Source: a candidate division WOR-3 bacterium (lineage in GTDB: Bacteria > Hydrothermota > Hydrothermia > Hydrothermales > JAJRUZ01). From it: a stretch of DNA of 64,000 bases. Shown here in pieces: positions 1 through 64,000 of this stretch. The notes under the pieces are model-generated. The model did not search any database. It saw nothing but the letters and a program-made list of their open reading frames with translations, and was not told the origin of the DNA. The stretch covers positions 1-64,000 of the forward strand of contig JBDRZL010000009.1 of assembly GCA_039803925.1 (NCBI GenBank), given 5' to 3'. A program made the position numbers and the translations under genes. Every line of letters starts with the position of its first letter. Within the stretch, counting starts at the first letter, position 1.

Positions 1-109
1 GTAAAAATTCCTGAACCTGAACCCCTTGTAATTTTGCTCTTAGAACTGTATCTAAGGTCTGTCCTATTAGGGGAGTTATAAAAAACATAAAAATTAAACT
101 TAATCTCAT
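1..109 (-). CDS. Secreted protein, N-terminal fragment running off the window
   Basis: An open frame reads leftward from an ATG at 109 to the window edge, giving 36 residues. It begins MRLSLIFMFFITPLIGQ, a typical signal peptide with a hydrophobic core and a likely cleavage after IGQ or nearby. A strong AGGAGG ribosome site lies 7-8 bases upstream, and a consensus promoter sits further upstream. The mature part is too short to assign. It is presumably an exported or outer-membrane protein, transcribed separately from the nuoF operon that ends just upstream. Confidence 0.7.
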   Translation of the reverse strand, partial: MRLSLIFMFFITPLIGQTLDTVLRAKLQGVQVQEFL

Positions 110-131
110 CGTTTTACCTCCTTCTTTGTTT

Positions 132-160
132 ATTATAAGGTTTTAAAAATTTTTTGTCAA
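132..160 (-). promoter_or_regulatory. Consensus sigma-70 promoter for the secreted-protein gene
   Basis: On the minus strand, TTGACA (160-155) and TATAAT (137-132) are separated by exactly 17 bases. This is a perfect housekeeping promoter, placed about 22 bases upstream of the start codon at 109 and between the nuoF stop and that gene. It implies strong independent expression of the secreted protein. Confidence 0.85.
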
Positions 161-191
161 GTTCTAAGTTCTAAAAATGAAAAATTATTAA

Positions 192-1439
192 TTACTTTAA
201 AACATCTGAATATTTTTTTAAAAAGGATTCAGTTATAATTGCGCAGGATTCCCCTAAGGGACAAGCACATAGCCCCTTCATTCTTTTATGAAGAACATCT
301 ATTATTTCTATTCCTTCTCCAATTTGAGTTTCTCTTTTCTCAATCTTTTCTAAAATATCATTTATTGCCCATGTTCCCTCGCGACAAGGGGTGCATTTCC
401 CACAAGATTCCTCCTTGAAAAATTTAACTGCACTCTTTAATAATTTTAAAAGTTCTCTTTTTTTATCCTCCTTATAACCAAAAACAATTATTGCACCTGA
501 ACCCGACATAGAACCTTTTTCTATAATTGATTCAAAATCGTAGGTAATATCAATCTCATCAGGTAAAAGAGGAGGTGCAGATATTCCACCTGGTATAACC
601 CCAAGAAGATGATAATTTTCTTTTATGCCTTCGCCTAAATCTTCAATTATTTCCCTTACAGTGATTTTTCCCTGTTCAATTTCATAAACTCCCTTTTTTT
701 TAACAATACCACTTAAAGATATAAGCCTTGTCCCTGTGCTTTTTGGAACCCCTATTTTTGAATAATTATCCCCTCCTATTTCAATTATTATTGGTATATT
801 AGAAAGAGTCTCAACATTGTTAATTACTGTAGGATAACCAAAAAGACCACAATTTGCAGGATAAGGTGGTTTTAACCTTGGGAAGCCCTTTTTACCTTCC
901 ATTGACTCAAGAAGTGCTGTTTCTTCACCACATATATAAGCACCTGCTCCTACAAAAATTTTTATTCTATGATTGAAGGAACTTCCTAAAATATTTTTTC
1001 CCAGAAATCCTATTTCTTCTGATTCCTTTATTGCCTTATAAATTCTATCATAAATCCACTTATATTCTTTTCTTAAATATATATATGAGACTTCAGCCTG
1101 AATTGCATAGGAGGAAATTATCATTCCCTCAATTAAAAGATAAGGTGCATAGAGTAAAATTTCTCTGTCCTTAAAAGTTCCTGGTTCTCCTTCATCAGCA
1201 TTACATATCAAAAATTTTTTTTCTCCATCTTTCGGTATAAAAGACCATTTTAAACCTGTAGGAAAACCAGCTCCACCCCTTCCCCTTAATCCACTTTTTT
1301 TAACCTCCTCAATAACTTTTTCAGGTGGAATTCTATCACCTAAAACTTTTTTAAGAGATAAGAATCCACCTTTTTGTATGTATTCATCAATGTTTTCAGC
1401 ATATTTTTTTTTGATCAAAAGAGTTTCAGATTTTTTCAT
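192..1439 (-). CDS. nuoF: NADH-quinone oxidoreductase subunit F (FMN/NADH-binding)
   Basis: This 415-residue protein is the NADH-oxidising flavoprotein of complex I or a related NADH-dependent enzyme. The FMN/NADH-binding glycine-rich segment GRGGAGFPTGLKW lies near residues 53-65. The C-terminal [4Fe-4S] ligands are Cys346, Cys349 and Cys352 (CGKCTPC) plus a Cys near 391-393. Length matches NuoF, and there is no fused ferredoxin domain of the HydB type. It overlaps the nuoE stop by 14 bases and is the last gene of the long minus-strand run. NuoF/HydB-like proteins also serve bifurcating hydrogenases, but the nuoIJKL genes in the same run favour a respiratory complex. Confidence 0.93.
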   Translation of the reverse strand: MKKSETLLIKKKYAENIDEYIQKGGFLSLKKVLGDRIPPEKVIEEVKKSGLRGRGGAGFPTGLKWSFIPKDGEKKFLICNADEGEPGTFKDREILLYAPYLLIEGMIISSYAIQAEVSYIYLRKEYKWIYDRIYKAIKESEEIGFLGKNILGSSFNHRIKIFVGAGAYICGEETALLESMEGKKGFPRLKPPYPANCGLFGYPTVINNVETLSNIPIIIEIGGDNYSKIGVPKSTGTRLISLSGIVKKKGVYEIEQGKITVREIIEDLGEGIKENYHLLGVIPGGISAPPLLPDEIDITYDFESIIEKGSMSGSGAIIVFGYKEDKKRELLKLLKSAVKFFKEESCGKCTPCREGTWAINDILEKIEKRETQIGEGIEIIDVLHKRMKGLCACPLGESCAIITESFLKKYSDVLK

Positions 1440-1863
1440 TTAATTCTTTTATTTTTTCAATACTTAAATTTTTTAAGGGTTTAAAATCTAAAAGACCTGC
1501 AGGTGCAAAATCACATAAACCTATACATTCACATTCCTTAAAATCAAAATTTAACTTATCTTTGTTTTCCCTCAGATATTCAAGAATTTCCTCTGCACCT
1601 TCAAGTAAACAGGAAATATTTTTACAAATGTAAAGAGTTTTTTTTTCCTTTTTTTCTAAACTTAAAAAATGATAAAAAGTTAATGTTTCATAAATTAAAT
1701 TTTCTTTAATGTTAAGGAATTTTGATATTTCTTTTATTTTATCCTTTGATATAAAGCCTTCTTCATCTTGAATAAAATTTAAAATTGGAATTAATGATAA
1801 AAAAGGATTATTATCGTAATATTCCAGAATTTCTTTAAACTTTTCCTTAATTGAATCACTCAA
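1426..1863 (-). CDS. nuoE: NADH-quinone oxidoreductase subunit E ([2Fe-2S])
   Basis: This 145-residue thioredoxin-fold [2Fe-2S] subunit partners NuoF. The four ligands are visible as Cys80-x4-Cys85 and Cys113-x3-Cys117. It starts at a TTG (1863) that overlaps the pilT stop (TTGAGTGA), so translation is probably coupled to pilT. Its end overlaps nuoF by 14 bases. The length is slightly short for the family (about 160). The placement of nuoEF behind pilT, away from nuoIJKL, is unusual. Confidence 0.92.
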   Translation of the reverse strand: MSDSIKEKFKEILEYYDNNPFLSLIPILNFIQDEEGFISKDKIKEISKFLNIKENLIYETLTFYHFLSLEKKEKKTLYICKNISCLLEGAEEILEYLRENKDKLNFDFKECECIGLCDFAPAGLLDFKPLKNLSIEKIKELNEKI

Positions 1864-2971
1864 TTTTAAGCTCGGGTTCGTCCCAGGTTTCAGCAGCTGT
1901 TTTTATACCTTTAAGCTTGAGTTTGAATTCATCAGGATTTGTAACATTTTCAAGAGCATCTTCAAGGGTTATAAGACCTTCCTTATATAACTTCATAATT
2001 GACTGGTCAAAAGTCTGCATCTTATATTCATAATGCCCTTCTTCAATTGCCTGCGGTATTTCTACCTGCCTTGTTTCATCCATTATGAGTTCTTTAATCC
2101 TTGGTGTGTTAATAAGAATTTCAACTGCAGGAACTCTACCTGTTCCATCTGCTCTTGGTATCAATCTCTGGGAAATAACTGCAACAAGAGTTGAAGCGAG
2201 CATAATTCTTATATGCTGATGTTGATGCGGGGGATAAAAGGAAATAATTCTGTTAATTGTTTCTGTTGCATTTAAAGTATGAAGGGTAGACATAACAAGG
2301 TGTCCTGTATCAGCTGCCTTTATAGCAGTATCCATTGTTGCCTTATCACGAATTTCCCCAATCAGTATAACATCAGGGTCCTGTCTTAATATATACTTTA
2401 AAGCTGAAGCAAAAGAATAGGTATCACTTCCTATTTCTCTTTGGGATATTATTGATTTTTCATCCTTAAATAAAAATTCAATTGGATCTTCAATTGTGAT
2501 TATGTGTTTTGCTCTGTTCATGTTAATATAATTTATCATTGCTGCAAGAGTTGTGGATTTTCCGCTTCCTGTTGTTCCTGTAACAAGAATGAGTCCCCTT
2601 GGATTTAAACAAATATCTTTTATAACTGGGGGTAAATTAAGTTCTTCAAAGGTTTTTATGTTTGTAGGAATAGCTCTCATTGCAATTGCTATACTTCCCC
2701 TCTGTATGAAACAATTAACTCTGAATCTTCCAAGTCCTGGAACACCTATTGCAAAATCAAGTTCCTTCCTTGATATGAACCTTTTCTGTTGTTCTTCTGT
2801 CATTATAACCTTAACTATTTCAGTTAAATCTTTTGGAGTTAGGGGTTCCATCTTTGTTCTTATAAGTTTTCCATGAATTCTATAAATAGGGGGAAGTCCT
2901 GCTTTTAAATGGAGATCTGAAGCTTCTTCTTCTATCATTTTTTTAAGTAAAAATTTTAAATCAACAGCCAT
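1856..2971 (-). CDS. pilT: Type IV pilus retraction ATPase PilT
   Basis: This 371-residue hexameric secretion ATPase would depolymerise type IV pili for twitching. It has Walker A GTTGSGKST at 132-140, an Asp box around 162, Walker B with catalytic Glu near 206 (ILIGEIRD) and a His box at 224-231 (GHLVMSTLH). The C-terminal MQTFDQS and PDEF segments are typical of PilT/PilU. No other pilus genes are in the window, so the rest of the machine is elsewhere. PilU is the main alternative. It lies 1 base after accB and overlaps nuoE by 8 bases. Confidence 0.92.
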   Translation of the reverse strand: MAVDLKFLLKKMIEEEASDLHLKAGLPPIYRIHGKLIRTKMEPLTPKDLTEIVKVIMTEEQQKRFISRKELDFAIGVPGLGRFRVNCFIQRGSIAIAMRAIPTNIKTFEELNLPPVIKDICLNPRGLILVTGTTGSGKSTTLAAMINYINMNRAKHIITIEDPIEFLFKDEKSIISQREIGSDTYSFASALKYILRQDPDVILIGEIRDKATMDTAIKAADTGHLVMSTLHTLNATETINRIISFYPPHQHQHIRIMLASTLVAVISQRLIPRADGTGRVPAVEILINTPRIKELIMDETRQVEIPQAIEEGHYEYKMQTFDQSIMKLYKEGLITLEDALENVTNPDEFKLKLKGIKTAAETWDEPELKIE

Positions 2972-2972
2972 T

Positions 2973-3443
2973 TTAAGTTAATTCAATTTTAAATAATTTT
3001 TGCCCGTATTCCACGGGCTCACCGTTTTTAACCAATATTTCCCTCACAATACCACCTACTTCTGATTCTATTTCATTCATAATTTTCATAGCTTCAATTA
3101 TACAAACAACCTGTCCAGGTTTTATATGAGTTCCAACTTCAACATATGGCTCTGCATCGGGTGCAGGGGCTCTATAAAAAGTCCCGACTATGGGTGCAGT
3201 TATATAATAAAATTTATCTTCCCTTTCTTTGATTTCTTCTTTTTCTTTTACCTCAACTTCCTCTCCTCTCGATTCAATTAATTCAATTTCCTGAAATTTT
3301 AATTTTGGTTTTTTGTATTTAACTTTCTCTTCTCTCTTTAAATGGATTTTTAAAAAAGGTTTTTTTATTTCAATCTCAGTAAGTCCTTTTTTGTCCATTA
3401 ATTCTATTAATTTTTCTATCTTCTCTAAATCTTTATCCTTCAT
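2973..3443 (-). CDS. accB: Acetyl-CoA carboxylase biotin carboxyl carrier protein
   Basis: This 156-residue protein carries biotin for fatty acid synthesis. The C-terminal biotinyl domain has the EAMKIMN motif, with Lys120 as the biotinylated residue. It is preceded by a charged linker and a Pro/Ala segment near residues 91-99, as in typical BCCP. It overlaps the efp stop by 4 bases (ATGA). Its partner biotin carboxylase is encoded far away at 22723-21374 in another operon, although accB and accC are often adjacent in other bacteria. Confidence 0.94.
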   Translation of the reverse strand: MKDKDLEKIEKLIELMDKKGLTEIEIKKPFLKIHLKREEKVKYKKPKLKFQEIELIESRGEEVEVKEKEEIKEREDKFYYITAPIVGTFYRAPAPDAEPYVEVGTHIKPGQVVCIIEAMKIMNEIESEVGGIVREILVKNGEPVEYGQKLFKIELT

Positions 3444-3988
3444 GCTCTTTCTATATATTCCCCGGTTCTTGTATCAACTTTTATTTTTTCACCAACCTTT
3501 ATATAAAGTGGAACTTTTACAACAAGACCTGTTTCAAGCTTTGCAGGTTTTGAACCACCTGAAGCAGTATCTCCTCTCACACCTGGATCAGTTTCAACAA
3601 CCTCAAGAACTACTGCACTCGGAAGAACTATTCCAACTGGTTTTTCATTAATATACTGAACCCTTACTTCCTGACCTTCTTTAAGATATAAAAGATAATT
3701 TTTTATCTGCTCCTTATTTAAAACAATTTCCTCATAGGTTTCAGAATCATAAAAAATGAAATTATCCCCCTCTGCATAAGAAAAAGTTGCTTCTCTTTCT
3801 CTCAATTCTACTTCTTCAAAATAATCTGCCTCTCTTAATGTTTTTTCAAGAACCTGTCCTGTCTCCACATTCTTTAATTTAGTCTTTACATGGGCTTGAC
3901 CTCTTCCCATCATTATATGTTGAAAATCTATTACCTCGTAAAATTTTCCTTCTAACTTTATAACCATTCCACGTCTGAATTCAGGCAT
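3440..3988 (-). CDS. efp: Translation elongation factor P
   Basis: This 182-residue protein relieves ribosome stalling at polyproline. It has the three beta-barrel domains of EF-P at full length. The loop that enters the peptidyl-transferase centre reads HIMMGRGQAHV, so the tip residue near position 29 is Arg rather than the modifiable Lys of E. coli. Thermus EF-P has a similar GRG loop. No EpmA/EpmB or EarP gene is visible here. The pairing efp-accB is common in bacteria. The ribosome site (AGGAA right at the ATG) is weak. Confidence 0.95.
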   Translation of the reverse strand: MPEFRRGMVIKLEGKFYEVIDFQHIMMGRGQAHVKTKLKNVETGQVLEKTLREADYFEEVELREREATFSYAEGDNFIFYDSETYEEIVLNKEQIKNYLLYLKEGQEVRVQYINEKPVGIVLPSAVVLEVVETDPGVRGDTASGGSKPAKLETGLVVKVPLYIKVGEKIKVDTRTGEYIERA

Positions 3989-4034
3989 TTCCTATTTTAT
4001 TTTTTTTAAGGACTTGAACCTTAAAGTTATTATT

Positions 4035-5150
4035 TTAAATTTTTTTAAGTCTTTTTGTAAAACCTGTTAGAATTTCAAGTTCTCCTTTTTTATTTATATA
4101 AGCTAAATCCTCAATCCTAACTCCACCTTTATTTTCAAGATATATTCCAGGCTCTATTGTGAAAACCATACCTTTATCAATTATTTCTTTTCCTCTTGGA
4201 GAAAGTGAAGGTTTTTCATGAATTTCAATTCCTACACCATGCCCTAAACCATGACCAAATTTTTCTCCATAACCTCTTTCAGTTATATAAGCTCTTGCCA
4301 CATTATCCACATCCCTAACATTCATCCCTACTTTAATTTCTTCCTCAACTTTAAGTAAAGCATTCAGAGTTATTTCATAAATCTCTTTAAACCAGTCAGG
4401 AGGATTATTACCAACCCAGAAGGTTCTTGTCATATCCGAGTGATATCCTTTGTAAACACTTCCCATATCAATAAGGAGTATAGAATTGTTTTTAATTGTA
4501 ACATTTCTTGGCTTTGCATGTGGCAAAGCTGAATTTTTACCTGAAGCGACTATTGTAGGAAAAGCAACTTGAAATCCATTTTTTTTCATCTCATATTCAA
4601 TTTCCAAGGCAAGTTCAATTTCCTTTGTTTTATCTGGTTTTAAAATAGATAGTGCTTTTTTCAATACTTTTTCTGAAAATTTCTGTGCTTTTTTAATTTT
4701 TTCAATTTCCTCCTCATTTTTATAAATTCTCAAATCCAGAACAGGTGAACTTATAGGTTTTATTTTTAATTTTTTCTTTTTTAATTCTTCATATAAATCA
4801 AGGGTTAAACTCTCCTTTTCACAGAGCAGAGTTTTTCCCTCTTTTAAAAGGTCAAAAATTTCATCAAATTTCTTTATTATTACAATTTTAAAAAGCTTTG
4901 AAATTTCTTTTTTTGACTGTAACATATACCTGAAATCAGTTAAAAAATAATTTTTATTTTTTGTTATCAGAACATAACCTGAAGAACCTGTAAAACCTGT
5001 AAGATAAAACACATTCTGTAGATTGTTAATAAAAAAACCATCAGCCTCATTAAGTTCTAATAAATTCTTTAAAAAATCAACTCTCTTTTTTAAGGAGGTT
5101 AATCCACTCAATGAAACTTCTGAAATTTTTTTCTCTCGTTTCCTTTTCAT
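4035..5150 (-). CDS. pepQ: M24 Xaa-Pro aminopeptidase/dipeptidase
   Basis: This 371-residue creatinase-fold metallopeptidase releases N-terminal residues next to proline. The five metal ligands are recognisable: two Asp in the LLIDMGS...HSDMTR stretch, His in GHGVGIEIHE, and Glu in TIEPG and RIED. The start at ATG 5150 overlaps the preceding TPR gene by 74 bases. It is nevertheless supported by AAAGGAG seven bases upstream. A TTG at 5111 is a weaker alternative. The order pepQ-efp-accB resembles the common pepP/pepQ-efp-accB cluster of many bacteria. Confidence 0.9.
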   Translation of the reverse strand: MKRKREKKISEVSLSGLTSLKKRVDFLKNLLELNEADGFFINNLQNVFYLTGFTGSSGYVLITKNKNYFLTDFRYMLQSKKEISKLFKIVIIKKFDEIFDLLKEGKTLLCEKESLTLDLYEELKKKKLKIKPISSPVLDLRIYKNEEEIEKIKKAQKFSEKVLKKALSILKPDKTKEIELALEIEYEMKKNGFQVAFPTIVASGKNSALPHAKPRNVTIKNNSILLIDMGSVYKGYHSDMTRTFWVGNNPPDWFKEIYEITLNALLKVEEEIKVGMNVRDVDNVARAYITERGYGEKFGHGLGHGVGIEIHEKPSLSPRGKEIIDKGMVFTIEPGIYLENKGGVRIEDLAYINKKGELEILTGFTKRLKKI

Positions 5151-6828
5151 CAGTTTTCTCCTTTATGGGTTTTTCCTCATATTTTTCTGGTTCAATATCC
5201 TTTTTTTCTTCTTCAAATTCCTCAAAGAGTTCTGAAACTTCCTCTGGTAATTCTGCTTCTTCAACCTTTTCTTCTTTTATTTCAAGCTTTTGCTCCTTTC
5301 CTATAATTTCTTCCTTTTTCTCCTCTTCGGTAATTTCTTTCTTTTCTTCAATAAATTTTACCTCTTCCTTTTTCTCTTCAATTAACTCTATAAGTCCCTT
5401 TTCTTCTGATTTTTCTATAATAATTTCCTCTATACTTTCAGAAGGTCTTTCAGGTTCTTTAAAAATTTCACTTAAAGGAACCTCTTCTTCAGCTCCAATT
5501 ATTAATTCTTCTTTTTTTTCTATTTTTTCTTCCTTTTCAATTTCTTCTAAAAATTGAGAAGGATGTCCACTCAATTTTTCTTCTTTTTCTTCAAATATCT
5601 CCTTTATATCAAAAGTTTCAGCTTCTTTTATTATTTCTTCTTTTTCTTCCTCAAAAAAAGTTCTTTCCAGTAAAATATCTTCTTTTTTTTCAAAAATTTC
5701 AACATCAAATTTTTCCTTTAACTCAGTAGTTTCAAACTCTGATTCTTCAGTGCTTTTTTCTTCTTTTTTTATATCTTCTATACTAATAAACTTTTCTTCC
5801 TTTTTCTTTTCAAGAATATCCTCGACAAACTTAAAATCTTTTAATTCTTCCTCTTCAATAGTTTCTGTTTCTTTTTCAATTTCTTTCAAAATTTCTTTTG
5901 CTTCTTCTGGAATTTCAGGTAATTCTAATTCTGTACCTAATACTTCCTTTTCTTCAAGAATATCAAGAAGTGGTTCATCAGGAGGAGTTAAAAGTTCTTC
6001 ATTAGCTATAGTTTTTTCTTCAATCACAGGTATTTCTTCTTTTAATATTTCTTCTGTCTCTATGGGTTTTTCCTCGGTCAATGTTATATCTTCTCTCAAT
6101 AAATCTTCACTTTCTAAAATTTTTTCCTCACTTAAAAGTACTTCTTCTTTCAAAATTTCTTCTTTCTCTTCGATGAGTTTCTCTTCCCCTAAAAGGGTTT
6201 CTTCCTTTAAAAATTCTTCCTCTTTCAATAATTTTTCTTCACCTAAAATAGGTTCTTCTTCTAAGAATTTCTCAGTTAATTTTTCCTCTGTTATAGGGAT
6301 TTCCTCCTTTAAAAGATCTTCTTCGTCAATTTTTTCTTTACTTAAAATAGGTTCTTCTTTTAAAAAATCCTCGGTTATTTCTACCTTTTCTTCAGAAAAT
6401 TGAGGAACCTGAACTTTTAATTTCTCTTCAAGAGTCTTTATTTTATCTTCAACCTCTGAAGTTAAAGGGTCAAGGTCATAAAGTTTTTTATAATAATCTA
6501 AAGCCTCTTCTTCTCTTCCTAATTTTTCACAGGTTTCTGCTAAAAGTCTTAAAGCCACAAGATGATTCTCATCTATTTCTAAAACTCTTTTTAAACTTTC
6601 CCTTGCAAGTTCAAGCTCGTTTCTTTCAAGGTGAACCTTTGCTTTTATAAAATGTGCTACCTGATAATCAGGATGTATTTTTAATCCTTCTTCAAGCACA
6701 GCAAGTGCTTCATCATACATTTTTCTTTTTCTATAAGCATCAGCAAGTGCTGCAAAAGTCCTTGACTTTCTTCCTTCTTTCTCCCATTTATTAAATAACT
6801 CTTCAATTTCTTTAAATTCGCTGTTCAT
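5077..6828 (-). CDS. TPR protein with a very long acidic repetitive tail
   Basis: In this 583-residue protein, residues 1 to about 145 form tetratricopeptide repeats (for example DEALAVLEEGLKIHPDYQ). Residues 150-560 are an imperfectly repetitive, Glu/Lys-rich tract with recurring units of the type EEKLLKEEEFLKEE and EEILKEEVLLSEE. The last 16 residues (FRSFIEWINLLKKES) regain a globular or amphipathic character and may be a docking motif. There is no signal peptide, so it is probably cytoplasmic. The function is unknown; it may be an extended scaffold. The tail's base composition gives long Ser-rich antisense frames, which are artefacts. Confidence 0.8.
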   Translation of the reverse strand: MNSEFKEIEELFNKWEKEGRKSRTFAALADAYRKRKMYDEALAVLEEGLKIHPDYQVAHFIKAKVHLERNELELARESLKRVLEIDENHLVALRLLAETCEKLGREEEALDYYKKLYDLDPLTSEVEDKIKTLEEKLKVQVPQFSEEKVEITEDFLKEEPILSKEKIDEEDLLKEEIPITEEKLTEKFLEEEPILGEEKLLKEEEFLKEETLLGEEKLIEEKEEILKEEVLLSEEKILESEDLLREDITLTEEKPIETEEILKEEIPVIEEKTIANEELLTPPDEPLLDILEEKEVLGTELELPEIPEEAKEILKEIEKETETIEEEELKDFKFVEDILEKKKEEKFISIEDIKKEEKSTEESEFETTELKEKFDVEIFEKKEDILLERTFFEEEKEEIIKEAETFDIKEIFEEKEEKLSGHPSQFLEEIEKEEKIEKKEELIIGAEEEVPLSEIFKEPERPSESIEEIIIEKSEEKGLIELIEEKKEEVKFIEEKKEITEEEKKEEIIGKEQKLEIKEEKVEEAELPEEVSELFEEFEEEKKDIEPEKYEEKPIKEKTDEKETREKNFRSFIEWINLLKKES

Positions 6829-6864
6829 AATTTAATTTTAAATATAAAAGTTAAAAATTTCAAA

Positions 6865-8634
6865 TCAAATTGAAAAAATTATTATAAGTAAAAATACAAG
6901 AATTAAAAGGGTTATATAAAAGGAAGGTTTTCTTTTGAAAAGTTTAAAAATTAATCTACCTAATAAAATAGTTAATTTTCCAATACCTTCTACAATTAAA
7001 AGGTCTATAAGACCCCTATCAAATTTTGTTGAAAAAAATTTTGAAAGGAAATTTATAATTCCGTAAACAATTTTTGAGATAAAAAAGTCATAAAAATTTA
7101 AAATTTTACTAATTCTTTCATTAAATTGGATAGGCTTTTTTAAATAAACTTTAAGAGCAAGATAAATCCCTGTTATTGATAAAAACAAGGGAAAAAATTG
7201 ATATAAAATAGGATTATAAAAAGTAATTTCCTCTCCAAAATTTTTAAAATAAAATTCCTCAAAAATATTAAGACCTGTTAGAATAACAAAAATTGATAAA
7301 ACTAAAAGGGACAAATTCATCACACCTTCAATTTTTTCCTGAGGATTTATCTTTAATTCTCCCTCAAAACATAATACATAACCCCTCATTATGTAAAAAC
7401 TTGTTAAAAAAGCACCTATAGAAGCAAGATAAAATAAAAATAAATTTTTAAAAGAAGCATTTATTATAAGTTCTTTACTTATAAATCCGCCTGTTAAAGG
7501 AAAACCTGAAAGTGCAAGGGAACCTAAAAGAAAGGTATAGGAAGTAAAAGGATGAATTTTTCTCATTCCTCTTGTTTCAAATATATCTATCTTTTTATGA
7601 ATAATATGCATAACATTTCCAGAGGATAAAAATAGAAGAGCTTTAAAAAAGGCATGGGTTAAAAGGTGAAGAAAGGCAAGAAGTGGATAGGATATGCCTA
7701 TTGCAAAAAACATATAACCAATCTGAGATATTGTAGAATAAGCTAAAATTCTCTTTAAATCCCTTTCAAAAATTGCTATAATTCCTGATAATAAAAAGGT
7801 TAAAGTAGATAAAAAAATTATTATATTTAAAATTTGTGGATACAAACTTAACAGTGGGAAAATTTTTATAAGCAAAAAAACTCCTGCTGTTACCATTGTA
7901 GCTGCATGAATAAGTGCAGAAACAGGAGTTGGACCTTCCATAGCATCAGGTAACCATACATAAAAGGGAAACTGAGCTGACTTTCCACAGGCTGCCAAAA
8001 TTCCGGAAATTAAAAGAAGGGGTATTAAAGGATTAGAAGGTTCTTCTAAAAGTGCACTTATCTCAAAGGTATTAAATATTTTGTAATAAATTAAAAGAAA
8101 TAAAATGAAACCAAAATCCGCGAATCTCGTTATAAGAAAAGCTTTTGTCCCAGCATCTTTTGCTTCTTTTCTCCATGATTCATAGGAAATTAGTAAATAA
8201 GAACAAAGTCCAACCCCTTCCCATCCTATAAACATGAGAAGAAAATTTCCTGAATAAACTATAAGGAGCATGAAAAAAACAAATAAATTTAAAAAGGCAA
8301 AATATCTGTAAGGGGAATCATCTTTTTTCATATAACCAGTTGAATAAAGGTGAATTAAACCTGAAACAAGTGTGACCATTAAACCCATTAAAAAATTTAG
8401 TCTATCAATTAAAAAAGAAAAATTAACATCTATATCAGAAAAGGTGATAAAAGGAATGTAAAAGTATTCCCCTTCAAAACCTATGAATTTAAAATGCAAA
8501 ATGAAAGAAAGGAAAACAAAAAAGGTTGCTAAAAAACCACTTTTTTTTGCGTTTTTAAACCCGAGGATACCCTGTAAAAGAGAGCCAATAAGTGGAGAAA
8601 TAATAAGGAAAAGGAAAATTATTTTATATGTCAT
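6865..8634 (-). CDS. nuoL: NADH-quinone oxidoreductase subunit L
   Basis: This 589-residue antiporter-like proton-pumping subunit of complex I is membrane-embedded with about 14-16 hydrophobic helices. Family motifs include GWEGVGLCSYLLI and the segment WLPDAMEGPTPVSALIHAATMV with the transport Lys/His residues, followed by a C-terminal helical extension. It overlaps nuoK by 11 bases. It is followed by a TPR gene rather than the expected nuoM and nuoN, which are not in the window. Confidence 0.95.
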   Translation of the reverse strand: MTYKIIFLFLIISPLIGSLLQGILGFKNAKKSGFLATFFVFLSFILHFKFIGFEGEYFYIPFITFSDIDVNFSFLIDRLNFLMGLMVTLVSGLIHLYSTGYMKKDDSPYRYFAFLNLFVFFMLLIVYSGNFLLMFIGWEGVGLCSYLLISYESWRKEAKDAGTKAFLITRFADFGFILFLLIYYKIFNTFEISALLEEPSNPLIPLLLISGILAACGKSAQFPFYVWLPDAMEGPTPVSALIHAATMVTAGVFLLIKIFPLLSLYPQILNIIIFLSTLTFLLSGIIAIFERDLKRILAYSTISQIGYMFFAIGISYPLLAFLHLLTHAFFKALLFLSSGNVMHIIHKKIDIFETRGMRKIHPFTSYTFLLGSLALSGFPLTGGFISKELIINASFKNLFLFYLASIGAFLTSFYIMRGYVLCFEGELKINPQEKIEGVMNLSLLVLSIFVILTGLNIFEEFYFKNFGEEITFYNPILYQFFPLFLSITGIYLALKVYLKKPIQFNERISKILNFYDFFISKIVYGIINFLSKFFSTKFDRGLIDLLIVEGIGKLTILLGRLIFKLFKRKPSFYITLLILVFLLIIIFSI

Positions 8635-8896
8635 AGTTATCTTCTTCCCTTTCCTTTGTTAAATTAAGTAAAATAGAAAGTCCTATTGCTGTTTCACCTG
8701 CAATTATGGCAAGTATGTAAAGGAAAAAGGGAGCATTTTCAAAACCTTTTTTTGTTATATTCATAACAAAAAGAAGAAGTAGAGAGTTAAAAGCTATTTC
8801 AACTCCAATTAAAAAATAAACAAAACTTCTTTTGAATAGAATTATTAAAAGAGAAAGGAAAAAAGAAAAGATTACTGCAAAACTTTCAAGATTCAT
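8624..8896 (-). CDS. nuoK: NADH-quinone oxidoreductase subunit K
   Basis: This 90-residue protein has three transmembrane helices. It has the conserved acidic residues in helix 2 (GVEIAFNSLLLLF) and helix 3 (AGETAIGLSI) that line the proton path of complex I. Length is close to the usual 100. It overlaps nuoJ by 11 bases and nuoL by 11 bases, so the three are translationally coupled. Confidence 0.93.
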   Translation of the reverse strand: MNLESFAVIFSFFLSLLIILFKRSFVYFLIGVEIAFNSLLLLFVMNITKKGFENAPFFLYILAIIAGETAIGLSILLNLTKEREEDNYDI

Positions 8897-9335
8897 CCCT
8901 AATAAGCAAAAATGAACCTACAATAGCAACTAAAAGTAAAACTGAAACAAGCTCAAAACCTATGTAATCCTTTATAAGAAAATTGCTAAGTTTTTTGATG
9001 TTAAAATAAATTGTTTTTCTATCAAAATAATTTGAAATATTAAAGGAAATAAAAATAAGAATATAGGATAATATAAGATAAATAAAAAGATTAAATTTCC
9101 CTTCCCTCAAAGTTTTTTCAATTTTGATTAAGGGTAAAATAAAAACAAAAATTACAAGGATTGTCCCTATATAGAGAAAAATTATCAAAAGGCCAAATAA
9201 GGGATTATTCAAGTAAAAATATAGAATTCCTGTTATTAACGAATTTAGGAAAAAATAAAAAAGAAGACGGGATAATTTTTTAGAAATTAAAATTAAAAAG
9301 GTGGTAAGAGGTAAAAGTAAAAATAAAATTTTCAT
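8886..9335 (-). CDS. nuoJ: NADH-quinone oxidoreductase subunit J
   Basis: This 149-residue hydrophobic protein has four to five predicted helices and the conserved segment YIGTILVIFVFILPL, which matches the ND6/NuoJ pi-bulge helix. It overlaps the nuoI stop by 4 bases and nuoK by 11. Identification rests on this motif and on its position between nuoI and nuoK. Confidence 0.9.
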   Translation of the reverse strand: MKILFLLLPLTTFLILISKKLSRLLFYFFLNSLITGILYFYLNNPLFGLLIIFLYIGTILVIFVFILPLIKIEKTLREGKFNLFIYLILSYILIFISFNISNYFDRKTIYFNIKKLSNFLIKDYIGFELVSVLLLVAIVGSFLLIRDES

Positions 9336-9835
9336 TTTTGTGGAGTTTCCTCTTTTGGAATAATAATAGCTCCACCCTTTGGATCACCCCTCCTCTCAAA
9401 AGATAACCATGCTCTCTTTGCAGGAGTTTGGGGAGGATCCAAAAGTTCATCCTTTGTAAGGACCATTCCTCTCCTTGAAGTTCCAGCGAGTTCAAAAAAT
9501 TTATCCATAACAAGAGCTTCTGTAGGACAGGCTTCTACACAAAATCCACATAAAATACATCTTCCATAATCTATTTCGTAAACTCTTGCATATCTTTCAG
9601 CATGGGATATAGGATTTTCTGGATCATTTTCTTCAGCTTCAATATAAATGGCATCAGTAGGGCAAGCTCCTGCACATAACATACATCCTATGCATCTTTC
9701 AAGTCCGTTTTCCCATCTCTGCAATCTGTGTTTCCATCTTGTTCTAAAATACATTTCCTTCTTCTTTTCGGGATACTCAATTGTTTTTTTCTTTTTAAAT
9801 AAATGCTTAAAAACAAGGATTAAAGGTTTTAACAT
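9332..9835 (-). CDS. nuoI: NADH-quinone oxidoreductase subunit I (2x[4Fe-4S])
   Basis: This 167-residue ferredoxin-type subunit carries clusters N6a and N6b between the peripheral and membrane arms. The two motifs are CIGCMLCAGACP and CILCGFCVEACP, both complete. The C-terminus is a Pro/Gly-rich extension. It starts one base after the stop of a small upstream ORF and is the first recognisable nuo gene of the run. NuoH, which normally precedes it, is absent here. Confidence 0.95.
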   Translation of the reverse strand: MLKPLILVFKHLFKKKKTIEYPEKKKEMYFRTRWKHRLQRWENGLERCIGCMLCAGACPTDAIYIEAEENDPENPISHAERYARVYEIDYGRCILCGFCVEACPTEALVMDKFFELAGTSRRGMVLTKDELLDPPQTPAKRAWLSFERRGDPKGGAIIIPKEETPQK

Positions 9836-9836
9836 T

Positions 9837-10064
9837 TCAGTTTAATTTTATACCCCTTAATAGATTATTTTCAAAAAGTGGATTTTCTCTTATTAAAAAA
9901 GTTTCCCTTTCTGTAAGAAGAATTGTCCCCCTTTTTTTCAATTTTCTATTTTTAATTCTCTTTAAAACTTTGGGTCTTTCAAATAAATTTTTTTCAGGAA
10001 ATTTTACTGGTATTGATATGAAAAAAAACAAAAAAATAAATTTTAAAAATTTACCTAAAAACAA
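9837..10064 (-). CDS. Small protein with N-terminal hydrophobic segment, unknown
   Basis: This 75-residue frame starts at TTG (10064), eight bases after a GGGGG-type ribosome site. It overlaps the end of the C25 protease gene by 14 bases and stops one base before nuoI. Residues 1-20 are a Phe/Leu/Ile-rich helix resembling a signal peptide or anchor. The remainder is basic and polar. I recognise no family. The tight fit between two real genes supports it as coding, but it could also be noncoding filler with a TTG. Confidence 0.45.
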   Translation of the reverse strand: MFLGKFLKFIFLFFFISIPVKFPEKNLFERPKVLKRIKNRKLKKRGTILLTERETFLIRENPLFENNLLRGIKLN

Positions 10065-13000
10065 TTATTTTCCCCCTTTTTCTTATTTTTTTACCACCTT
10101 CAATCTCCCTTGCTTCAAGAACAAAAAGGTAAAGTCCATTTGTAAGTTTTTCATCTATTTTCCATTTTATTGAATTGAAACCCTCTGAAAAAAATAATTC
10201 TTCTGTCTCAAAAATTTTTACTCCTCTCATAGTATATATTTTTAATTTAAAAACTCCCCTTTTATTGTTTTTAAATCCTATAAATACAAAATCTGAAGCA
10301 GGATTTGGATATGGAATAATATCACTAATTTTTAGTTCTGAAGTACTTTCTGTTTCAATAAATATATTTCTTGATAAACTTTTCCTGTTATGAAAAAGGT
10401 CATAGGCTGAAAGAGTTAAAATTGTTTTACCACTTGGTAGGTTTTTAACTTGATAGTTTATAAAACCTTCATTAAAGCTATTAGGTTTGTAATAAAAAAA
10501 GTCATTTAATGCTTCCTTAAAGGAACCAATTCTTAAAGCTATTGTATCCACTGCTAAATTTATACCACTTTCATCCTTTATTTCTATAAATAGGCTGAAA
10601 TTTGGTGGAAGTGTATCCCCATCTTTAAGTTCCCTTCCATTCACAGAGATTTTAATTTCAGGTGGATTTAAATCAACTTTCTCTTTTTTAGAAATTTTTG
10701 CAGGTATTGAATCCCTGTAAGAAATTTCTCCCTGAGGAGAGGTATTTAAAACTGTAACTTTTAACAGATTAGAATTAATATAGGGGATGGCAAAATAAAA
10801 TTTACTTTCAAGATTTTTGTTTCTTGATATTCCCTGGAAAAGAAGTTTTCCTTTTCTATAAAGAGGATATAAAATATTGTTATGAACATATAAACTTTCA
10901 ATTTTTGCTGTCCCTTCAATTTTCATAATACTTATTTCAGAATTTTCTGTAAATCTAACTTTAAGAGAATCAGATTCCCCATAAAATTTAAATAGAGTAT
11001 CAGAAAAATAGGAAAAATGTATCGTATCAGGAATATAGAGGAAAGTTCCACTTTTTGGAGGTAAAGAATAAAAAGTAGAAGGGTCTCCAAGAAATACATA
11101 ATCTTTATTTCCCATTGTTACAAGGTATGAAATAAAACCAAAGGTATGTTTTTTATAATCTGATAATTTATTAAAAAAGTTATCAATTACATACTCATTT
11201 TCACTGGGGAAAGTTAAATAGGTTGAACCAAGGGCACCTATTCCATTTTTCATGAGCCATTTTTCTCCAATTGCACCACTTGGTCTATCAAAATTCATTG
11301 TTTTACAGGAACCAAGAATAATAAAAGAGGGCTTTTTGTTATAACTTATAAAATCAATATCATCAAGCTTTAACAATTCTTCATGAGCAAGCTGATTTGG
11401 ATTTCCATGTATAAAGAAAAAGAAAAATCCGGCTCCCTTTTCAATATATTTAAGCAAGTCCTTTGTAGCAGATGGTTTTCTTCCCTGAACAAAGGGATAA
11501 TCAATCATATAAAAGGCGATTTTATCAATAGAATTTTTGAGTTTATTAAGAACTCTTGTTACCTGTGTTGTATGATTTATGGGATCAAAATTTCCACTTG
11601 CACCCGTTGTATCATCTGCAACACCAATTACAGTGTTTTTAAACATACTTTCAAAATTTCCAGTTTCATAGAAGATGATCCTTTCAAGAAATTCATAGAG
11701 TTCAGAAGAGCTTTTTGCAGGTATTCTTCCAATAACCATATCAGGATCAAAGGCACCTCCATCAAATTCAACAAAAAAGTTATCATAGGTATAGGGTGGG
11801 TTATTTATATCAACTCCGTAACCCCATTCGTAGGGAGGAACTAAATTAAGTGAAGCTGAACCTTCATAGTTTTTATAATCATATGTACCCTTACCTGCTA
11901 AAAGGACATAAAAAGGACGTGGATTGTAATTTATATATGTATATTTCAGATAGTTTCTTATTGCTACCGGATCTTTTATTCCAAACCCGAACTCTTCAAA
12001 AATATCATTTATGTTTACAAATTCAATTACTGGATTTACTATTTTCAATGTATCAATGTAAAAGTTTTCTTTTCTGTGAAGGATAAACTTAGAAAAAATA
12101 TTTTTAAATTCCTTAGGAGCTATAATAAGCATATCAGCACCTGAAATTTTTCTTAATTCTGTTCCTTCAAATTTTTTAATTAGTGGATGAAAAGGAGTTT
12201 CAGAATACATAATCATAAAAGTATCATTTTCAATCCCTGGATTAAAAATTATTGAGTTATTAGTAAAAGAAAAATTGGTAATATTATATCCATTATAAGG
12301 ATTTAAAATTTTAAATAATTTCCCTTTTTTCCTAAATGTGCCATTAAAGGAAATGTCTTTTTCATTTGTGGGAGGAAAATAGAATTCAAAATTATCCCTT
12401 AAATTTTTAAGTTCTGAATTGTATTTAAGTTCAAGATAATCAACATTTATTGTTCCCTGAATTTTAACTTTAAATAGGGGGTTTAGATTCAGAAGGGTTT
12501 TTATTTTTATCTCTTCTCCATAGGGTGCTGAGGGTGGATAATAATTTTTCTGGAATATTACATTATTATTCATAAAAAGTTTTAAAAGGTAAGGAGGCTG
12601 ATTTATACTTTCCCTTTCCCTTATAACAAGACTGAATTTTAAATTTGCAGTTTCAGGTAAGGGATTTTTAAATTTTAAAAGATTGAAAATTAAAGAATCA
12701 TTCTTTAAAGTTTCCCCAACCCATCTTAAACCTGCTCTTGCAAGATTTATAAAGTTATTTTCATGTCTTGTAACACTAATCCCTTTTTCAATTTTTAAGT
12801 TATATAAGGGTGAACCATCAATTGATTCCATAAATTTTCCTGAATCACCTTCAAAGGAAATAAAATATATAGAGGCATCTTGATATGGATTAAAGTAATA
12901 TTCAATTTTTCCATTATTTACTCTATAACCTGTTCCGGTAAAGGCAAAGAAAAATAGTGTGTCCTTTTCATCAAAAATATTTTCTTCAGCTCTATCTATA

Positions 13001-13773
13001 AATAAAAAAGGAACTTTTTGGGGAGTTATTTCAGCTGAATCAGGTGAATCACTTAATGCTTTTAATCTTGTAAAGATTGCTATTTTTTTAATATCAAGAT
13101 TTTCCGGAGAAATATTTAGATTATTTTTTATATCTTCGTAAGTTAGATAGTATATTCCATTTTGGTTTATAATAATTTTTAACCATAGGTTTGTTTTTTC
13201 AAAAAAATTATTTATTTTACTTTGCAAGGGTAAAAATTCTTTTTCTGTTGTCTTAAAAAGAACTTTTTTATAAAAATCTTTTATTTTTTTATCTTCAGGA
13301 ATTTCCCTTGTTTTTAATTTACTTTTAACCTTTTCTTTTAAAATAATCTCAATTTCCTTTATTATCTCTATACCTTCTTCTTTTATTCTTACAGGAAATA
13401 GTATAATTGAAAGGATAGGTTTATATCTTATAAAGGATAAGCCCTTATTTAAAATTATATTATCTGGAAAGGGGATTTTATAGTCCTTTTTTAATTCCTT
13501 TAATGAAAGTCCATCCTCCTTTATTTCTTTTACCCTCTCAATTTCATAATTACCTTTTATTATTTCCTTACTTATTATTCTGTAATCCACTTCATATTCA
13601 AATTCAGGATTCACCTCAATAGGAACTAAGTAAGAGGGTAAATCGGGTAAACCTGGTTCAAATTTTTCTACCCTTTTTCCACTAAATCTTATAATATTTT
13701 CTAATGTTTCAGCTTTAACTAAAGGCCTGTAAGTTATCTTTATCTCTAAATTGAGTAAAAGTATAAAAATCAT
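10051..13773 (-). CDS. Gingipain-like C25 cysteine protease with C-terminal sorting module
   Basis: This is a 1240-residue exported protease. The C25 catalytic dyad is visible: His789 in FFIHGNPN and Cys823 in ILGSCKTMNF, 34 residues apart, close to the spacing in gingipains. Residues 1-500 are a propeptide-like beta-rich region. The last about 90 residues (starting YPNPASDF and ending KRGKIIVFR) look like a Por secretion/FlgD-type C-terminal domain. The N-terminal hydrophobic stretch (IFILLLNL) is short for a signal peptide. Its ATG overlaps the Trm112-like stop (ATGA). It may be a PorU-like sortase rather than a free protease. Confidence 0.88.
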   Translation of the reverse strand: MIFILLLNLEIKITYRPLVKAETLENIIRFSGKRVEKFEPGLPDLPSYLVPIEVNPEFEYEVDYRIISKEIIKGNYEIERVKEIKEDGLSLKELKKDYKIPFPDNIILNKGLSFIRYKPILSIILFPVRIKEEGIEIIKEIEIILKEKVKSKLKTREIPEDKKIKDFYKKVLFKTTEKEFLPLQSKINNFFEKTNLWLKIIINQNGIYYLTYEDIKNNLNISPENLDIKKIAIFTRLKALSDSPDSAEITPQKVPFLFIDRAEENIFDEKDTLFFFAFTGTGYRVNNGKIEYYFNPYQDASIYFISFEGDSGKFMESIDGSPLYNLKIEKGISVTRHENNFINLARAGLRWVGETLKNDSLIFNLLKFKNPLPETANLKFSLVIRERESINQPPYLLKLFMNNNVIFQKNYYPPSAPYGEEIKIKTLLNLNPLFKVKIQGTINVDYLELKYNSELKNLRDNFEFYFPPTNEKDISFNGTFRKKGKLFKILNPYNGYNITNFSFTNNSIIFNPGIENDTFMIMYSETPFHPLIKKFEGTELRKISGADMLIIAPKEFKNIFSKFILHRKENFYIDTLKIVNPVIEFVNINDIFEEFGFGIKDPVAIRNYLKYTYINYNPRPFYVLLAGKGTYDYKNYEGSASLNLVPPYEWGYGVDINNPPYTYDNFFVEFDGGAFDPDMVIGRIPAKSSSELYEFLERIIFYETGNFESMFKNTVIGVADDTTGASGNFDPINHTTQVTRVLNKLKNSIDKIAFYMIDYPFVQGRKPSATKDLLKYIEKGAGFFFFFIHGNPNQLAHEELLKLDDIDFISYNKKPSFIILGSCKTMNFDRPSGAIGEKWLMKNGIGALGSTYLTFPSENEYVIDNFFNKLSDYKKHTFGFISYLVTMGNKDYVFLGDPSTFYSLPPKSGTFLYIPDTIHFSYFSDTLFKFYGESDSLKVRFTENSEISIMKIEGTAKIESLYVHNNILYPLYRKGKLLFQGISRNKNLESKFYFAIPYINSNLLKVTVLNTSPQGEISYRDSIPAKISKKEKVDLNPPEIKISVNGRELKDGDTLPPNFSLFIEIKDESGINLAVDTIALRIGSFKEALNDFFYYKPNSFNEGFINYQVKNLPSGKTILTLSAYDLFHNRKSLSRNIFIETESTSELKISDIIPYPNPASDFVFIGFKNNKRGVFKLKIYTMRGVKIFETEELFFSEGFNSIKWKIDEKLTNGLYLFVLEAREIEGGKKIRKRGKIIVFR

Positions 13774-13943
13774 TCTTCAAGGGGAATAGCTTCTTCTATT
13801 AAAAGAATTGGAATATCATCTTCTATTTTGTATTTTAATTTACAATTTTTACATATTAAAACATTTTCCTCTTCTTTATAAATTAAATCACCTTTGCATT
13901 TTGGACAAGCAATTATATCAAGAAGTTCCTTATCCAGTGCCAT
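13770..13943 (-). CDS. Trm112-like zinc-binding protein
   Basis: This 57-residue protein (MALDKELLDI, then IACPKC and ICKNC) belongs to the Trm112/YcaR family of small zinc proteins that support methyltransferases. The CPKC and CKNC pairs form the zinc site, and the family ending IPILLIEEA is present. A strong AGGAGG site lies six bases before the ATG. It is the first gene of the long nuo-containing run and overlaps the C25 protease start by 4 bases. Confidence 0.9.
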   Translation of the reverse strand: MALDKELLDIIACPKCKGDLIYKEEENVLICKNCKLKYKIEDDIPILLIEEAIPLEE

Positions 13944-13966
13944 ATTTTTCCTCCTTTTACCTTTCT

Positions 13967-13997
13967 ATTGTAAACTAAATTTAGAATAATTTACAAT
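13967..13997. promoter_or_regulatory. Divergent promoter pair built on an inverted repeat
   Basis: ATTGTAAA (13967-13974) and TTTACAAT (13990-13997) are inverted copies. Read on either strand this gives TTGTAA, an 18-base spacer, then TACAAT. Both strands therefore carry a plausible -35/-10 pair in the same 31 bases. The plus-strand -10 ends six bases before the holA-like ATG, while the minus-strand one leaves about 17 bases of leader with a ribosome site. A 10-bp palindrome, CTAAATTTAG, lies between. Confidence 0.6.
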
Positions 13998-14003
13998 ATT
14001 TAT

Positions 14004-14774
14004 ATGTTTTTTATTGATGATTACAGAAGTTTTTTTAAGAATATTTTAAATTTTAAAAAAGAAAGATTTTTCTTTTTTACCTTTGAAGAACCTTTCCTTT
14101 TATCAAGAGCCATTCTTTCTCTTATGAGTATTATGGAAATTGAGAAAAAAAGGGTTTTTATTGGGCGAGAATTTAATATTAATGAGATTAGAAAAGAAGA
14201 GAAAAATATATCTATTTTTAAAAAGGAGAAGTTTTTAAATGTTATTTACGATGCTGAAGATATTAAATTTAATAAAAATTTCTTTGATGTTGAAACTGAA
14301 TCTCCTTTTGTTTTTGTATTCAGTGATAGAAAGAATTTTGAAAAGAACAGGGTTTTAAGCGAAGTTGAAAAAGGAATCTATGTTCATTTTCCAAGAGTTG
14401 ATATTGAGACTGCTTTTAAATGGTTTAAAAAAGAAATAAAATTGAGGGGTAAAAATGTTTCTGATTTATTATTAATGTCAATAGTAAAAGAAAGGGTGGG
14501 AGAACTTACAAAGCTTAATAATTTAGTTAATCTTGTAGAACTTGGTGCAAATGTTGAAGAATTTTTGAAAAAAGAAGAAAAGGAGCTAAGGAATTACGAT
14601 TCTCAAGCAGTAATTAATATTGTCATTTCACTTATCAGAAAGGGTGTAATTCCCCATGAATATATTTGGAAAGTTTATGAACCTTTGCTTTATAATAGAA
14701 GAGTTAACTATGACTTTGAACTGGAAATGAAACAAATTTTAAGGAGGATTTATGAAAAAAGAAATAAATATTGA
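14004..14774 (+). CDS. holA: DNA polymerase III delta subunit-like protein
   Basis: This 256-residue protein resembles the clamp-loader delta subunit: an N-terminal fold starting FFTFEEPFLLSRAI, then the pattern of HolA domain II (RVDIETAFKWFKKEI) and a helical C-terminal collar domain. It lacks a Walker A motif, as HolA does, and is shorter than the usual about 330 residues. It opens the plus-strand operon. It has no ribosome site, and the ATG sits six bases after a -10-like TACAAT, suggesting a leaderless message. Assignment is by overall pattern, so moderate. Confidence 0.55.
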   Translation: MFFIDDYRSFFKNILNFKKERFFFFTFEEPFLLSRAILSLMSIMEIEKKRVFIGREFNINEIRKEEKNISIFKKEKFLNVIYDAEDIKFNKNFFDVETESPFVFVFSDRKNFEKNRVLSEVEKGIYVHFPRVDIETAFKWFKKEIKLRGKNVSDLLLMSIVKERVGELTKLNNLVNLVELGANVEEFLKKEEKELRNYDSQAVINIVISLIRKGVIPHEYIWKVYEPLLYNRRVNYDFELEMKQILRRIYEKRNKY

Positions 14775-15531
14775 AGAAATAAAAAAACTTGAAATAAAGA
14801 GAAGGGAATTTCTTGAGAAGATGCGAAAATTGAAGGAGAAGGAAAAGGAAACAAAACCCCATATATTCAAAAAGGTTTTTGGAGAATATGAAGAAAAATT
14901 AAAAAAAATTGAGGAGGAACTGGAAAAAAGAAAAGATGCTATAAAAGAATACTTAGAATCACTATATACAACAAGAAAGGAAGTGGAAAAAGTCAAATTG
15001 AAAATCGAGGATGAAATTGAAGAAATTAAACTCAGATATTCCATAGGCGAATATGATGAGGGAAAATATAAGTCCTTGATGGATGAGAAAAATTCGGAAT
15101 TAAAAAGGATTAAAGAAAAATTTATAGCAGTTGAAAAAGAAATTAATGAAATTGCTTCTCTACTTAAAAAAGAAGAAAAACCTAAAGAGAAAGTTGAGGA
15201 AGAAATTGAGGTGGAGGCGGAAACGGAAGAAATTACAGAACTTGAAGAAGCTCTTGAAAATGAATTAAAAGTTGCTGAGAAGACAGAAACTGATGTAGAA
15301 GAGGAATTAATGGAAATAGAAGAAATTCTTGAGGAAGTTGAGGCTGAAAAATCTGAGGAAAAAGAAGCTTATGAGGTAAGTGTTAATGAAAAATTGCTTG
15401 AAGATCTCGGTAAGGAAAGTAAAACTGAGGAAAGGGGGGAAGTTATATGTAAAAAGTGTGGTTATAAGAATTCTCCTGATTCCTGGTTTTGTGAAAATTG
15501 CGGAGCCGAGCTTATAATTGAACTTGAATAA
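14752..15531 (+). CDS. Coiled-coil protein with C-terminal zinc ribbon
   Basis: This 259-residue protein starts at ATG 14752, behind AAGGAGG, inside the end of the holA-like gene (23-base overlap). Residues 1-140 are highly charged coiled coil and 140-225 an acidic linker. The C-terminus is a two-CxxC zinc ribbon (Cys233, 236, 247, 250; ICKKCGYKN and FCENCGAE), the zinc-ribbon type often found on membrane or scaffold proteins. No enzyme domain is visible. It may be an adaptor; the function is unknown. Confidence 0.8.
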   Translation: MKKEINIEEIKKLEIKRREFLEKMRKLKEKEKETKPHIFKKVFGEYEEKLKKIEEELEKRKDAIKEYLESLYTTRKEVEKVKLKIEDEIEEIKLRYSIGEYDEGKYKSLMDEKNSELKRIKEKFIAVEKEINEIASLLKKEEKPKEKVEEEIEVEAETEEITELEEALENELKVAEKTETDVEEELMEIEEILEEVEAEKSEEKEAYEVSVNEKLLEDLGKESKTEERGEVICKKCGYKNSPDSWFCENCGAELIIELE

Positions 15532-15543
15532 AAAATTTAAAGG

Positions 15544-17187
15544 ATGAGAATATATTATTTTTTAATAACTTTTATTTTTATTTCCTGTTACTTTTCAAGA
15601 GAGAAAGAAGATCCTCTCTTTTTATACATGTTATATTCAAGTAAGGTGGAAAAGGGAGAATATAAAGAGGCACGGAAACTTATTGAAAGGCTTTTAAAGA
15701 TAAAGAAAGAAAGAGAATATTTTAGGGATTACATTTTTTTACTTTACAATATAAAGGATTATAATAAACTAAAAAAAGTTTTCTTTGAATTTGAAAAAAA
15801 TTTTGAGCTTGATTCTACCCTTACCTATCCTTTTCTTTCAGCCTGTATTTTTACAAGAGATTTCAAAAATTTTGAAAAATATCAAAAGAAATTCAGAGAG
15901 AAGTTTAATAAGGATAAAGATCTTTTATATTTAATTTCTGTGTTATATCAAGCTGTAGGTGATTTTGATAAGGCAATATCCCTTTTAGATGAACTTATTA
16001 AAAATGATTCTTTAAACAGTAAAAAATATCTAATTGATAAGGCAAGAGTTTTATCAATGAAAAGAGATTATAAGTCTGCATTATCTATAATAAATAAATT
16101 GGAAGAAAGTGAAATTTTTCCTGAACTTTTGATTGAAAAGGCAATCTGTTTGGAAGGTTTGAATGATTATAGAGAAGCTTTGAAAATTTATAGAAAATTA
16201 CTTTTAAGTAAAAAAATAGCAAGTCAGAATTTATTGAAAAAGGTTTTGAATTTATCAATTTTTTTAGGCAATTATGAACTGGCTGATACTCTCCTAAAGG
16301 GGAAAATAGATAGTTTTTTCTATGATGTTGATTTTATTCATCAGTATGGATTTATAAAATATATGAAAAATGAATTTAAGGAAGCTATGAAGTATTTTTC
16401 AATTGCCTTGAGTTTAAATAATAGGGATGATTTAGCCCATTATTATCTTTCAAGAATATTTTACAGAGAAAAGTTAATGGACAAGGCTTTTTATCATATA
16501 AAAAAGGCAATAGAAATAAATCCTAAAAATTATGAGTATTATATTTATTACTCATTTCTTTTAATAAGTGAAAGAAAATTAAAAGAAGCAGAAGATTTGC
16601 TTAAAGAAATACCTGATAAGAATAATGCTTCTTACTTTTATTTAACTGGATTTCTTGAAAAACAGAAGAGAAATTATAAAAGGGCTTTATTTTTTTATGA
16701 AAAATCATTAAAACTTGATTCTCTTGATGCAAAAAAGTGGTTTGAAGCAGGTGCTCTTTATGAGGAAATAAACGATATAAAAAAAGCTGAAAAAGCCTTC
16801 AGAAAATCTGTTAAACTTGATAGCACTCTTTCAGAATCTTACAATTACTGGGGTTATATGTTAGCAGAAAGGGGTTTAAAGCTTGATACAGCAAAGATAC
16901 TTGTTGAGAAAGCATTAGAGTTTGAACCTGATAACGGTTACTATCTTGATTCAATGGGTTGGGTTTATTATATGATGGGGAAGTATGATTCTGCTTTTGT
17001 TTATTTAAAAAGAGCAGTGGAATTTGTTCCTGATGATCCTGTTATTGTTGAACATCTTGGAGATGTTTATTTAAAACTAAATCAAATTGATAAGGCTATA
17101 AATTACTGGCAGGAGGCTTTAAAACTTGAACCACTTAATAAAAATCTCAAAAAAAAGATTGAAAAATATAAAAACTCAGGTATTTGA
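15544..17187 (+). CDS. TPR-repeat lipoprotein
   Basis: In this 547-residue protein the signal peptide ends in a lipobox-like FISC (Cys15), so it is probably a lipid-anchored periplasmic protein. The rest is about a dozen tetratricopeptide repeats (for example DKAISLLDELIK, KEAEDLLKEIPD, KAEKAFRKSVKLD). The organisation resembles TPR lipoproteins found in envelope assembly. The ribosome site AAAGG abuts the ATG, an unusually short spacing. It overlaps coaE by 4 bases. Confidence 0.85.
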   Translation: MRIYYFLITFIFISCYFSREKEDPLFLYMLYSSKVEKGEYKEARKLIERLLKIKKEREYFRDYIFLLYNIKDYNKLKKVFFEFEKNFELDSTLTYPFLSACIFTRDFKNFEKYQKKFREKFNKDKDLLYLISVLYQAVGDFDKAISLLDELIKNDSLNSKKYLIDKARVLSMKRDYKSALSIINKLEESEIFPELLIEKAICLEGLNDYREALKIYRKLLLSKKIASQNLLKKVLNLSIFLGNYELADTLLKGKIDSFFYDVDFIHQYGFIKYMKNEFKEAMKYFSIALSLNNRDDLAHYYLSRIFYREKLMDKAFYHIKKAIEINPKNYEYYIYYSFLLISERKLKEAEDLLKEIPDKNNASYFYLTGFLEKQKRNYKRALFFYEKSLKLDSLDAKKWFEAGALYEEINDIKKAEKAFRKSVKLDSTLSESYNYWGYMLAERGLKLDTAKILVEKALEFEPDNGYYLDSMGWVYYMMGKYDSAFVYLKRAVEFVPDDPVIVEHLGDVYLKLNQIDKAINYWQEALKLEPLNKNLKKKIEKYKNSGI

Positions 17188-18185
17188 AGCTTTTAGTCGG
17201 TATTACCGGTAATATATCATCAGGTAAAAGCACTTTCTGTGAACTTTTAAAGGAAAAGGGCGTTTTTATTATTGATGCAGATAAAATTGGTCATAAAATA
17301 ATTGAAGAAAAAAAAGAAAAAATAAAGAAAATTTTTGGTGATTATTTGGGAAGAAGAGAAATTGCAGAAATAATTTTTAAGGATGAGGAAAAAAAGAGAG
17401 AGTATGAAAGGTGGATTCATAGGGAGATTATGAGAGAAGTGAAAAAAATAATAAATGAAGGGAAGGAAGGGTATTATTTTGTTGAAGGTGCTCTTATCTT
17501 TGAAGCAGGTGTTGATAAATTTATGGATTTTGTTATATTTTTAAAGGCAAGGGAAGAGGTTTTAATTGAAAGGGCAAAGAAAAAGGGGATTAGTGAAGAT
17601 ATGATAAGAAAAATTATAGAATCTCAAAATAAGTTAAAGGATAAAGAAGAAAGAGCAAATTTTGTTATTGAAAATGAAAATGATATTTTTGAACTTAAAA
17701 AAAAGGCAGAGGAAATTTTTATCAAAATTAAAAATTTTACTCCGAAATTTTTATGTGACTCAACCTGTTTAAGGGAATCAAGATGGTTAAGACTATTGGG
17801 CTTTGATACAGTTAATGCAAAATTTTTAAAAGATTTTAAAAAGGGTATATTTGAAGAAAAAAGGTTTTTGCTTACAAGAAAAAAAGGAGGGTATCTTTTT
17901 CCTGAATGGAAAATTTTTAAAGTTCCAGAAGGAAAATTTAATATAAGAATGAAAAGGATAATAGATTTTTTTGGTTTAAAGGATAAAATTTCTATTTTTT
18001 CAAGATGTCCTTTGTGCAATAATCCTATCGAGGAAATAGAAAAAAGTAAAGTAAAAAACAGGGTTCCATACTATACTTATAAGACCCAGGAAAAATTTTA
18101 TATATGTTCTAACTGTGAAAAAATATACTGGAAGGGTTCACATTATTTTTATTTTGAAAATCATATAAAAGATCTGATTAAATGA
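17184..18185 (+). CDS. coaE: Dephospho-CoA kinase fused to a Mut7-C-type domain
   Basis: This 333-residue protein starts at TTG overlapping the previous stop (TTGA). Residues 1 to about 183 are dephospho-CoA kinase, the last step of CoA synthesis, with P-loop GNISSGKST (9-17) and DADKIGH (31-37). Residues 188-333 match the Mut7-C PIN-like RNase family: FLCDSTCLRESRWLRLLGFD, an RFLLTR segment, and a zinc ribbon with Cys275, 278, 308 and 311 ending IYWKGSH. The usual TRD is TRK here, so one acidic catalytic residue appears lost. The reading frame is continuous; such a fusion is not one I know. Confidence 0.88.
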   Translation: MKLLVGITGNISSGKSTFCELLKEKGVFIIDADKIGHKIIEEKKEKIKKIFGDYLGRREIAEIIFKDEEKKREYERWIHREIMREVKKIINEGKEGYYFVEGALIFEAGVDKFMDFVIFLKAREEVLIERAKKKGISEDMIRKIIESQNKLKDKEERANFVIENENDIFELKKKAEEIFIKIKNFTPKFLCDSTCLRESRWLRLLGFDTVNAKFLKDFKKGIFEEKRFLLTRKKGGYLFPEWKIFKVPEGKFNIRMKRIIDFFGLKDKISIFSRCPLCNNPIEEIEKSKVKNRVPYYTYKTQEKFYICSNCEKIYWKGSHYFYFENHIKDLIK

Positions 18186-19396
18186 AAAAAATTTTGGTTT
18201 TTTTAATTTTATTTTCCTGTGCTAAAAGAGAATACATTAAAGGGGAAGTTAAAAAATATTATATTCAAAAGAAAAAAAAAGTTAAATCTTATGAACCTTT
18301 TTTAAGAATATTACTTTATGAGAATGAGAATCCCCTTTATATTTCAGGGACAGGTATTTATTATGCTGTAGATTCTCAAGGTAAAAGATATAAATTTTTT
18401 GCAGATAATATTTTAAAAATTGAGAAAAAATCAGAGGAGCCTCTTTTATACCTTGATGGTAAAAAAACAAATCTTTCTCTTCCTCTTGTTTTTTATACAG
18501 ATGAAAATTATTTTTTAAAAATTCAAGGAAAAAGGTATAGAGGGAAAATAGAAATTGACGAGTATTTAAGGGTTATAAACCTTGTTAAAGTGGAAGATTA
18601 TCTAAGATCAGTTGTTCCTCTTGAAATAGGTAGTCCCTTTCTTTCAAATTTTGAAGCACTAAAAGCTCAGGCTGTTTGTGCAAGAAGTTATGCTATGAGA
18701 AAATATTTAGAAAAGAAGGAGAGTTTTTTTCATCTTTACGCAGATATAAAGGATCAGGTATATGGTGGTAAAGATAAGGAAAATGAAATAACAGATCTTG
18801 CAATTCAGATGACAAGGGGTGAAGTTCTTATGTATGAAAATGAAGTTGCTTTAACTTTATTTCACTCTACCTGTGGGGGCACTACTTCTTATTATGATGA
18901 AGCTTTCCCAAATGAAAGTTTTATTCCCTATTTAAAATCAGTAAGATGTAACTTTCAGGGTAAGGATTTATGCTCTAATTCTCCTTATTACAGGTGGAAG
19001 AAAGAGTTTTCTATTAGTGATTTTATGGAAAACCTCGCAGGGAATATTTCAAATCTTTTAGGGATTTCTCTTTCAGGAAGAGATATTATTGATTTCAGTA
19101 TTTCAGATAGATCTTCTACAGGAAGAGTAAGGGAAGTTAAGGTAAAAACCAAAAAAGGCACTTTTACCTTTAAAGGCTATGATATAAGGAAATTGTTGAA
19201 AAAGGATGGTTTTTTACCTTCAAATTTTTTCTTTTTAAAAAATCAGGGTAATAGAGTTATAATAATAGGTAGAGGTTTTGGACATGGAGTTGGATTGTGT
19301 CAATACGGTGCTTTATCACTTGCTAAAAAAGGAGTAGGTTATGACCGTATTCTCAAATTTTATTATCAGGGTACAAAAATTCAAAAGATTTATTAA
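18182..19396 (+). CDS. SpoIID/LytB-domain lipoprotein
   Basis: This is a 404-residue protein whose signal peptide ends in a lipobox (LFSC, Cys14). The SpoIID domain spans about residues 125-400 with the hallmark segments LRSVVPLEI, KAQAVCARSYA, FHSTCGG and the closing GFGHGVGLCQYGA. SpoIID proteins cleave or modify denuded peptidoglycan glycans; in non-sporulating bacteria they act as LytB-like amidase enhancers. It overlaps coaE by 4 bases and the next gene by 56. Confidence 0.9.
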   Translation: MKKILVFLILFSCAKREYIKGEVKKYYIQKKKKVKSYEPFLRILLYENENPLYISGTGIYYAVDSQGKRYKFFADNILKIEKKSEEPLLYLDGKKTNLSLPLVFYTDENYFLKIQGKRYRGKIEIDEYLRVINLVKVEDYLRSVVPLEIGSPFLSNFEALKAQAVCARSYAMRKYLEKKESFFHLYADIKDQVYGGKDKENEITDLAIQMTRGEVLMYENEVALTLFHSTCGGTTSYYDEAFPNESFIPYLKSVRCNFQGKDLCSNSPYYRWKKEFSISDFMENLAGNISNLLGISLSGRDIIDFSISDRSSTGRVREVKVKTKKGTFTFKGYDIRKLLKKDGFLPSNFFFLKNQGNRVIIIGRGFGHGVGLCQYGALSLAKKGVGYDRILKFYYQGTKIQKIY

Positions 19397-21377
19397 AGAA
19401 AATAAAAAGGATTCTTTTTTAATAGGTCTTTCTTTTTTATTTTTATTTTTATCTTTGTTTACTTCAAAGATAAACTTAGCGCTTTCAAATATTATTTCAA
19501 TCATAATTCTTTTCCTGCTGTCTCTTCTTATTTTTTTAATATTCTCACCTTTTTCTTTTGGAATTAAAAGAATTACTTTTAAATTTTTTTTGTTTTCCCT
19601 TTTTAATTTTTTTTCCTTCTTATACGCTTTTTATTTTTCTTATTTTTCCTTTTTGTTTATTCTCTTATTTTTTGATTCTCCCTATTCTATTTTGTTTTTC
19701 TCCTTGTTTCCATCTTATATAATTTTTAATTACTCTCCGAATTTACTTCTTATTTTTCCCTTGTATGTTCTTTTAATATTCTTTTTATCATTTTTTGAAA
19801 AAAGAAAAAGCAAGGAATTGTATGAAGAAATTGATAAAATCTCTTCAAAGCTAAGGCTTTTTGAAATTGAAAAGGTTCCAAAAGAGAAAGTTATAAAAGA
19901 ATTAAAATTTCCTCTGTATCCTGAAAAGCCTGCTCCTCTTTTCAAGTTTGCTTTAAATCATCTAAAGGAAGTATATAAGGATATTATTTTTCCGAATTCC
20001 TTAGCTTTTTTATTTTATGACTCTGCAGCTCAAGGATTCAGGATTGAAGCTTCTTTTTCAAGAAAAAAATTTTTTAAAAACAAGGGAGTTATTCCCCTTT
20101 ATTCACCTTTAATAAAACTTGCAACTCAGAGAAATGAAAGGGTGTATTTTCCAGAGTTTACAGGTTCTGGTTATGATACCTTATTTTATGAATCAGATAT
20201 AAAACTTGGTTCTGTTTGTATTGTCCCTGTTTTTTCAGAGGGTGATCTTTATGGATTTATTTATGCTGATAAGGAGGAAATAAGAGGGTTTTCAGAGAAA
20301 GACCTTGATTTTCTTGATTATCTTTCAAAGGAGATAAGTCTCTTTTTGAAATTTTTTATTTCCCTAAAGGATGAACATTTACTTGCAACAAGGTTTAGAG
20401 CTCTATTTGAGCTTGCTAAGGATACAGCTGGAAAGCTCCGTTTAAAGGAAGTAGCAGAAAAGATTATTCATGTTGCTGAAATTTTGAAAAATAGTGATAT
20501 TATATGTCTTTTTGAAAAAAAATCAGAAGAAATAAGATGTATAGCAATAAACGAGGAGAAGGAATGGATAAAGGTTGGTTCAAAATTTGTTCATTCGGAG
20601 GATTCAATAATTTCCCTTTTATTTAAAAGTGGGTTCCCTGTTTATACAGGAAGGATAAAGAGTTCTGTTCCCGTGATTGGTAAAATTAATCCTGATATAA
20701 AGTCTATTCTTGCTTTTCCTATAAGGGTTGAGGGTAAGTTGAATTTTGCTCTTTCGCTTTTTTCAAAGTATCCTGATTATTATGATGATAAGGATAAGGA
20801 AATTTTTGAATTTTTAGTTCAGCAGGCTCAGATTTCACTTGAAAAGGCAATTTTATTTGAGAAAACTCTTGAACTTGCCATAAGAGATTCCTTAACAGGT
20901 CTCTTTAATCACAGAATTTTTCAGGAAAAAGTATCAGAATATGTTAAAAGAAATCTACCTTTTACTTTAATTCTTATTGATGTTGATCATTTTAAGAAAA
21001 TAAATGATACCTATGGACACCCCTTTGGAGATAAAGTTCTTGTTAAAATTGCAGAAATTTTAAAGGAGGAATCTGAAAGGATAGGATTGGCAGCAAGGTA
21101 TGGTGGAGAGGAATTTGCTTTAATTATTGAGGGTTCAAAAGAATATGCCCAATACAGGGCTGAAGAAATAAGAAGAAAGATAGAAAAGGAAGAGTTTTAT
21201 ACTGATGATGGTGAAAGAGTATATGTTACAATAAGTATTGGTCTTGCTTCTTTTCCACTTGATGCAAAGGAAAGGACTTCATTAGTTGAAAGGGCGGATA
21301 GAGCTCTATATATAGCAAAGAGAAGCGGGAGGAATAGAGTAATATCTTGGGCACAAGAAGAGATGGGACTATTTTAG
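19341..21377 (+). CDS. Membrane GAF-GGDEF diguanylate cyclase
   Basis: In this 678-residue protein, the N-terminus (about 20-155) has several transmembrane helices. GAF-like sensor domains follow (about 200-330 and 355-505), then a GGDEF domain (510-670). The active site reads GGEEF at 588-592, so it is expected to synthesise cyclic di-GMP. The ATG at 19341 is preceded by AAGGAG six bases upstream, supporting a 56-base overlap with spoIID. Its stop overlaps the accC stop on the other strand by 4 bases. No EAL or HD-GYP protein is in the window. Confidence 0.9.
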   Translation: MTVFSNFIIRVQKFKRFIKENKKDSFLIGLSFLFLFLSLFTSKINLALSNIISIIILFLLSLLIFLIFSPFSFGIKRITFKFFLFSLFNFFSFLYAFYFSYFSFLFILLFFDSPYSILFFSLFPSYIIFNYSPNLLLIFPLYVLLIFFLSFFEKRKSKELYEEIDKISSKLRLFEIEKVPKEKVIKELKFPLYPEKPAPLFKFALNHLKEVYKDIIFPNSLAFLFYDSAAQGFRIEASFSRKKFFKNKGVIPLYSPLIKLATQRNERVYFPEFTGSGYDTLFYESDIKLGSVCIVPVFSEGDLYGFIYADKEEIRGFSEKDLDFLDYLSKEISLFLKFFISLKDEHLLATRFRALFELAKDTAGKLRLKEVAEKIIHVAEILKNSDIICLFEKKSEEIRCIAINEEKEWIKVGSKFVHSEDSIISLLFKSGFPVYTGRIKSSVPVIGKINPDIKSILAFPIRVEGKLNFALSLFSKYPDYYDDKDKEIFEFLVQQAQISLEKAILFEKTLELAIRDSLTGLFNHRIFQEKVSEYVKRNLPFTLILIDVDHFKKINDTYGHPFGDKVLVKIAEILKEESERIGLAARYGGEEFALIIEGSKEYAQYRAEEIRRKIEKEEFYTDDGERVYVTISIGLASFPLDAKERTSLVERADRALYIAKRSGRNRVISWAQEEMGLF

Positions 21378-22723
21378 ATTTTTTTTATAAAATCTTCTAA
21401 AAAATGAGTATCAAAATTTCCTTCAATAAATTCTCTACTTTCAATTATTTTTTTGTGCAGGGGAATGGTAGTTTTAATTCCATCAATTATTGTTTCCTCA
21501 AGTGCCCTTTTTAGTCTTCTTATTGCATATTCTCTTTTCCTTTCATGTACTATAAGTTTTACAATCAAAGAGTCATAATAGGGCTTAACTTCATAACCTG
21601 CATATATAAAAGAATCCACTCTTACTCCGGGTCCACCAGGGAGATGAAGAGTTTTTATTTTACCAGGTGAAGGCATAAATCCCCTTTCAGGATCTTCTGC
21701 ATTAATTCTTACTTCAATTGCGTGTCCCCTCATTTCTATAGTTTTTTCATCAAAATTAAGATTTCCATTTTCTTCAAGTAAAATCTGCTCTTTTATTAAG
21801 TCAATACCTGTTATGAATTCTGTTACCGGATGCTCTACCTGTATCCTTGTATTCATTTCAATGAAATATAAATTTTTATCACTATCCATAAGAAATTCAA
21901 GGGTTCCTGCTGATTTATAATTTATTGCTTTTGCTCCCTTTTTAGCATAGTCCATCAATCTTTTTCTTAATTTTTCATCAATTGAAGGGGAGGGTGCCTC
22001 TTCAAGAATTTTTTGATGTTTCCTTTGTATAGTGCATTCTCTTTCAAAAAGCGTTAAAATTTTTCCCTTTCCATCACCAAGAACCTGAACTTCAATGTGT
22101 TTCGGTTTTTCTATAAATTTTTCTATGTACAATCTTTTATCACCAAAAGCAGCTTGAGCCTCAGCCTGAGCGGTTTTAAAACTTATTTCAAAATCTCTTT
22201 CGTTTCTAACAATTCTCATTCCCTTTCCTCCTCCCCCTGCTGCAGCTTTTAAAATTAGAGGGTAACCTATTTCTCTTGCTATTTCTATTCCTTCATCAAT
22301 ATTTTCAATAACACCTTCTGAACCGGGAATTACAGGGACACCTGCTTCTTTCATTATTTTCCTTGCTATTGCTTTATCTCCCATTTTAGATATGTGTTCT
22401 GGTTCAGGACCTATAAATATAAAACCAGAAGATTTAACTATTTCTGCAAATTCAGCATTTTCTGCTAAAAATCCGTAGCCAGGGTGAATTGCATCACAAC
22501 CTGTGATTTCTGCTGCTGAAATTATTCTTGGAATATTTAAATAACTTTCAGAAGATGGGGGAGGACCAATACAAACCGATTGATCTGCAAGGAAAACATG
22601 CAGTGAATCTTTATCTGCTTCTGAATAAACAGCAACTGATTCTATACCAAGTTCTTTACAGGCATAAATTATTCTAACTGCAATTTCACCTCTATTTGCT
22701 ATTAAAATTCTTTTTATTTTCAT
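21374..22723 (-). CDS. accC: Acetyl-CoA carboxylase biotin carboxylase
   Basis: This 449-residue ATP-grasp enzyme carboxylates the biotin on BCCP using bicarbonate and ATP. It shows the N-terminal KRILIANRGEIAVRI, the glycine-rich ATP loop AAAGGGGKGMRIV, the ECTIQRKHQK segment and EMNTRIQVEHPVTE. Full family length. It is the last gene of the STAS/SpoIIE operon, overlapping the subtilase by 4 bases, which is an unexpected partner for a fatty acid enzyme. Confidence 0.96.
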   Translation of the reverse strand: MKIKRILIANRGEIAVRIIYACKELGIESVAVYSEADKDSLHVFLADQSVCIGPPPSSESYLNIPRIISAAEITGCDAIHPGYGFLAENAEFAEIVKSSGFIFIGPEPEHISKMGDKAIARKIMKEAGVPVIPGSEGVIENIDEGIEIAREIGYPLILKAAAGGGGKGMRIVRNERDFEISFKTAQAEAQAAFGDKRLYIEKFIEKPKHIEVQVLGDGKGKILTLFERECTIQRKHQKILEEAPSPSIDEKLRKRLMDYAKKGAKAINYKSAGTLEFLMDSDKNLYFIEMNTRIQVEHPVTEFITGIDLIKEQILLEENGNLNFDEKTIEMRGHAIEVRINAEDPERGFMPSPGKIKTLHLPGGPGVRVDSFIYAGYEVKPYYDSLIVKLIVHERKREYAIRRLKRALEETIIDGIKTTIPLHKKIIESREFIEGNFDTHFLEDFIKKI

Positions 22724-25236
22724 TCCTCAATTATCAATTTTATATAATCCTTACTTTCAGATGTTTCAAGAACAAGTATATAAAAACCTGGTTTTAATTT
22801 TTTACCCTTTTCATTTATTAAATCAATCTTTTCCTTATATCTTCCAAGGGGTAAAGTAAAATAACTCTTTTCGAAAACTTTTTTACCTGATGGGGTAAAT
22901 ATTTTAATAGAAAGAGGTGTTAAAGCTTCATTCACTATGTATTCAATTTTAATTTCCTTTCCTTTTACAGGGTTGGGATATAGAGAAATTATTCTTGATT
23001 TTTCACCTTCTTTTGATGGAACCTTTATTTTTTCAAAATTAAGAGCTGAGAGGGCATTAGGAACACCATAACCGTAAATATTATCAGGATTAAGATATTT
23101 TGAAGAAGTTTTAATAATTGCCTCGTATAGTTTTTTGGCTGACCAGTCAGGATGAGCTGATAGGATTGATGCGGCAAAACCTGACATTAAAGCTGTTGAA
23201 ACAGATGTTCCCTGTGATTCAGAGTAAGAATAAATTGAATCACCTTGAGATGTGATTTCTAAAAAAGGAGCAATACTTTTAAAGGGAGAAACAATATCAG
23301 GTTTAATTCTTCCATCAGCACTTGGTCCATAAGCAGAACCTCTCCATATTTTCCCATCAATTTTTATTCCTCCTACTGTTATAACTGAATCAGCATCACC
23401 TGGAGCAACAATTGTTGTATCAGCTTTTGTTGTATCAGAATGTGAAACATTTCCAGCTGCTGTAAAAACAAGTATTCCCTTTGAAAGAGCTTTTGAAGCT
23501 GCTCTTGAAGATATTGCAGTTTTACCGTCCATATCCTTTTTTGAATAAAAGTCAATATATCCAAGGGAAGAGGAAACAATTTTTGCACCAAATCTCTTTG
23601 AAAGTTCAAGGGCTTCTACCCAAAAATCTTCTTCAATTATGTTTTCAAAATTACCCCCTTCAAGGGTGTTGGTTCTTTCTGTTTTAAAAAGTAAAAAATC
23701 TGCGCCAGGTGCTGTTCCTATAAGTTTACCAGGTGCAAAACCACTTATTATTCCAAGCATCCTTGTTCCATGATATATTCCTGAAAGTGGGTCAGTAAAA
23801 TCTGTTAAGGGGTCAATATTTACATTTTTATCACCTCTTCTCCTATAAATAAGGAAATTTTCATAACTATTTATATCGTCAACAAAATATTCAAAGGTTG
23901 AATCAATGGCACCTTGTGAATAAAAATAAATTATTCCATTTTTTGAATAATAGATTCTATTCTGATGATAAATGGGAGACTTTATGAAAAAACCTGTATC
24001 AATTATTTTTCTTTCAATCAAATTTACATTTCCAACAAACTTCAATTCATAGAGTGTATCTGTGATGTTACCTGATATAAGAATAATTTTTAATGTATCA
24101 TTTTTTACAAAAAGTGAAGCAGAATGTCCCCTTGAGATTAATGTATCTTTAATAACATTATAAAGGGTATCTAAAAACATTATTCCTATTAGAGGATTTT
24201 CGAGTCCTTTTTCATATAAAACTAAAAGAGTATCATTTATTTTATTAATAGAAAAATTAAGTATTTCTTTGTTTCTTGAAAAAATTATGTTTCCATTTAG
24301 ATCAGTAATATTTATTGAATGAGAATCAGTGTATATAACATTTATCTTATTTTTTAAATTGAAAATTTCAAGTTCATAAATAAATGGATTCTGTAAAATA
24401 ATTTTTGTTGAATCTTCCCTTAACAATTTATTTAAAAATTTTATGTAAATTGCATCGTAATTTTGAAAGGATAATTTACTTACAAGATATATTTTACCAT
24501 TTAAATAAAGTGATGAAGGTAAAAGATTTATAGTGTCAGGACTTAAAAGTTTTGGCTCATTTGAAGGTATAAAGAAACCATTTGTGAATAAGCTTCCATA
24601 TATTTTCCATTTATTTTTTATATTATCCCTTTCATTAAGAAAATTATAAAAAATATATACAGTATCAGGATTTCCTGTTAATGTAGTTTTACCAATATAA
24701 CCAATTGCTCTTATATGAGGGATTCTGTATCTTTGACTATTATATAAAAGAAAAAGAGAATCACCGCTGTTAAAATCATAGGAAAATTTAACCCTTTTTC
24801 CTTCCCTTATATGAAGAAGAGCTGGATGATTAAGATCAAAACCTGTGTCAAATAAACTTATTGTTACATTTTGTCCTATAAACCCTTTTTTGTGGACCTC
24901 TGGAATTTTTAAAAAATTTAAGGCTTCATAAGAATCCCCGTAATCTGAGGGAGAAAAAGACATAGGTTTAATTTCAGTAAATTTTTTCCCTTTAAGAACA
25001 ATTTTATGATCCTTTATAAGGTTTAAAAGTTTTTTAGATTTAATCAAATACTTTGGAAAGTAACCTGATATATAATTTTCCCATCTTGAAATTGCTCTTA
25101 ATCTAAATCCCTGATTTTCAAGTAAACTCGTTATTCTTGAAAGGCTTTTTGAGTTTATCCATAGATTCAAGTATCCTTTACTTTCAAGACTTTCTCTTAT
25201 ATTTTGATTTAAAAAAAAGATTAAAAGAAAAATCAT
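22720..25236 (-). CDS. Subtilase with large D-H insertion and C-terminal sorting module
   Basis: This 838-residue exported serine protease of family S8 has a catalytic triad readable as Asp130 (LFDTGFDLNHP), His489 (YHGTRMLG) and Ser678 (GTSVSTALMSG), with the oxyanion Asn596 (AAGN). About 320 extra residues (roughly 155-470) separate Asp from His; they are beta-rich with repeating strand-turn segments and may form a propeller. The C-terminus (from about 755) begins SLYPNPV and resembles a Por/FlgD sorting domain. The N-terminal hydrophobic run is a short signal peptide. Confidence 0.93.
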   Translation of the reverse strand: MIFLLIFFLNQNIRESLESKGYLNLWINSKSLSRITSLLENQGFRLRAISRWENYISGYFPKYLIKSKKLLNLIKDHKIVLKGKKFTEIKPMSFSPSDYGDSYEALNFLKIPEVHKKGFIGQNVTISLFDTGFDLNHPALLHIREGKRVKFSYDFNSGDSLFLLYNSQRYRIPHIRAIGYIGKTTLTGNPDTVYIFYNFLNERDNIKNKWKIYGSLFTNGFFIPSNEPKLLSPDTINLLPSSLYLNGKIYLVSKLSFQNYDAIYIKFLNKLLREDSTKIILQNPFIYELEIFNLKNKINVIYTDSHSINITDLNGNIIFSRNKEILNFSINKINDTLLVLYEKGLENPLIGIMFLDTLYNVIKDTLISRGHSASLFVKNDTLKIILISGNITDTLYELKFVGNVNLIERKIIDTGFFIKSPIYHQNRIYYSKNGIIYFYSQGAIDSTFEYFVDDINSYENFLIYRRRGDKNVNIDPLTDFTDPLSGIYHGTRMLGIISGFAPGKLIGTAPGADFLLFKTERTNTLEGGNFENIIEEDFWVEALELSKRFGAKIVSSSLGYIDFYSKKDMDGKTAISSRAASKALSKGILVFTAAGNVSHSDTTKADTTIVAPGDADSVITVGGIKIDGKIWRGSAYGPSADGRIKPDIVSPFKSIAPFLEITSQGDSIYSYSESQGTSVSTALMSGFAASILSAHPDWSAKKLYEAIIKTSSKYLNPDNIYGYGVPNALSALNFEKIKVPSKEGEKSRIISLYPNPVKGKEIKIEYIVNEALTPLSIKIFTPSGKKVFEKSYFTLPLGRYKEKIDLINEKGKKLKPGFYILVLETSESKDYIKLIIEE

Positions 25237-26339
25237 TTTAACCTCCCTATGGTTTTCAAAAATAGTGCATAACCTTCAGTTTCATTTTTTAAAAGTTCAA
25301 GAACTTTTTTTGCATTTTTATAATGTGGGTTAATTGAAAGGGCATTTTCAAGTTCTATTTGGGCTTCCTCAAATAGTGTTTTAATCTTAAAAAAAATTGC
25401 AAGGGCAAGATTGAATCTAACATCTGCATATTCAGGGTGTTCCTCTCTTATTTCCTTTAATTTTAAAATATAGTCATCAATTATTTGTTTTAAATTTTCC
25501 TTATCAGAGTATTTTGAAAGAATAGTAAATTCTTCAAGAATCTCGTGAACATCATGGGGCTTTAAAATGTTAAAAAATTCATCAAAGAGTTTTTTAGCTT
25601 CAATTACTTCACCTTTTTCAAGTAAATTTAAACCTTTTTTAAATTTTTCATTTTTAAATCTCGGGTCAAGAATTTCCGCACTTTTAAAGGAGAGAATTAT
25701 TGTTTTAAAAGGAATTGTGGTTCCAGAATTTAAAACAAGCTCTAAAAGGGAAAGACCCATCTCAAAGTGGGCTTCAGCATAAGAGGGATTCTGTTCCAAG
25801 GCTCTTTTTAAATAGGATACACTTCTTGTATATTCTTTCATGAATCTATAAGTTCTTGCAGCCCAGAGTAAGTAATTGGGATATTCTTTATCCTGTAAAG
25901 CCTTTTCAAAAAATAAACTTGATTTTTCGTATTCCTTTAAATAAAAATAAATTTTCCCAAGAACAAAATTTAAGGGAGCATAATTTTCATTTATTTTTAT
26001 TTTATCCTCAAGAATTTCTCTTGCTTCTTCTAAAAGTCCCATTTTTAACATTTTTTCAGCTAAATTAATATAAATATCAAGAGGTTCATCTTTTACTTTT
26101 TCCTTTAAGCTAAGCCATGTTTTTATTTCATTAACTACACTCTCGTGGAAATTTTTTAAAGTTTCAAAAATTTCCTTTTCTCCTATTTCTTCATGTATCT
26201 CCATCCTTTTTACTAAAACTATTTTTCCTTCTCTTGTTACTTTTGTTAATATTTCCCTCTGAGCAGAAAGAAGACTTGTTTCTATATAGTATGTTTTTTC
26301 TCCAGCTTTTATATGTGAAGATGTTCCAAAACCTTTCAT
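25233..26339 (-). CDS. TPR protein with a distinct N-terminal domain
   Basis: In this 368-residue protein, residues 1 to about 85 form a small compact domain beginning MKGFGTSSHIKAGEKTYYIET. Residues 95-345 are tetratricopeptide repeats (for example EEAREILEDKIKINENYAP and EKSSLFFEKALQDKEYP). No signal peptide, so cytoplasmic. The 4-base overlaps on both sides place it in the STAS/SpoIIE operon. It may link the signalling proteins to envelope proteins, but no function can be assigned. Confidence 0.78.
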   Translation of the reverse strand: MKGFGTSSHIKAGEKTYYIETSLLSAQREILTKVTREGKIVLVKRMEIHEEIGEKEIFETLKNFHESVVNEIKTWLSLKEKVKDEPLDIYINLAEKMLKMGLLEEAREILEDKIKINENYAPLNFVLGKIYFYLKEYEKSSLFFEKALQDKEYPNYLLWAARTYRFMKEYTRSVSYLKRALEQNPSYAEAHFEMGLSLLELVLNSGTTIPFKTIILSFKSAEILDPRFKNEKFKKGLNLLEKGEVIEAKKLFDEFFNILKPHDVHEILEEFTILSKYSDKENLKQIIDDYILKLKEIREEHPEYADVRFNLALAIFFKIKTLFEEAQIELENALSINPHYKNAKKVLELLKNETEGYALFLKTIGRLK

Positions 26340-27319
26340 TCTGATATTCTTTTGAGTTTTTCGTATCTATCTTTGGCTAATTCATACAATTTTTTTGTGT
26401 CCTTGTAATCAGGCTTAACTTTTATTATGAATTCCCAGGATTTTATTGCCTCTTCAAGCATTTCCATTTTGTAAAATTCTATTCCCTTTTTATAATAGTA
26501 TTCCAGTTCTTCCTCTGAGATAGTTAAGGTTTCCTCCTTAGGTTTTTCCTCTTTCTTTTTAACAGGTTGTTTTACTTCTTTTTTTTCTTCTTTTTTTTCT
26601 ACATAAACTGGTATTTCCACTTCTTTTACTATCTCCTTTATAACAACTCTTTTTTTAAAGTCAAGAACAAATCCAAAGTAAAATTTTTTGTTATAACTCC
26701 CTATTAGAAATTTCATATTATCTTTACTAAATCCTATCCCAAATGAGAAAATTTTATTTTTGAAAATCTGTAAACCTGTATAAATTTTCACTGAATTAAA
26801 GAAGGAATTTTTTAAGTTAAAAAGGTAAGTTAATCCTCCTTTAAAACCTATTGAATCTGTTGTAAAGGATGGTTCAAGATTAATTGCAAATCCTTTTTTA
26901 TGAAAAGAAATTCCTGATTGAGCAAATACACTTGTTTTGTTCTCTTTACTGTTATAAATTCCTTCTGCAAAAAAGCCAATAGATAAGAAATTAAGGGGTG
27001 CCTGGAGATAACCGATACCAGTTCCAAATCCCTCATAAGTCTTATTTAAAAATATTAATTTTCCCCTTAAAGAAAGAGAAGCTTTTTCAGCATATGTTCC
27101 TGAAGAAAAGCCAAAAAAGGTATTTCCATCAGATTCAAAGGAAAAATTTCTGTAAATAAGGGAAATAAATTTTATCTGTGTAGGAATTTCATAAAAGAAT
27201 CCAAATTTTTCTTCAGGTTTTGTAAAGGAGGAAGTAATATATCGGTCAAGGAAATCAACAGGGTAAGAAACCCCTGTGGATCCCTTTAAAAGAGGCAATA
27301 TAAGTAAAAAATGTATCAT
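26336..27319 (-). CDS. Outer-membrane beta-barrel-like protein with C-terminal TPR
   Basis: In this 327-residue protein a signal peptide (MIHFLLILPLLKGSTG) precedes about 200 residues of alternating aromatic beta strands. This resembles the PorV/UPF0164-like outer-membrane proteins of FCB bacteria (starting SYPVDFLDRYITSS). A Lys/Glu linker (about 220-255) and a short TPR-like helical pair (EAIKSWEFIIKVKPDY) form the C-terminus, which would be periplasmic. It overlaps neighbours by 4 bases on both sides. The barrel call is by pattern only. Confidence 0.7.
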   Translation of the reverse strand: MIHFLLILPLLKGSTGVSYPVDFLDRYITSSFTKPEEKFGFFYEIPTQIKFISLIYRNFSFESDGNTFFGFSSGTYAEKASLSLRGKLIFLNKTYEGFGTGIGYLQAPLNFLSIGFFAEGIYNSKENKTSVFAQSGISFHKKGFAINLEPSFTTDSIGFKGGLTYLFNLKNSFFNSVKIYTGLQIFKNKIFSFGIGFSKDNMKFLIGSYNKKFYFGFVLDFKKRVVIKEIVKEVEIPVYVEKKEEKKEVKQPVKKKEEKPKEETLTISEEELEYYYKKGIEFYKMEMLEEAIKSWEFIIKVKPDYKDTKKLYELAKDRYEKLKRISE

Positions 27320-28755
27320 CTCTTTTTTATAATTAAAAAAGTTATATCATCTTCAGGTTCAGCTCCACCCTTATATTCTTTTAATTTTTTAATTAATTCT
27401 TCTTTAATTCTTTCCACTTCTTTTTCCCTTGTTAAGATTTCTGAAAGAAAGTTATAAAGTTTTTCTTCACCCAAAATTTCACCCTTTTCATTTCTAATAT
27501 CCAAAAGGCCGTCAGTATAAAGGAAAAGAATATCACCACTTTCCAGTTTACCGTTTCCTTTTTGAATGAGTGATGGATACTCATCTGGTAAAATGAAGGA
27601 AAAACCAATTGGAACACCATTTGTTTTGAACCTTTCCAGTTTTTTTAAATTTGATATAAAAAGAAGAGGAGGTGTATGTCCACAGGAAGAATAAAAATAA
27701 TTACCCCTTTCCTCTAAATAAAGAAGGAAAAGTGTTAGAAACATATCATCAGGTATTTTATATCTTAAAAAAGTATGGATGTTAGAGGCAAAAGCTGAAG
27801 GACTTCTTGAGGTTTTATAATTGGAATATATAAAAGATTTTGTCATTGCCATAATAAGGGAAGAGGAAGCTCCTTTTCCGGAAACATCACCAATTACACA
27901 TATAACATGACTTATTGTTTTAAGCACATCCACATAATCTCCTCCTACATAAAAAGCTGGTTCATAATAGTAAGTTATATCATATTCATTAATTTCAGGT
28001 AATCTTTCAGGTAAAAGCATTTTCTGAATTTCCTGTGCCAGTTCTGCATCCCTTTTAAGCCTTTCCTTTTCTGTTAATTCCTTTCTGTATTCAATAAGTT
28101 TAATTCTCATTTCTTCCGCAGCTTTTGCAATTTTACCGAATTCATCCTTTGATACGATTTTAATATTTTCATCAAGTCTTCCTTCTCCAATTTTTCTTAA
28201 GGCTTCAATTATATAGTTTAAAGGTTTCAGGGATAAATGAGAAAAAAGGAATATCAAAAGGGTTCCTAAAATTAAAGATAAAGAGAAAATTAAAAAAGCA
28301 GATTTTCTAAAATCACTTTTAGCTTTTTCGAGAACTGAAAGAGAAAGTCCAAGATAGACTTTTCCTATATTTATACCCCCCATTATTATATCTTTTTCAA
28401 ATATAAGTAAATTTTCCCTTGCTTCATAAAAAGGTAATATTTCTTTTATATTTTTATCAATATCTTCATAATCTGGAGAACCTTTTATTTTACCCTGTTT
28501 ATCTACTATGTAAACAAAGGAAAGGTTTTCTTCTTTTTTTAAAGAGTAAGTTAATCTTGAAAGTTCAGCAAGGTTGTTATCAAGGATAGGTTCCTTTGCA
28601 AATCTTGCAAGAGATGAAGATAAAGAATTTCCCCTTTCTTTTATTTCTTCAATTATATATTTTTCGCCTCTTTGAGTTAGATTATCGTATATTAAATAGG
28701 AAAAGAATATGAATAAAAGAGAAAAAAGAATACTTATTTTTACTTTAAAACTCAT
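27316..28755 (-). CDS. Membrane sensor SpoIIE-type PP2C phosphatase
   Basis: This 479-residue protein has transmembrane helix 1 (7-23), an extracytoplasmic sensor (25-150), helix 2 (152-172) and HAMP (about 172-225). A SpoIIE/PP2C phosphatase domain follows (240-479) with metal-binding Asp273 (GGDYVD), Asp290 (GDVSGKG), YTDGL and the terminal DDIT. Such proteins dephosphorylate STAS anti-anti-sigma proteins. A STAS gene lies one base upstream and is the obvious substrate. The kinase (RsbW-like) needed for a full partner switch is not in the window. Confidence 0.92.
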   Translation of the reverse strand: MSFKVKISILFSLLFIFFSYLIYDNLTQRGEKYIIEEIKERGNSLSSSLARFAKEPILDNNLAELSRLTYSLKKEENLSFVYIVDKQGKIKGSPDYEDIDKNIKEILPFYEARENLLIFEKDIIMGGINIGKVYLGLSLSVLEKAKSDFRKSAFLIFSLSLILGTLLIFLFSHLSLKPLNYIIEALRKIGEGRLDENIKIVSKDEFGKIAKAAEEMRIKLIEYRKELTEKERLKRDAELAQEIQKMLLPERLPEINEYDITYYYEPAFYVGGDYVDVLKTISHVICVIGDVSGKGASSSLIMAMTKSFIYSNYKTSRSPSAFASNIHTFLRYKIPDDMFLTLFLLYLEERGNYFYSSCGHTPPLLFISNLKKLERFKTNGVPIGFSFILPDEYPSLIQKGNGKLESGDILFLYTDGLLDIRNEKGEILGEEKLYNFLSEILTREKEVERIKEELIKKLKEYKGGAEPEDDITFLIIKKR

Positions 28756-28756
28756 T

Positions 28757-29320
28757 TTATTTAAGTTTTTCCTTCAATTTCTTATAGGCAAAGAAGAGTC
28801 TTTCTTCTCTTGTTAAAAGATTCTTTTTTTTGAGTATTTCTTTAAATTCTTTTTCGGATATTTTATTTTTTGATGGACACTCCTTTATTAATTCGCTGGG
28901 TTCAATTAATGGATTTTCAATTATTTTTTCCTCAATCCAATTTTCAAGGTTAAAGGTTTCTTCAGCTTTTTCTTCTATTTTCTCTTCAAATACTGGAATA
29001 TCATATTTTTCCCTATAATCAATAAATCTGTGTAGTTCCATAATGTCAAAAATGCTTTTTATTTCAGGTTTCATACCTGTAACTATTACATTTATGTTAT
29101 CTTTTTTTGAATACACACAGAATTTTAAAAGGGCTCCGTAACCTGCGCTGGAAACATAGTCGATATCTCTATAATTTATAACTATTTCTTTTTCACCTTC
29201 CCTTTTTGCCCTTTCAAGTATTTCTTTGAATTCACTAACTGTTCTTGTATCTATTTTACCTTTTAAGTTTACATAAACTCTTTTATTTTCCTTAAATATT
29301 TTTGCTTCAAAAATTTTCAT
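28757..29320 (-). CDS. STAS-domain anti-sigma factor antagonist
   Basis: In this 187-residue protein, residues 1 to about 110 are a STAS domain of the SpoIIAA/RsbV type with the phosphorylation loop DIDYVSSAGYG (Ser57/Ser58). Residues 115-187 are an extra charged helical tail not usual in RsbV. It is the first gene of a six-gene operon with the SpoIIE phosphatase. There is no ribosome site; a TATAAT (29331-29326) lies five bases before the ATG, suggesting a leaderless transcript. Confidence 0.88.
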   Translation of the reverse strand: MKIFEAKIFKENKRVYVNLKGKIDTRTVSEFKEILERAKREGEKEIVINYRDIDYVSSAGYGALLKFCVYSKKDNINVIVTGMKPEIKSIFDIMELHRFIDYREKYDIPVFEEKIEEKAEETFNLENWIEEKIIENPLIEPSELIKECPSKNKISEKEFKEILKKKNLLTREERLFFAYKKLKEKLK

Positions 29321-29367
29321 ATTATATTATAAATGAAAATTTAAATTTTTTTCTCTTAAATTTTATT

Positions 29368-29895
29368 ATGAAGATTCTGATTACAGGAAAACCTGGTTCA
29401 GGTAAAACAACTCTTTTAAAAAGAATTTATGAAGAGCTTAAAAATTATGTTAAAGTAAGAGGCTTTTTTACAGGTGAGATAAGGGAAAAGGGCGAAAGAA
29501 TCGGTTTTTTTATAGAAAACTTTGAAGGTAAAAGGAAAATTTTTGCCCATAAGGATTTTGATTTTCCTTTGAAGGTTTCAAAATATGGAGTTAATATTAA
29601 TGCACTTCTTAAAATAGGTCTTCCTGAGATAATTAAGGCTATAGAAGAAAAATCTTTTCTTATGATAGATGAAATAGGTAAAATGGAGCTTCTTTCAGAA
29701 AATTTTCAGGAACTTGTTGAAAAGGCTTTTAATTCAGGTATAGATATAATTGCCACAATTTCAATTTCTCCTCATCCCTTTATAAAGGAAATCAAAAAAA
29801 GAGAGGATGTTAAGATTTTTGAAATTAATGAAAATAAAAGAGAGTATATTTTTAAAAGGATAAAAGAAATTTGTTTCGCGGAATTAAAAATTTGA
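29368..29895 (+). CDS. THEP1-like nucleoside-triphosphatase
   Basis: Read from the ATG at 29368 this gives 175 residues, the usual THEP1 length; an upstream ATG at 29302 would add 22 residues overlapping the STAS gene and is unlikely. Walker A is GKPGSGKTT (7-15), and the Walker B-like LMIDEIGKMELLS is characteristic of the family (KTI12/THEP1, P-loop NTPase of unclear cellular role). It has no ribosome site and TTAAAT lies six bases upstream. It ends 8 bases from the stop of the convergent coiled-coil gene. Confidence 0.88.
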   Translation: MKILITGKPGSGKTTLLKRIYEELKNYVKVRGFFTGEIREKGERIGFFIENFEGKRKIFAHKDFDFPLKVSKYGVNINALLKIGLPEIIKAIEEKSFLMIDEIGKMELLSENFQELVEKAFNSGIDIIATISISPHPFIKEIKKREDVKIFEINENKREYIFKRIKEICFAELKI

Positions 29896-29903
29896 TATTA
29901 AAA

Positions 29904-30350
29904 TTAAACTCTTTTAATAACTTCTGATAGAAGTATTTCAAGTCTTTTATTTCCTTCATCAATCATTCTCTGTGTTTCCATTATAAATTTTTCTAGTCTT
30001 TTATTTCCTTCTTCAATCATTTTTTCTGTGTTTTTTCTGCTTTCTTCAATCATTTTTTCTGTGTTTTTTCTGCTTTCTTCAATCATTTTTTCTGTGTTTT
30101 TTCTGCTTTCTTCAATCATTTTTTCTGTATCTTTTTTGCTTTCATCAATCATTTTTTCTGTATCTTTTTTGCTTTCATCAATCATCCTTTGGGTTGCTTC
30201 AATCATTTTTTGAGTTGCTTCAATCATCTTTTTTGCTCTTTCATCTTCCTTTTGTATGAGTTTATTTGTAAAATAAGAAAGGATAAGGGGTTGAATTAAA
30301 GCAAGAACTCCTAAAATAAGTGCAAGAATATTCACTGTTTCAGTTGTCAT
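29904..30350 (-). CDS. Membrane-anchored coiled-coil protein with 11-residue repeats
   Basis: In this 148-residue protein a single transmembrane helix (about 7-28) is followed by a long coiled coil. It is built from two 7-residue units (KMIEATQ type) and then tandem 11-residue units: RMIDESKKDTE, KMIDESKKDTE, three identical KMIEESRKNTE, and KMIEEGNKRLE. Such hendecads form slightly right-handed coils. The function is unknown; it could be a spacer or tether at the membrane. No ribosome site; a TAAAAT sits six bases before the ATG. Confidence 0.75.
   Translation of the reverse strand: MTTETVNILALILGVLALIQPLILSYFTNKLIQKEDERAKKMIEATQKMIEATQRMIDESKKDTEKMIDESKKDTEKMIEESRKNTEKMIEESRKNTEKMIEESRKNTEKMIEEGNKRLEKFIMETQRMIDEGNKRLEILLSEVIKRV
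30011..30175 (-). repeat. Five tandem 33-bp coding repeats
   Basis: Units of exactly 33 bases start at 30011, 30044, 30077, 30110 and 30143. The first three are identical, and the last two differ at a few positions. They encode the 11-residue coiled-coil units of the surrounding gene. Identical neighbouring copies indicate recent slippage or unequal recombination, so copy number may vary between strains. Confidence 0.9.
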
Positions 30351-30403
30351 ATTTTAATTTTAAAATGAAGATTTATATAAAATCAAATTAAAGGAGCAGA
30401 GTT

Positions 30404-30868
30404 TTATACCCCTTGAGAAGATCCTTCTTTTATATCAAAAACTAAAACAAGGGATTTTGAGCTTCTTAATACATAAAGGTTATTTTTTTCTTGGGAGAAT
30501 TTAAATTTTCCTTAACTGAGATACTGCTTTCAAACTTTAAAATGAATGCATATTTATATCCTAAATATGTTCCCTGATAATAAGCACCACCACCTGGATC
30601 TTGTTTTGAAAAATCAGTTGAAGAAGTCCATCCTGTTACAAAAACATTACCATATACATCTTTTGTTATTGAATAGCCTAAATCATATCTACTTTTTTCA
30701 TAATAAGTAGCCCATATAAGTCCAAGGGGCGGGTCTATAACTAAATTTGATTTATAGTTATAATTTTTAACATTATAGGTAATTACCCCTTTTTTATCTA
30801 TCTTATAAGAAACATAAACAGGATTTCCCTCTTTATAAGATATAATCTCTCTTTCCCCCTTATTACAA
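30404..30868 (-). pseudogene. Remnant of an SBBP beta-propeller repeat protein
   Basis: The minus strand reads an open frame from the tRNA flank to a TAA near 30467. It includes VIDPPLGLIWATYYEKS, DVYGNVFVTGWTSSTDF and a closing YAFILKF, the signature of SBBP (seven-bladed propeller) repeat proteins that are normally several hundred residues long and secreted. There is no start codon or signal peptide; the frame simply stops being recognisable at the 3' end of the tRNA-Pro gene. After the TAA, a +1 frame continues (NLYVLRSS) to a TAA at 30404, consistent with decay. The rest of the 30351-31210 gap holds only the tRNA and no convincing gene. Confidence 0.7.
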
Positions 30869-30870
30869 AA

Positions 30871-30945
30871 TCGGGGAGAGGGGATTTGAACCCCTGACCT
30901 CCTGGTCCCGAACCAGGCGCGCTAACCGGTCTGCGCTACTCCCCG
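30871..30945 (-). tRNA. tRNA-Pro (anticodon CGG)
   Basis: A 75-base cloverleaf reads on the minus strand. The acceptor stem CGGGGAG pairs with CTCCCCG, the anticodon stem CCTGG/CCAGG encloses the loop TTCGGGA with anticodon CGG, and the T arm contains GGTTCAAATCC. The discriminator base is A. CCA is not encoded (the following bases are TTTTG), so it must be added post-transcriptionally. Confidence 0.97.
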
Positions 30946-30957
30946 TCTTTTTATTTT

Positions 30958-30963
30958 ATTATA
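30958..30963 (-). promoter_or_regulatory. -10 element for the tRNA-Pro gene
   Basis: TATAAT on the minus strand lies 12 bases upstream of the tRNA 5' end, giving a start site about 5-6 bases before the mature tRNA. No good -35 match is visible 17 bases further up (AATAGA). The stretch beyond, 30964-31210, contains a start-less open frame (30959-31132) and a 14-bp palindrome at 31172-31185 downstream of porB, but nothing I can name. Confidence 0.5.
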
Positions 30964-31210
30964 TCCTGTATAATAAATTCTCTATTTGCTTTTGTAAGGA
31001 AAATGAATTATTTTCAAGTTCAAGAAATATACTGAAACCTTTCATTTTTTCCCTTAAATTTTTATTAGCCTTTTTTTTCCCATCATTTAAAATAATGCAA
31101 TAAACATTCCTTTTTTTCTTTTGGAGCCCTTTTTACGAAAATTTTTCTCTTATATGTACTAAAATAATTTGAATTTTGCAAAATTTTGTGTATTTTAAGT
31201 TACATTAAAT

Positions 31211-32137
31211 TTATCTATAAACTCCCCTTTTTATATTATCTGTTGTTCCAAAAGTTCTTTTATGTTCTTCGAGCAATTTTTCAAAATATGAATCTACTAT
31301 TTTCTGGATTTCATTTATTTCTTCTTCCTTTAAATGTTTGAATCTTCCTTGAATCTGAAAATATTCCTTTAAAGGGAGCCCCTTTGGCATATAATTTATT
31401 TTAACTTTATCACCATCTTCTACTTCATATAAGGGGAAAAATTTCGTTTCAACTGCAAGTCTTGATGCCTTTATTGTAAGTTCAGAATCCATTCTCCATC
31501 CAGGAGGGCATGGAGCAAGAACATGTATGAATCTTGTTCCTTTTATTTCTTTAGCTTTTTTTACCTTATTATAAAGGTCAAGGGGAAAGGCAACTGTTGC
31601 TGTCGCAATATAGGGAATTCTATGTGCTCTCATAATCTCAACTATATTCTTTTTAGGTCTTGGATTAGGACTTTCAAAAGGTGTTGTGGTTGTCCATGCT
31701 TTATAAGGAGTTGCCCCTGACCTCTGAATACCTGTATTCATGTAAGCCTCATTATCGTAACAAATATAAAGAATGTCTTCATTTCTTTCCGCTGCTCCAG
31801 ATAATGCCTGAAGCCCAATATCAAAAGTTCCTCCATCACCTGCGAAGGCAAGGACATTTATATCAGTCTTACCTCTAATATTTAGTCCTGCTCTTATTCC
31901 GGTTGCAGTTGCTGCTGCTGTTTCAAAGGCAGTATGAAAAACTGGAACATTAAGAGAGTGGTATGGATAAGGTCCATCAATTATTGTCCAACAGCAAGCT
32001 GGAATAGTAGTAATAGTATTTTTACCCAAAGCTCTTAAAACATGCCTCATTATTATAACTGCACCACAACCCTGGCATGATAAAACACCGGGATTTAAAA
32101 CTTCTTCCTGTAAAAGTTCTTTCCATTCAAAAGCCAT
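31211..32137 (-). CDS. porB: Pyruvate:ferredoxin oxidoreductase beta subunit
   Basis: This 308-residue thiamine-diphosphate-binding subunit contributes to oxidative decarboxylation of pyruvate to acetyl-CoA. The TPP motif runs from AFAGDGGTFDIG to YDNEAYMNTG, and the N-terminal CQGCGA and later Cys pair supply the proximal [4Fe-4S] ligands. Substrate could be another 2-oxoacid, but the sequence looks PorB-like. It is the last gene of the four-gene por operon, with AAGGAGG upstream. Confidence 0.93.
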   Translation of the reverse strand: MAFEWKELLQEEVLNPGVLSCQGCGAVIIMRHVLRALGKNTITTIPACCWTIIDGPYPYHSLNVPVFHTAFETAAATATGIRAGLNIRGKTDINVLAFAGDGGTFDIGLQALSGAAERNEDILYICYDNEAYMNTGIQRSGATPYKAWTTTTPFESPNPRPKKNIVEIMRAHRIPYIATATVAFPLDLYNKVKKAKEIKGTRFIHVLAPCPPGWRMDSELTIKASRLAVETKFFPLYEVEDGDKVKINYMPKGLPLKEYFQIQGRFKHLKEEEINEIQKIVDSYFEKLLEEHKRTFGTTDNIKRGVYR

Positions 32138-32148
32138 TTTTTCCCTCC

Positions 32149-33348
32149 TTATAAGTTTATATTTTCTTCCTTTAATCCCCAGAAAATAATATCCTCGGAA
32201 GTTTTTCTTTTTTCTGCATCTTTTATTATCCCATAAACATCAGAAGGTGTTATATCCCTTCCTCCAAGACCTACAATATATCCAATGAGTTTTGGTTTTT
32301 TTCTTGATGTGTAAAGGGAAGACCTTATTTCATTAAAGAAAACACCACCAAGCCCAAAGGATATATTTCTATCCAGAACAATAACTTTTTTTCTTCCTTC
32401 AAGGAGTTCTCTTACTTTATGGAAGGGGAAGGGTCTTAAAACTCTTATTCTCAATACACCGATTTTTTTATTTTCATTTTTTCTTATTTCATTTACAGTA
32501 TATTTAACAGTTGAGGAAATTGCTCCAGAACTCACAATTACGATTTCAGCATCATCCATCATAAATTCCTCAACAAGTCCCCATCTCCTTCCGAATTTTT
32601 CTTCAAATTCTTCACCGGCTTTTTCAATTTCATAAAGTGCCATTTCCATAGCTTTTTGAATTTTATAGCGAAATTCCATATAGGGACCTGAAGGAGAAAC
32701 AACTGCACCTATTGCAAAGGGATTTTCAGTAGAAAGTGCCCAGGGCAAATTAAGAGGTGGCAAAAATTCATCCACTTCTTCCTGAGCAGGTATTTCAACT
32801 GGTTCAGCAGTATGGGACAAAATAAAGGCATCAAGAACAATCATTGTAGGAAGAAAAACTCTTTCTGAAACCTTGTAGGCAAGTATAACAGAATCAAGAA
32901 CTTCTTGGTTGGATTCACAGTAAATCTGCATCCAACCTGTATCTCTCTGGGAAATTGTATCGTTCTGATCAGACCATATTGACCATGGAGCCCCAACAGC
33001 TCTATTAATTGCTGCCATGACAATTGGCAATCTATCACCTGCTGCCCAGTGTAAAAGTTCATGCATTAAAAGTAATCCCTGTGAAGAGGTTGCTGTGAAA
33101 GTTCTTGCTCCAGTTATACTTGCACCGATGCAAACAGCCATTGCTGAATGTTCTGATTCAACATTCACAAAAGTTGCATTTAATTCCTTTTTACCACACA
33201 TTTCTGAGAGAAGTTCCACAACCTGAGTTTGTGGTGTTATTGGATAGGCTGATATAACCTCTACCCTTGATAACTTAACACCATAAGAAACTGCATGATT
33301 GCCATATAAAACTTTTTTTGTTTTCTTCTCAATTTTTAATTTTTCCAT
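32149..33348 (-). CDS. porA: Pyruvate:ferredoxin oxidoreductase alpha subunit
   Basis: This 399-residue subunit contains the pyrimidine-binding domain of the TPP enzyme. Recognisable segments are VISAYPITPQTQVVE, FVNVESEHSAMA, GARTFTATSSQGLLLMHE and the DRNISFGLGG region near residue 330. Length matches the separate alpha subunit of four-subunit PORs. It is preceded by AAAGGGGAT and followed 11 bases later by porB. Confidence 0.94.
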   Translation of the reverse strand: MEKLKIEKKTKKVLYGNHAVSYGVKLSRVEVISAYPITPQTQVVELLSEMCGKKELNATFVNVESEHSAMAVCIGASITGARTFTATSSQGLLLMHELLHWAAGDRLPIVMAAINRAVGAPWSIWSDQNDTISQRDTGWMQIYCESNQEVLDSVILAYKVSERVFLPTMIVLDAFILSHTAEPVEIPAQEEVDEFLPPLNLPWALSTENPFAIGAVVSPSGPYMEFRYKIQKAMEMALYEIEKAGEEFEEKFGRRWGLVEEFMMDDAEIVIVSSGAISSTVKYTVNEIRKNENKKIGVLRIRVLRPFPFHKVRELLEGRKKVIVLDRNISFGLGGVFFNEIRSSLYTSRKKPKLIGYIVGLGGRDITPSDVYGIIKDAEKRKTSEDIIFWGLKEENINL

Positions 33349-33367
33349 TTTTAATCCCCTTTCTTTT

Positions 33368-35032
33368 TTAAACCATCTGAATTATTCCCCTTGGACACTC
33401 TCTTGCACAAATACCACAACCTTTACAAAAATCATAATCTACAGAGGGTCTGTTATCCATCCATAATATTGACATATCAGGACAGTAAACAAAACAATTT
33501 CCACAGGAATTACAATAACCACAGGAGAAACACCTTTTTGCTTCCTTTATAGCCATTTCTTCTTGTAAAGTTTTTACTTCCTCATCAAAGGTTTGTATTC
33601 TTTCTTCTACAGATAGCTCAACAGGATGAACTGCTTTTTCTTTATCAAAGTATTCAGTGTTTATTAGCATAAAGGAAACAGTTTTTGGCGGAACCTCCCT
33701 TACATTTATATCTTCACCTTTTAGAAATCTATCAATACTTTCAGCAGCTTTTTGAGCCCAGGATTCAGCCTCAACAACTGTTGAAGGACCCTGAATAAAA
33801 TCTCCACCAGCAAAAACACCTTTAACTTTCATAGCTCCTGTCTTTTTATCAGCAAAAGGCCACCCATCATCACCAAGATATTCGGAAGGTAAAGCGCTTC
33901 TATCAGCCTCCTCACCTATTGCTTTTATTACAAAATCATACTCCTCTTCATAAACTGCGCCATCAATGGGAATTGGTCTTCTTCTTCCTGAAGAATCAGG
34001 TTCTCCAAGTTGCATCTTTTGAAGAGTTAAAACTATTTTATCATTCTTCTTCTGAGCTTTTATCGGAAGAACTAAAAGATGAAATGGAATCCCATCGCTT
34101 TTTGCTTTTTCTCTTTCTTCTTCAAGAGCTGGCATTTCTGCTTCAGTTCTCCTGTAAAGTATTTCAGGATTTGCCTTAATTCTTTTTAGTGTTCTCACAA
34201 CATCCATTGCTACATTACCTGCTCCTATACAGGCTACTTTTTTGCCTATGAATTTTGAGATATCTTTCCCTTCATTAACTTCCTTTAAAAAATGTAATCC
34301 TGAGAGCATTAAATCCTCACCCTCAATTTTCATTTTCTTTTCCACCCATGCTCCAATAGCAATAAAGATAGCATCAAATTTATCCCTAAGTTCATCTATG
34401 GAAAAGTCTTTTCCGAGTGCTTTATTTGTTTCAATTTTTATTCCCATTTTATAAAGCATATCAAACTCTCTATCCAAAATATCCTTAGGTAATCTGTAAG
34501 AAGGTATTCCATACCTTAATACTCCACCAGGAAGAGATTCTCTTTCATAAATTAAAACAGAGTGTCCCTTTCTCCTTAAAAAGTAAGAAGCAGCCATTCC
34601 AGCTGGTCCAGAACCTATCACTAATATCTTTTTACCTGTATCCGAAGGAATTTCCTTAACTTTATATCCCCTATTAAGGATATAATCACCTACGAATCTT
34701 TCCAATTCTCTTATTGAAATTCTTTCATCAAACCTTTTTCTGTTACATCCGATCTGGCAAAATGCAGGGCAAACTCTTCCTGTTATAGCTGGAAAGGGGT
34801 TTTTTTCAAGTAAAATATCAGCTGCTCTATCCAGGTTTTTTTCAATAATATGGAAAAAATACTGAGGAATTTTTGTACTTATAGGGCATGCTTTTGAACA
34901 AGGGGCAGCTTTATCTTCTATTACAGGTTTTAAATTTTTCCATGAACCTGTTTTTAAAACCCTTGTAGAACCAGTTGAAAGAGCAATCTCTGGTAATTCA
35001 TTGATATCTTTATAAGAAATTCTTTTATCCAT
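33368..35032 (-). CDS. GltD-like NAD(P)/FAD oxidoreductase fused to PorD ferredoxin
   Basis: In this 554-residue protein, residues 1 to about 130 are the Fe-S N-domain of glutamate synthase small subunits (ACPISTKIPQYF, RVCPAFCQIGC). Residues 134-450 hold the FAD (GSGPAGMAASYF) and NADPH (GAGNVAMDVVRT) folds. The last about 60 residues are a two-cluster ferredoxin (CGYCNSCGNCFVYCP and CKGCGICARECP) of PorD type. It sits where porD is expected, between porG and porA, so it likely couples pyruvate oxidation to NAD(P)(H). Confidence 0.9.
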   Translation of the reverse strand: MDKRISYKDINELPEIALSTGSTRVLKTGSWKNLKPVIEDKAAPCSKACPISTKIPQYFFHIIEKNLDRAADILLEKNPFPAITGRVCPAFCQIGCNRKRFDERISIRELERFVGDYILNRGYKVKEIPSDTGKKILVIGSGPAGMAASYFLRRKGHSVLIYERESLPGGVLRYGIPSYRLPKDILDREFDMLYKMGIKIETNKALGKDFSIDELRDKFDAIFIAIGAWVEKKMKIEGEDLMLSGLHFLKEVNEGKDISKFIGKKVACIGAGNVAMDVVRTLKRIKANPEILYRRTEAEMPALEEEREKAKSDGIPFHLLVLPIKAQKKNDKIVLTLQKMQLGEPDSSGRRRPIPIDGAVYEEEYDFVIKAIGEEADRSALPSEYLGDDGWPFADKKTGAMKVKGVFAGGDFIQGPSTVVEAESWAQKAAESIDRFLKGEDINVREVPPKTVSFMLINTEYFDKEKAVHPVELSVEERIQTFDEEVKTLQEEMAIKEAKRCFSCGYCNSCGNCFVYCPDMSILWMDNRPSVDYDFCKGCGICARECPRGIIQMV

Positions 35033-35044
35033 TTTTCACCTCCT

Positions 35045-35602
35045 TTATAATCCTTTTACACTTTGAAAGGCTTCTTCAGCAGCTTTAATATTTTCTTCTT
35101 TCTTAACAGAAACTTCTTCTTCTATCGCATATTTTAATTCTTCAAGCCCAAAAATTTTGCTTACCTTTGCAAGGGCTCCCAAAATTGAGGTATTCACAAT
35201 TGGTTGAGTTCTTGACCCAAGCTTGTACTTAACAGCAATTTCTGTGGCATCAACTGTATAAACCTTAAAATTTCCTTTAAAATTAAAATCTTCTGGATTT
35301 TTAGGTGAATTTATTATTATTTTACCATTTTCTTTTAAACCCTCTGTAACATCTATCATTTCAAGAAGTGATGTATCAAGAATTACAATAATATCAGGGC
35401 TATATATATTACATCTTAAAAAAAGTTTTTCATCAGGATTAAAGACTCTTAAAAAAGCTGTTACAGGTGCTCCTCTACGTTCAACTCCAAACTGGGGAAA
35501 GGCAAGGGGATAGTAGCCTCCTTTAAAAGCCGCTATTGCACTTACCTTTGAAGCTACTACTGCCCCCTGACCTCCCCTCCCATGAAATCTAATTTCAATC
35601 AT
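35045..35602 (-). CDS. porG: Pyruvate:ferredoxin oxidoreductase gamma subunit
   Basis: This 185-residue subunit starts [17 protein letters not shown], the classical gamma-subunit beginning. The ATG at 35602 is chosen because a strong AGGAGGG site lies 8-9 bases before it; a longer frame from a TTG at 35626 would place the ribosome site inside the coding region. It is the first gene of the por operon, behind a good promoter and a leader with two palindromes. Confidence 0.93.
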
Positions 35603-35630
35603 TTTAAAATCCCTCCTTTTTTTCAAATTT

Positions 35631-35656
35631 AAATCCGGATTTGAACCCTAAGGGTG
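35631..35656. promoter_or_regulatory. Paired palindromes in the por leader
   Basis: AAATCCGGATTT (35631-35642, perfect 12-bp palindrome) and ACCCTAAGGGT (35646-35656, 5-bp arms around one base) lie between the por promoter start site and the porG ribosome site. They could be operator sites for a dimeric regulator, or a small leader hairpin. No regulator gene is adjacent. Confidence 0.4.
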
Positions 35657-35668
35657 AAATTTTTTAAA

Positions 35669-35697
35669 ATTATATGATTTTATTTAATTTTTTTCAA
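35669..35697 (-). promoter_or_regulatory. Promoter of the por operon
   Basis: On the minus strand TTGAAA (35697-35692) and TATAAT (35674-35669) are 17 bases apart. The inferred start near 35662 gives a leader of about 60 bases before porG. Confidence 0.75.
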
Positions 35698-35706
35698 GTT
35701 TAAATA

Positions 35707-35736
35707 TTGATAAAGCTTTAGTTTTTCTATTATAAT
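35707..35736 (+). promoter_or_regulatory. Promoter of secD-secF
   Basis: TTGATA (35707-35712) and TATAAT (35731-35736) are separated by 18 bases on the plus strand, about 64 bases before the secD GTG. It is back to back with the por promoter, whose -35 lies only ten bases away. Confidence 0.7.
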
Positions 35737-35800
35737 TTTATTCTTAATTAAAACTATATTCTTAAGGGTTCCATCCCCAAAAAATAATTTTAAAAAAAAA

Positions 35801-37339
35801 GTGAAAACTATTAGGTTTAAATTTTTAATTATTTTGGGAGTGTTTCTTTTTTCTGTTATTTCTCTTTTCCCTACAATACAATATTATTCAATACCAAAAT
35901 CCGAACTTGAAAAAAAGCCAAAAGAAGAGATAAGAAAACTTTTAAGAAGAACTCTTTCGCTTGGACTTGACCTTATTGGTGGTATGTATCTTGTTTTAAA
36001 AGTAAATCCATCGGAAAAGGAAAAAATTAAGGAAGCAAGGGATAGAGTCCTTGAGATAATAAGAAACAGAATAGACCAGTGGGGTGTTTTTGAGCCAATT
36101 ATTCAGCCTATAGGTGAAGATAGGATTATGGTTCAGTTGCCGGGTGTAATGGATAGAGATAGAGCAAGGGAAATAATTGGAAAAACGGCAGTTTTAACTT
36201 TCCATTTAGTTGAAGATATTGAAATTGCTAAGAGAGCTCTTGATAATATTGATAAATCTCTTTTAGAAATAAAGGGTGAAAATAAAAATTCACCTTTAAA
36301 ACCACTTTTATTTTTATACAGGGGGGATATAGTTTTTGAAGAGATCTATCTTGATTCAATTAAAAAAATAATAAAAAGGGAGGAGGTTAAAAAATTAATT
36401 CCAAAAGATAAAATTTTTCTTTTTGGTAAATCTTTTGAGGTTGAAGGAAAAAAGTTAAGGTCAATTTTTTTGTTAAATAAAAATCCAGATGTTAAGGGTG
36501 AATATATAAAGGATGCAAGGCAATCAGTTTATCAGGGAACTGACCCGGCTCTTCAGAACACACCAGTTGTAAATATCTCCTTTGATAGAAGGGGAACAAT
36601 AGATTTTGCAAGAGTTACAGGTGAGAATGTGGGAAGAAGACTTGCAATAGTTCTTGATTCAATTGTTCAATCTGCTCCAAGAATTGCCCAGAAGATACCG
36701 ACAGGTAATGCCCAGATTACGGGAATTGAGTCAATGGATGAAGCCAAAGACCTTGCAGTTATTTTAAGGGCAGGTGCCTTACCAGCTCCTGTGGAAATAG
36801 AAGAAGAAAGGTCAATTGGTCCATTACTTGGAAAGGATTCAATAAGAAGGGGGGTTCAGAGTGCTATTCTTGGTGGTCTTCTTGTAATGATTTTTATGGC
36901 TATTTATTACCTGTTTGCAGGAGCCGTTGCTGATTTTGCTCTTATCTTAAATTTAATAATAATCCTCTCTCTTCTTTCCCTTTTTAAAGGAACCCTTACT
37001 TTACCTGGAATAGCAGGTCTTATTCTTACAATTGGTATGTCAGTTGATGCAAATGTTTTAATCTATGAAAGGATAAGGGAAGAATTAAGACTTGGTAAAT
37101 CCTTTAAAGCTGCAGTTGATGCAGGTTTTTCAAGGGCACTTATTACAATACTTGACTCAAACCTTACAACAATCTTTTCAGCACTTGTGCTTATATGGTT
37201 TGGAACAGGTCCAATAAGAGGATTTGGTCTTGTTCTTACTCTTGGGATTGCAACCTCTTTCTTTACAGCTGTTTTTGTTGCAAGAACAATTTTTGATTAC
37301 TTTGTTCTTGTTAAAAAAGTAAAAAGCTTACCTATATAA
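35801..37339 (+). CDS. secD: Protein translocase subunit SecD
   Basis: This 512-residue RND-type membrane protein helps drive late steps of Sec export with the proton gradient. It has an N-terminal helix, a long periplasmic P1 region containing LGLDLIGGMYLVL and a second characteristic segment GRRLAIVLDSIVQSAPRI. Five further helices follow, with the conserved GMSVDANVLIYERIREEL motif. It starts with GTG and has no clear ribosome site. SecF follows 11 bases later. Confidence 0.96.
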   Translation: MKTIRFKFLIILGVFLFSVISLFPTIQYYSIPKSELEKKPKEEIRKLLRRTLSLGLDLIGGMYLVLKVNPSEKEKIKEARDRVLEIIRNRIDQWGVFEPIIQPIGEDRIMVQLPGVMDRDRAREIIGKTAVLTFHLVEDIEIAKRALDNIDKSLLEIKGENKNSPLKPLLFLYRGDIVFEEIYLDSIKKIIKREEVKKLIPKDKIFLFGKSFEVEGKKLRSIFLLNKNPDVKGEYIKDARQSVYQGTDPALQNTPVVNISFDRRGTIDFARVTGENVGRRLAIVLDSIVQSAPRIAQKIPTGNAQITGIESMDEAKDLAVILRAGALPAPVEIEEERSIGPLLGKDSIRRGVQSAILGGLLVMIFMAIYYLFAGAVADFALILNLIIILSLLSLFKGTLTLPGIAGLILTIGMSVDANVLIYERIREELRLGKSFKAAVDAGFSRALITILDSNLTTIFSALVLIWFGTGPIRGFGLVLTLGIATSFFTAVFVARTIFDYFVLVKKVKSLPI

Positions 37340-37350
37340 GGAGGTACTAA

Positions 37351-38232
37351 ATGGAATTATTTAAAACACCCAATATAGATTTTCTTTCAAAAAGAAGAAT
37401 ATTTCTTGCAATTTCAGGTTTTCTTGTTCTTTCATCTATTTTACTTCTTTTTATTAAAGGACCCAAATACGGTATAGATTTTCTCGGTGGAACTCTACTA
37501 CATATTCATACTGATAGAGATATAAGGACTTCTGATTTGAGAAATGCTCTTTCAGAGATAAACCTTGCAAGAGCTGAAATACAAGAAATAACTTTAAAGG
37601 AGCATATAATTAAATATTATGAAAATATAGAAGCAGATTCCCTTATTAAATTTCTAAATAAAAAACTTAAGCTTAATATAGAAATAGAAAGAGCAGAGAA
37701 AGTGGGTCCTAGAGTTGGATTTGAATTGAGATTAAGAGCAATTTATGCTGTTTTAATAGGAATGGTTTTGATGCTTATCTATATAGCTTTCCGATTTAAT
37801 CTTCCCTTCGGGGTGAGTTCTATTATAGCTCTTTTCCATGATGTGATGATAACTCTTGGTGTTTTTGTTTTATTTTCAAGAGAAATAACTGTTCCTGTAA
37901 TAGCTGCCTTTTTAACAATTGTTGGTTATTCTATAAATGATTCAATTGTAATTTCTGATAGAATAAGGGAAAATTTAAAAAAAAGACAGGGTAGATTTAT
38001 TGACATTGCAAATAGAAGTTTAAATGAAACGCTTTCAAGAACAATTATAACAGGGGGAACTACACTTCTTGTTTTGATTGTCCTTTTATTCCTTGGAGGT
38101 CCACTTCTTTTTGATTTTGCTCTTGCCCTTTTAATAGGTATAATTGTTGGAACTTATTCATCAATTTTTATTGTTGCTGCACTTGTTACAGAATATGAGG
38201 AAATGAAGATGAAAAGAGCTAGAAAAAGATAA
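37351..38232 (+). CDS. secF: Protein translocase subunit SecF
   Basis: This 293-residue partner of SecD is a six-helix RND protein with the short periplasmic domain FLGGTLLHI and the conserved IVGYSINDSIVISDRIREN helix. AAGGAGG lies six bases before the ATG. The next gene starts three bases after its stop. Confidence 0.95.
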   Translation: MELFKTPNIDFLSKRRIFLAISGFLVLSSILLLFIKGPKYGIDFLGGTLLHIHTDRDIRTSDLRNALSEINLARAEIQEITLKEHIIKYYENIEADSLIKFLNKKLKLNIEIERAEKVGPRVGFELRLRAIYAVLIGMVLMLIYIAFRFNLPFGVSSIIALFHDVMITLGVFVLFSREITVPVIAAFLTIVGYSINDSIVISDRIRENLKKRQGRFIDIANRSLNETLSRTIITGGTTLLVLIVLLFLGGPLLFDFALALLIGIIVGTYSSIFIVAALVTEYEEMKMKRARKR

Positions 38233-38235
38233 GGT

Positions 38236-41200
38236 ATGCTTCCCTTTTTTGCTTTAGACCCTAAAAAAACAGCTTCTGAAGCAAAAAGATTGATGGAAGA
38301 GGGTAAATGGGAGAGGGGCTATTCTTTATGTAAAAAGGCTTTAAAAACTTCACCAAGAGACCCTGATCTTCTTGAGGTAAGTCTTGAACTTGCTCTTCTT
38401 TTGAAAAATTATAAAGAAGCAGTGGGTTATTTTTTACTTATAAAAAATTTACCTGATAGAAAAAAAAGAGTTCTTGAACATATGGTTTCACATTTTGGTG
38501 GTGAGGAAAAGGATAAAATATTATTAAGGGAACAAGTTTTACTTGAATTTATTTCAGAAGGTGAACTTGAAAGGATTGAAAATTTATTCCCCCTTATCCC
38601 TGAAAAAGATAAAAACCATTTTTTTGAAAAACATTCTGAAAAAGATGAATTTGTCTCTCAAGTATTTATTTATTCTCTTTTATTTTATTCAAAAAAATAC
38701 ATTGATGCTTCTTTAAAACTTTTTGAAATATATAAAAAATTTAAAGATAAAGAAGATTTTTTAAGAAAAGAAATTTTGAGGATTCAGAATATGGGCTTTA
38801 TTAGAAAGTATGCCAGTTTCACAAATTTTCTTATAAATTATTCAGAAGGAAATGAAGATAAAGCTTTAGAATACATTGATGACCTTTTAGAGGACGAATT
38901 TTTTTTCTCTTATTTAATAAGCGAGTTTGAAAAAAGAAATCCCAAAAACCCTTATTTTAAACTTCTTTTTTCTAACCTTTTAATTCTTAAAGGGGAAAGG
39001 AAAAGAGGACTTATTTTTTTAAGAGAATCACTTAAAAATAAAGAGAACATAGATTTAAATTATGCCTATAACATTGTTAAGGATATAAAAAGGGAAAACT
39101 TAGATGATGAAGAAGTTTCTGTTGTTTCTGATATTTTAAAAGAACTTGGTAAGACAGAAGATGCAGCAGAATTTCTTAAGACAAGAGTTAAAAAAGGTGA
39201 AAGCATCATAACTTTAAGGGAAACCCTTTTAAAATCCTTTTCAGCAAGAGCTTTTAGAATTTTACTTGAAATGGAGGAAGAGAAAATTGAAGAGAATTTA
39301 AAATTTTTATACGAAAATAACCCTGATTATTTAAGTGACATCGATGTTTTGAATATATTGAAAGATTTTTCTGAAGAAAGAAATATAAGATCAGAGTTTT
39401 TTCTTTTTTCCCTTGGCTCTTCTCTTGTTAGAAATGGTGAGTATAAAGATGGAATTAATATTTTAAGGTATCTTTTGAGAAAAAATTTTAATAAAGAATT
39501 AATTTTAGAAGAATTTAAAAGGAAAAGGGACTCTCTTTTAAATATACCAGAAGGGTTACTCTTTGATGCTGAAATAAAAATGCAAGAAAAGAATGAAGAA
39601 TTTTTTGATTCAATAAAAAATCTTTTGGAAAAATTTCCAAATTATTCAGATTATGCTTTGCTTTTACTTGATGAGTTAGGAGAAATACATAAAGATTTTA
39701 ATCATAAAATAATTGATTTTTTAAAAAAAGAAAAGGATAAATTTTCAAAAAAATATTTTGTTGTTGAGGGATTATCCCTGATTAGAAGTAAAAATTTAAA
39801 AGAAGGAGTAATAAAACTTTATAAAGCCTATGTAGAGGGAGAAAAATTTGTAAAGGATATAGTTGAAAGAATATACAGGGATGATATACCTGAATACAAT
39901 TTTTTAAAAGGAGCAATACTTCTTGAAATGGGTAAATTTGAAGAGAGTTCAAAATATTTAAAAAAAGCAATGATTGATAAAAAACTTCTTCCTGAAATTT
40001 CTAAAGTTGTTACAGAAAAGATGAAAGAAAAAAAAGACCCCAACTTAATTTTTATATATGTAAATACCCTTTTATTCTGGAACAAATTTGAGGAGGCTAT
40101 AAGGTTTATAAGTATTTTAAAGGAAGAAATAAAGGATGAAAAGATGTTGAATAATGTTATTTCTCTTGAATCCATTATACTTTATAAAAGGGGTGAGAAA
40201 GATAAAGCAAGGGAAATTATTAAAATTTTATTAAAGGAAAAGAAAAAATTTGACCCCTATTTTCTTTACGAATTTCTCAAAGAAGAGGAAAAAACTGATA
40301 AGTCCCCTTTTATTTATCAAACTCTCGGTTCACTTGCTCTTTTACTTTCAAAGCCTCTTGAAGCAGTAAGATACTATTTTATGCTTGCTTTGAGTTCACC
40401 AAAACTAATAAGCAAAATAAAAGATATATATTTAACAATTGAGACAAAATTTCCCTATTTTCCTGAAATTGATTTTTATAAATTTTCATTAAATTTACTG
40501 GAAAAAGAGAAAAATAGAGATTTACTCCTTAAATTTTTTGAAGATAACCCTGAGTTAAAGGATGAATTTAAGTTTTTCTTGAACATTTATCCTGATACAC
40601 AGAAAGACCCCTATCTATTATATTATTTAGCAAAACTAAATTATGAAGAGGGGAAAGAATTTGAAGAAGAATTAATAAAAAGTTATGAACTTGCATTGAA
40701 TGAGAGACTCTATGATCTTTTGGAAGAGATAAAAAATTTCTCCTATGAAAGAATCAAAAATGATGAAGCAAAGGCGAAACTTTTATTTTTTATTCTTAAA
40801 AGAGAATTTAGAGATTTTAACAAATTTTTTAAACTACTTAAAGAGAAAGAGTTTATTGAAAAATTCCCAAAGGAATCCTATGATGTAATGCGTGATGCTT
40901 TTTTAAAGGGAGTAAGGGAAAAGGATTTTATTTTTACCTATGCAGATTTTCTCGCTGATAAGAGTGATAAAGGCTCAATATACCTTTATCAGGAAGCACT
41001 TGAAAAGTATCCTGAAGAAGTTGAAGAAAGAAGAAATAAATGGGAGAAATTTATACCTGAAGGAAAAGGGTTATCCCTTATTCTTTCAATAAAGTTTAGA
41101 GACTTAGAGAAATTTAAGGAAGAATTGAAAAATATAATGGAACTTAAACTTGAGGGAACTTTTTATGCAATAATAAAGGAGGGGATAAAAGTTTTTGATT

Positions 41201-41574
41201 ACGATAGAGAGCTTTATGAGCTTATAAATACCTGTGCGCAGAGAATAAAGGATATTGACACAGAAATTTTTGTTTTAAAGGAGCTTTCAATGAAAGAAAA
41301 AAATCTTGACTACTTTAAGGATTTAATTGAAAAATTAATTGTTTTTAAAAAAGAGGAGCTCTCTTATATATGGAAGGAGTTTGTTAAGGTTATTTCTGAA
41401 AATAAAAGATTTGATATTCTTGATAATTTATGGAATAAATACTTTAAGGATGAAAAGAAAAAAGAAACTTTAGGTGAATCTTATTTTAATTTGATTTTTT
41501 TAAGGGACCCTAAAATATTTTTTAGATTTTTAAAAAGGAGGAGAAATTTTCCCTTACCCCTTTTAGAGCCTTAA
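38236..41574 (+). CDS. Very large helical repeat (TPR-like) protein
   Basis: This 1112-residue, highly charged, all-helical protein has no signal peptide or transmembrane segment. The N-terminus (ALDPKKTASEAKRLMEEGKW) and many internal stretches (EEAIRFISILKEE, AREIIKILLKEKKKF) are degenerate tetratricopeptide repeats covering most of the length. No enzymatic motif is visible. It follows secF by three bases and precedes a Cys-motif TPR protein and cheD/cheB. Probably a large cytoplasmic scaffold; the function is unknown. Confidence 0.8.
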   Translation: MLPFFALDPKKTASEAKRLMEEGKWERGYSLCKKALKTSPRDPDLLEVSLELALLLKNYKEAVGYFLLIKNLPDRKKRVLEHMVSHFGGEEKDKILLREQVLLEFISEGELERIENLFPLIPEKDKNHFFEKHSEKDEFVSQVFIYSLLFYSKKYIDASLKLFEIYKKFKDKEDFLRKEILRIQNMGFIRKYASFTNFLINYSEGNEDKALEYIDDLLEDEFFFSYLISEFEKRNPKNPYFKLLFSNLLILKGERKRGLIFLRESLKNKENIDLNYAYNIVKDIKRENLDDEEVSVVSDILKELGKTEDAAEFLKTRVKKGESIITLRETLLKSFSARAFRILLEMEEEKIEENLKFLYENNPDYLSDIDVLNILKDFSEERNIRSEFFLFSLGSSLVRNGEYKDGINILRYLLRKNFNKELILEEFKRKRDSLLNIPEGLLFDAEIKMQEKNEEFFDSIKNLLEKFPNYSDYALLLLDELGEIHKDFNHKIIDFLKKEKDKFSKKYFVVEGLSLIRSKNLKEGVIKLYKAYVEGEKFVKDIVERIYRDDIPEYNFLKGAILLEMGKFEESSKYLKKAMIDKKLLPEISKVVTEKMKEKKDPNLIFIYVNTLLFWNKFEEAIRFISILKEEIKDEKMLNNVISLESIILYKRGEKDKAREIIKILLKEKKKFDPYFLYEFLKEEEKTDKSPFIYQTLGSLALLLSKPLEAVRYYFMLALSSPKLISKIKDIYLTIETKFPYFPEIDFYKFSLNLLEKEKNRDLLLKFFEDNPELKDEFKFFLNIYPDTQKDPYLLYYLAKLNYEEGKEFEEELIKSYELALNERLYDLLEEIKNFSYERIKNDEAKAKLLFFILKREFRDFNKFFKLLKEKEFIEKFPKESYDVMRDAFLKGVREKDFIFTYADFLADKSDKGSIYLYQEALEKYPEEVEERRNKWEKFIPEGKGLSLILSIKFRDLEKFKEELKNIMELKLEGTFYAIIKEGIKVFDYDRELYELINTCAQRIKDIDTEIFVLKELSMKEKNLDYFKDLIEKLIVFKKEELSYIWKEFVKVISENKRFDILDNLWNKYFKDEKKKETLGESYFNLIFLRDPKIFFRFLKRRRNFPLPLLEP

Positions 41575-41601
41575 AATTATACCTATGGAAGGAGGAAAGT
41601 A

Positions 41602-42747
41602 ATGGAAATATGTCCCTTTTTGTCAAGTTCAATCTGGGAAAGGAAGGAAAACGGTGAAGAAATTTTAAAATTAAAGGAAGTTCCTTGTCAAAAAGAAAAA
41701 TGTTTCCTTTTCAGGGATGGAAGATGCGGTGTTGCTTTTGATTTTAATTATACAGTTTTAAAAGAAAATATCTATGAATTTACTCTTAATGTAAATGAGA
41801 ATATGAAGGCTTTATATGATCTTATAAAAGAAACAAGGGAAGAGGGAATTAAAAAATTTTTTTCAATTGAAGAAAAATTTAATACTATGCAGTTGAATCT
41901 TGCAAAAATTTTATATAAATTTTCAGAGGATATAGTTAATTACATTAAAAGTTCAAAAGAGGAAGAAAGTAAAAGGTTAGAGGATTTTAAGGTCTACTTT
42001 CATGAAATTTTAAATAATAACTATGAAAATTTTAAAAAAATTTTAGAAGAATCTGTTAAGGAAAGGAATGAATTTATGAAATATTTTGAGTCAGCCTTAA
42101 CAAAAATTCTTGATTCAGAAAAACAAAAATTTGAAGAGATAACTAAATTGTCAGAAAGTAAAATATCTGAATTAATGAGTAATTTAGATAAGGAACGTGA
42201 AGTACTTAATGAACTCTTTTTAAAGATGAAAGAATTTACTGAGGGAGTTATTTCTTATAAGGAAAAAATGGAAGAGGTAGTTAAAAGGGAGGAGAATTTG
42301 AGAAAATTTGAAACTGCAAAATCCTTTTATTTAAGGGGAGAATATAAAGAGGCGGAAAAGATATTGAAGGAAATATTAAAAACCTATGAAATTGAAGAAG
42401 CTTATCTTTTGCTTGGTTTAGTTCTTATTGGCAATAGGAATTTTGAAGAGGCAGAAATTTATTTAAAAAAATATATGGAAACTCACCCTGAAGTTCCTGA
42501 AGTCTTATCAGGTATAGCAAGAGTTCTATTTGAAAGAGGAGAATATGAAAGTGCTATTTCCTTCTTAGAAAAAGCCAAGGAAAAATCACCTGATTCAGAA
42601 GATATTCTTTATCTTTATGGCTTAGCTCTTATAAGAAAGGGTGAAATTGATGAGGCTAAGAAAGTATTTGAAAGAATAATAGAAATAAATCCTTACTTTG
42701 AACCAGCAAGGGAGGCTATTAAAAAGTATATAAATCCTTTAAGTTAG
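41602..42747 (+). CDS. Four-cysteine motif, coiled-coil and TPR protein
   Basis: In this 381-residue protein the N-terminus carries Cys4, Cys29, Cys34 and Cys42 (EICPF, VPCQKEKC, GRCGV), a spacing suited to a zinc or Fe-S site. Residues 55-235 are coiled coil. Residues 240-378 are three to four tetratricopeptide repeats (YKEAEKILKEILKTY and following). AAGGAGG lies seven bases before the ATG. It sits directly upstream of cheD, so a link to chemosensory signalling is possible but not shown. Confidence 0.8.
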   Translation: MEICPFLSSSIWERKENGEEILKLKEVPCQKEKCFLFRDGRCGVAFDFNYTVLKENIYEFTLNVNENMKALYDLIKETREEGIKKFFSIEEKFNTMQLNLAKILYKFSEDIVNYIKSSKEEESKRLEDFKVYFHEILNNNYENFKKILEESVKERNEFMKYFESALTKILDSEKQKFEEITKLSESKISELMSNLDKEREVLNELFLKMKEFTEGVISYKEKMEEVVKREENLRKFETAKSFYLRGEYKEAEKILKEILKTYEIEEAYLLLGLVLIGNRNFEEAEIYLKKYMETHPEVPEVLSGIARVLFERGEYESAISFLEKAKEKSPDSEDILYLYGLALIRKGEIDEAKKVFERIIEINPYFEPAREAIKKYINPLS

Positions 42748-42754
42748 AAAAAAT

Positions 42755-43240
42755 ATGAAACCCGAATATTTTATTGGGATAGGTGAAGGGAAGGTTTTAA
42801 AAGGTGAGGGTGTGCTTAAAGCAATAGGAGTTGGTTCCTGTATAGTATTGATACTTTTTGATAGAGAAAATAAAATTGGAGGATTTGTGCATTCCATGCT
42901 TCCTGCTCCAAAAAGATTAGATGATAATACGCCTGGTTACAGGTATGTTAATAAGGCAATTCCCCAGATTGTTAAAGAAATGGAGCATATAGGAGCAAAA
43001 AAGGAAAACTTAGAAGCCTATTTAATAGGTGGTGCAACGATATTTGATTCTCCTATTTCCACTTCTCCTTGGTCAATTGGTGCCAGAAATGTTCTGGAGG
43101 CAAGAAATGTTCTTATGAGACTTGATATAAAAATTGTAAAGGAAGATGTTGGTGGAAATGAAGGAAGATCTGTTATATTTGATGTAAGCGAGGGAAAAAT
43201 TGTTGTGAGAAGGAAGGATAAAGAACTTGTCCTCAGATAA
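42755..43240 (+). CDS. cheD: Chemoreceptor glutamine deamidase CheD
   Basis: This 161-residue enzyme deamidates glutamines in chemoreceptors and can interact with CheC/CheY-P. The catalytic Cys29 (GVGSCIV) and His46 (GGFVHSMLP) match the CheD pattern. It overlaps cheB by 14 bases. No cheC gene is in the window. Confidence 0.94.
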   Translation: MKPEYFIGIGEGKVLKGEGVLKAIGVGSCIVLILFDRENKIGGFVHSMLPAPKRLDDNTPGYRYVNKAIPQIVKEMEHIGAKKENLEAYLIGGATIFDSPISTSPWSIGARNVLEARNVLMRLDIKIVKEDVGGNEGRSVIFDVSEGKIVVRRKDKELVLR

Positions 43241-44252
43241 GATTAAGGTTCTTGTTGTTGATGATTCCTATTTAATGCGAATACTTATAAGTGATATTTT
43301 ATCTTCCTTTAGTGATATAGAAGTTGTTGGAACTGCGAAAGACGGAAAAGAAGCAATTGAACTTGTTAAAAAATTAAAACCAGATGTTGTTACTCTTGAT
43401 TATGAGATGCCAGGTTTAAGTGGGATTGAAGTTCTCGAACATATAATGAAAGAAAACCCTATTCCCTGTATAATGCTTTCTGCATATACAAAAGAAGGTG
43501 CAGAGTTAACACTTTCTGCATTGAGTAAGGGTGCCTTTGATTTTGTGACAAAACCTTCTGGTTCTATTTCAATGGATATTGATAAGATAAAAATGGAGCT
43601 TTATGAAAAAATTAAACTTGCTAAAAATGTCAATCCTCATATACTAAAATTTAAGTTTAAAAAAGTTGAAATAAAAGAAAAGGAAAAAGTTAAAAAAGTT
43701 AATGCAATTGGAATAGTTTCTTCAACAGGTGGACCCCCTGTTATTGAATTTATTTTAAAAAATATTCCAAAGGTTAAAGTTCCAATTTTTATTGTCCAGC
43801 ACATGCCAAAAAGTTTTACATCCCTTTTTGCTGAAAGACTTAAAATTGTCACAGGAAAAAAAGTTTTTGAAGCAAGGGATAAAGAAAAAGTAAAAGAGGG
43901 ATACATTTATATTGCACCAGGTGGAATTCATATGAGTTTAAAAAAGATAAAAGAAGAAATATTTATAGATTTAATTGATGAAGAACCTAAGTGGGGAGTA
44001 AAACCGAGTGGTGATTATATTCTTTCAGCTATTGCAGAAATTTACGGTGAAAATTCAATTGGAATAATTTTAACAGGAATGGGAAAGGATGGAAGTGAGG
44101 GTGCAAAAAAAATTAAAGAAAATGGAGGAATAATAATATCTCAGAATAAGGAAACATCTGTTATTTATGGAATGCCATGTGCAGTGAAGGATATATCTGA
44201 TTTTATTTTATCTCCAGAAGAGATTGTTGAAAAAATTACTGAATTTTTATGA
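43227..44252 (+). CDS. cheB: Chemotaxis response regulator methylesterase CheB
   Basis: This 341-residue protein has a receiver domain (1-125) with phospho-acceptor Asp58 (TLDYEMPG) and a C-terminal methylesterase domain with Ser in VSSTGGPP, His in IVQHMP and Asp in GMGKDGS. The start is a TTG inside the cheD end. It demethylates or deamidates chemoreceptors after phosphorylation by CheA. CheR and CheA are not nearby; the only receptor gene in the window is at 52079-50403. Confidence 0.94.
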   Translation: MSSDKIKVLVVDDSYLMRILISDILSSFSDIEVVGTAKDGKEAIELVKKLKPDVVTLDYEMPGLSGIEVLEHIMKENPIPCIMLSAYTKEGAELTLSALSKGAFDFVTKPSGSISMDIDKIKMELYEKIKLAKNVNPHILKFKFKKVEIKEKEKVKKVNAIGIVSSTGGPPVIEFILKNIPKVKVPIFIVQHMPKSFTSLFAERLKIVTGKKVFEARDKEKVKEGYIYIAPGGIHMSLKKIKEEIFIDLIDEEPKWGVKPSGDYILSAIAEIYGENSIGIILTGMGKDGSEGAKKIKENGGIIISQNKETSVIYGMPCAVKDISDFILSPEEIVEKITEFL

Positions 44253-45109
44253 TAGAAGAGTTAAAGAGAATTGAAAATTTAAAAAGCTTGAGATTAAAGG
44301 TAAAAGCTCTTTTAGAAGGAATTTTAATTGGTGTTCACAAAAGTCCCCTGCATGGATACTCCTCAGAATTTGTTGAACATAGAGAATATTCTCTGGGTGA
44401 TGACTTAAGGATGGTTGACTGGAAGGTTTTTGCAAGGAAAGAAAGATTATATACAAAGAAATTTTCTGAGGAAACAAATTCAAATGTTTATTTTTTGCTT
44501 GATTCGTCTAAATCAATGGATTATGGAGCGCCAACTAAAATTGAATATGCAAAGGTTTTAATTTTATCCCTTTCATATCTTTTTCATCTTCAAAGGGATG
44601 CACCTTCACTTTTTGTTTTTTCTGATAGAGAGAAATTTTTTATACCTCCTTCAACAAAAAGAGGAAATTTGGAAAAAATTAGAGATGTTCTTGAAAAATT
44701 GAAAGCAGAGGGTAAAACAGAACCAGGTGAAATTTTTCCTTATCTTATTGAGATAATTAAAAAGAGAAGTATTATTTTTCTTTTTACTGATTATTACCAC
44801 AAACCCTATGAATTTGTGAAAGGTTTAAAATACTTAAAAGCAAAGAATAACAAGGTTTACTCAATAAGACTTGTTTCAGAGGAAGAATTTAATCTTTATA
44901 AAAATCCCCCTTTTATTTTAAAGGATTTAGAAACAGAAAATGAACTTGTTATTGATGAAAAAAAATTATGGGAAGATTTTAAAAAAAAATTATATGAGTT
45001 TGAAAAAAATCTAAATGAAGAAATTTTAAGGAGAGGTATAAAGAATTTTAATATAAATACCTTTGAGTCCTATGAAAAGAATTTATTAATGATTATTAAA
45101 TCTTTATGA
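44249..45109 (+). CDS. DUF58 family protein
   Basis: This 286-residue protein shows the DUF58 core HREYSLGDDLRMVDWKVFA followed by a von Willebrand A-like domain with a MIDAS-type DSSKS. DUF58 proteins usually pair with MoxR AAA ATPases and Bat proteins in envelope stress or chaperone roles. Here it overlaps cheB and the next gene by 4 bases each, and no MoxR gene is visible in the window. Confidence 0.9.
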   Translation: MIEELKRIENLKSLRLKVKALLEGILIGVHKSPLHGYSSEFVEHREYSLGDDLRMVDWKVFARKERLYTKKFSEETNSNVYFLLDSSKSMDYGAPTKIEYAKVLILSLSYLFHLQRDAPSLFVFSDREKFFIPPSTKRGNLEKIRDVLEKLKAEGKTEPGEIFPYLIEIIKKRSIIFLFTDYYHKPYEFVKGLKYLKAKNNKVYSIRLVSEEEFNLYKNPPFILKDLETENELVIDEKKLWEDFKKKLYEFEKNLNEEILRRGIKNFNINTFESYEKNLLMIIKSL

Positions 45110-46620
45110 TATTTTTAAAACCTCTTTTACTTTTACTCTTACCTTTTTCTTTAATTCCCCTTGTAATTCATCTTCTTTTACAGTTAAGAAGAACAAAAAT
45201 TTTATATCCCTGGGTTTTTATTTTTGAAAAAGAAAAGGAAATAAGAAAAAAAAGAAAAATAAAGGATATTTTAGTTCTTATCCTAAGAATTCTTGTAATT
45301 TTTTTTGTTATACTCTCTTTTAGTGAGCCTATTATTAAATCGAAATACGGAATTTTTGATCATATTGTTTATTTTGAACATCCCTTTTATAAAAAAAAGT
45401 TAAAGGATTTTAATGTTAAAAAAATTCCCTTTTCTAAAATTGATTCTCTTTTAAATGATAAAAAAGTAAAAAATATTTATTTTTTAGGACCTCTACCTGA
45501 TACTGCTTTAATTAAACTTTCAATTTTAGAGAATAAAAGAATTTATCTGATCGGAGAGAAAAAAGTTAAAAACATAAAAATAAAAGATATAATTGATGAC
45601 TATGAAGGTATTTATATTGTAATTTCTTCTGATTTTGATACTTCAAATATTCCACTTGAAATTTATCACGAAAGGGATATGATTTTAAGAGAAGAAATTA
45701 ATATTAAAAAGGGAGACAATTTATTTAGTTTCAATTTAACTTCAGACTGGAATCCAGTTTTTATAAAAATTGATGTCAAAGATGATTATCCTGATGATAA
45801 CGAAAAATTTTTTTACGGTAAAAAAAATAAAGGAGCAAAAATAAAAATTATAGGTGATAATAAATACATAACTGCTTTTTCTGAGGCAATGAAAAAAGGA
45901 GAAGAGGAAGTTTTTATTGTGATTGGAATTAAAGATATAAAACTTATTGAAAAACTCATTTCAGAAAATAAAAACCTAATAATTTTCCCTGATACTTTAA
46001 TTTATGAATTGGAATTATTATTGGAAAAGAAAGGAATAATTTTGAAAGGTAAATTAAATAATGTTAAAAGTTTAAATCAAAAAATATATTTCAAAAAATT
46101 TTTTGTTATATCAGGTGATAAAAATTTTAAGATAAAGGATTTTAATTATAATATTTTTTCCCTTACTTATAATCTGTGTTTAGCAGGTTTTTATCCTGAA
46201 GAAGAGTATACAAATTTTGTATATTATCCTGATTTTGCTGCACTTCTTTATGAGGTTGTAAATTTTTTTGTAACAAAAAAATTTTCAATTCCTGAAAGTA
46301 GTTTTTTAGTTTTAAATTTAGATGAAGATAAATATTCTCTTTATACTTCAAAGGGAGAAAGAATTTTTGATTATGAGGGTAGAAAAATTTTTTTAAAACC
46401 ACTATCAAGGGGTATTTATTATCTTAGAGGTAAAAACAAAGAAATTATACTTGAGGTAAATCCACCTTCACTTCCTTCAATTTCAGAAATAAATGAAATG
46501 AATAGTAATTTTATTTCTATAAAGGATAAAAAAGAGTTTTTTTCAATAAATCTTAAAAAAAATTTCCTTTTTGTTTCAATTTTTCTTTTTTTATTAGAGG
46601 TTTTATTATGTCTTATTTAA
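45106..46620 (+). CDS. BatA-like membrane protein
   Basis: This 504-residue protein starts with the BatA N-terminal domain: helix MIFLKPLLLLLLPFSLIPLV, then RRTKILYPW and a second helix ILVLILRILVIFFVIL. A large beta-rich region and a C-terminal transmembrane helix (FLFVSIFLFLLEVLLCLI) follow. No VWA domain is seen, so it resembles the stand-alone BatA-domain proteins next to DUF58 genes. Its stop overlaps the convergent aminotransferase stop by 4 bases. Confidence 0.82.
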   Translation: MIFLKPLLLLLLPFSLIPLVIHLLLQLRRTKILYPWVFIFEKEKEIRKKRKIKDILVLILRILVIFFVILSFSEPIIKSKYGIFDHIVYFEHPFYKKKLKDFNVKKIPFSKIDSLLNDKKVKNIYFLGPLPDTALIKLSILENKRIYLIGEKKVKNIKIKDIIDDYEGIYIVISSDFDTSNIPLEIYHERDMILREEINIKKGDNLFSFNLTSDWNPVFIKIDVKDDYPDDNEKFFYGKKNKGAKIKIIGDNKYITAFSEAMKKGEEEVFIVIGIKDIKLIEKLISENKNLIIFPDTLIYELELLLEKKGIILKGKLNNVKSLNQKIYFKKFFVISGDKNFKIKDFNYNIFSLTYNLCLAGFYPEEEYTNFVYYPDFAALLYEVVNFFVTKKFSIPESSFLVLNLDEDKYSLYTSKGERIFDYEGRKIFLKPLSRGIYYLRGKNKEIILEVNPPSLPSISEINEMNSNFISIKDKKEFFSINLKKNFLFVSIFLFLLEVLLCLI

Positions 46621-47951
46621 CTTTTTTGTTTATACGAGACTTCCTTAATAACATTTTCAAGTATTTCAATTCCAGTATATAGCTCTTCTTCTTTTATTAT
46701 AAGGGGTGGGCATATTCTTAAAACATTTTCACCAGCTGGTAAGATTAAAAGTCCCTTTTTAAAACATTCCTGAACTATAAGATCTCTTTTTGTCTTATCC
46801 TTTTTAAGTGTTTTTTTATCACTTACAATTTCAAGACCTATCATCAATCCCTTTCCTCTCACATCACCGATAATTTCGTATTTTTCCTTCCATTTTTCAA
46901 GGTCTTTTAAAACTTTATCTCCAAGGGAGCTCACATGTTCCAATAGGCCATTTTCCAGTTTTTCAATAACTTTTAAAGCTACTTCACAGGATACAGGGTT
47001 TCCCCCAAAGGTTGAGGCATGAGTTCCTGGTGGCCAGTTCATAATACCACTTTTTGCAATACAGGCTCCAAGGGGGAATCCTGAAGCTATTCCTTTTGCA
47101 AGGGTTATAATATCTGGCACTATATCATAGTGTTCTATTGCGAAAAATTTTCCGGTTCTACCCATTCCACTTTGAACCTCATCAACAATTAGAAGTATTT
47201 CGTACTTATCCATTAATTTTTTTAGTTCTTTAAAATAGCTTTCTGGAGCAGGAATATAACCACCTTCTCCCTGAATTGGTTCAATAATAAAAGCAGCGAC
47301 TTCTTCAGGGTCTACAAGTCTTGAAAAAATGTTTTCTTCAATAAAACTTATACATGCAAAATTGCAATCCGGGTATTTAAGGTTAAAGGGGCATCTGAAA
47401 CAATAAGGATAAGGTGCGTGAACTGTTCCATAGAATAAAGTGAAGAATCTTTTTCTATGTATTGTTTTACTTGCAGTTGCAGAGAGAGCTCCCATTGTTC
47501 TTCCGTGAAATCCACCGTAAAAGGCAAGTATATAAGGTCTATTTGTATAGTATCTTGCAAGTTTAATTGCAGCTTCAACTGATTCTGCTCCTGAATTGGA
47601 AAAAAATATTTTTCTGTTTTTAGCTCCTGGTGCAATTTCAGCGAGTTTTTCAGCAAGTTTAATTTCAGAAGAATAGTAAAAATCTGTTCCAGAATAGTGT
47701 ATAAGTTTTTTCATCTGATTAATTGCAGTTTCTACAACCTCAGGATGGGAATGTCCGAGCGTTAAGACTGCGACTCCTGCGTTAAAGTCTAAAAATTTAT
47801 TTCCATCAACATCATAGACCCATACCCCTTCTCCCCTTTCAACAACTAAGGGATAAACTCTTGTATAAGAAGGGGAAATAAATTTTTTATCCTTTGTAAG
47901 CCATTTTTTGGCATTTTTACCTGGCAGTTCACCTTTTATTTCTGGTTTCAT
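46617..47951 (-). CDS. Class III aminotransferase (4-aminobutyrate/ornithine type)
   Basis: This 444-residue PLP enzyme has GAESVEAAIKLARYYT, FHGRTMGALSAT, the cofactor Asp in LLIVDEVQSGMGRTG and the Schiff-base Lys in TLAKGIASGFPLG. The Cys-rich insertion YCFRCPFNLKYPDCNF is typical of archaeal/thermophile GABA-type members. The ATG at 47951 is chosen because AAGGAGG lies six bases upstream; a longer frame from 48008 would overlap the PSP1 gene. Substrate is uncertain. Confidence 0.9.
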   Translation of the reverse strand: MKPEIKGELPGKNAKKWLTKDKKFISPSYTRVYPLVVERGEGVWVYDVDGNKFLDFNAGVAVLTLGHSHPEVVETAINQMKKLIHYSGTDFYYSSEIKLAEKLAEIAPGAKNRKIFFSNSGAESVEAAIKLARYYTNRPYILAFYGGFHGRTMGALSATASKTIHRKRFFTLFYGTVHAPYPYCFRCPFNLKYPDCNFACISFIEENIFSRLVDPEEVAAFIIEPIQGEGGYIPAPESYFKELKKLMDKYEILLIVDEVQSGMGRTGKFFAIEHYDIVPDIITLAKGIASGFPLGACIAKSGIMNWPPGTHASTFGGNPVSCEVALKVIEKLENGLLEHVSSLGDKVLKDLEKWKEKYEIIGDVRGKGLMIGLEIVSDKKTLKKDKTKRDLIVQECFKKGLLILPAGENVLRICPPLIIKEEELYTGIEILENVIKEVSYKQKS

Positions 47952-47964
47952 TTTTACCTCCTTT

Positions 47965-48747
47965 TTAAGGTTCTTCAATTTTAACCCATTCCTCTGAACC
48001 ATCTTCAAAGCTTAGTTTATACTCTCTTTTAAAAATATTAATATCTGAGACCCTTGCCATACCTTTTTCTGTAAAGATTTCTCTTCCTATTTCTGGCATT
48101 CCTTTCGAAAGTTCCTCATATACATTAAGTTCAAATCTAAGACAGCACAGAAGCCTACCACAGATTCCAGTTAAATTTTCAGGTGCAGTGAAAATATACT
48201 GTTTCCTCGCCATATCAATTGTTATTGGAGGTATTTCCTTAAGCCATGTTTCACAACATAAAATTCTTCCGCACCTTCCTATTCCTCCAAGTTCCCTTGC
48301 ATAATCCCTTGTTCCCTTCTGTTTGAATTCAGTATGTAAATGTAATTTTTTTGCTATAATTGGAGCAATTTTAGATAGGTCATATCTTTTATCAGCTGTG
48401 AAGGTAAATTTTATAATACCTTTTTCTTTATCCAGTTCAATATCAACTATTCTTATGTCTCTTATTTTTTCTTCAAATAGAATTCCGTAAGCCATATTTC
48501 TAAAAAGTTTGATTAATTCTTTATCCTCACAGGGAGAAATGCTTATCAGTTTGATTTTTGATTCCTTTTCTGAAATTCCTCTTACTTTTACATAAATTGT
48601 TTTTTCTTCTCCTTCAATTTTTATAAGAGCAAATTTTAAATTTTTATCTATTTCCATATCCTTTGGAATGCTATATCTTGCTAAAGGACCTCCTATTATT
48701 GATACTTCAAGTGATTTTATATCTTCTTTCTTTTTAAAAAATTTCAT
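47965..48747 (-). CDS. PSP1-domain protein (RicT/YaaT-like)
   Basis: In this 260-residue PSP1 family member the conserved cysteine segments GIGRCGRILCCETW and TGICGRLLCCLRFE are present. In Bacillus the homologue is part of the Fe-S-containing RicAFT complex that affects RNA processing and development. Here it follows gcvT with a 4-base overlap. RicA and RicF are not seen. Confidence 0.9.
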   Translation of the reverse strand: MKFFKKKEDIKSLEVSIIGGPLARYSIPKDMEIDKNLKFALIKIEGEEKTIYVKVRGISEKESKIKLISISPCEDKELIKLFRNMAYGILFEEKIRDIRIVDIELDKEKGIIKFTFTADKRYDLSKIAPIIAKKLHLHTEFKQKGTRDYARELGGIGRCGRILCCETWLKEIPPITIDMARKQYIFTAPENLTGICGRLLCCLRFELNVYEELSKGMPEIGREIFTEKGMARVSDINIFKREYKLSFEDGSEEWVKIEEP

Positions 48748-49856
48748 CTTTTGATTGAGGTAACTTTAACAAAAGGTAAACTTTCTTTTACAAATCTTAT
48801 TTTTTTATCTCTTATCAAAAGATCAAACTCTGAAAAATTTAAAAACTCTTTTTTAATATAAGATAGTGCTATATTTTTATCTAAGAATGGGGAATAAGCT
48901 CCTGAAGTTATAAAACCAGCTTTTTCAGATTTATAAAATACCTCAGCACCTTTTCGTGGAACACCTTTCATCTCATCAGAAACAAGACCTATTAATTTTT
49001 TCTCAATATTACCCTGCATTTGATTTAAAAGAATTTCTTTTCCAAGGAATTTATCCTTTTCAATTTTTATGAATTTCTCAAGACCTGCTTCTACGGGTGT
49101 TATATCTTCTGTTAGCTCATTTCCGTATAAAGAATAACCCATTTCCAATCTCAATATATCTCTTGCTCCAAGTCCTGCTGGTTTTAAGTTAAACTTTGCT
49201 CCCTTTTTTATTATTTCCTCTAAAAAATCAAGGGCAAATTTTTTTTCACCATATATCTCAAAACCATCCTCACCTGTATAACCTGTTCTTGATAAAATCA
49301 GTTTTTTATTCATAAAATTTATTTCAAGGAAATTATAAAATTTAACGTCAGAAAAGGACCTATCAAAAAATTCTTCAACAAAGGGTTGGGCTCTTGGCCC
49401 CTGGATTGCAAGCTGGAAAATTTCCTCTGATCTATCCTTTATTACAACATCTTTAAAATTCTTACTCATTTCTTTCATATACTCAAAATCTTTAAATCTA
49501 TTTGCTGCATTTACCACACATAGAAATTTATCCTCCATCCTGTAAATTAAAAGGTCATCTACACAAGTTCCCCTTTCAGTTAAAAGTATAGAATACTGGA
49601 CTTTTCCGTATTTTAATTTTGAGGGGTCATTTGAAGTTATATAGTATAAAAAATTAAGAGCATCTTTTCCCTCAACTTCAATTTCTCCCATGTGAGATAC
49701 ATCAAATATTGATAAAACCCTTCTTGTATGGATTGCTTCTTTTATTATTCCCTCATACTGAAGCGGCATCTCATATCCTGCAAATGGAATCATTTTGGCT
49801 TTACTTTCTATATGAAATTCATAGAAGGGAGTTCTTCTTAATTTTTTCTCTTCCAT
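48744..49856 (-). CDS. gcvT: Aminomethyltransferase (glycine cleavage T protein)
   Basis: This 370-residue folate-dependent enzyme transfers the methylene group from the H-protein arm to tetrahydrofolate. Recognisable parts are the N-terminal [37 protein letters not shown] and GARDILRLEMG. AAGGAGG precedes the ATG, inside the end of the lipoprotein gene. gcvH and gcvP are absent from the window, although T, H and P genes are often clustered. Confidence 0.94.
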   Translation of the reverse strand: MEEKKLRRTPFYEFHIESKAKMIPFAGYEMPLQYEGIIKEAIHTRRVLSIFDVSHMGEIEVEGKDALNFLYYITSNDPSKLKYGKVQYSILLTERGTCVDDLLIYRMEDKFLCVVNAANRFKDFEYMKEMSKNFKDVVIKDRSEEIFQLAIQGPRAQPFVEEFFDRSFSDVKFYNFLEINFMNKKLILSRTGYTGEDGFEIYGEKKFALDFLEEIIKKGAKFNLKPAGLGARDILRLEMGYSLYGNELTEDITPVEAGLEKFIKIEKDKFLGKEILLNQMQGNIEKKLIGLVSDEMKGVPRKGAEVFYKSEKAGFITSGAYSPFLDKNIALSYIKKEFLNFSEFDLLIRDKKIRFVKESLPFVKVTSIKR

Positions 49857-50443
49857 GTTTTCCCTCCTTTTTTTATTGTTTTAGGAAGTTTTTGAGCTTC
49901 AAGTGTGAGAGAAAAAGAGTCCTTTTTTATTGTGGTGTTATTTTCAAAAATACTTATTTCAGTATCAAAAAGATATGCTGTAAAATTTTCTTCTTCTTTT
50001 TCTATTCTTATTAACCTGTCAAATTTATATATAAGTGTATCACTTCCCATTAAATATTTTTTGCTGAAATTAAAATTAATTTTTTCTCCTTCAATCGGTA
50101 AAATATCAAGAAATGGGACTATAAATTCATCAACTACAATATCCTGAAAATAGAATTTTACTTTTTTTAATTCATATAATAAATTTTCCTTTCTTTTTAA
50201 AATTTTTGTTTCATCAAGAAAAATAAATTTTTTAAACTTTTCCTCTGCTTTTAATGTGTCCTTTATTGGGTAAATTAATCCAATTTCTCCCCTTTCATTT
50301 AAATACTCAGCTTTACCTTCAAGGTCATAATATTCAAAATAAAAATTCTCTAATATTCCTTTTTTACATGAGATAAAAATAGTAAAAAGCAAAAGGATTT
50401 TTTTAAACTTTGAATTTACCGAGAAGAAGTTTAAGTTCATCAC
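49838..50443 (-). CDS. Putative lipoprotein, unknown
   Basis: This 201-residue protein has a basic N-region, a hydrophobic core (ILLLFTIFI) and a lipobox-like IFISC (Cys26). The remainder is beta-rich and charged ([28 protein letters not shown]). LptC, the single-helix LPS transport protein, is a possibility by size and fold pattern, but I see no specific motif. It overlaps the chemoreceptor end by 41 bases and gcvT by 19; the exact start is uncertain because no clear ribosome site is visible. Confidence 0.6.
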
Positions 50444-52079
50444 CGAGTTTCCCGAGTTCCGAAACCGTTGCAGTTATCTCTTCCATTGATGCAAGTTGTT
50501 CTTCCATACTTGCAGCTATCTGCTCAGAGGATACAGATACACTCTCCGACATTTCCCCAACTCTATCCATAAATTTAGCAAGTTTCTCAATCTCTTCCCT
50601 TTCCTTTTGTGAAAGTTTAGCAATTTTGCTTGTTCTTTCCATTGTTTCCTCAGTCTGGTCAGCTATTTTTTTAAGTTGAGAAACTGCTTCAAATATAATA
50701 TCTCTTGAACTTAAAAGGGTTTCATTTACCTTTTTCATTGCATTCAAAGTTTCTTGCATACCCTGATTTATGTTTTCCACTATTTCCTGAATTTTTATAG
50801 AAGAAGTTCTTGAATCTTCAGCCAATTTTCTTATCTCCTGAGCCACTATGGCAAAACCTTTTCCATATTCTCCAGCCCTTGCAGCTTCTATGTAAGCATT
50901 CAAAGATAAAAGATTTGTCCTTTTCATAAACCCTTGAATACTTTCAGTTATTTCTCTTACGCCCCTTAACATTTGCGATAAGGTTTCAATATTATTTCTT
51001 AAAGATGTTATATCATTTTGCATTTCAGTTAATTTCTGCATAACCATTTCTGAAACTTCTCTCCCCTTTCTTGTAAAAAGAAGTGCGTCTTTTTCCAATT
51101 CCTCCATTTCCCTTGATTCTTCGGATGTTGAAAGAGAGAGCTCTAAAATCTCTTTAACGGATTTTGAAGCATCTATAACACTTGATGCAGTTTCTGAAGC
51201 GAGGGAGGCCAATTTTTGAACTGTATCTGTTACCTCATTTGATGATGCTGTCAATTCTTGAGCTGCACTTGAAATGTTTTCTGAAAATTCTCTAATCTTT
51301 TCTGATGTTTCAAGAGTTTTTGATACATTAATCCTTAATTTGTTTATGAATTCATTGAAGAAAATTGCCATTTCAGAAAATTCATCTTTCCCGTCAAGTT
51401 TAATTGTAACTCTTAAGTCTGCTTCACCTTCAGCAATTTCTTTCAATTTGTTTTTAAATATGTTGATTGGATTTATAAGTATCATTGAAAGGATAAAGGA
51501 AATTAATCCGCCAACCATAAGGAAAATGATTGAAAAGATAAAAGCTGCGAAACTAGCTCTTTTTTCTGCTTCTACAATATCTTTTTTGCTTGTTACGAGT
51601 CTTAAAAATCCTATAGGAGATTTATCCTCAGGTGGGATTATTGGATATATCATATCAAGATATTTTTCTTTTTCTGAGAATACATTTTTTTCTTTTTTTC
51701 TGTGACAGGAGACACAATTCTTACCCATTTGCCCTTCAAAGTGTGTTTTTTTAGGTTCTTCTCCTATTTCATAAAATTTTTTTAAAGAATCTCCTGAATA
51801 AACTGCTATGTATATTATATTTTCATTTTTAATGAGTTCATTTAAAATGTTTTTTATAAGAAGTGAATCCTCAAATAAAAGGGAGAGTTTTATTCTTTCA
51901 ATTGTAATTTTTGCAAGGGTATCAGAATAATTTATAATATTTTTTCTTGCTGTATCTCGCATATAAAATAGGAAAAACAGAGCAAAGGAAATTATTATAA
52001 TAAGGGTGTATGGGAAAAAGGTTAAAAATAATTTTTTTCTAAATCCATAAAAAAAGTTTTTTAAAATTTTTTCCTTCAT
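50403..52079 (-). CDS. Methyl-accepting chemoreceptor with a c-type haem motif
   Basis: This is a 558-residue receptor. Helix 1 (about 17-40) and helix 2 (about 172-200) flank a periplasmic domain with a single CVSCH haem-attachment motif at 122-126. HAMP (about 200-255) and the cytoplasmic signalling domain follow, with the hairpin tip [22 protein letters not shown] and KLAEDS. A covalently bound haem suggests sensing of redox state or a gas, as in DUF3365-type sensors. It lies between ruvB and a lipoprotein gene, away from cheB/cheD. Confidence 0.92.
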
Positions 52080-53083
52080 AATCTTTCAAATATTGTATTT
52101 TCTTTTATATTTAAGTGTTTTAATGCTCTTTTTGTTAATTTTCTACCTCTTGGAGTTCTTTCTATTAATCCCTCTCTTAAAAGAAAAGGTTCATAAACCT
52201 CTTCAATTGTTCCTACATCTTCTCCTACAGCTTGAGATATTGTTTTAAGACCAACAGGTCCACCACCAAATTTTTCATAAATACAGTAGAGGATTTTTTT
52301 ATCCATTTCATTAAGTCCAAGTTCATCAACTTCAAGTTTTTGTAAGGCATATTTTGTAATTTCAAGATCAATTTTTTCCCTCAATTTATAATCAGCAAAA
52401 TCTCTAACTCTTTTCAAAAGTCTATTAACAATTCTTGGTGTTCCCCTTCCTCTCCTTGCAATTTCAAAGGCAGCATCTTCTTCAATTTTTATATTTAAAA
52501 TTTTAGCAGATCTTTTAACTATCTCTTTTAATTCTTCCACCTCATAGTAATCAATCCTTATCTGAATTCCAAATCTTGATTGCAAAGGACTTGTTAAAAG
52601 CCCCATTCTTGTTGTTGCACCTATAAGAGTAAAGGGTTTTAATTTTAATTTTATTGATTTTGCATTTGGACCCTTATCAACCATTATCTCAATTTCATAG
52701 TTTTCCATAGCAGAATAAAGATACTCCTCAACATTTCTTGGTAATCTGTGAATCTCATCTATAAAGAGAATATCACCTTTATTTAAATTTGTTAAAATTC
52801 CTGCAAGATCAAAAGGTCTTTCAATAACAGGTCCTGATACGAGCTTTATATTTGTTCCCATTTCATAAGATATTATATGAGATAAAGTTGTTTTTCCGAG
52901 TCCCGGAGGACCGGTAAAAATAACATGGTCAAGTGGTTCATTTCTTTTTTTTGCCGCCTCAATAAATACTTTTAAATTTTCTTTAATTTTTTCTTTTCCT
53001 ATAAATTCCTTTAGTTTCCTTGGCCTTAAAAGTTCGCTTAGGGATATATCCTCTTCAATTAAATTTGGGTTAAGAATTTTCAT
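52076..53083 (-). CDS. ruvB: Holliday junction branch migration helicase RuvB
   Basis: This 335-residue AAA+ motor of RuvAB has Walker A GPPGLGKT (58-65), Walker [10 protein letters not shown], sensor ATTRMGLL and the C-terminal winged-helix part with RTPRGRKLT. Full length. RuvA and RuvC are not adjacent. It overlaps both neighbours by 4 bases. Confidence 0.97.
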
Positions 53084-53652
53084 TTTAATAGAGACTCAAT
53101 TTCCTTTGACATTTCCTTAGCCTTTGAAGGACCAACAATCATCTGAGCTGACTCTTCAAGCTTTTTTAAAAACCTTTTAAAAACCCGGGGTGTACAATTT
53201 TTTTTATCTATTTTCATTTCCTTCAAGATATTTTCAAAGACCATTTCGCCAAATAAGGATAAATGTTTGACTGTAATTTCAAAAGCATTGTCAAAAATTT
53301 CTTCATTAAGTGGTTTTTCAATAATCTCTACTTCCTTTTTCTCAGGAGCTTTTTCGGGAACTTCTTTTGCTGTAAATTTTTGTTCCTTTACCTTCTCCAT
53401 TAGTTCTTTTTCTACACTTTCCACATCAATCTCCCCTTTACCGAAAAGAATAAGAATTTTATCCATATTTTCTTCCTTAAAAATTAATGTTTCATCATTG
53501 AAAACTATTTTTAAATTCTGGATTGTAAGTCCTGAAAAATCCCAGGCTTCTTTTAATGCAATTATAATTCTTCTATATTCTTCTTTTAACTCTCCTCTTA
53601 AAGGAGTTAAATTACCTTTTTCAAGGATTGAAGCAAATTTTAAATTTTCCAT
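53080..53652 (-). CDS. Unknown protein of the DUF4388/roadblock cluster
   Basis: In this 190-residue protein, residues 1 to about 85 may be a small alpha/beta domain, 85-115 is a Lys/Glu/Pro linker, and 118-190 is a helical C-terminal domain (FEITVKHLSLFGEMVFENIL, then MIVGPSKAKEMSKEIE). I do not recognise a named family with certainty. The C-terminal part resembles the last domain of the next protein upstream in the operon. It overlaps ruvB by 4 bases. Confidence 0.7.
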   Translation of the reverse strand: MENLKFASILEKGNLTPLRGELKEEYRRIIIALKEAWDFSGLTIQNLKIVFNDETLIFKEENMDKILILFGKGEIDVESVEKELMEKVKEQKFTAKEVPEKAPEKKEVEIIEKPLNEEIFDNAFEITVKHLSLFGEMVFENILKEMKIDKKNCTPRVFKRFLKKLEESAQMIVGPSKAKEMSKEIESLLK

Positions 53653-54407
53653 TATATTAATTTTAATTTTTCAGCAACTTTTTTTACCTTTTTTCTTGCT
53701 TCTTCAACCCCGTATTTAGAGACAGCCATTTTCCATATTATATCAATTACAGCCCTGAAAGCCTTATTAATTTCCTCTTCATTTATTTTTTCTTTAAAGG
53801 GGAGATTTATTTTAATTTCTTTCTCCTCCTGAGAAATAACCTGAGCAAGTTCAGGGGAAGTATCTTTTATTTTAGCAATTGCCACTTTTGCCCACCTTAT
53901 TTCATCACCAGGAGCAAATTCTTTTATTAATTCATTTATCTGCTCCACTTTATTTAAGGCTATTTTTTCTTCAGGTGTGGGAATATATTCTTTAATTTCC
54001 TCCTTTATTTCTGTTTCTGGAACTTTTTCTTCCGGTTTTTCTTCTCTTATTTCCTCTTCAGGTTTTTTCTCCTCCTTTATTTCTTTAAGGGTTTCAAATT
54101 TTGTAATCACTTCTTTTATTTTATTTAAATCAAGTTCTTCACCAATAACACCTGTTAAAAGGTTCTCCTTCATGAATAAGTTAATTTTTTCTCCTGTTTT
54201 AAGTTCTATTTCAATTATATCAAACTTATTCATTCCTATGTTTTTCTCAAGCGCAAGTTTTGCAGTTGAACCTATCAAAAGTATTCCTTCCTCAAAGAGT
54301 TCTGTTTTTCCTTCTCTTTCAATAATTTCTTCTTTATTAAGATCACATATTACAATTCCTTTTAAATTATTAATTTCTTTTTTCAATTTTTCAATTAATT
54401 CCTTCAT
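53652..54407 (-). CDS. Roadblock/LC7-like protein with C-terminal helical domain
   Basis: In this 251-residue protein, residues 1-95 look like a roadblock/LC7 domain (GIVICDLNKEEIIE, LIGSTAKLALEKNI, TGVIGEELDL), the fold of MglB-type regulators of small GTPases. A Glu/Pro-rich linker (96-145) joins a helical domain (146-251). Its stop shares one base with the next gene's start region. No Ras-like GTPase gene is in the window. Confidence 0.68.
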   Translation of the reverse strand: MKELIEKLKKEINNLKGIVICDLNKEEIIEREGKTELFEEGILLIGSTAKLALEKNIGMNKFDIIEIELKTGEKINLFMKENLLTGVIGEELDLNKIKEVITKFETLKEIKEEKKPEEEIREEKPEEKVPETEIKEEIKEYIPTPEEKIALNKVEQINELIKEFAPGDEIRWAKVAIAKIKDTSPELAQVISQEEKEIKINLPFKEKINEEEINKAFRAVIDIIWKMAVSKYGVEEARKKVKKVAEKLKLI

Positions 54408-55255
54408 AATTTTTTCTTTAATGTTTCATATTTTTTTCTTGCAAGGATTTTACCAAATATTTCTTCAAGTTTTCCCAAAAATATCTCATCAAGTTTTCTT
54501 TTTATTTCCTCTATATCTTTAAAGGATAGATTAATATTTTCAGATATTTTAAATTCCTTTTTAAAGTTTATTGAATTTCCTATTTCAGGATTTGTTTTTT
54601 TAATTGTTTCAATTATAAATTCACTTTGTTTATTAATTTCACTTTCTATTTCTCCCGACAATTCTTTTAACCATTCATTTAGAAATTTTGTTAAATTTTC
54701 TCTTGCTTTTTTACTTTCTTCAGGATCAACAATAAGCCCCTTTTCTTTTAGATAAACTAAGCTTTTATAACTTTCAAGCAAACCAAGAGAACTTTGCTCA
54801 ATTATTTCCCTTAAAGTTTTTTTCCCGTCCATTAATGTTAGTATTTTCCAATCAGTTTTTCTGAGTGTAAGTTCTGGAGAAGGAGATTTATCACTTTTTA
54901 CCATACGAGTATCAAGATCTGGCAATTTTTCTTTTAAACCCCTTATTTCGTAACTTCTTTTTTCAATTTCATCCTTTAATACTGTAAAAGGTGCTGATAT
55001 TGTTTTTTTATCTGAAAGTAGAGAAGGGAGAAATATTAATTTACCTTCAATAAATTGAGCCATTTCATAAAGGGCATCAATACCCTCCTTATTACTAAAA
55101 TAGGAGTGCACACATCTTCCTTCTTCTAAAAATATTTCTCCTTTTTTATCCCTGTAAGATATCTCTATCTTGCCTGTTTTTTTAAATTTTTCCATTAATT
55201 GTAAAATTTCACTTAATGAAAAATATTTTAAATCACACTCTAATGCCTTTTCCAT
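54404..55255 (-). CDS. DUF4388 domain protein
   Basis: In this 283-residue protein, residues 1 to about 100 match DUF4388 (PATAN-like): a start with SLSEILQLMEKFKKTGKIEI, then GEIFLEEGRCVHSYF and GIDALYEMAQF. The middle contains a helical segment and the rest is charged coil. Such proteins occur with roadblock and response-regulator genes in gliding and motility signalling. It overlaps the roadblock gene by 4 bases and follows the RNase Z-like gene after 32 bases. Confidence 0.8.
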   Translation of the reverse strand: MEKALECDLKYFSLSEILQLMEKFKKTGKIEISYRDKKGEIFLEEGRCVHSYFSNKEGIDALYEMAQFIEGKLIFLPSLLSDKKTISAPFTVLKDEIEKRSYEIRGLKEKLPDLDTRMVKSDKSPSPELTLRKTDWKILTLMDGKKTLREIIEQSSLGLLESYKSLVYLKEKGLIVDPEESKKARENLTKFLNEWLKELSGEIESEINKQSEFIIETIKKTNPEIGNSINFKKEFKISENINLSFKDIEEIKRKLDEIFLGKLEEIFGKILARKKYETLKKKL

Positions 55256-55287
55256 ATTTTAAGAATATGTAAAAAACCTTTAAAAAA

Positions 55288-56034
55288 TCAAATTTTTATT
55301 TCATGAAATAAAAACGGGATAATTACTTTTTTATCCGTATTATTTTGGAAGTATTTTTTTAATTTTTTTCTATCCATAACAGGATAAAGATGAATTAAGT
55401 ATGTTTTATGAGGATAAATATCATTTATTAATTTTAAAACTTTTTGAGGATTCATGTGGTTTTCAATATCAATGGGTACAGAGCATTCTGTTATTAAAAT
55501 ATCAACTTTTTTCATAATATCCCTATAGGTTTTATCATAATCAGTATCACCTGTATAAACAATTTTTTTACCCTTTAAATTTAAAATATAGCCAATACTC
55601 TCAGCCCTGTGTTTTGTTTTGAAAGTTTCTATTTTTATGTTTTTAAATTTAAATTCTTTTCCGGGTTTTAATTCCTCAATTTTTAATTTATAGCTTTTGG
55701 GTTCAAGTTGTTTTTCAAATAATTTAAAAATATCTTCCATTAATCCTTTAAATCCAGATGGTCCAAAAAGAAAAAATTCTTTTTTCCTTGGGTCTGCTTC
55801 GTACCTGAAGGCAAATAAAAGAGGAATAATACCTATTATGTGGTCTATATGAAAATGGGTGAGGAAAATTGCATCTATATCATTTATCCTTATATTTTTT
55901 CTTATAAGATTTTTCATTATTCCTTCACCAAAATCAAAAATAATTTTTGTATTTTTATATTCAACAAATAAAGAACTTGGAGAGTTATTTTTTTCTGGAA
56001 TACCCGTTCCAGTTCCAAGAAATATTATTCTCAT
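55288..56034 (-). CDS. RNase Z-like metallo-beta-lactamase-fold hydrolase
   Basis: In this 248-residue protein the metal site is THFHIDH (59-65), with further ligands in YTGDTDYD and a C-terminal HLYP. The N-terminal FLGTGTGIPEKNNSPSS is characteristic of RNase Z/ElaC. It is shorter than canonical RNase Z (about 300), lacking a recognisable exosite arm, so tRNA 3' processing is likely but not certain. A useful context is that tRNA-Pro here lacks an encoded CCA. A TATCAT sits six bases before its ATG and no ribosome site is visible. Confidence 0.8.
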   Translation of the reverse strand: MRIIFLGTGTGIPEKNNSPSSLFVEYKNTKIIFDFGEGIMKNLIRKNIRINDIDAIFLTHFHIDHIIGIIPLLFAFRYEADPRKKEFFLFGPSGFKGLMEDIFKLFEKQLEPKSYKLKIEELKPGKEFKFKNIKIETFKTKHRAESIGYILNLKGKKIVYTGDTDYDKTYRDIMKKVDILITECSVPIDIENHMNPQKVLKLINDIYPHKTYLIHLYPVMDRKKLKKYFQNNTDKKVIIPFLFHEIKI

Positions 56035-56072
56035 TTATTTATGATACTTGAATACCTTATTATTTTTAAACT

Positions 56073-57092
56073 ATGAATAAAATAGTTGATTTAAGAAGCG
56101 ATACTGTAACAAAACCAACCCCTGAAATGTATGAGGCAATTAAGAATGCTCCACTTGGAGATGATGTTTTATCAGATGACCCCACAGTTAAGGAACTTGA
56201 AAAACTTGCAGCAGAGAAAACAGGTTTTGAATCCGCTCTTTTTGTCCCTTCAGGCACAATGGGAAATGCTATAGCCTGTAAGGTATGGACAAAGGAAGGA
56301 AGTGAGGTAATATTAGAGGAAATGTGCCACATATATAACTTTGAAGTGGCTCATCTTGCTGAAATTTCAAGAGTTCTTCCAAGACCTTTAAAAAGCAAAA
56401 GAGGCTACATTGATCCTGATGATATTAAAAGAAACATAAAAAAGGAAGGATTGCATACACCTGGAACTTCCCTTATCTGTCTTGAAAATACCCATAACTA
56501 CTGGGGTGGAAAGGTTTTGACCCCTGAGTATTTAGAAGAAGTAAAGGAAATTGCTGAAAATTATAAAATACCCGTCCACCTTGATGGTGCAAGAATCTTT
56601 AATGCGGCAGTTTTTTTAAAAAGGGATGTTAAGGAATTTACTAAATATATTGATTCCTTGATGTTCTGTCTTTCTAAGGGTCTTTCCTGTCCCATTGGTT
56701 CTGTCCTCTGTGGTAGTAAGGAATTTATAGAAAAGGCAAGGAGAGTAAGAAAACTTTTAGGTGGTGGAATGAGGCAGGTGGGAATAATTGCTGCTTGTGG
56801 AATAGTTGCCTTAAATAAAATGATAGATAGACTTGAAGAAGACCATAAAAATGCAAAAAAGCTTGCTGAAGGTCTTGCAGAAATATCCTGGATAAAGATA
56901 AATCCAGAAGATGTTGAAACCAATATTGTTATTGTTAATACAGAAAGAAATGAGGAAGAAATATGTAAAAGAATGAGAGAAAAAGGTGTTTTAGCTCTTC
57001 CCTTTGGTAAAAACAGAATAAGATTTGTGACTCACAAGGATGTTTCTTCCTCTGATATTGAGTATGCCCTTTCAGTTATAAGGAGTATTTGA
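56073..57092 (+). CDS. ltaE: Low-specificity L-threonine aldolase
   Basis: This 339-residue PLP enzyme cleaves threonine or allo-threonine to glycine and acetaldehyde. It begins VDLRSDTVTKPTPEMYEA, followed by GDDVLSDDPTV, FVPSGTMGN and the Lys-containing SLMFCLSKGLSCPIGS. It opens a plus-strand operon with purF and kdsB. No ribosome site precedes the ATG, and a -10-like TATTAT/TATTTT lies 6-9 bases upstream. Confidence 0.95.
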   Translation: MNKIVDLRSDTVTKPTPEMYEAIKNAPLGDDVLSDDPTVKELEKLAAEKTGFESALFVPSGTMGNAIACKVWTKEGSEVILEEMCHIYNFEVAHLAEISRVLPRPLKSKRGYIDPDDIKRNIKKEGLHTPGTSLICLENTHNYWGGKVLTPEYLEEVKEIAENYKIPVHLDGARIFNAAVFLKRDVKEFTKYIDSLMFCLSKGLSCPIGSVLCGSKEFIEKARRVRKLLGGGMRQVGIIAACGIVALNKMIDRLEEDHKNAKKLAEGLAEISWIKINPEDVETNIVIVNTERNEEEICKRMREKGVLALPFGKNRIRFVTHKDVSSSDIEYALSVIRSI

Positions 57093-57093
57093 T

Positions 57094-58428
57094 ATGTGTG
57101 GAATAATAGGTTATTTAGAAAAAAAAGAAAGAAAGGATTTAGGCGAAGTTGCTTATATTTCCCTTGAAATGCTTCAGCACAGAGGTCAGGATGCAGCAGG
57201 TATATATACTTTTGAAGGGAATTTAATAAAGGGGCAAGGTTCAGTTGACCAGGTTTTTAGGAGGGAAGTTATAAAGAGTATAGAGGGAAGGGGTTTTATA
57301 GGGCAGACAAGGTATCCAACTACAAAAACAAAAGAAGAAGCTCAGCCAATTGAATATGAATCCCTTGCTATGGTTCATAATGGCCATATTTATAATGTTT
57401 CGGAAATTATTGAAAAATTTGGAAACCCAGGTTTTGAATCAGGAATAGATATTATTGCTTTTTTTTCAATATTTAAAAAGGAAAAGGATATTTTAAAATT
57501 TTCAGAAAGCTCTTTAAAAAATTTAAAAGGTGGCTATTCTCTTCTTGGAATTTTTAAAGATAAATATTTATTTGCCTTAAGGGACCCCTACGGCATAAGA
57601 CCACTTTTTTATTCCTATGATGAAAATAGAATAGCTATCACTTCTGAAACAATTGTTCTTGAAAAACTTGGATTTAACGAATTTTTTGAACTTAAAAGGG
57701 GCAATCTTTTAATGATTGATAAAGATTTAAATATTAAAGAATATGAACATGTTGAAAAAGAAAATAAATTCTGTTCCTTTGAGATTGTTTATTTTTCAAG
57801 AACAACCTCAAAATATAAAGGTAAACAGATTTTTGAATACAGGGAAGAACTCGGTAAGGTTTTATGTAACCTATTTCTTGAATCTCACAAGAATTTTGAT
57901 TTTAAGGATACAATAATTTCTCCTGTTCCTGAAACATCAAGGGCAGCAGCTGAGGGATTTTTTAAAAGATTGAAAGAAAAGGGTATAGAAATTCCCCTTG
58001 TGGATGTTCTTGAAAAACATAGATACGGGGGAAGGAATTTTATAAAGCCTTCTGAGGAAATAAGAAGAAGAGAGGTCTTCTATACCTTAACACCAATTGA
58101 AAAAAATGTGAGAAATAAAAAGATTATTTTGATTGATGATAGTATTGTAAGGGGAACAACATCCAGTAAGATGGTTAAATTATTGAGGGAAAAGGGAGCA
58201 AAAGAAATTCACCTTGCCATTACATTTCCACCTATAAGATATTCCTGTTTTTATGGAATTGATACCCCCACAAGAGAAGAACTGATCGCTTCCTTTAAGA
58301 GTGTAGAAGAAGTAGGTAGGGAAATAGGTGTAGATACTTTAACATATATGACACTTGAAGGTTTAAAGAAAGTTCTTGGTAATGAAATCTGTTATGCTTG
58401 TCATGATGGTTCTTATGTAAATATTTGA
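57094..58428 (+). CDS. purF: Amidophosphoribosyltransferase
   Basis: This 444-residue first enzyme of purine synthesis makes phosphoribosylamine. The class II glutaminase nucleophile is Cys2 (MCGIIGYL), with MLQHRGQDAAGIYT and MVHNGHIYN. The PRPP loop is LIDDSIVRGTTSSKM near 350. Slightly shorter than usual. It follows ltaE by one base; kdsB begins immediately after its stop. Confidence 0.96.
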   Translation: MCGIIGYLEKKERKDLGEVAYISLEMLQHRGQDAAGIYTFEGNLIKGQGSVDQVFRREVIKSIEGRGFIGQTRYPTTKTKEEAQPIEYESLAMVHNGHIYNVSEIIEKFGNPGFESGIDIIAFFSIFKKEKDILKFSESSLKNLKGGYSLLGIFKDKYLFALRDPYGIRPLFYSYDENRIAITSETIVLEKLGFNEFFELKRGNLLMIDKDLNIKEYEHVEKENKFCSFEIVYFSRTTSKYKGKQIFEYREELGKVLCNLFLESHKNFDFKDTIISPVPETSRAAAEGFFKRLKEKGIEIPLVDVLEKHRYGGRNFIKPSEEIRRREVFYTLTPIEKNVRNKKIILIDDSIVRGTTSSKMVKLLREKGAKEIHLAITFPPIRYSCFYGIDTPTREELIASFKSVEEVGREIGVDTLTYMTLEGLKKVLGNEICYACHDGSYVNI

Positions 58429-59157
58429 ATGAAGCTTGTAATTGCGATACCCTCAAGATATTCTTCAAAAAGGTTTCCTGGAAAACCTCTTGCACTTATA
58501 AAAGGAAAACCGATGATTGAATGGGTTTATGAAAAAGCAAAAAAGGCAAAAGAAGTTCTTGAAAATTCCTTTGACTTGATTGAAATAATTATAGCAACTG
58601 ATGATGAAAGGATAAAAAAAGTTTGTGAAAAATTTAATGCAAAAGTTATTATGACAGATTCTTCAATTCCTTCAGGAACAGATAGAATATATCATGCAAC
58701 AAAGAATATGAATTATGATTATATAATGAATTTACAGGGAGATGAACCTACAATTTATGAAAAGGACCTTATAAGGTTGATAGAAGAAACAGTAAAAAAT
58801 AATTATCCTTCAGCAACACTTATTTATAAAACAAATGAAAGTATTGAAAGCCCTGATACAGTTAAAGTTGTAATTGATAGGGAAGGTAAGGCACTTTATT
58901 TTTCAAGGGCAAAAATTCCTTATGGAAGGGATTTTAAACCTCCCTTTTATTTAAAGCATATAGGAGTTTATATTTACAGGAAGGATATATTAGAAAAATT
59001 TGTTAATTTAAAGGAAAGTTATCTTGAAAGTGTGGAAAAGCTTGAGCAACTAAGATTACTTGAAAATGGAATTCCCATCTATTGCATTTTTGCAGAAAGA
59101 GATACTGTGCCTGTTGATAGAAAGGAGGATATAGAAGAAGCTGAGAAATTTTTATGA
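58429..59157 (+). CDS. kdsB: 3-deoxy-manno-octulosonate cytidylyltransferase
   Basis: This 242-residue enzyme activates KDO as CMP-KDO for lipopolysaccharide core synthesis. It shows IAIPSRYSSKRFPGKPL, TDSSIPSGTDRIYHA and NLQGDEP. Its presence argues for an outer membrane containing LPS. It overlaps the radical SAM gene by 4 bases. Confidence 0.95.
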   Translation: MKLVIAIPSRYSSKRFPGKPLALIKGKPMIEWVYEKAKKAKEVLENSFDLIEIIIATDDERIKKVCEKFNAKVIMTDSSIPSGTDRIYHATKNMNYDYIMNLQGDEPTIYEKDLIRLIEETVKNNYPSATLIYKTNESIESPDTVKVVIDREGKALYFSRAKIPYGRDFKPPFYLKHIGVYIYRKDILEKFVNLKESYLESVEKLEQLRLLENGIPIYCIFAERDTVPVDRKEDIEEAEKFL

Positions 59158-60194
59158 GATGTGAAATATGTAAAAAAAATTTTGATTATATTCCTTTAAT
59201 TTTAAGAATATGTAAAAATTGTTTGATTAATAATTTTGAAAATATAAAGGATAAATTAATTTCTATTCATAAAAAATCAAGGGAAAAATATGAACTTTCT
59301 TTTCCTGATAAAAAGGAAGGCATCAAGTGTTTTTTATGTGCAAGGGAGTGTATCTTGGGTGAGAATGAGAAGGGATTCTGTGGTTTGAGAATGGTTAAGG
59401 ATAAAAAAATTTTAAATTTCTGTAAACATGATGAAGGTTTTTTTAAATTTTATTATGATCCACTTCCTACAAACTGTGTTGCTGACTTTGTTTGTTCAGG
59501 GCATAAGGCTTATGGTAAATATAATTTAGCGGTATTTTATGAAACCTGTTCCTTAAATTGTTTATTTTGTCAGAATTATCATTTTAGATTTACAAAGCCC
59601 TGGAAAGAGAGACCTTCTTCTTATGTTGAACTTGTGAAGGCTTTAAACCCTGATGTTTACTGTATTTGTTTTTTTGGTGGTGATCCGACAACGCAAGGTA
59701 TTCATTCTTTAAAGCTTGCTGAGGAAGCTATTAAAATGGGAAAAGTTGTTTGTTTCGAATCAAATGGAATGTGGAACAGGAAAATACTCAAAAGGGTTTT
59801 AGATGTTGTTAAAAAAAGTGGAGGAATTTTAAAGTTTGATATTAAAGCTTTTTCACCTGAAGTTTATTTTGCTTTAACAGGAAGTGATGGTAAAAAGGTC
59901 TTTGAAAATTTTGAGTTTTCAGTAAATTATCTTAAAGAGTTTTCTTCAAAACATTTATGTGTATCAACTCTTATGGTTCCCGGTTATCTGGATGATTATG
60001 AAATTTCAAAAATTGCAGAGTTTATAGCTAAACTTAATCCAGAAATTCCCTATGCTTTACTTGCTTTTGCCCCACATTTTGAAATGAATGATGTAAGGCA
60101 GAATTATAAGAGGGAGGCAGAAAGATTTTATGAAATAGCAAAAGAAAAGGGACTTAAAAATGTAAGAATAGGTAATGTTTTTCTATTAAAATAG
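59154..60194 (+). CDS. Radical SAM protein of the pyruvate formate-lyase-activase-like group
   Basis: In this 346-residue protein an N-terminal zinc-finger-like segment (CEIC and CKNC, later CFLCARECILG) precedes the radical SAM core. The core has CSLNCLFCQN (Cys-x3-Cys-x2-Cys for the SAM [4Fe-4S]) and the FFGGDPT glycine motif. It resembles the PflA/AmrS-like family whose substrates are often unknown. No obvious partner protein is adjacent. It ends convergently, overlapping the next gene's stop by 9 bases. Confidence 0.88.
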   Translation: MRCEICKKNFDYIPLILRICKNCLINNFENIKDKLISIHKKSREKYELSFPDKKEGIKCFLCARECILGENEKGFCGLRMVKDKKILNFCKHDEGFFKFYYDPLPTNCVADFVCSGHKAYGKYNLAVFYETCSLNCLFCQNYHFRFTKPWKERPSSYVELVKALNPDVYCICFFGGDPTTQGIHSLKLAEEAIKMGKVVCFESNGMWNRKILKRVLDVVKKSGGILKFDIKAFSPEVYFALTGSDGKKVFENFEFSVNYLKEFSSKHLCVSTLMVPGYLDDYEISKIAEFIAKLNPEIPYALLAFAPHFEMNDVRQNYKREAERFYEIAKEKGLKNVRIGNVFLLK

Positions 60195-62303
60195 GAAAAT
60201 CCATTTTACCTTTACACCTCCTATTCTTTCCAGATTTGAGAATTTTTGATTCTCATAGTTAAAGGAATGGTTATAAACCAAAAAGATCTTTGATTTTGGT
60301 TTTACCTCATAAGTGTAGTAAATTGAAGTTCTCAAATAGGTAAGTTTAGTTTTTTCCTTTTCAAATAATAAAGCAGGATTGAGATAAAATGTTAAATTCA
60401 TAAAGGGAGTAAAGTTATAAGTTAAATAAATTTTGTTACTTGTTAAAGTTTGAATATAGGAATTTCTTTCATCAAATTCAGTCCATCCGTTTGTTTCAAT
60501 TGAAAAATTAAATCTTCCTGTTGCTGGAAGTTCGAATCCAAAATAGGGTGTTAATGTATAGGCAAGATAGTTTCTTATATAATTCCAGTCATAGTTATAG
60601 TTTGTTCCAAAATAAAAGGTTATCTGTGTAAAATTGAAATTTATATTGAACCTAAGTGATTTGTATATGAATTCTGTATCTTTTTCAAAGGCTTTTCCTG
60701 TTCCTATGCTTAAATAAATCCAAGTATTTGGATTTCTTAAACCGATATTATTTTCGATAAAAAATAGATTAGAATTTCCCCTTTCTATACCTTCTTTAAG
60801 ATAAAAGTAAACTGCTGATAGAGAATAATTAGAAATTATGCCTCTTTTATTAAATTTTAAATAAACTGGTCCAAAAAGAAAACTCCTGTCACCAGGATAA
60901 AAATTCTGGTACCCCATTTCGCTTATATCAATGTAATTATTAACATATTTTCCACTTAAAATTAAAACATAGTTTTCCTTAATGAAGATATTTCCTCCTG
61001 AACTGAGTAAGAAACCTATCCTTCCTTTTCCTTTTAAAGTAGAGATGGCCTGGTATGCTAACTGATTTCTTTGCCATCTTATTGCTCCATCAATATCACC
61101 TCCTAAGTAGTATTCATTTTTTTCAAGATTTTTCATGTAAGTAATCAAAAATCCTGATTCGGAATTAACTAAAAAATATCTTTTAAGTCTTAAAACATTC
61201 CAGAGGGTTTGATATGAAGTATCAAAGTCTCCATTTTTTCTTCCTGTTAAAACACTTAATATTCCTGTTTCATAAATATTTGATTTAAATGTATATTTAA
61301 GACCGCTCAATATTGGAACTTCACCTGTTCCATCAAGCATCTTTCTTCCTATTCTTCTTGAATAGAATATTTTTGCAGGTGAATAGAACCCCCAGTGTCC
61401 AGATCCTGAGGGTTCAAAAATGTTTTTTCCCTCAATAAAAAATGGTCTTCTTTCAGGATAATAGATTTCATATTTACTGAAAGACATTGTAAATGGGTCT
61501 GATTCAATTTCTGCAAAATCAGGTAAAACTGCTAAATTTAAAGTATGATTTTCTTTTCTATATAAAATATCTGAACCTATCCATGGGTGAAATTCTCCTT
61601 TTAAATTCTCATCTCTTCTATGATAGTAATCATTTTTAAAAAGACAAACAGGGTAGAATTCAATTCCATAACCTTTAAGAGGTGGGTTAATATTTTTTAA
61701 AAGACCAAATTTTGAAACTCTTAAATCTTCTTTCTGGTCAGGTAAAATGTAATAATTTACTTCCTTTGTTTTATAAAATTCTGTTTTAACCTGAAATCCC
61801 CATTCATTTTTATCCTTTGAAAAATTAATTGTTTTAAATGGAATTTTTATTTCAGAAATATAGATATATTCTCCCTTTTCATTTTTTATAATTTTACTTA
61901 CATTTTCCCAGACTGAATCCCATGAGTCGTCAAAGTTTCTTCCATCCTGTGTTAATATACCATCCTGTCTTTTACCATCAAGGTATATAGCAAAATAGTA
62001 AGCATTAACCTTTGATAAAAGAGGGTCAATATAAATACTTATTTTATCCTTTTTACCTGAAAGTTCTTTTCTTGGTTTTTCTTCTTTATAGTTTATCTTT
62101 ATAAGAAAATAAAGGTTATTTTCATCGTAAATTGATTTAACAGTTGTTTTATATGTAGATGTAGAATCGTAAAAGGGATAGAACATTTTATCAACCATAA
62201 TTGAGTCGGATACTTTCCATATTGAATCAACTTCGCCATCAAATTTTATTCCCTTATCAAAAAACAGGGCATTTAAATTAAAAATTATTAAAAAGATTTC
62301 CAT
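60186..62303 (-). CDS. DUF5916 outer-membrane protein with CBM9-like domain
   Basis: In this 705-residue protein a short signal peptide (MEIFLIIFNLNALFF) is followed by a CBM9-like beta-sandwich (20-200) with the typical GEVDSIWKVSDS opening and YFAIYLDGKRQDG. Residues 200-705 form a DUF5916 beta-barrel (AEIESDPFTMSFSKY, FFIEGKNIF) ending in Phe (WIFLF), as outer-membrane barrels do. Its role is unknown, perhaps transport of oligosaccharides or other large substrates. Confidence 0.85.
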   Translation of the reverse strand: MEIFLIIFNLNALFFDKGIKFDGEVDSIWKVSDSIMVDKMFYPFYDSTSTYKTTVKSIYDENNLYFLIKINYKEEKPRKELSGKKDKISIYIDPLLSKVNAYYFAIYLDGKRQDGILTQDGRNFDDSWDSVWENVSKIIKNEKGEYIYISEIKIPFKTINFSKDKNEWGFQVKTEFYKTKEVNYYILPDQKEDLRVSKFGLLKNINPPLKGYGIEFYPVCLFKNDYYHRRDENLKGEFHPWIGSDILYRKENHTLNLAVLPDFAEIESDPFTMSFSKYEIYYPERRPFFIEGKNIFEPSGSGHWGFYSPAKIFYSRRIGRKMLDGTGEVPILSGLKYTFKSNIYETGILSVLTGRKNGDFDTSYQTLWNVLRLKRYFLVNSESGFLITYMKNLEKNEYYLGGDIDGAIRWQRNQLAYQAISTLKGKGRIGFLLSSGGNIFIKENYVLILSGKYVNNYIDISEMGYQNFYPGDRSFLFGPVYLKFNKRGIISNYSLSAVYFYLKEGIERGNSNLFFIENNIGLRNPNTWIYLSIGTGKAFEKDTEFIYKSLRFNINFNFTQITFYFGTNYNYDWNYIRNYLAYTLTPYFGFELPATGRFNFSIETNGWTEFDERNSYIQTLTSNKIYLTYNFTPFMNLTFYLNPALLFEKEKTKLTYLRTSIYYTYEVKPKSKIFLVYNHSFNYENQKFSNLERIGGVKVKWIFLF

Positions 62304-62370
62304 TTTTGGCTACCTTTTATATAATATAAACGTTTTTTTAAAACTTTTTGTTACTATTTTAAAATAAAAT

Positions 62371-62940
62371 ATGGAATTTTATGAATTGGTTTTGAATAGA
62401 TTCAGTTGCAGGAAATTTAAAGATAAAAGTGTGGAAAGGGAGAAAATTTTAAAATGTATTGATGCTGCGAGACTTGCTCCATCTGCCTGTAATTCTCAAC
62501 CTTGGAGATTTGTTGTTGTGGATGATGAGAAATTAATTAGAGAAATAGCAGAAATTGCTACAAGGGGAATATACGGTGTAATAAATAAATTTTTATTTGA
62601 GGTTCCCTGTATAGTTGTTGTGGTTGCTGACAAAGAGAAATTTATAGCAAGGTTAGGAGCAAGAATTACTGGAACCCAGTATTATCTTATTGATATAGGA
62701 ATATCGAGTGAGCATTTTGTATTGCAAGCTCAGGAACTCGGTTTAGGGACATGTTTTATTGGATACTTTAATGAAAGGGGTATAAAAAAGTTACTGAATA
62801 TACCGAATAAATATAAGGTTCCTCTTTTAATTGCAGTTGGTTATCCAGATGATATATATAAGGAGGAAGAGGTTATAAAGGTTAAACTTAAATCAAGGAA
62901 AAGTTTAGAGGAGATTGTGTCTTTTAATAAATTTGCATAA
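62371..62940 (+). CDS. Nitroreductase-family FMN protein
   Basis: In this 189-residue protein the FMN-contacting RFSCRKFKDK near the start and APSACNSQPWRFVVV are typical of the family, as is the C-terminal GLGTCFIGYFNE. Substrate cannot be deduced. It is monocistronic with no ribosome site; TAAAAT lies five bases before the ATG. The 250 bases that follow hold no convincing gene. Confidence 0.92.
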   Translation: MEFYELVLNRFSCRKFKDKSVEREKILKCIDAARLAPSACNSQPWRFVVVDDEKLIREIAEIATRGIYGVINKFLFEVPCIVVVVADKEKFIARLGARITGTQYYLIDIGISSEHFVLQAQELGLGTCFIGYFNERGIKKLLNIPNKYKVPLLIAVGYPDDIYKEEEVIKVKLKSRKSLEEIVSFNKFA

Positions 62941-63191
62941 AAATGACATTAATTAATTAAACGTAATAGAAAATTAAGAATTCAAGATATAAAAGATAGT
63001 TCAAGCAATTCTACAATTCAAAATTTAAAATTCAATTTCAGTAATCTAATTGAGTTTATGGTAATGAATTCTATCTATTAAATGATGAGTAAAAAAGAAG
63101 ATCCTTCTAAGATGTTCTAAAAAAGTATTATTATTTTTAGGGAAGGTAAAGGAGATAATTCAACAGCTAAATCTCAAGACAAAATAGGAGT

Positions 63192-63941
63192 GTGATTTAC
63201 TCCGGAAGGAAATTAAAGAGAAAGCTCTCCGAGCTCAGGGTAAGTCGTCCTATAAAAAAATGGATTGAAGAAGAAAGATCAAGAGAGATGCTTGTTAGAA
63301 AAGGTGCGGAAAACTTTGTATTATCAAAACTCCTTGCAATTATTTTGAGAATAGGGAAGGCGGGAATGAGTGCTGAAGACCTCGCGAAGATTTTACTTAA
63401 TAGGTATGGTTCCTTAAGAGCATTAGATTCTGTGTCTTTTTCTGAATTATCTAAGATTGAAGGGATTGGTCTTACAAAAGCAGTTCAAATTAAAGCAGCC
63501 TTTGAGCTTTGAAAAAAACTTTTTAAGGAATTAACTCAGACAAAGAAAAAATTAAAAAAACCCGATGATGTTATAAGTTATGTTGCTGAGTATTATGGAC
63601 CATATCTAAGAGATAAAGATAAAGAGTTTTTTTATGTTATACTTCTTGATAATAAAAATGAACCTATAGATAACATTGAAATCAACAAAGATAGTATGAC
63701 TGCTACAGTTTTTGTTCCAAAAGAAATTGTTAAAGAAGCATTATTAAAATCTGCTTCCTCAATTATTCTAGTTCATAATCATCCTTTAGGAAAAACTACA
63801 CCATCACAGGTTGATATTGAGATGACAGAACGTATAATTCAAGCGTGTAATTATGTAGGGATAAAAGTTTTGGATCATATTATTATCGGTAAAAATTTTG
63901 ATCATTTTTACAGTTTTGCAAAGGAGGGTAAGATAAAATGA
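63192..63941 (+). pseudogene. radC: radC interrupted by an in-frame TGA
   Basis: Residues from GTG 63192 to the TGA at 63510-63512 give the helical N-terminal half of RadC (RSREMLVRKGAENF, then SKIEGIGLTKAVQIKAAFEL). The same frame continues after the TGA to 63941 with the JAMM-type domain: ILVHNHPLGKTTPSQVD. The family normally has AFELGRR or similar, so a Gly codon (GGA) has become TGA. No frameshift is needed, and TGA is the ordinary stop in neighbouring genes. Probably a nonsense mutation or consensus error. Confidence 0.85.
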
Positions 63942-63991
63942 ATTCTTATACTGGATGCGGAATTGATGAACTTTCTTATATTTTATCTTAA
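63938..63991 (+). CDS. Tiny ORF coupled to the end of radC
   Basis: ATG at 63938 overlaps the radC stop (ATGA) behind AAGGAGGG ten bases upstream, and the frame encodes 17 residues (MNSYTGCGIDELSYILS) before TAA. The good ribosome site suggests a gene once began here, possibly now truncated. No homology can be judged from so short a peptide. Confidence 0.25.
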   Translation: MNSYTGCGIDELSYILS

Positions 63992-64000
63992 AAAAATTTT

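What the first reader, a model, noticed from the sequence alone, without database searches (positions are those of the whole stretch)
33368..35032. PorD ferredoxin fused to a GltD-type NAD(P)/FAD oxidoreductase inside the por operon
The porD slot is occupied by one protein with GltD and PorD parts. This would pass electrons between pyruvate oxidation and NAD(P) directly, without a free ferredoxin, or enable bifurcation if another subunit joins.
Basis: partly seen in the sequence, partly recalled or inferred. Interest (0 to 1): 0.5.

Follow-up and report, generated by a model that had tools for sequence, protein, structure and literature searches.

The report
NADP-reductase module nested inside PorD subunit
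The small iron-sulfur subunit of a 2-oxoacid-oxidising enzyme has a whole flavin-and-NADPH-handling module inserted in it, so the enzyme can probably make NADPH directly; in some related bacteria the NADPH-binding part has been cut out again while every iron-sulfur ligand was kept.

Summary
Window 33368-35032 (-) encodes one 554-aa protein between porC and porA-porB. It is not an end-to-end fusion: a profile of classic PorD matches it in two pieces, so a GltD-type FAD/NAD(P) module sits inside PorD, just before the first cluster motif. The architecture is that of a curated but functionally unnamed family (PRK12771) and recurs in por-type operons of several phyla. An NAD-linked relative is known (phenylglyoxylate:NAD+ oxidoreductase). 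"Pyruvate" is doubtful: TPP-subunit scores and fabH/ptb/buk neighbours in relatives point to branched-chain 2-oxoacids, and the genome has a second, classic POR operon. Bifurcation is unsupported.

New here: in orthologous operons of one phylum the D slot holds (a) classic PorD, (b) the intact nested protein, (c) one with a diverged NAD(P) domain, or (d) a 366-379 aa form with the NAD(P) domain absent and FAD motifs eroded, yet all 15 cysteines kept (12 of 12). Form (d) is one clade inside the intact lineages. I read (b) as a direct 2-oxoacid:NADP+ coupler and (d) as a flavoprotein reduced to a probably flavin-free, four-cluster wire. No biochemistry was possible.

The parts
33368..35032 (-). 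delta subunit gene: PorD with a nested GltD-type module, 554 aa
34904..35032 (-). residues 1-43: PorD N-terminal arm (KTGSWKNLKPVIED)
   Evidence: classic-PorD profile, first piece, i-E 1.2e-11; 0 of 69 GltD-like controls show it; arm present in PDB chain 9bt4_G
34643..34903 (-). residues 44-130: Fer4_20 cluster domain, C45 C49 C88 C92 C96 and E111
34313..34642 (-). residues 131-240: FAD domain, first half (GSGPAG, GGVLRYGIP)
   Evidence: eroded in the deleted form
33848..34312 (-). residues 241-395: NAD(P) domain (GAGNVAMD, YRR); absent in the deleted form of families f4, f6, f10
33698..33847 (-). residues 396-445: FAD domain, second half (AGGDFIQGPSTVVEA)
33371..33544 (-). residues 497-554: EAKRCFSC segment and PorD ferredoxin core (10 Cys)
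   Evidence: TIGR02179 66.2 bits; classic-PorD profile, second piece, i-E 7.2e-17
35045..35602 (-). porC (gamma); likely ATG at 35602, ORF finder start TTG 35626
   Evidence: PF01558, TIGR02175 202 bits, cut-off 81
32149..33348 (-). porA (alpha)
   Evidence: PF01855, PF17147; PorA_Arch 494 bits, cut-off 550
31211..32137 (-). porB (beta, TPP subunit), branched-chain type favoured
   Evidence: PRK11864 401.8 versus PRK11865 375.5 bits, cut-offs 405 each

Best explanation
The protein is the delta (PorD) subunit of a four-subunit CoA-acylating 2-oxoacid oxidoreductase, into which a GltD-type module (two [4Fe-4S] sites, FAD, NADP site) was inserted between the PorD arm and the PorD ferredoxin core. 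Proposed electron path: 2-oxoacid on TPP, PorB cluster, two PorD clusters, two Fer4_20 clusters (C45/C96/C501/C504 and C49/C88/C92/E111), FAD, NADP+. So it works as a 2-oxoacid:NADP+ oxidoreductase, most likely on branched-chain 2-oxoacids (an anaerobic counterpart of the branched-chain dehydrogenase complex), giving acyl-CoA plus NADPH. In one related clade the NAD(P) domain was lost and the flavin site eroded, leaving a four-cluster delta subunit that should again hand electrons to ferredoxin. SHOWN: domains, nesting, gene order, ligand conservation, the deletion and its single-clade distribution. INFERRED: cluster assignments, NADP rather than NAD, substrate, direction of flow, loss of FAD in the deleted form.
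For: Full-length PRK12771 match plus PorD model. Two-piece classic-PorD match in 35 of 35 in-phylum proteins with an N-terminus, 0 of 69 controls. porC-delta-porA order in 18 of 21 intact and 12 of 12 complete deleted forms. All 15 Cys and E111 kept in every sequence that covers them; FAD and NAD(P) motifs kept in intact forms, YRR in 21 of 21. Model of the module matches NfnABC, StnC, NfnB, GltD, DPD. Substrate: TPP-subunit scores and FabH, PTA_PTB or Buk neighbours in relatives.
Against: No biochemistry. In the window's own family no fabH, ptb or buk lies beside the operon and buk is absent from the genome. The NCBIfam alpha model PorA_Arch is the best hit for porA (494 bits), ahead of the branched-chain alpha model (444). 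The AlphaFold model leaves the PorD arm and core under pLDDT 50, so the wire is not seen in structure. Three of 7 proteins from other phyla did not give the first PorD piece.
Confidence: 0.65

Rival explanations
1. One reading: it is a pyruvate:NADP+ oxidoreductase (POR proper), with the same electron path.
For: PorA_Arch is the best alpha-subunit model for porA; the window family has lost the branched-chain neighbours.
Against: PorB scores branched-chain over pyruvate (401.8 versus 375.5), the reverse in the genome's second, classic operon (318 versus 394.1); FabH upstream of porC in 10 of 18 intact loci, FabH or Buk in 13 of 22 classic loci.
Confidence: 0.3
2. The enzyme still delivers electrons to ferredoxin; the nested module is an entry or side port (NADPH drives reductive carboxylation, or ferredoxin and NADP are both served).
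For: PorD clusters are fully kept and could reach ferredoxin; GltD-like modules normally feed electrons from NADPH to partners (PMC8097209, passages).
Against: NADPH at about -370 mV (PMC10482914, passage) is a poor donor for 2-oxoacid synthesis (couple near -500 mV, recalled).
Confidence: 0.2
3. Flavin-based bifurcation or confurcation at the FAD, as in NfnB.
For: The NfnB-type glutamate (E111) and the R180 equivalent of StnC R239 / NfnB R201 are kept in intact forms (passages of PMC10482914; residue counting mine).
Against: No second flavin subunit or acceptor branch in the operon; StnC carries the same arginine and does not bifurcate.
Confidence: 0.04
4. The NAD-deleted relatives still bind FAD and pass electrons through it to an unknown partner, instead of being flavin-free wires.
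For: Family f6 keeps a recognisable N-terminal Rossmann half (NAD_binding_8 33.5 bits, cut-off 21.9; Pyr_redox_2 26.8, cut-off 26.1).
Against: G142 and G170 are replaced or missing in 12 of 12 and the GGxLRYGIP loop is gone; the two f4 and f10 proteins scanned match no FAD family.
Confidence: 0.2

Closest known systems
NCBIfam PRK12771 / NF009410 'NAD(P)-binding protein' (subfamily model)
   Same: Full-length match, same order of parts; members beside porC/porA/porB-type genes in Proteobacteria and an Acidimicrobiales MAG
   Different: No function assigned in the model; its cut-off is also passed by larger multidomain GltD proteins; the NAD-deleted forms score only 176-239 bits
Phenylglyoxylate:NAD+ oxidoreductase (PadEFGHI; Hirsch 1998, title seen in the reference list of PMC5109826)
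   Same: Same enzyme class coupled to NAD+; PadE, PadG, PadI models match gamma, alpha, beta here, all below cut-off
   Different: Delta subunit PadF is a separate 78-position PorD-like protein in NCBIfam; the flavin subunit PadH is separate (recalled)
2-oxoglutarate:NADP+ oxidoreductase KorABC of Azoarcus evansii (recalled, paper not held)
   Same: 2-oxoacid oxidation coupled to NADP+ through a flavoprotein subunit (recalled)
   Different: 2-oxoglutarate-type alpha and beta subunits; not compared by sequence here
Classic PorD of POR/VOR (9bt4_G)
   Same: N-terminal arm and two-cluster core
   Different: No inserted module
NfnB, StnC, GltD, dihydropyrimidine dehydrogenase
   Same: Fold and cofactor order of the module; DPD also links a GltD-like domain to an 8Fe ferredoxin (PMC8097209, passages)
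   Different: Other partners and substrates; EAxRCxxC segment lies at the N-terminus in NfnB and DPD-type subunits, after the FAD domain here
Pyruvate:NADP+ oxidoreductase of Euglena (recalled; one search found no paper)
   Same: Works like it: 2-oxoacid oxidation with NADP+ in one complex
   Different: Unrelated P450-reductase-type flavoprotein fused to a single-chain PFOR (recalled)

Membership tests
PRK12771 / NF009410 | Score over the curated cut-off with near full-length coverage | tested here: met
   526 bits, cut-off 516, residues 19-554, profile 24-563 of 566
PorD / KorD delta subunit (TIGR02179) | Two-cluster ferredoxin core over the cut-off | tested here: met
   66.2 bits, cut-off 60.05
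PorD / KorD delta subunit (TIGR02179) | N-terminal arm present and gene between porC and porA | tested here: met
[quoted passage not shown]
Glutamate synthase small subunit (TIGR01316/01317/01318) | Score over curated cut-off | tested here: not met
   314.9, 213.9, 260 bits against 471.75, 447.7, 482.95
Phenylglyoxylate dehydrogenase (PadE/G/I) | gamma, alpha, beta subunits over curated cut-offs | tested here: not met
   137, 296, 264 bits against 300, 700, 700
Pyruvate synthase (POR) | PorA/PorB equivalog models over cut-off | tested here: not met
   493.6 of 550 and 375.5 of 405
Branched-chain 2-oxoacid oxidoreductase (VOR) | Beta subfamily PRK11864 over cut-off | tested here: inconclusive
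   Window 401.8 of 405; relative L038 414.6 passes, L070 404 does not
Branched-chain 2-oxoacid oxidoreductase (VOR) | Activity with branched-chain 2-oxoacids | not testable with these tools
   needs assay
Flavin-based electron bifurcation | Second flavin or acceptor branch encoded with the complex | tested here: not met
   Operon holds only porC, delta, porA, porB

The most novel reading that the evidence does not exclude
The electron outlet of this enzyme is an evolving, swappable adaptor: a flavin-NADP reductase was inserted inside PorD, turning a ferredoxin enzyme into an NADP-dependent branched-chain 2-oxoacid dehydrogenase, and in one lineage was dismantled from the nucleotide end inward (NAD(P) domain diverged, then absent, flavin site erased), leaving a four-cluster flavin-free delta subunit whose two extra clusters are remains of the lost reductase and now lengthen the wire to another partner.
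Probability: 0.4. Interest if true: 0.7.

Novelty: new variant of a known kind. Interest (0 to 1): 0.55.

Why it matters
Anaerobes usually send electrons from 2-oxoacid oxidation to ferredoxin. A built-in NADP reductase would give up redox energy for direct NADPH supply, and fabH next door in relatives suggests one enzyme making both primer and reductant for branched-chain fatty acids. The series classic / nested / diverged / NAD-deleted in orthologous operons is a natural experiment on how redox complexes gain and lose electron outlets, with matched enzymes that could be compared at the bench. The NAD-deleted proteins pass the generic PorD model and lie far below the PRK12771 cut-off, so automatic annotation would probably hide the event.

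Tried and rejected
Rejected: bifurcation (no partner subunit); glutamate synthase membership (scores below cut-off); a chance or misassembled fusion (conserved in many genomes); 'fusion at the end of PorD' (two-piece match). I expected the deleted form to go with extra GltD-type proteins: at E <= 1e-90, 12 of 13 genomes with the deleted form (G019 included) have at least one GltD-type match and G031 has none, while f1 (4 of 4 genomes) and the f9 genomes with a match (4 of 8) have only one each, their own fusion; but other intact families also have several, so there is no clear association.

Led nowhere: ten paper searches showed no description of a GltD-PorD protein in the listings I read; most subscription papers are not in the library. 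The Rfam scan gave only a tRNA. In one search I translated one fragment (G013) in a wrong frame; it was dropped from counts. The label 'noD_adjacent' is partly an artefact of my ORF picker: classic PorD was found by tblastn in 5 of those 10 loci (L170, L189, L190, L194, L207). The tree leaves out 23 of the 79 rows (near-copies, gappy rows, the long row L106). G019 was counted as deleted in the trees from a partial ORF at a contig edge (155 aa); the '12 of 12' counts exclude it. The label 'degenNAD' for f8 and f9 may be wrong: f8 has E where R294 stands, which could mean NAD instead of NADP.

Full report
OBSERVATION. The ORF at 33368-35032 (-) is real, 554 aa, in an operon-like run porC, this gene, porA, porB. 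Pfam and NCBIfam show Fer4_20, a FAD/NAD(P) oxidoreductase domain and a PorD core. The whole protein passes the PRK12771 model (526 bits, cut-off 516) and the C-terminus passes the PorD model (66.2, cut-off 60.05). PRK12771's cut-off is also passed by 660-1500 aa multidomain proteins in this phylum, so full-length coverage and the frame length of 555 matter more than the score.

NESTING, NOT END FUSION. I built a profile from 22 classic PorDs found in orthologous operons of the same phylum (98 positions). It hits the window protein twice: from residue 2 (profile from position 5, i-E 1.2e-11; the reported end, residue 79, runs past the arm) and at 502-553 (profile 41-93, i-E 7.2e-17). The same two-piece match occurs in all 35 in-phylum proteins whose N-terminus is present (20 intact, 3 of f9, 12 deleted) and in 4 of 7 from other phyla (3 gave only the second piece). 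None of 69 GltD-like proteins taken from other contexts shows the arm. The arm belongs to bona fide PorD: a classic PorD aligns through it with PDB chain 9bt4_G. So a GltD module was inserted into PorD directly before its first cluster motif.

CLUSTERS. Fifteen cysteines (45, 49, 88, 92, 96; 501, 504, 507, 510, 513, 517, 536, 539, 542, 546) and E111 are present in every sequence that covers them: 20 or 21 intact, 3 or 4 diverged, 12 deleted, 7 from other phyla. NfnB and DPD-type subunits carry an N-terminal EAxRCxxC segment before PCxxxCP; here that segment aligns with the C-terminal EAKRCFSC, as it does in StnC and NfnABC. By analogy with DPD (ligand scheme recalled; the cluster chain is described in PMC8097209, passages) I assign C45, C96, C501, C504 to one site, C49, C88, C92, E111 to the other, and the remaining eight to the two PorD clusters: four [4Fe-4S] in all. 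E111 corresponds to StnC K170, a glutamate in NfnB (alignment, passages of PMC10482914; the residue count is mine). This is inference: the AlphaFold model (mean pLDDT 76, GltD part mostly about 90) leaves the arm and PorD core below 50. Foldseek puts the modelled protein next to NfnABC, StnC, NfnB, GltD and DPD.

DISTRIBUTION. Among 147 genomes of the phylum, 70 have the same TPP-subunit type (PorB E <= 1e-95). In these operons the D slot is (a) classic PorD (22 loci by ORF; 5 more by tblastn), (b) the intact nested protein (21 sequences; 18 between porC and porA, 2 cut by contig ends, 1, G050, elsewhere), (c) nested with a diverged NAD(P) domain (f8, f9), or (d) a 366-379 aa form without the NAD(P) domain (12 complete, all between porC and porA, families f4, f6, f10; G019 partial). 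I read the context of a chosen set of these loci, not of all 70 genomes. Outside the phylum PRK12771-type proteins sit beside porC, porA or porB-type genes in Proteobacteria and an Acidimicrobiales MAG; the Calditrichaeota example (L088) shows no such neighbour on its contig.

THE DISMANTLED FORM. In (d), 5-10 residues remain where the intact protein has aligned positions 229-396. GxGxxG, GGxLRYGIP and GD..GP are lost or altered in all 12, though f6 keeps a weak Rossmann signal and G031 keeps a GGD. Mean identity to the intact proteins of f1, f7, f11/32: PorD core 66-68% (those among themselves 66-68%), arm 40-44% (38-41%), Fer4_20 37-47% (55-60%), first FAD half 27-40% (54-58%). In f8 and f9 the NAD domain drops to 32-33% (59-62%). 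Trees of PorA+PorB+PorC place (d) as one clade (quick tree 98; careful tree 100/99), sister to f8 (95; 97/94) within the intact lineages, and f9 separately beside f7 (99; 100/99). So the domain was lost once and diverged at least once more independently. Whether f8 and f9 are decaying or have changed to NAD is open. Classic PorD loci form a clade (99; 100/99) between two groups of intact ones, so gain versus loss of the insert at the base is not resolved.

SUBSTRATE. The window PorB scores 402 bits with the branched-chain subfamily model and 376 with PorB (cut-offs 405 each); a deleted-form relative scores 415 and 373; the second, classic operon of the same genome scores 318 and 394. FabH lies directly upstream of porC in 10 of 18 intact loci with a visible upstream side; FabH (9) or butyrate kinase (4) in 13 of 22 classic loci. 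PTA_PTB-type genes lie upstream in the three loci of three families where I identified that gene. In 7 of 12 deleted-form loci a classic POR operon is encoded divergently next door. In the window's own family none of these neighbours is present and butyrate kinase is absent from the genome. The alpha subunit points the other way, with PorA_Arch as best model (494 bits) over the branched-chain one (444). I favour branched-chain 2-oxoacids but do not exclude pyruvate.

MECHANISM. Most likely: 2-oxoacid on TPP, PorB cluster, four delta-subunit clusters, FAD, NADP+. NADP over NAD rests on YRR (recalled as a 2'-phosphate motif), kept in 21 of 21 intact in-phylum rows and 6 of 7 from other phyla. 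Bifurcation has no partner in the operon. In (d) electrons should leave from a cluster to ferredoxin.

COMPARISON AND NOVELTY. The architecture is a known curated family of unnamed function, and NAD-linked members of the enzyme class are known (phenylglyoxylate:NAD+ oxidoreductase; title seen). What I did not find, in the ten searches listed under Tried and rejected, is a description of the nesting inside PorD or of the NAD-deleted descendants. That is a new variant of a known kind.

Noticed in passing
L033 (G000:C2:182000-199000), 3659-9375: Second 2-oxoacid oxidoreductase cluster of the same genome: a classic porC-porD-porA-porB operon next to a two-gene 2-oxoacid:acceptor oxidoreductase (alpha subunit passes TIGR03710).
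   Followed up: partly
L035, L038, L039, L041, L042, L045, L046: In families f4 and f10 the operon with the NAD-deleted delta subunit stands head to head with a divergent classic POR operon, and is often followed by an M18 aminopeptidase gene.
   Followed up: partly
L050:4588-5238: In G003 a small aspartyl-protease-like gene lies between porA and porB of the orthologous operon.
   Followed up: no
L091:5357-7039: A contig filed under a Bathyarchaeota MAG carries a porC and the start of a fusion protein 52% identical to the window's: horizontal transfer or a binning error.
   Followed up: no
L077:920-3448 and L174: In G050 the nested protein lies away from the porC-porA-porB operon, which has no porD; beside the nested gene is a 262-aa ORF with a PorD-like ferredoxin stretch.
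   Followed up: partly
window 192-1439, 6865-8634, 9332-9835: ORFs that look like NuoF, NuoL and NuoI subunits (read from the translations, not scanned): possible further electron-transfer complexes in the window.
   Followed up: no
window 29904-30350: A 148-aa ORF made of near-identical MIEESRKNTEK units, a repetitive, probably coiled-coil protein.
   Followed up: no
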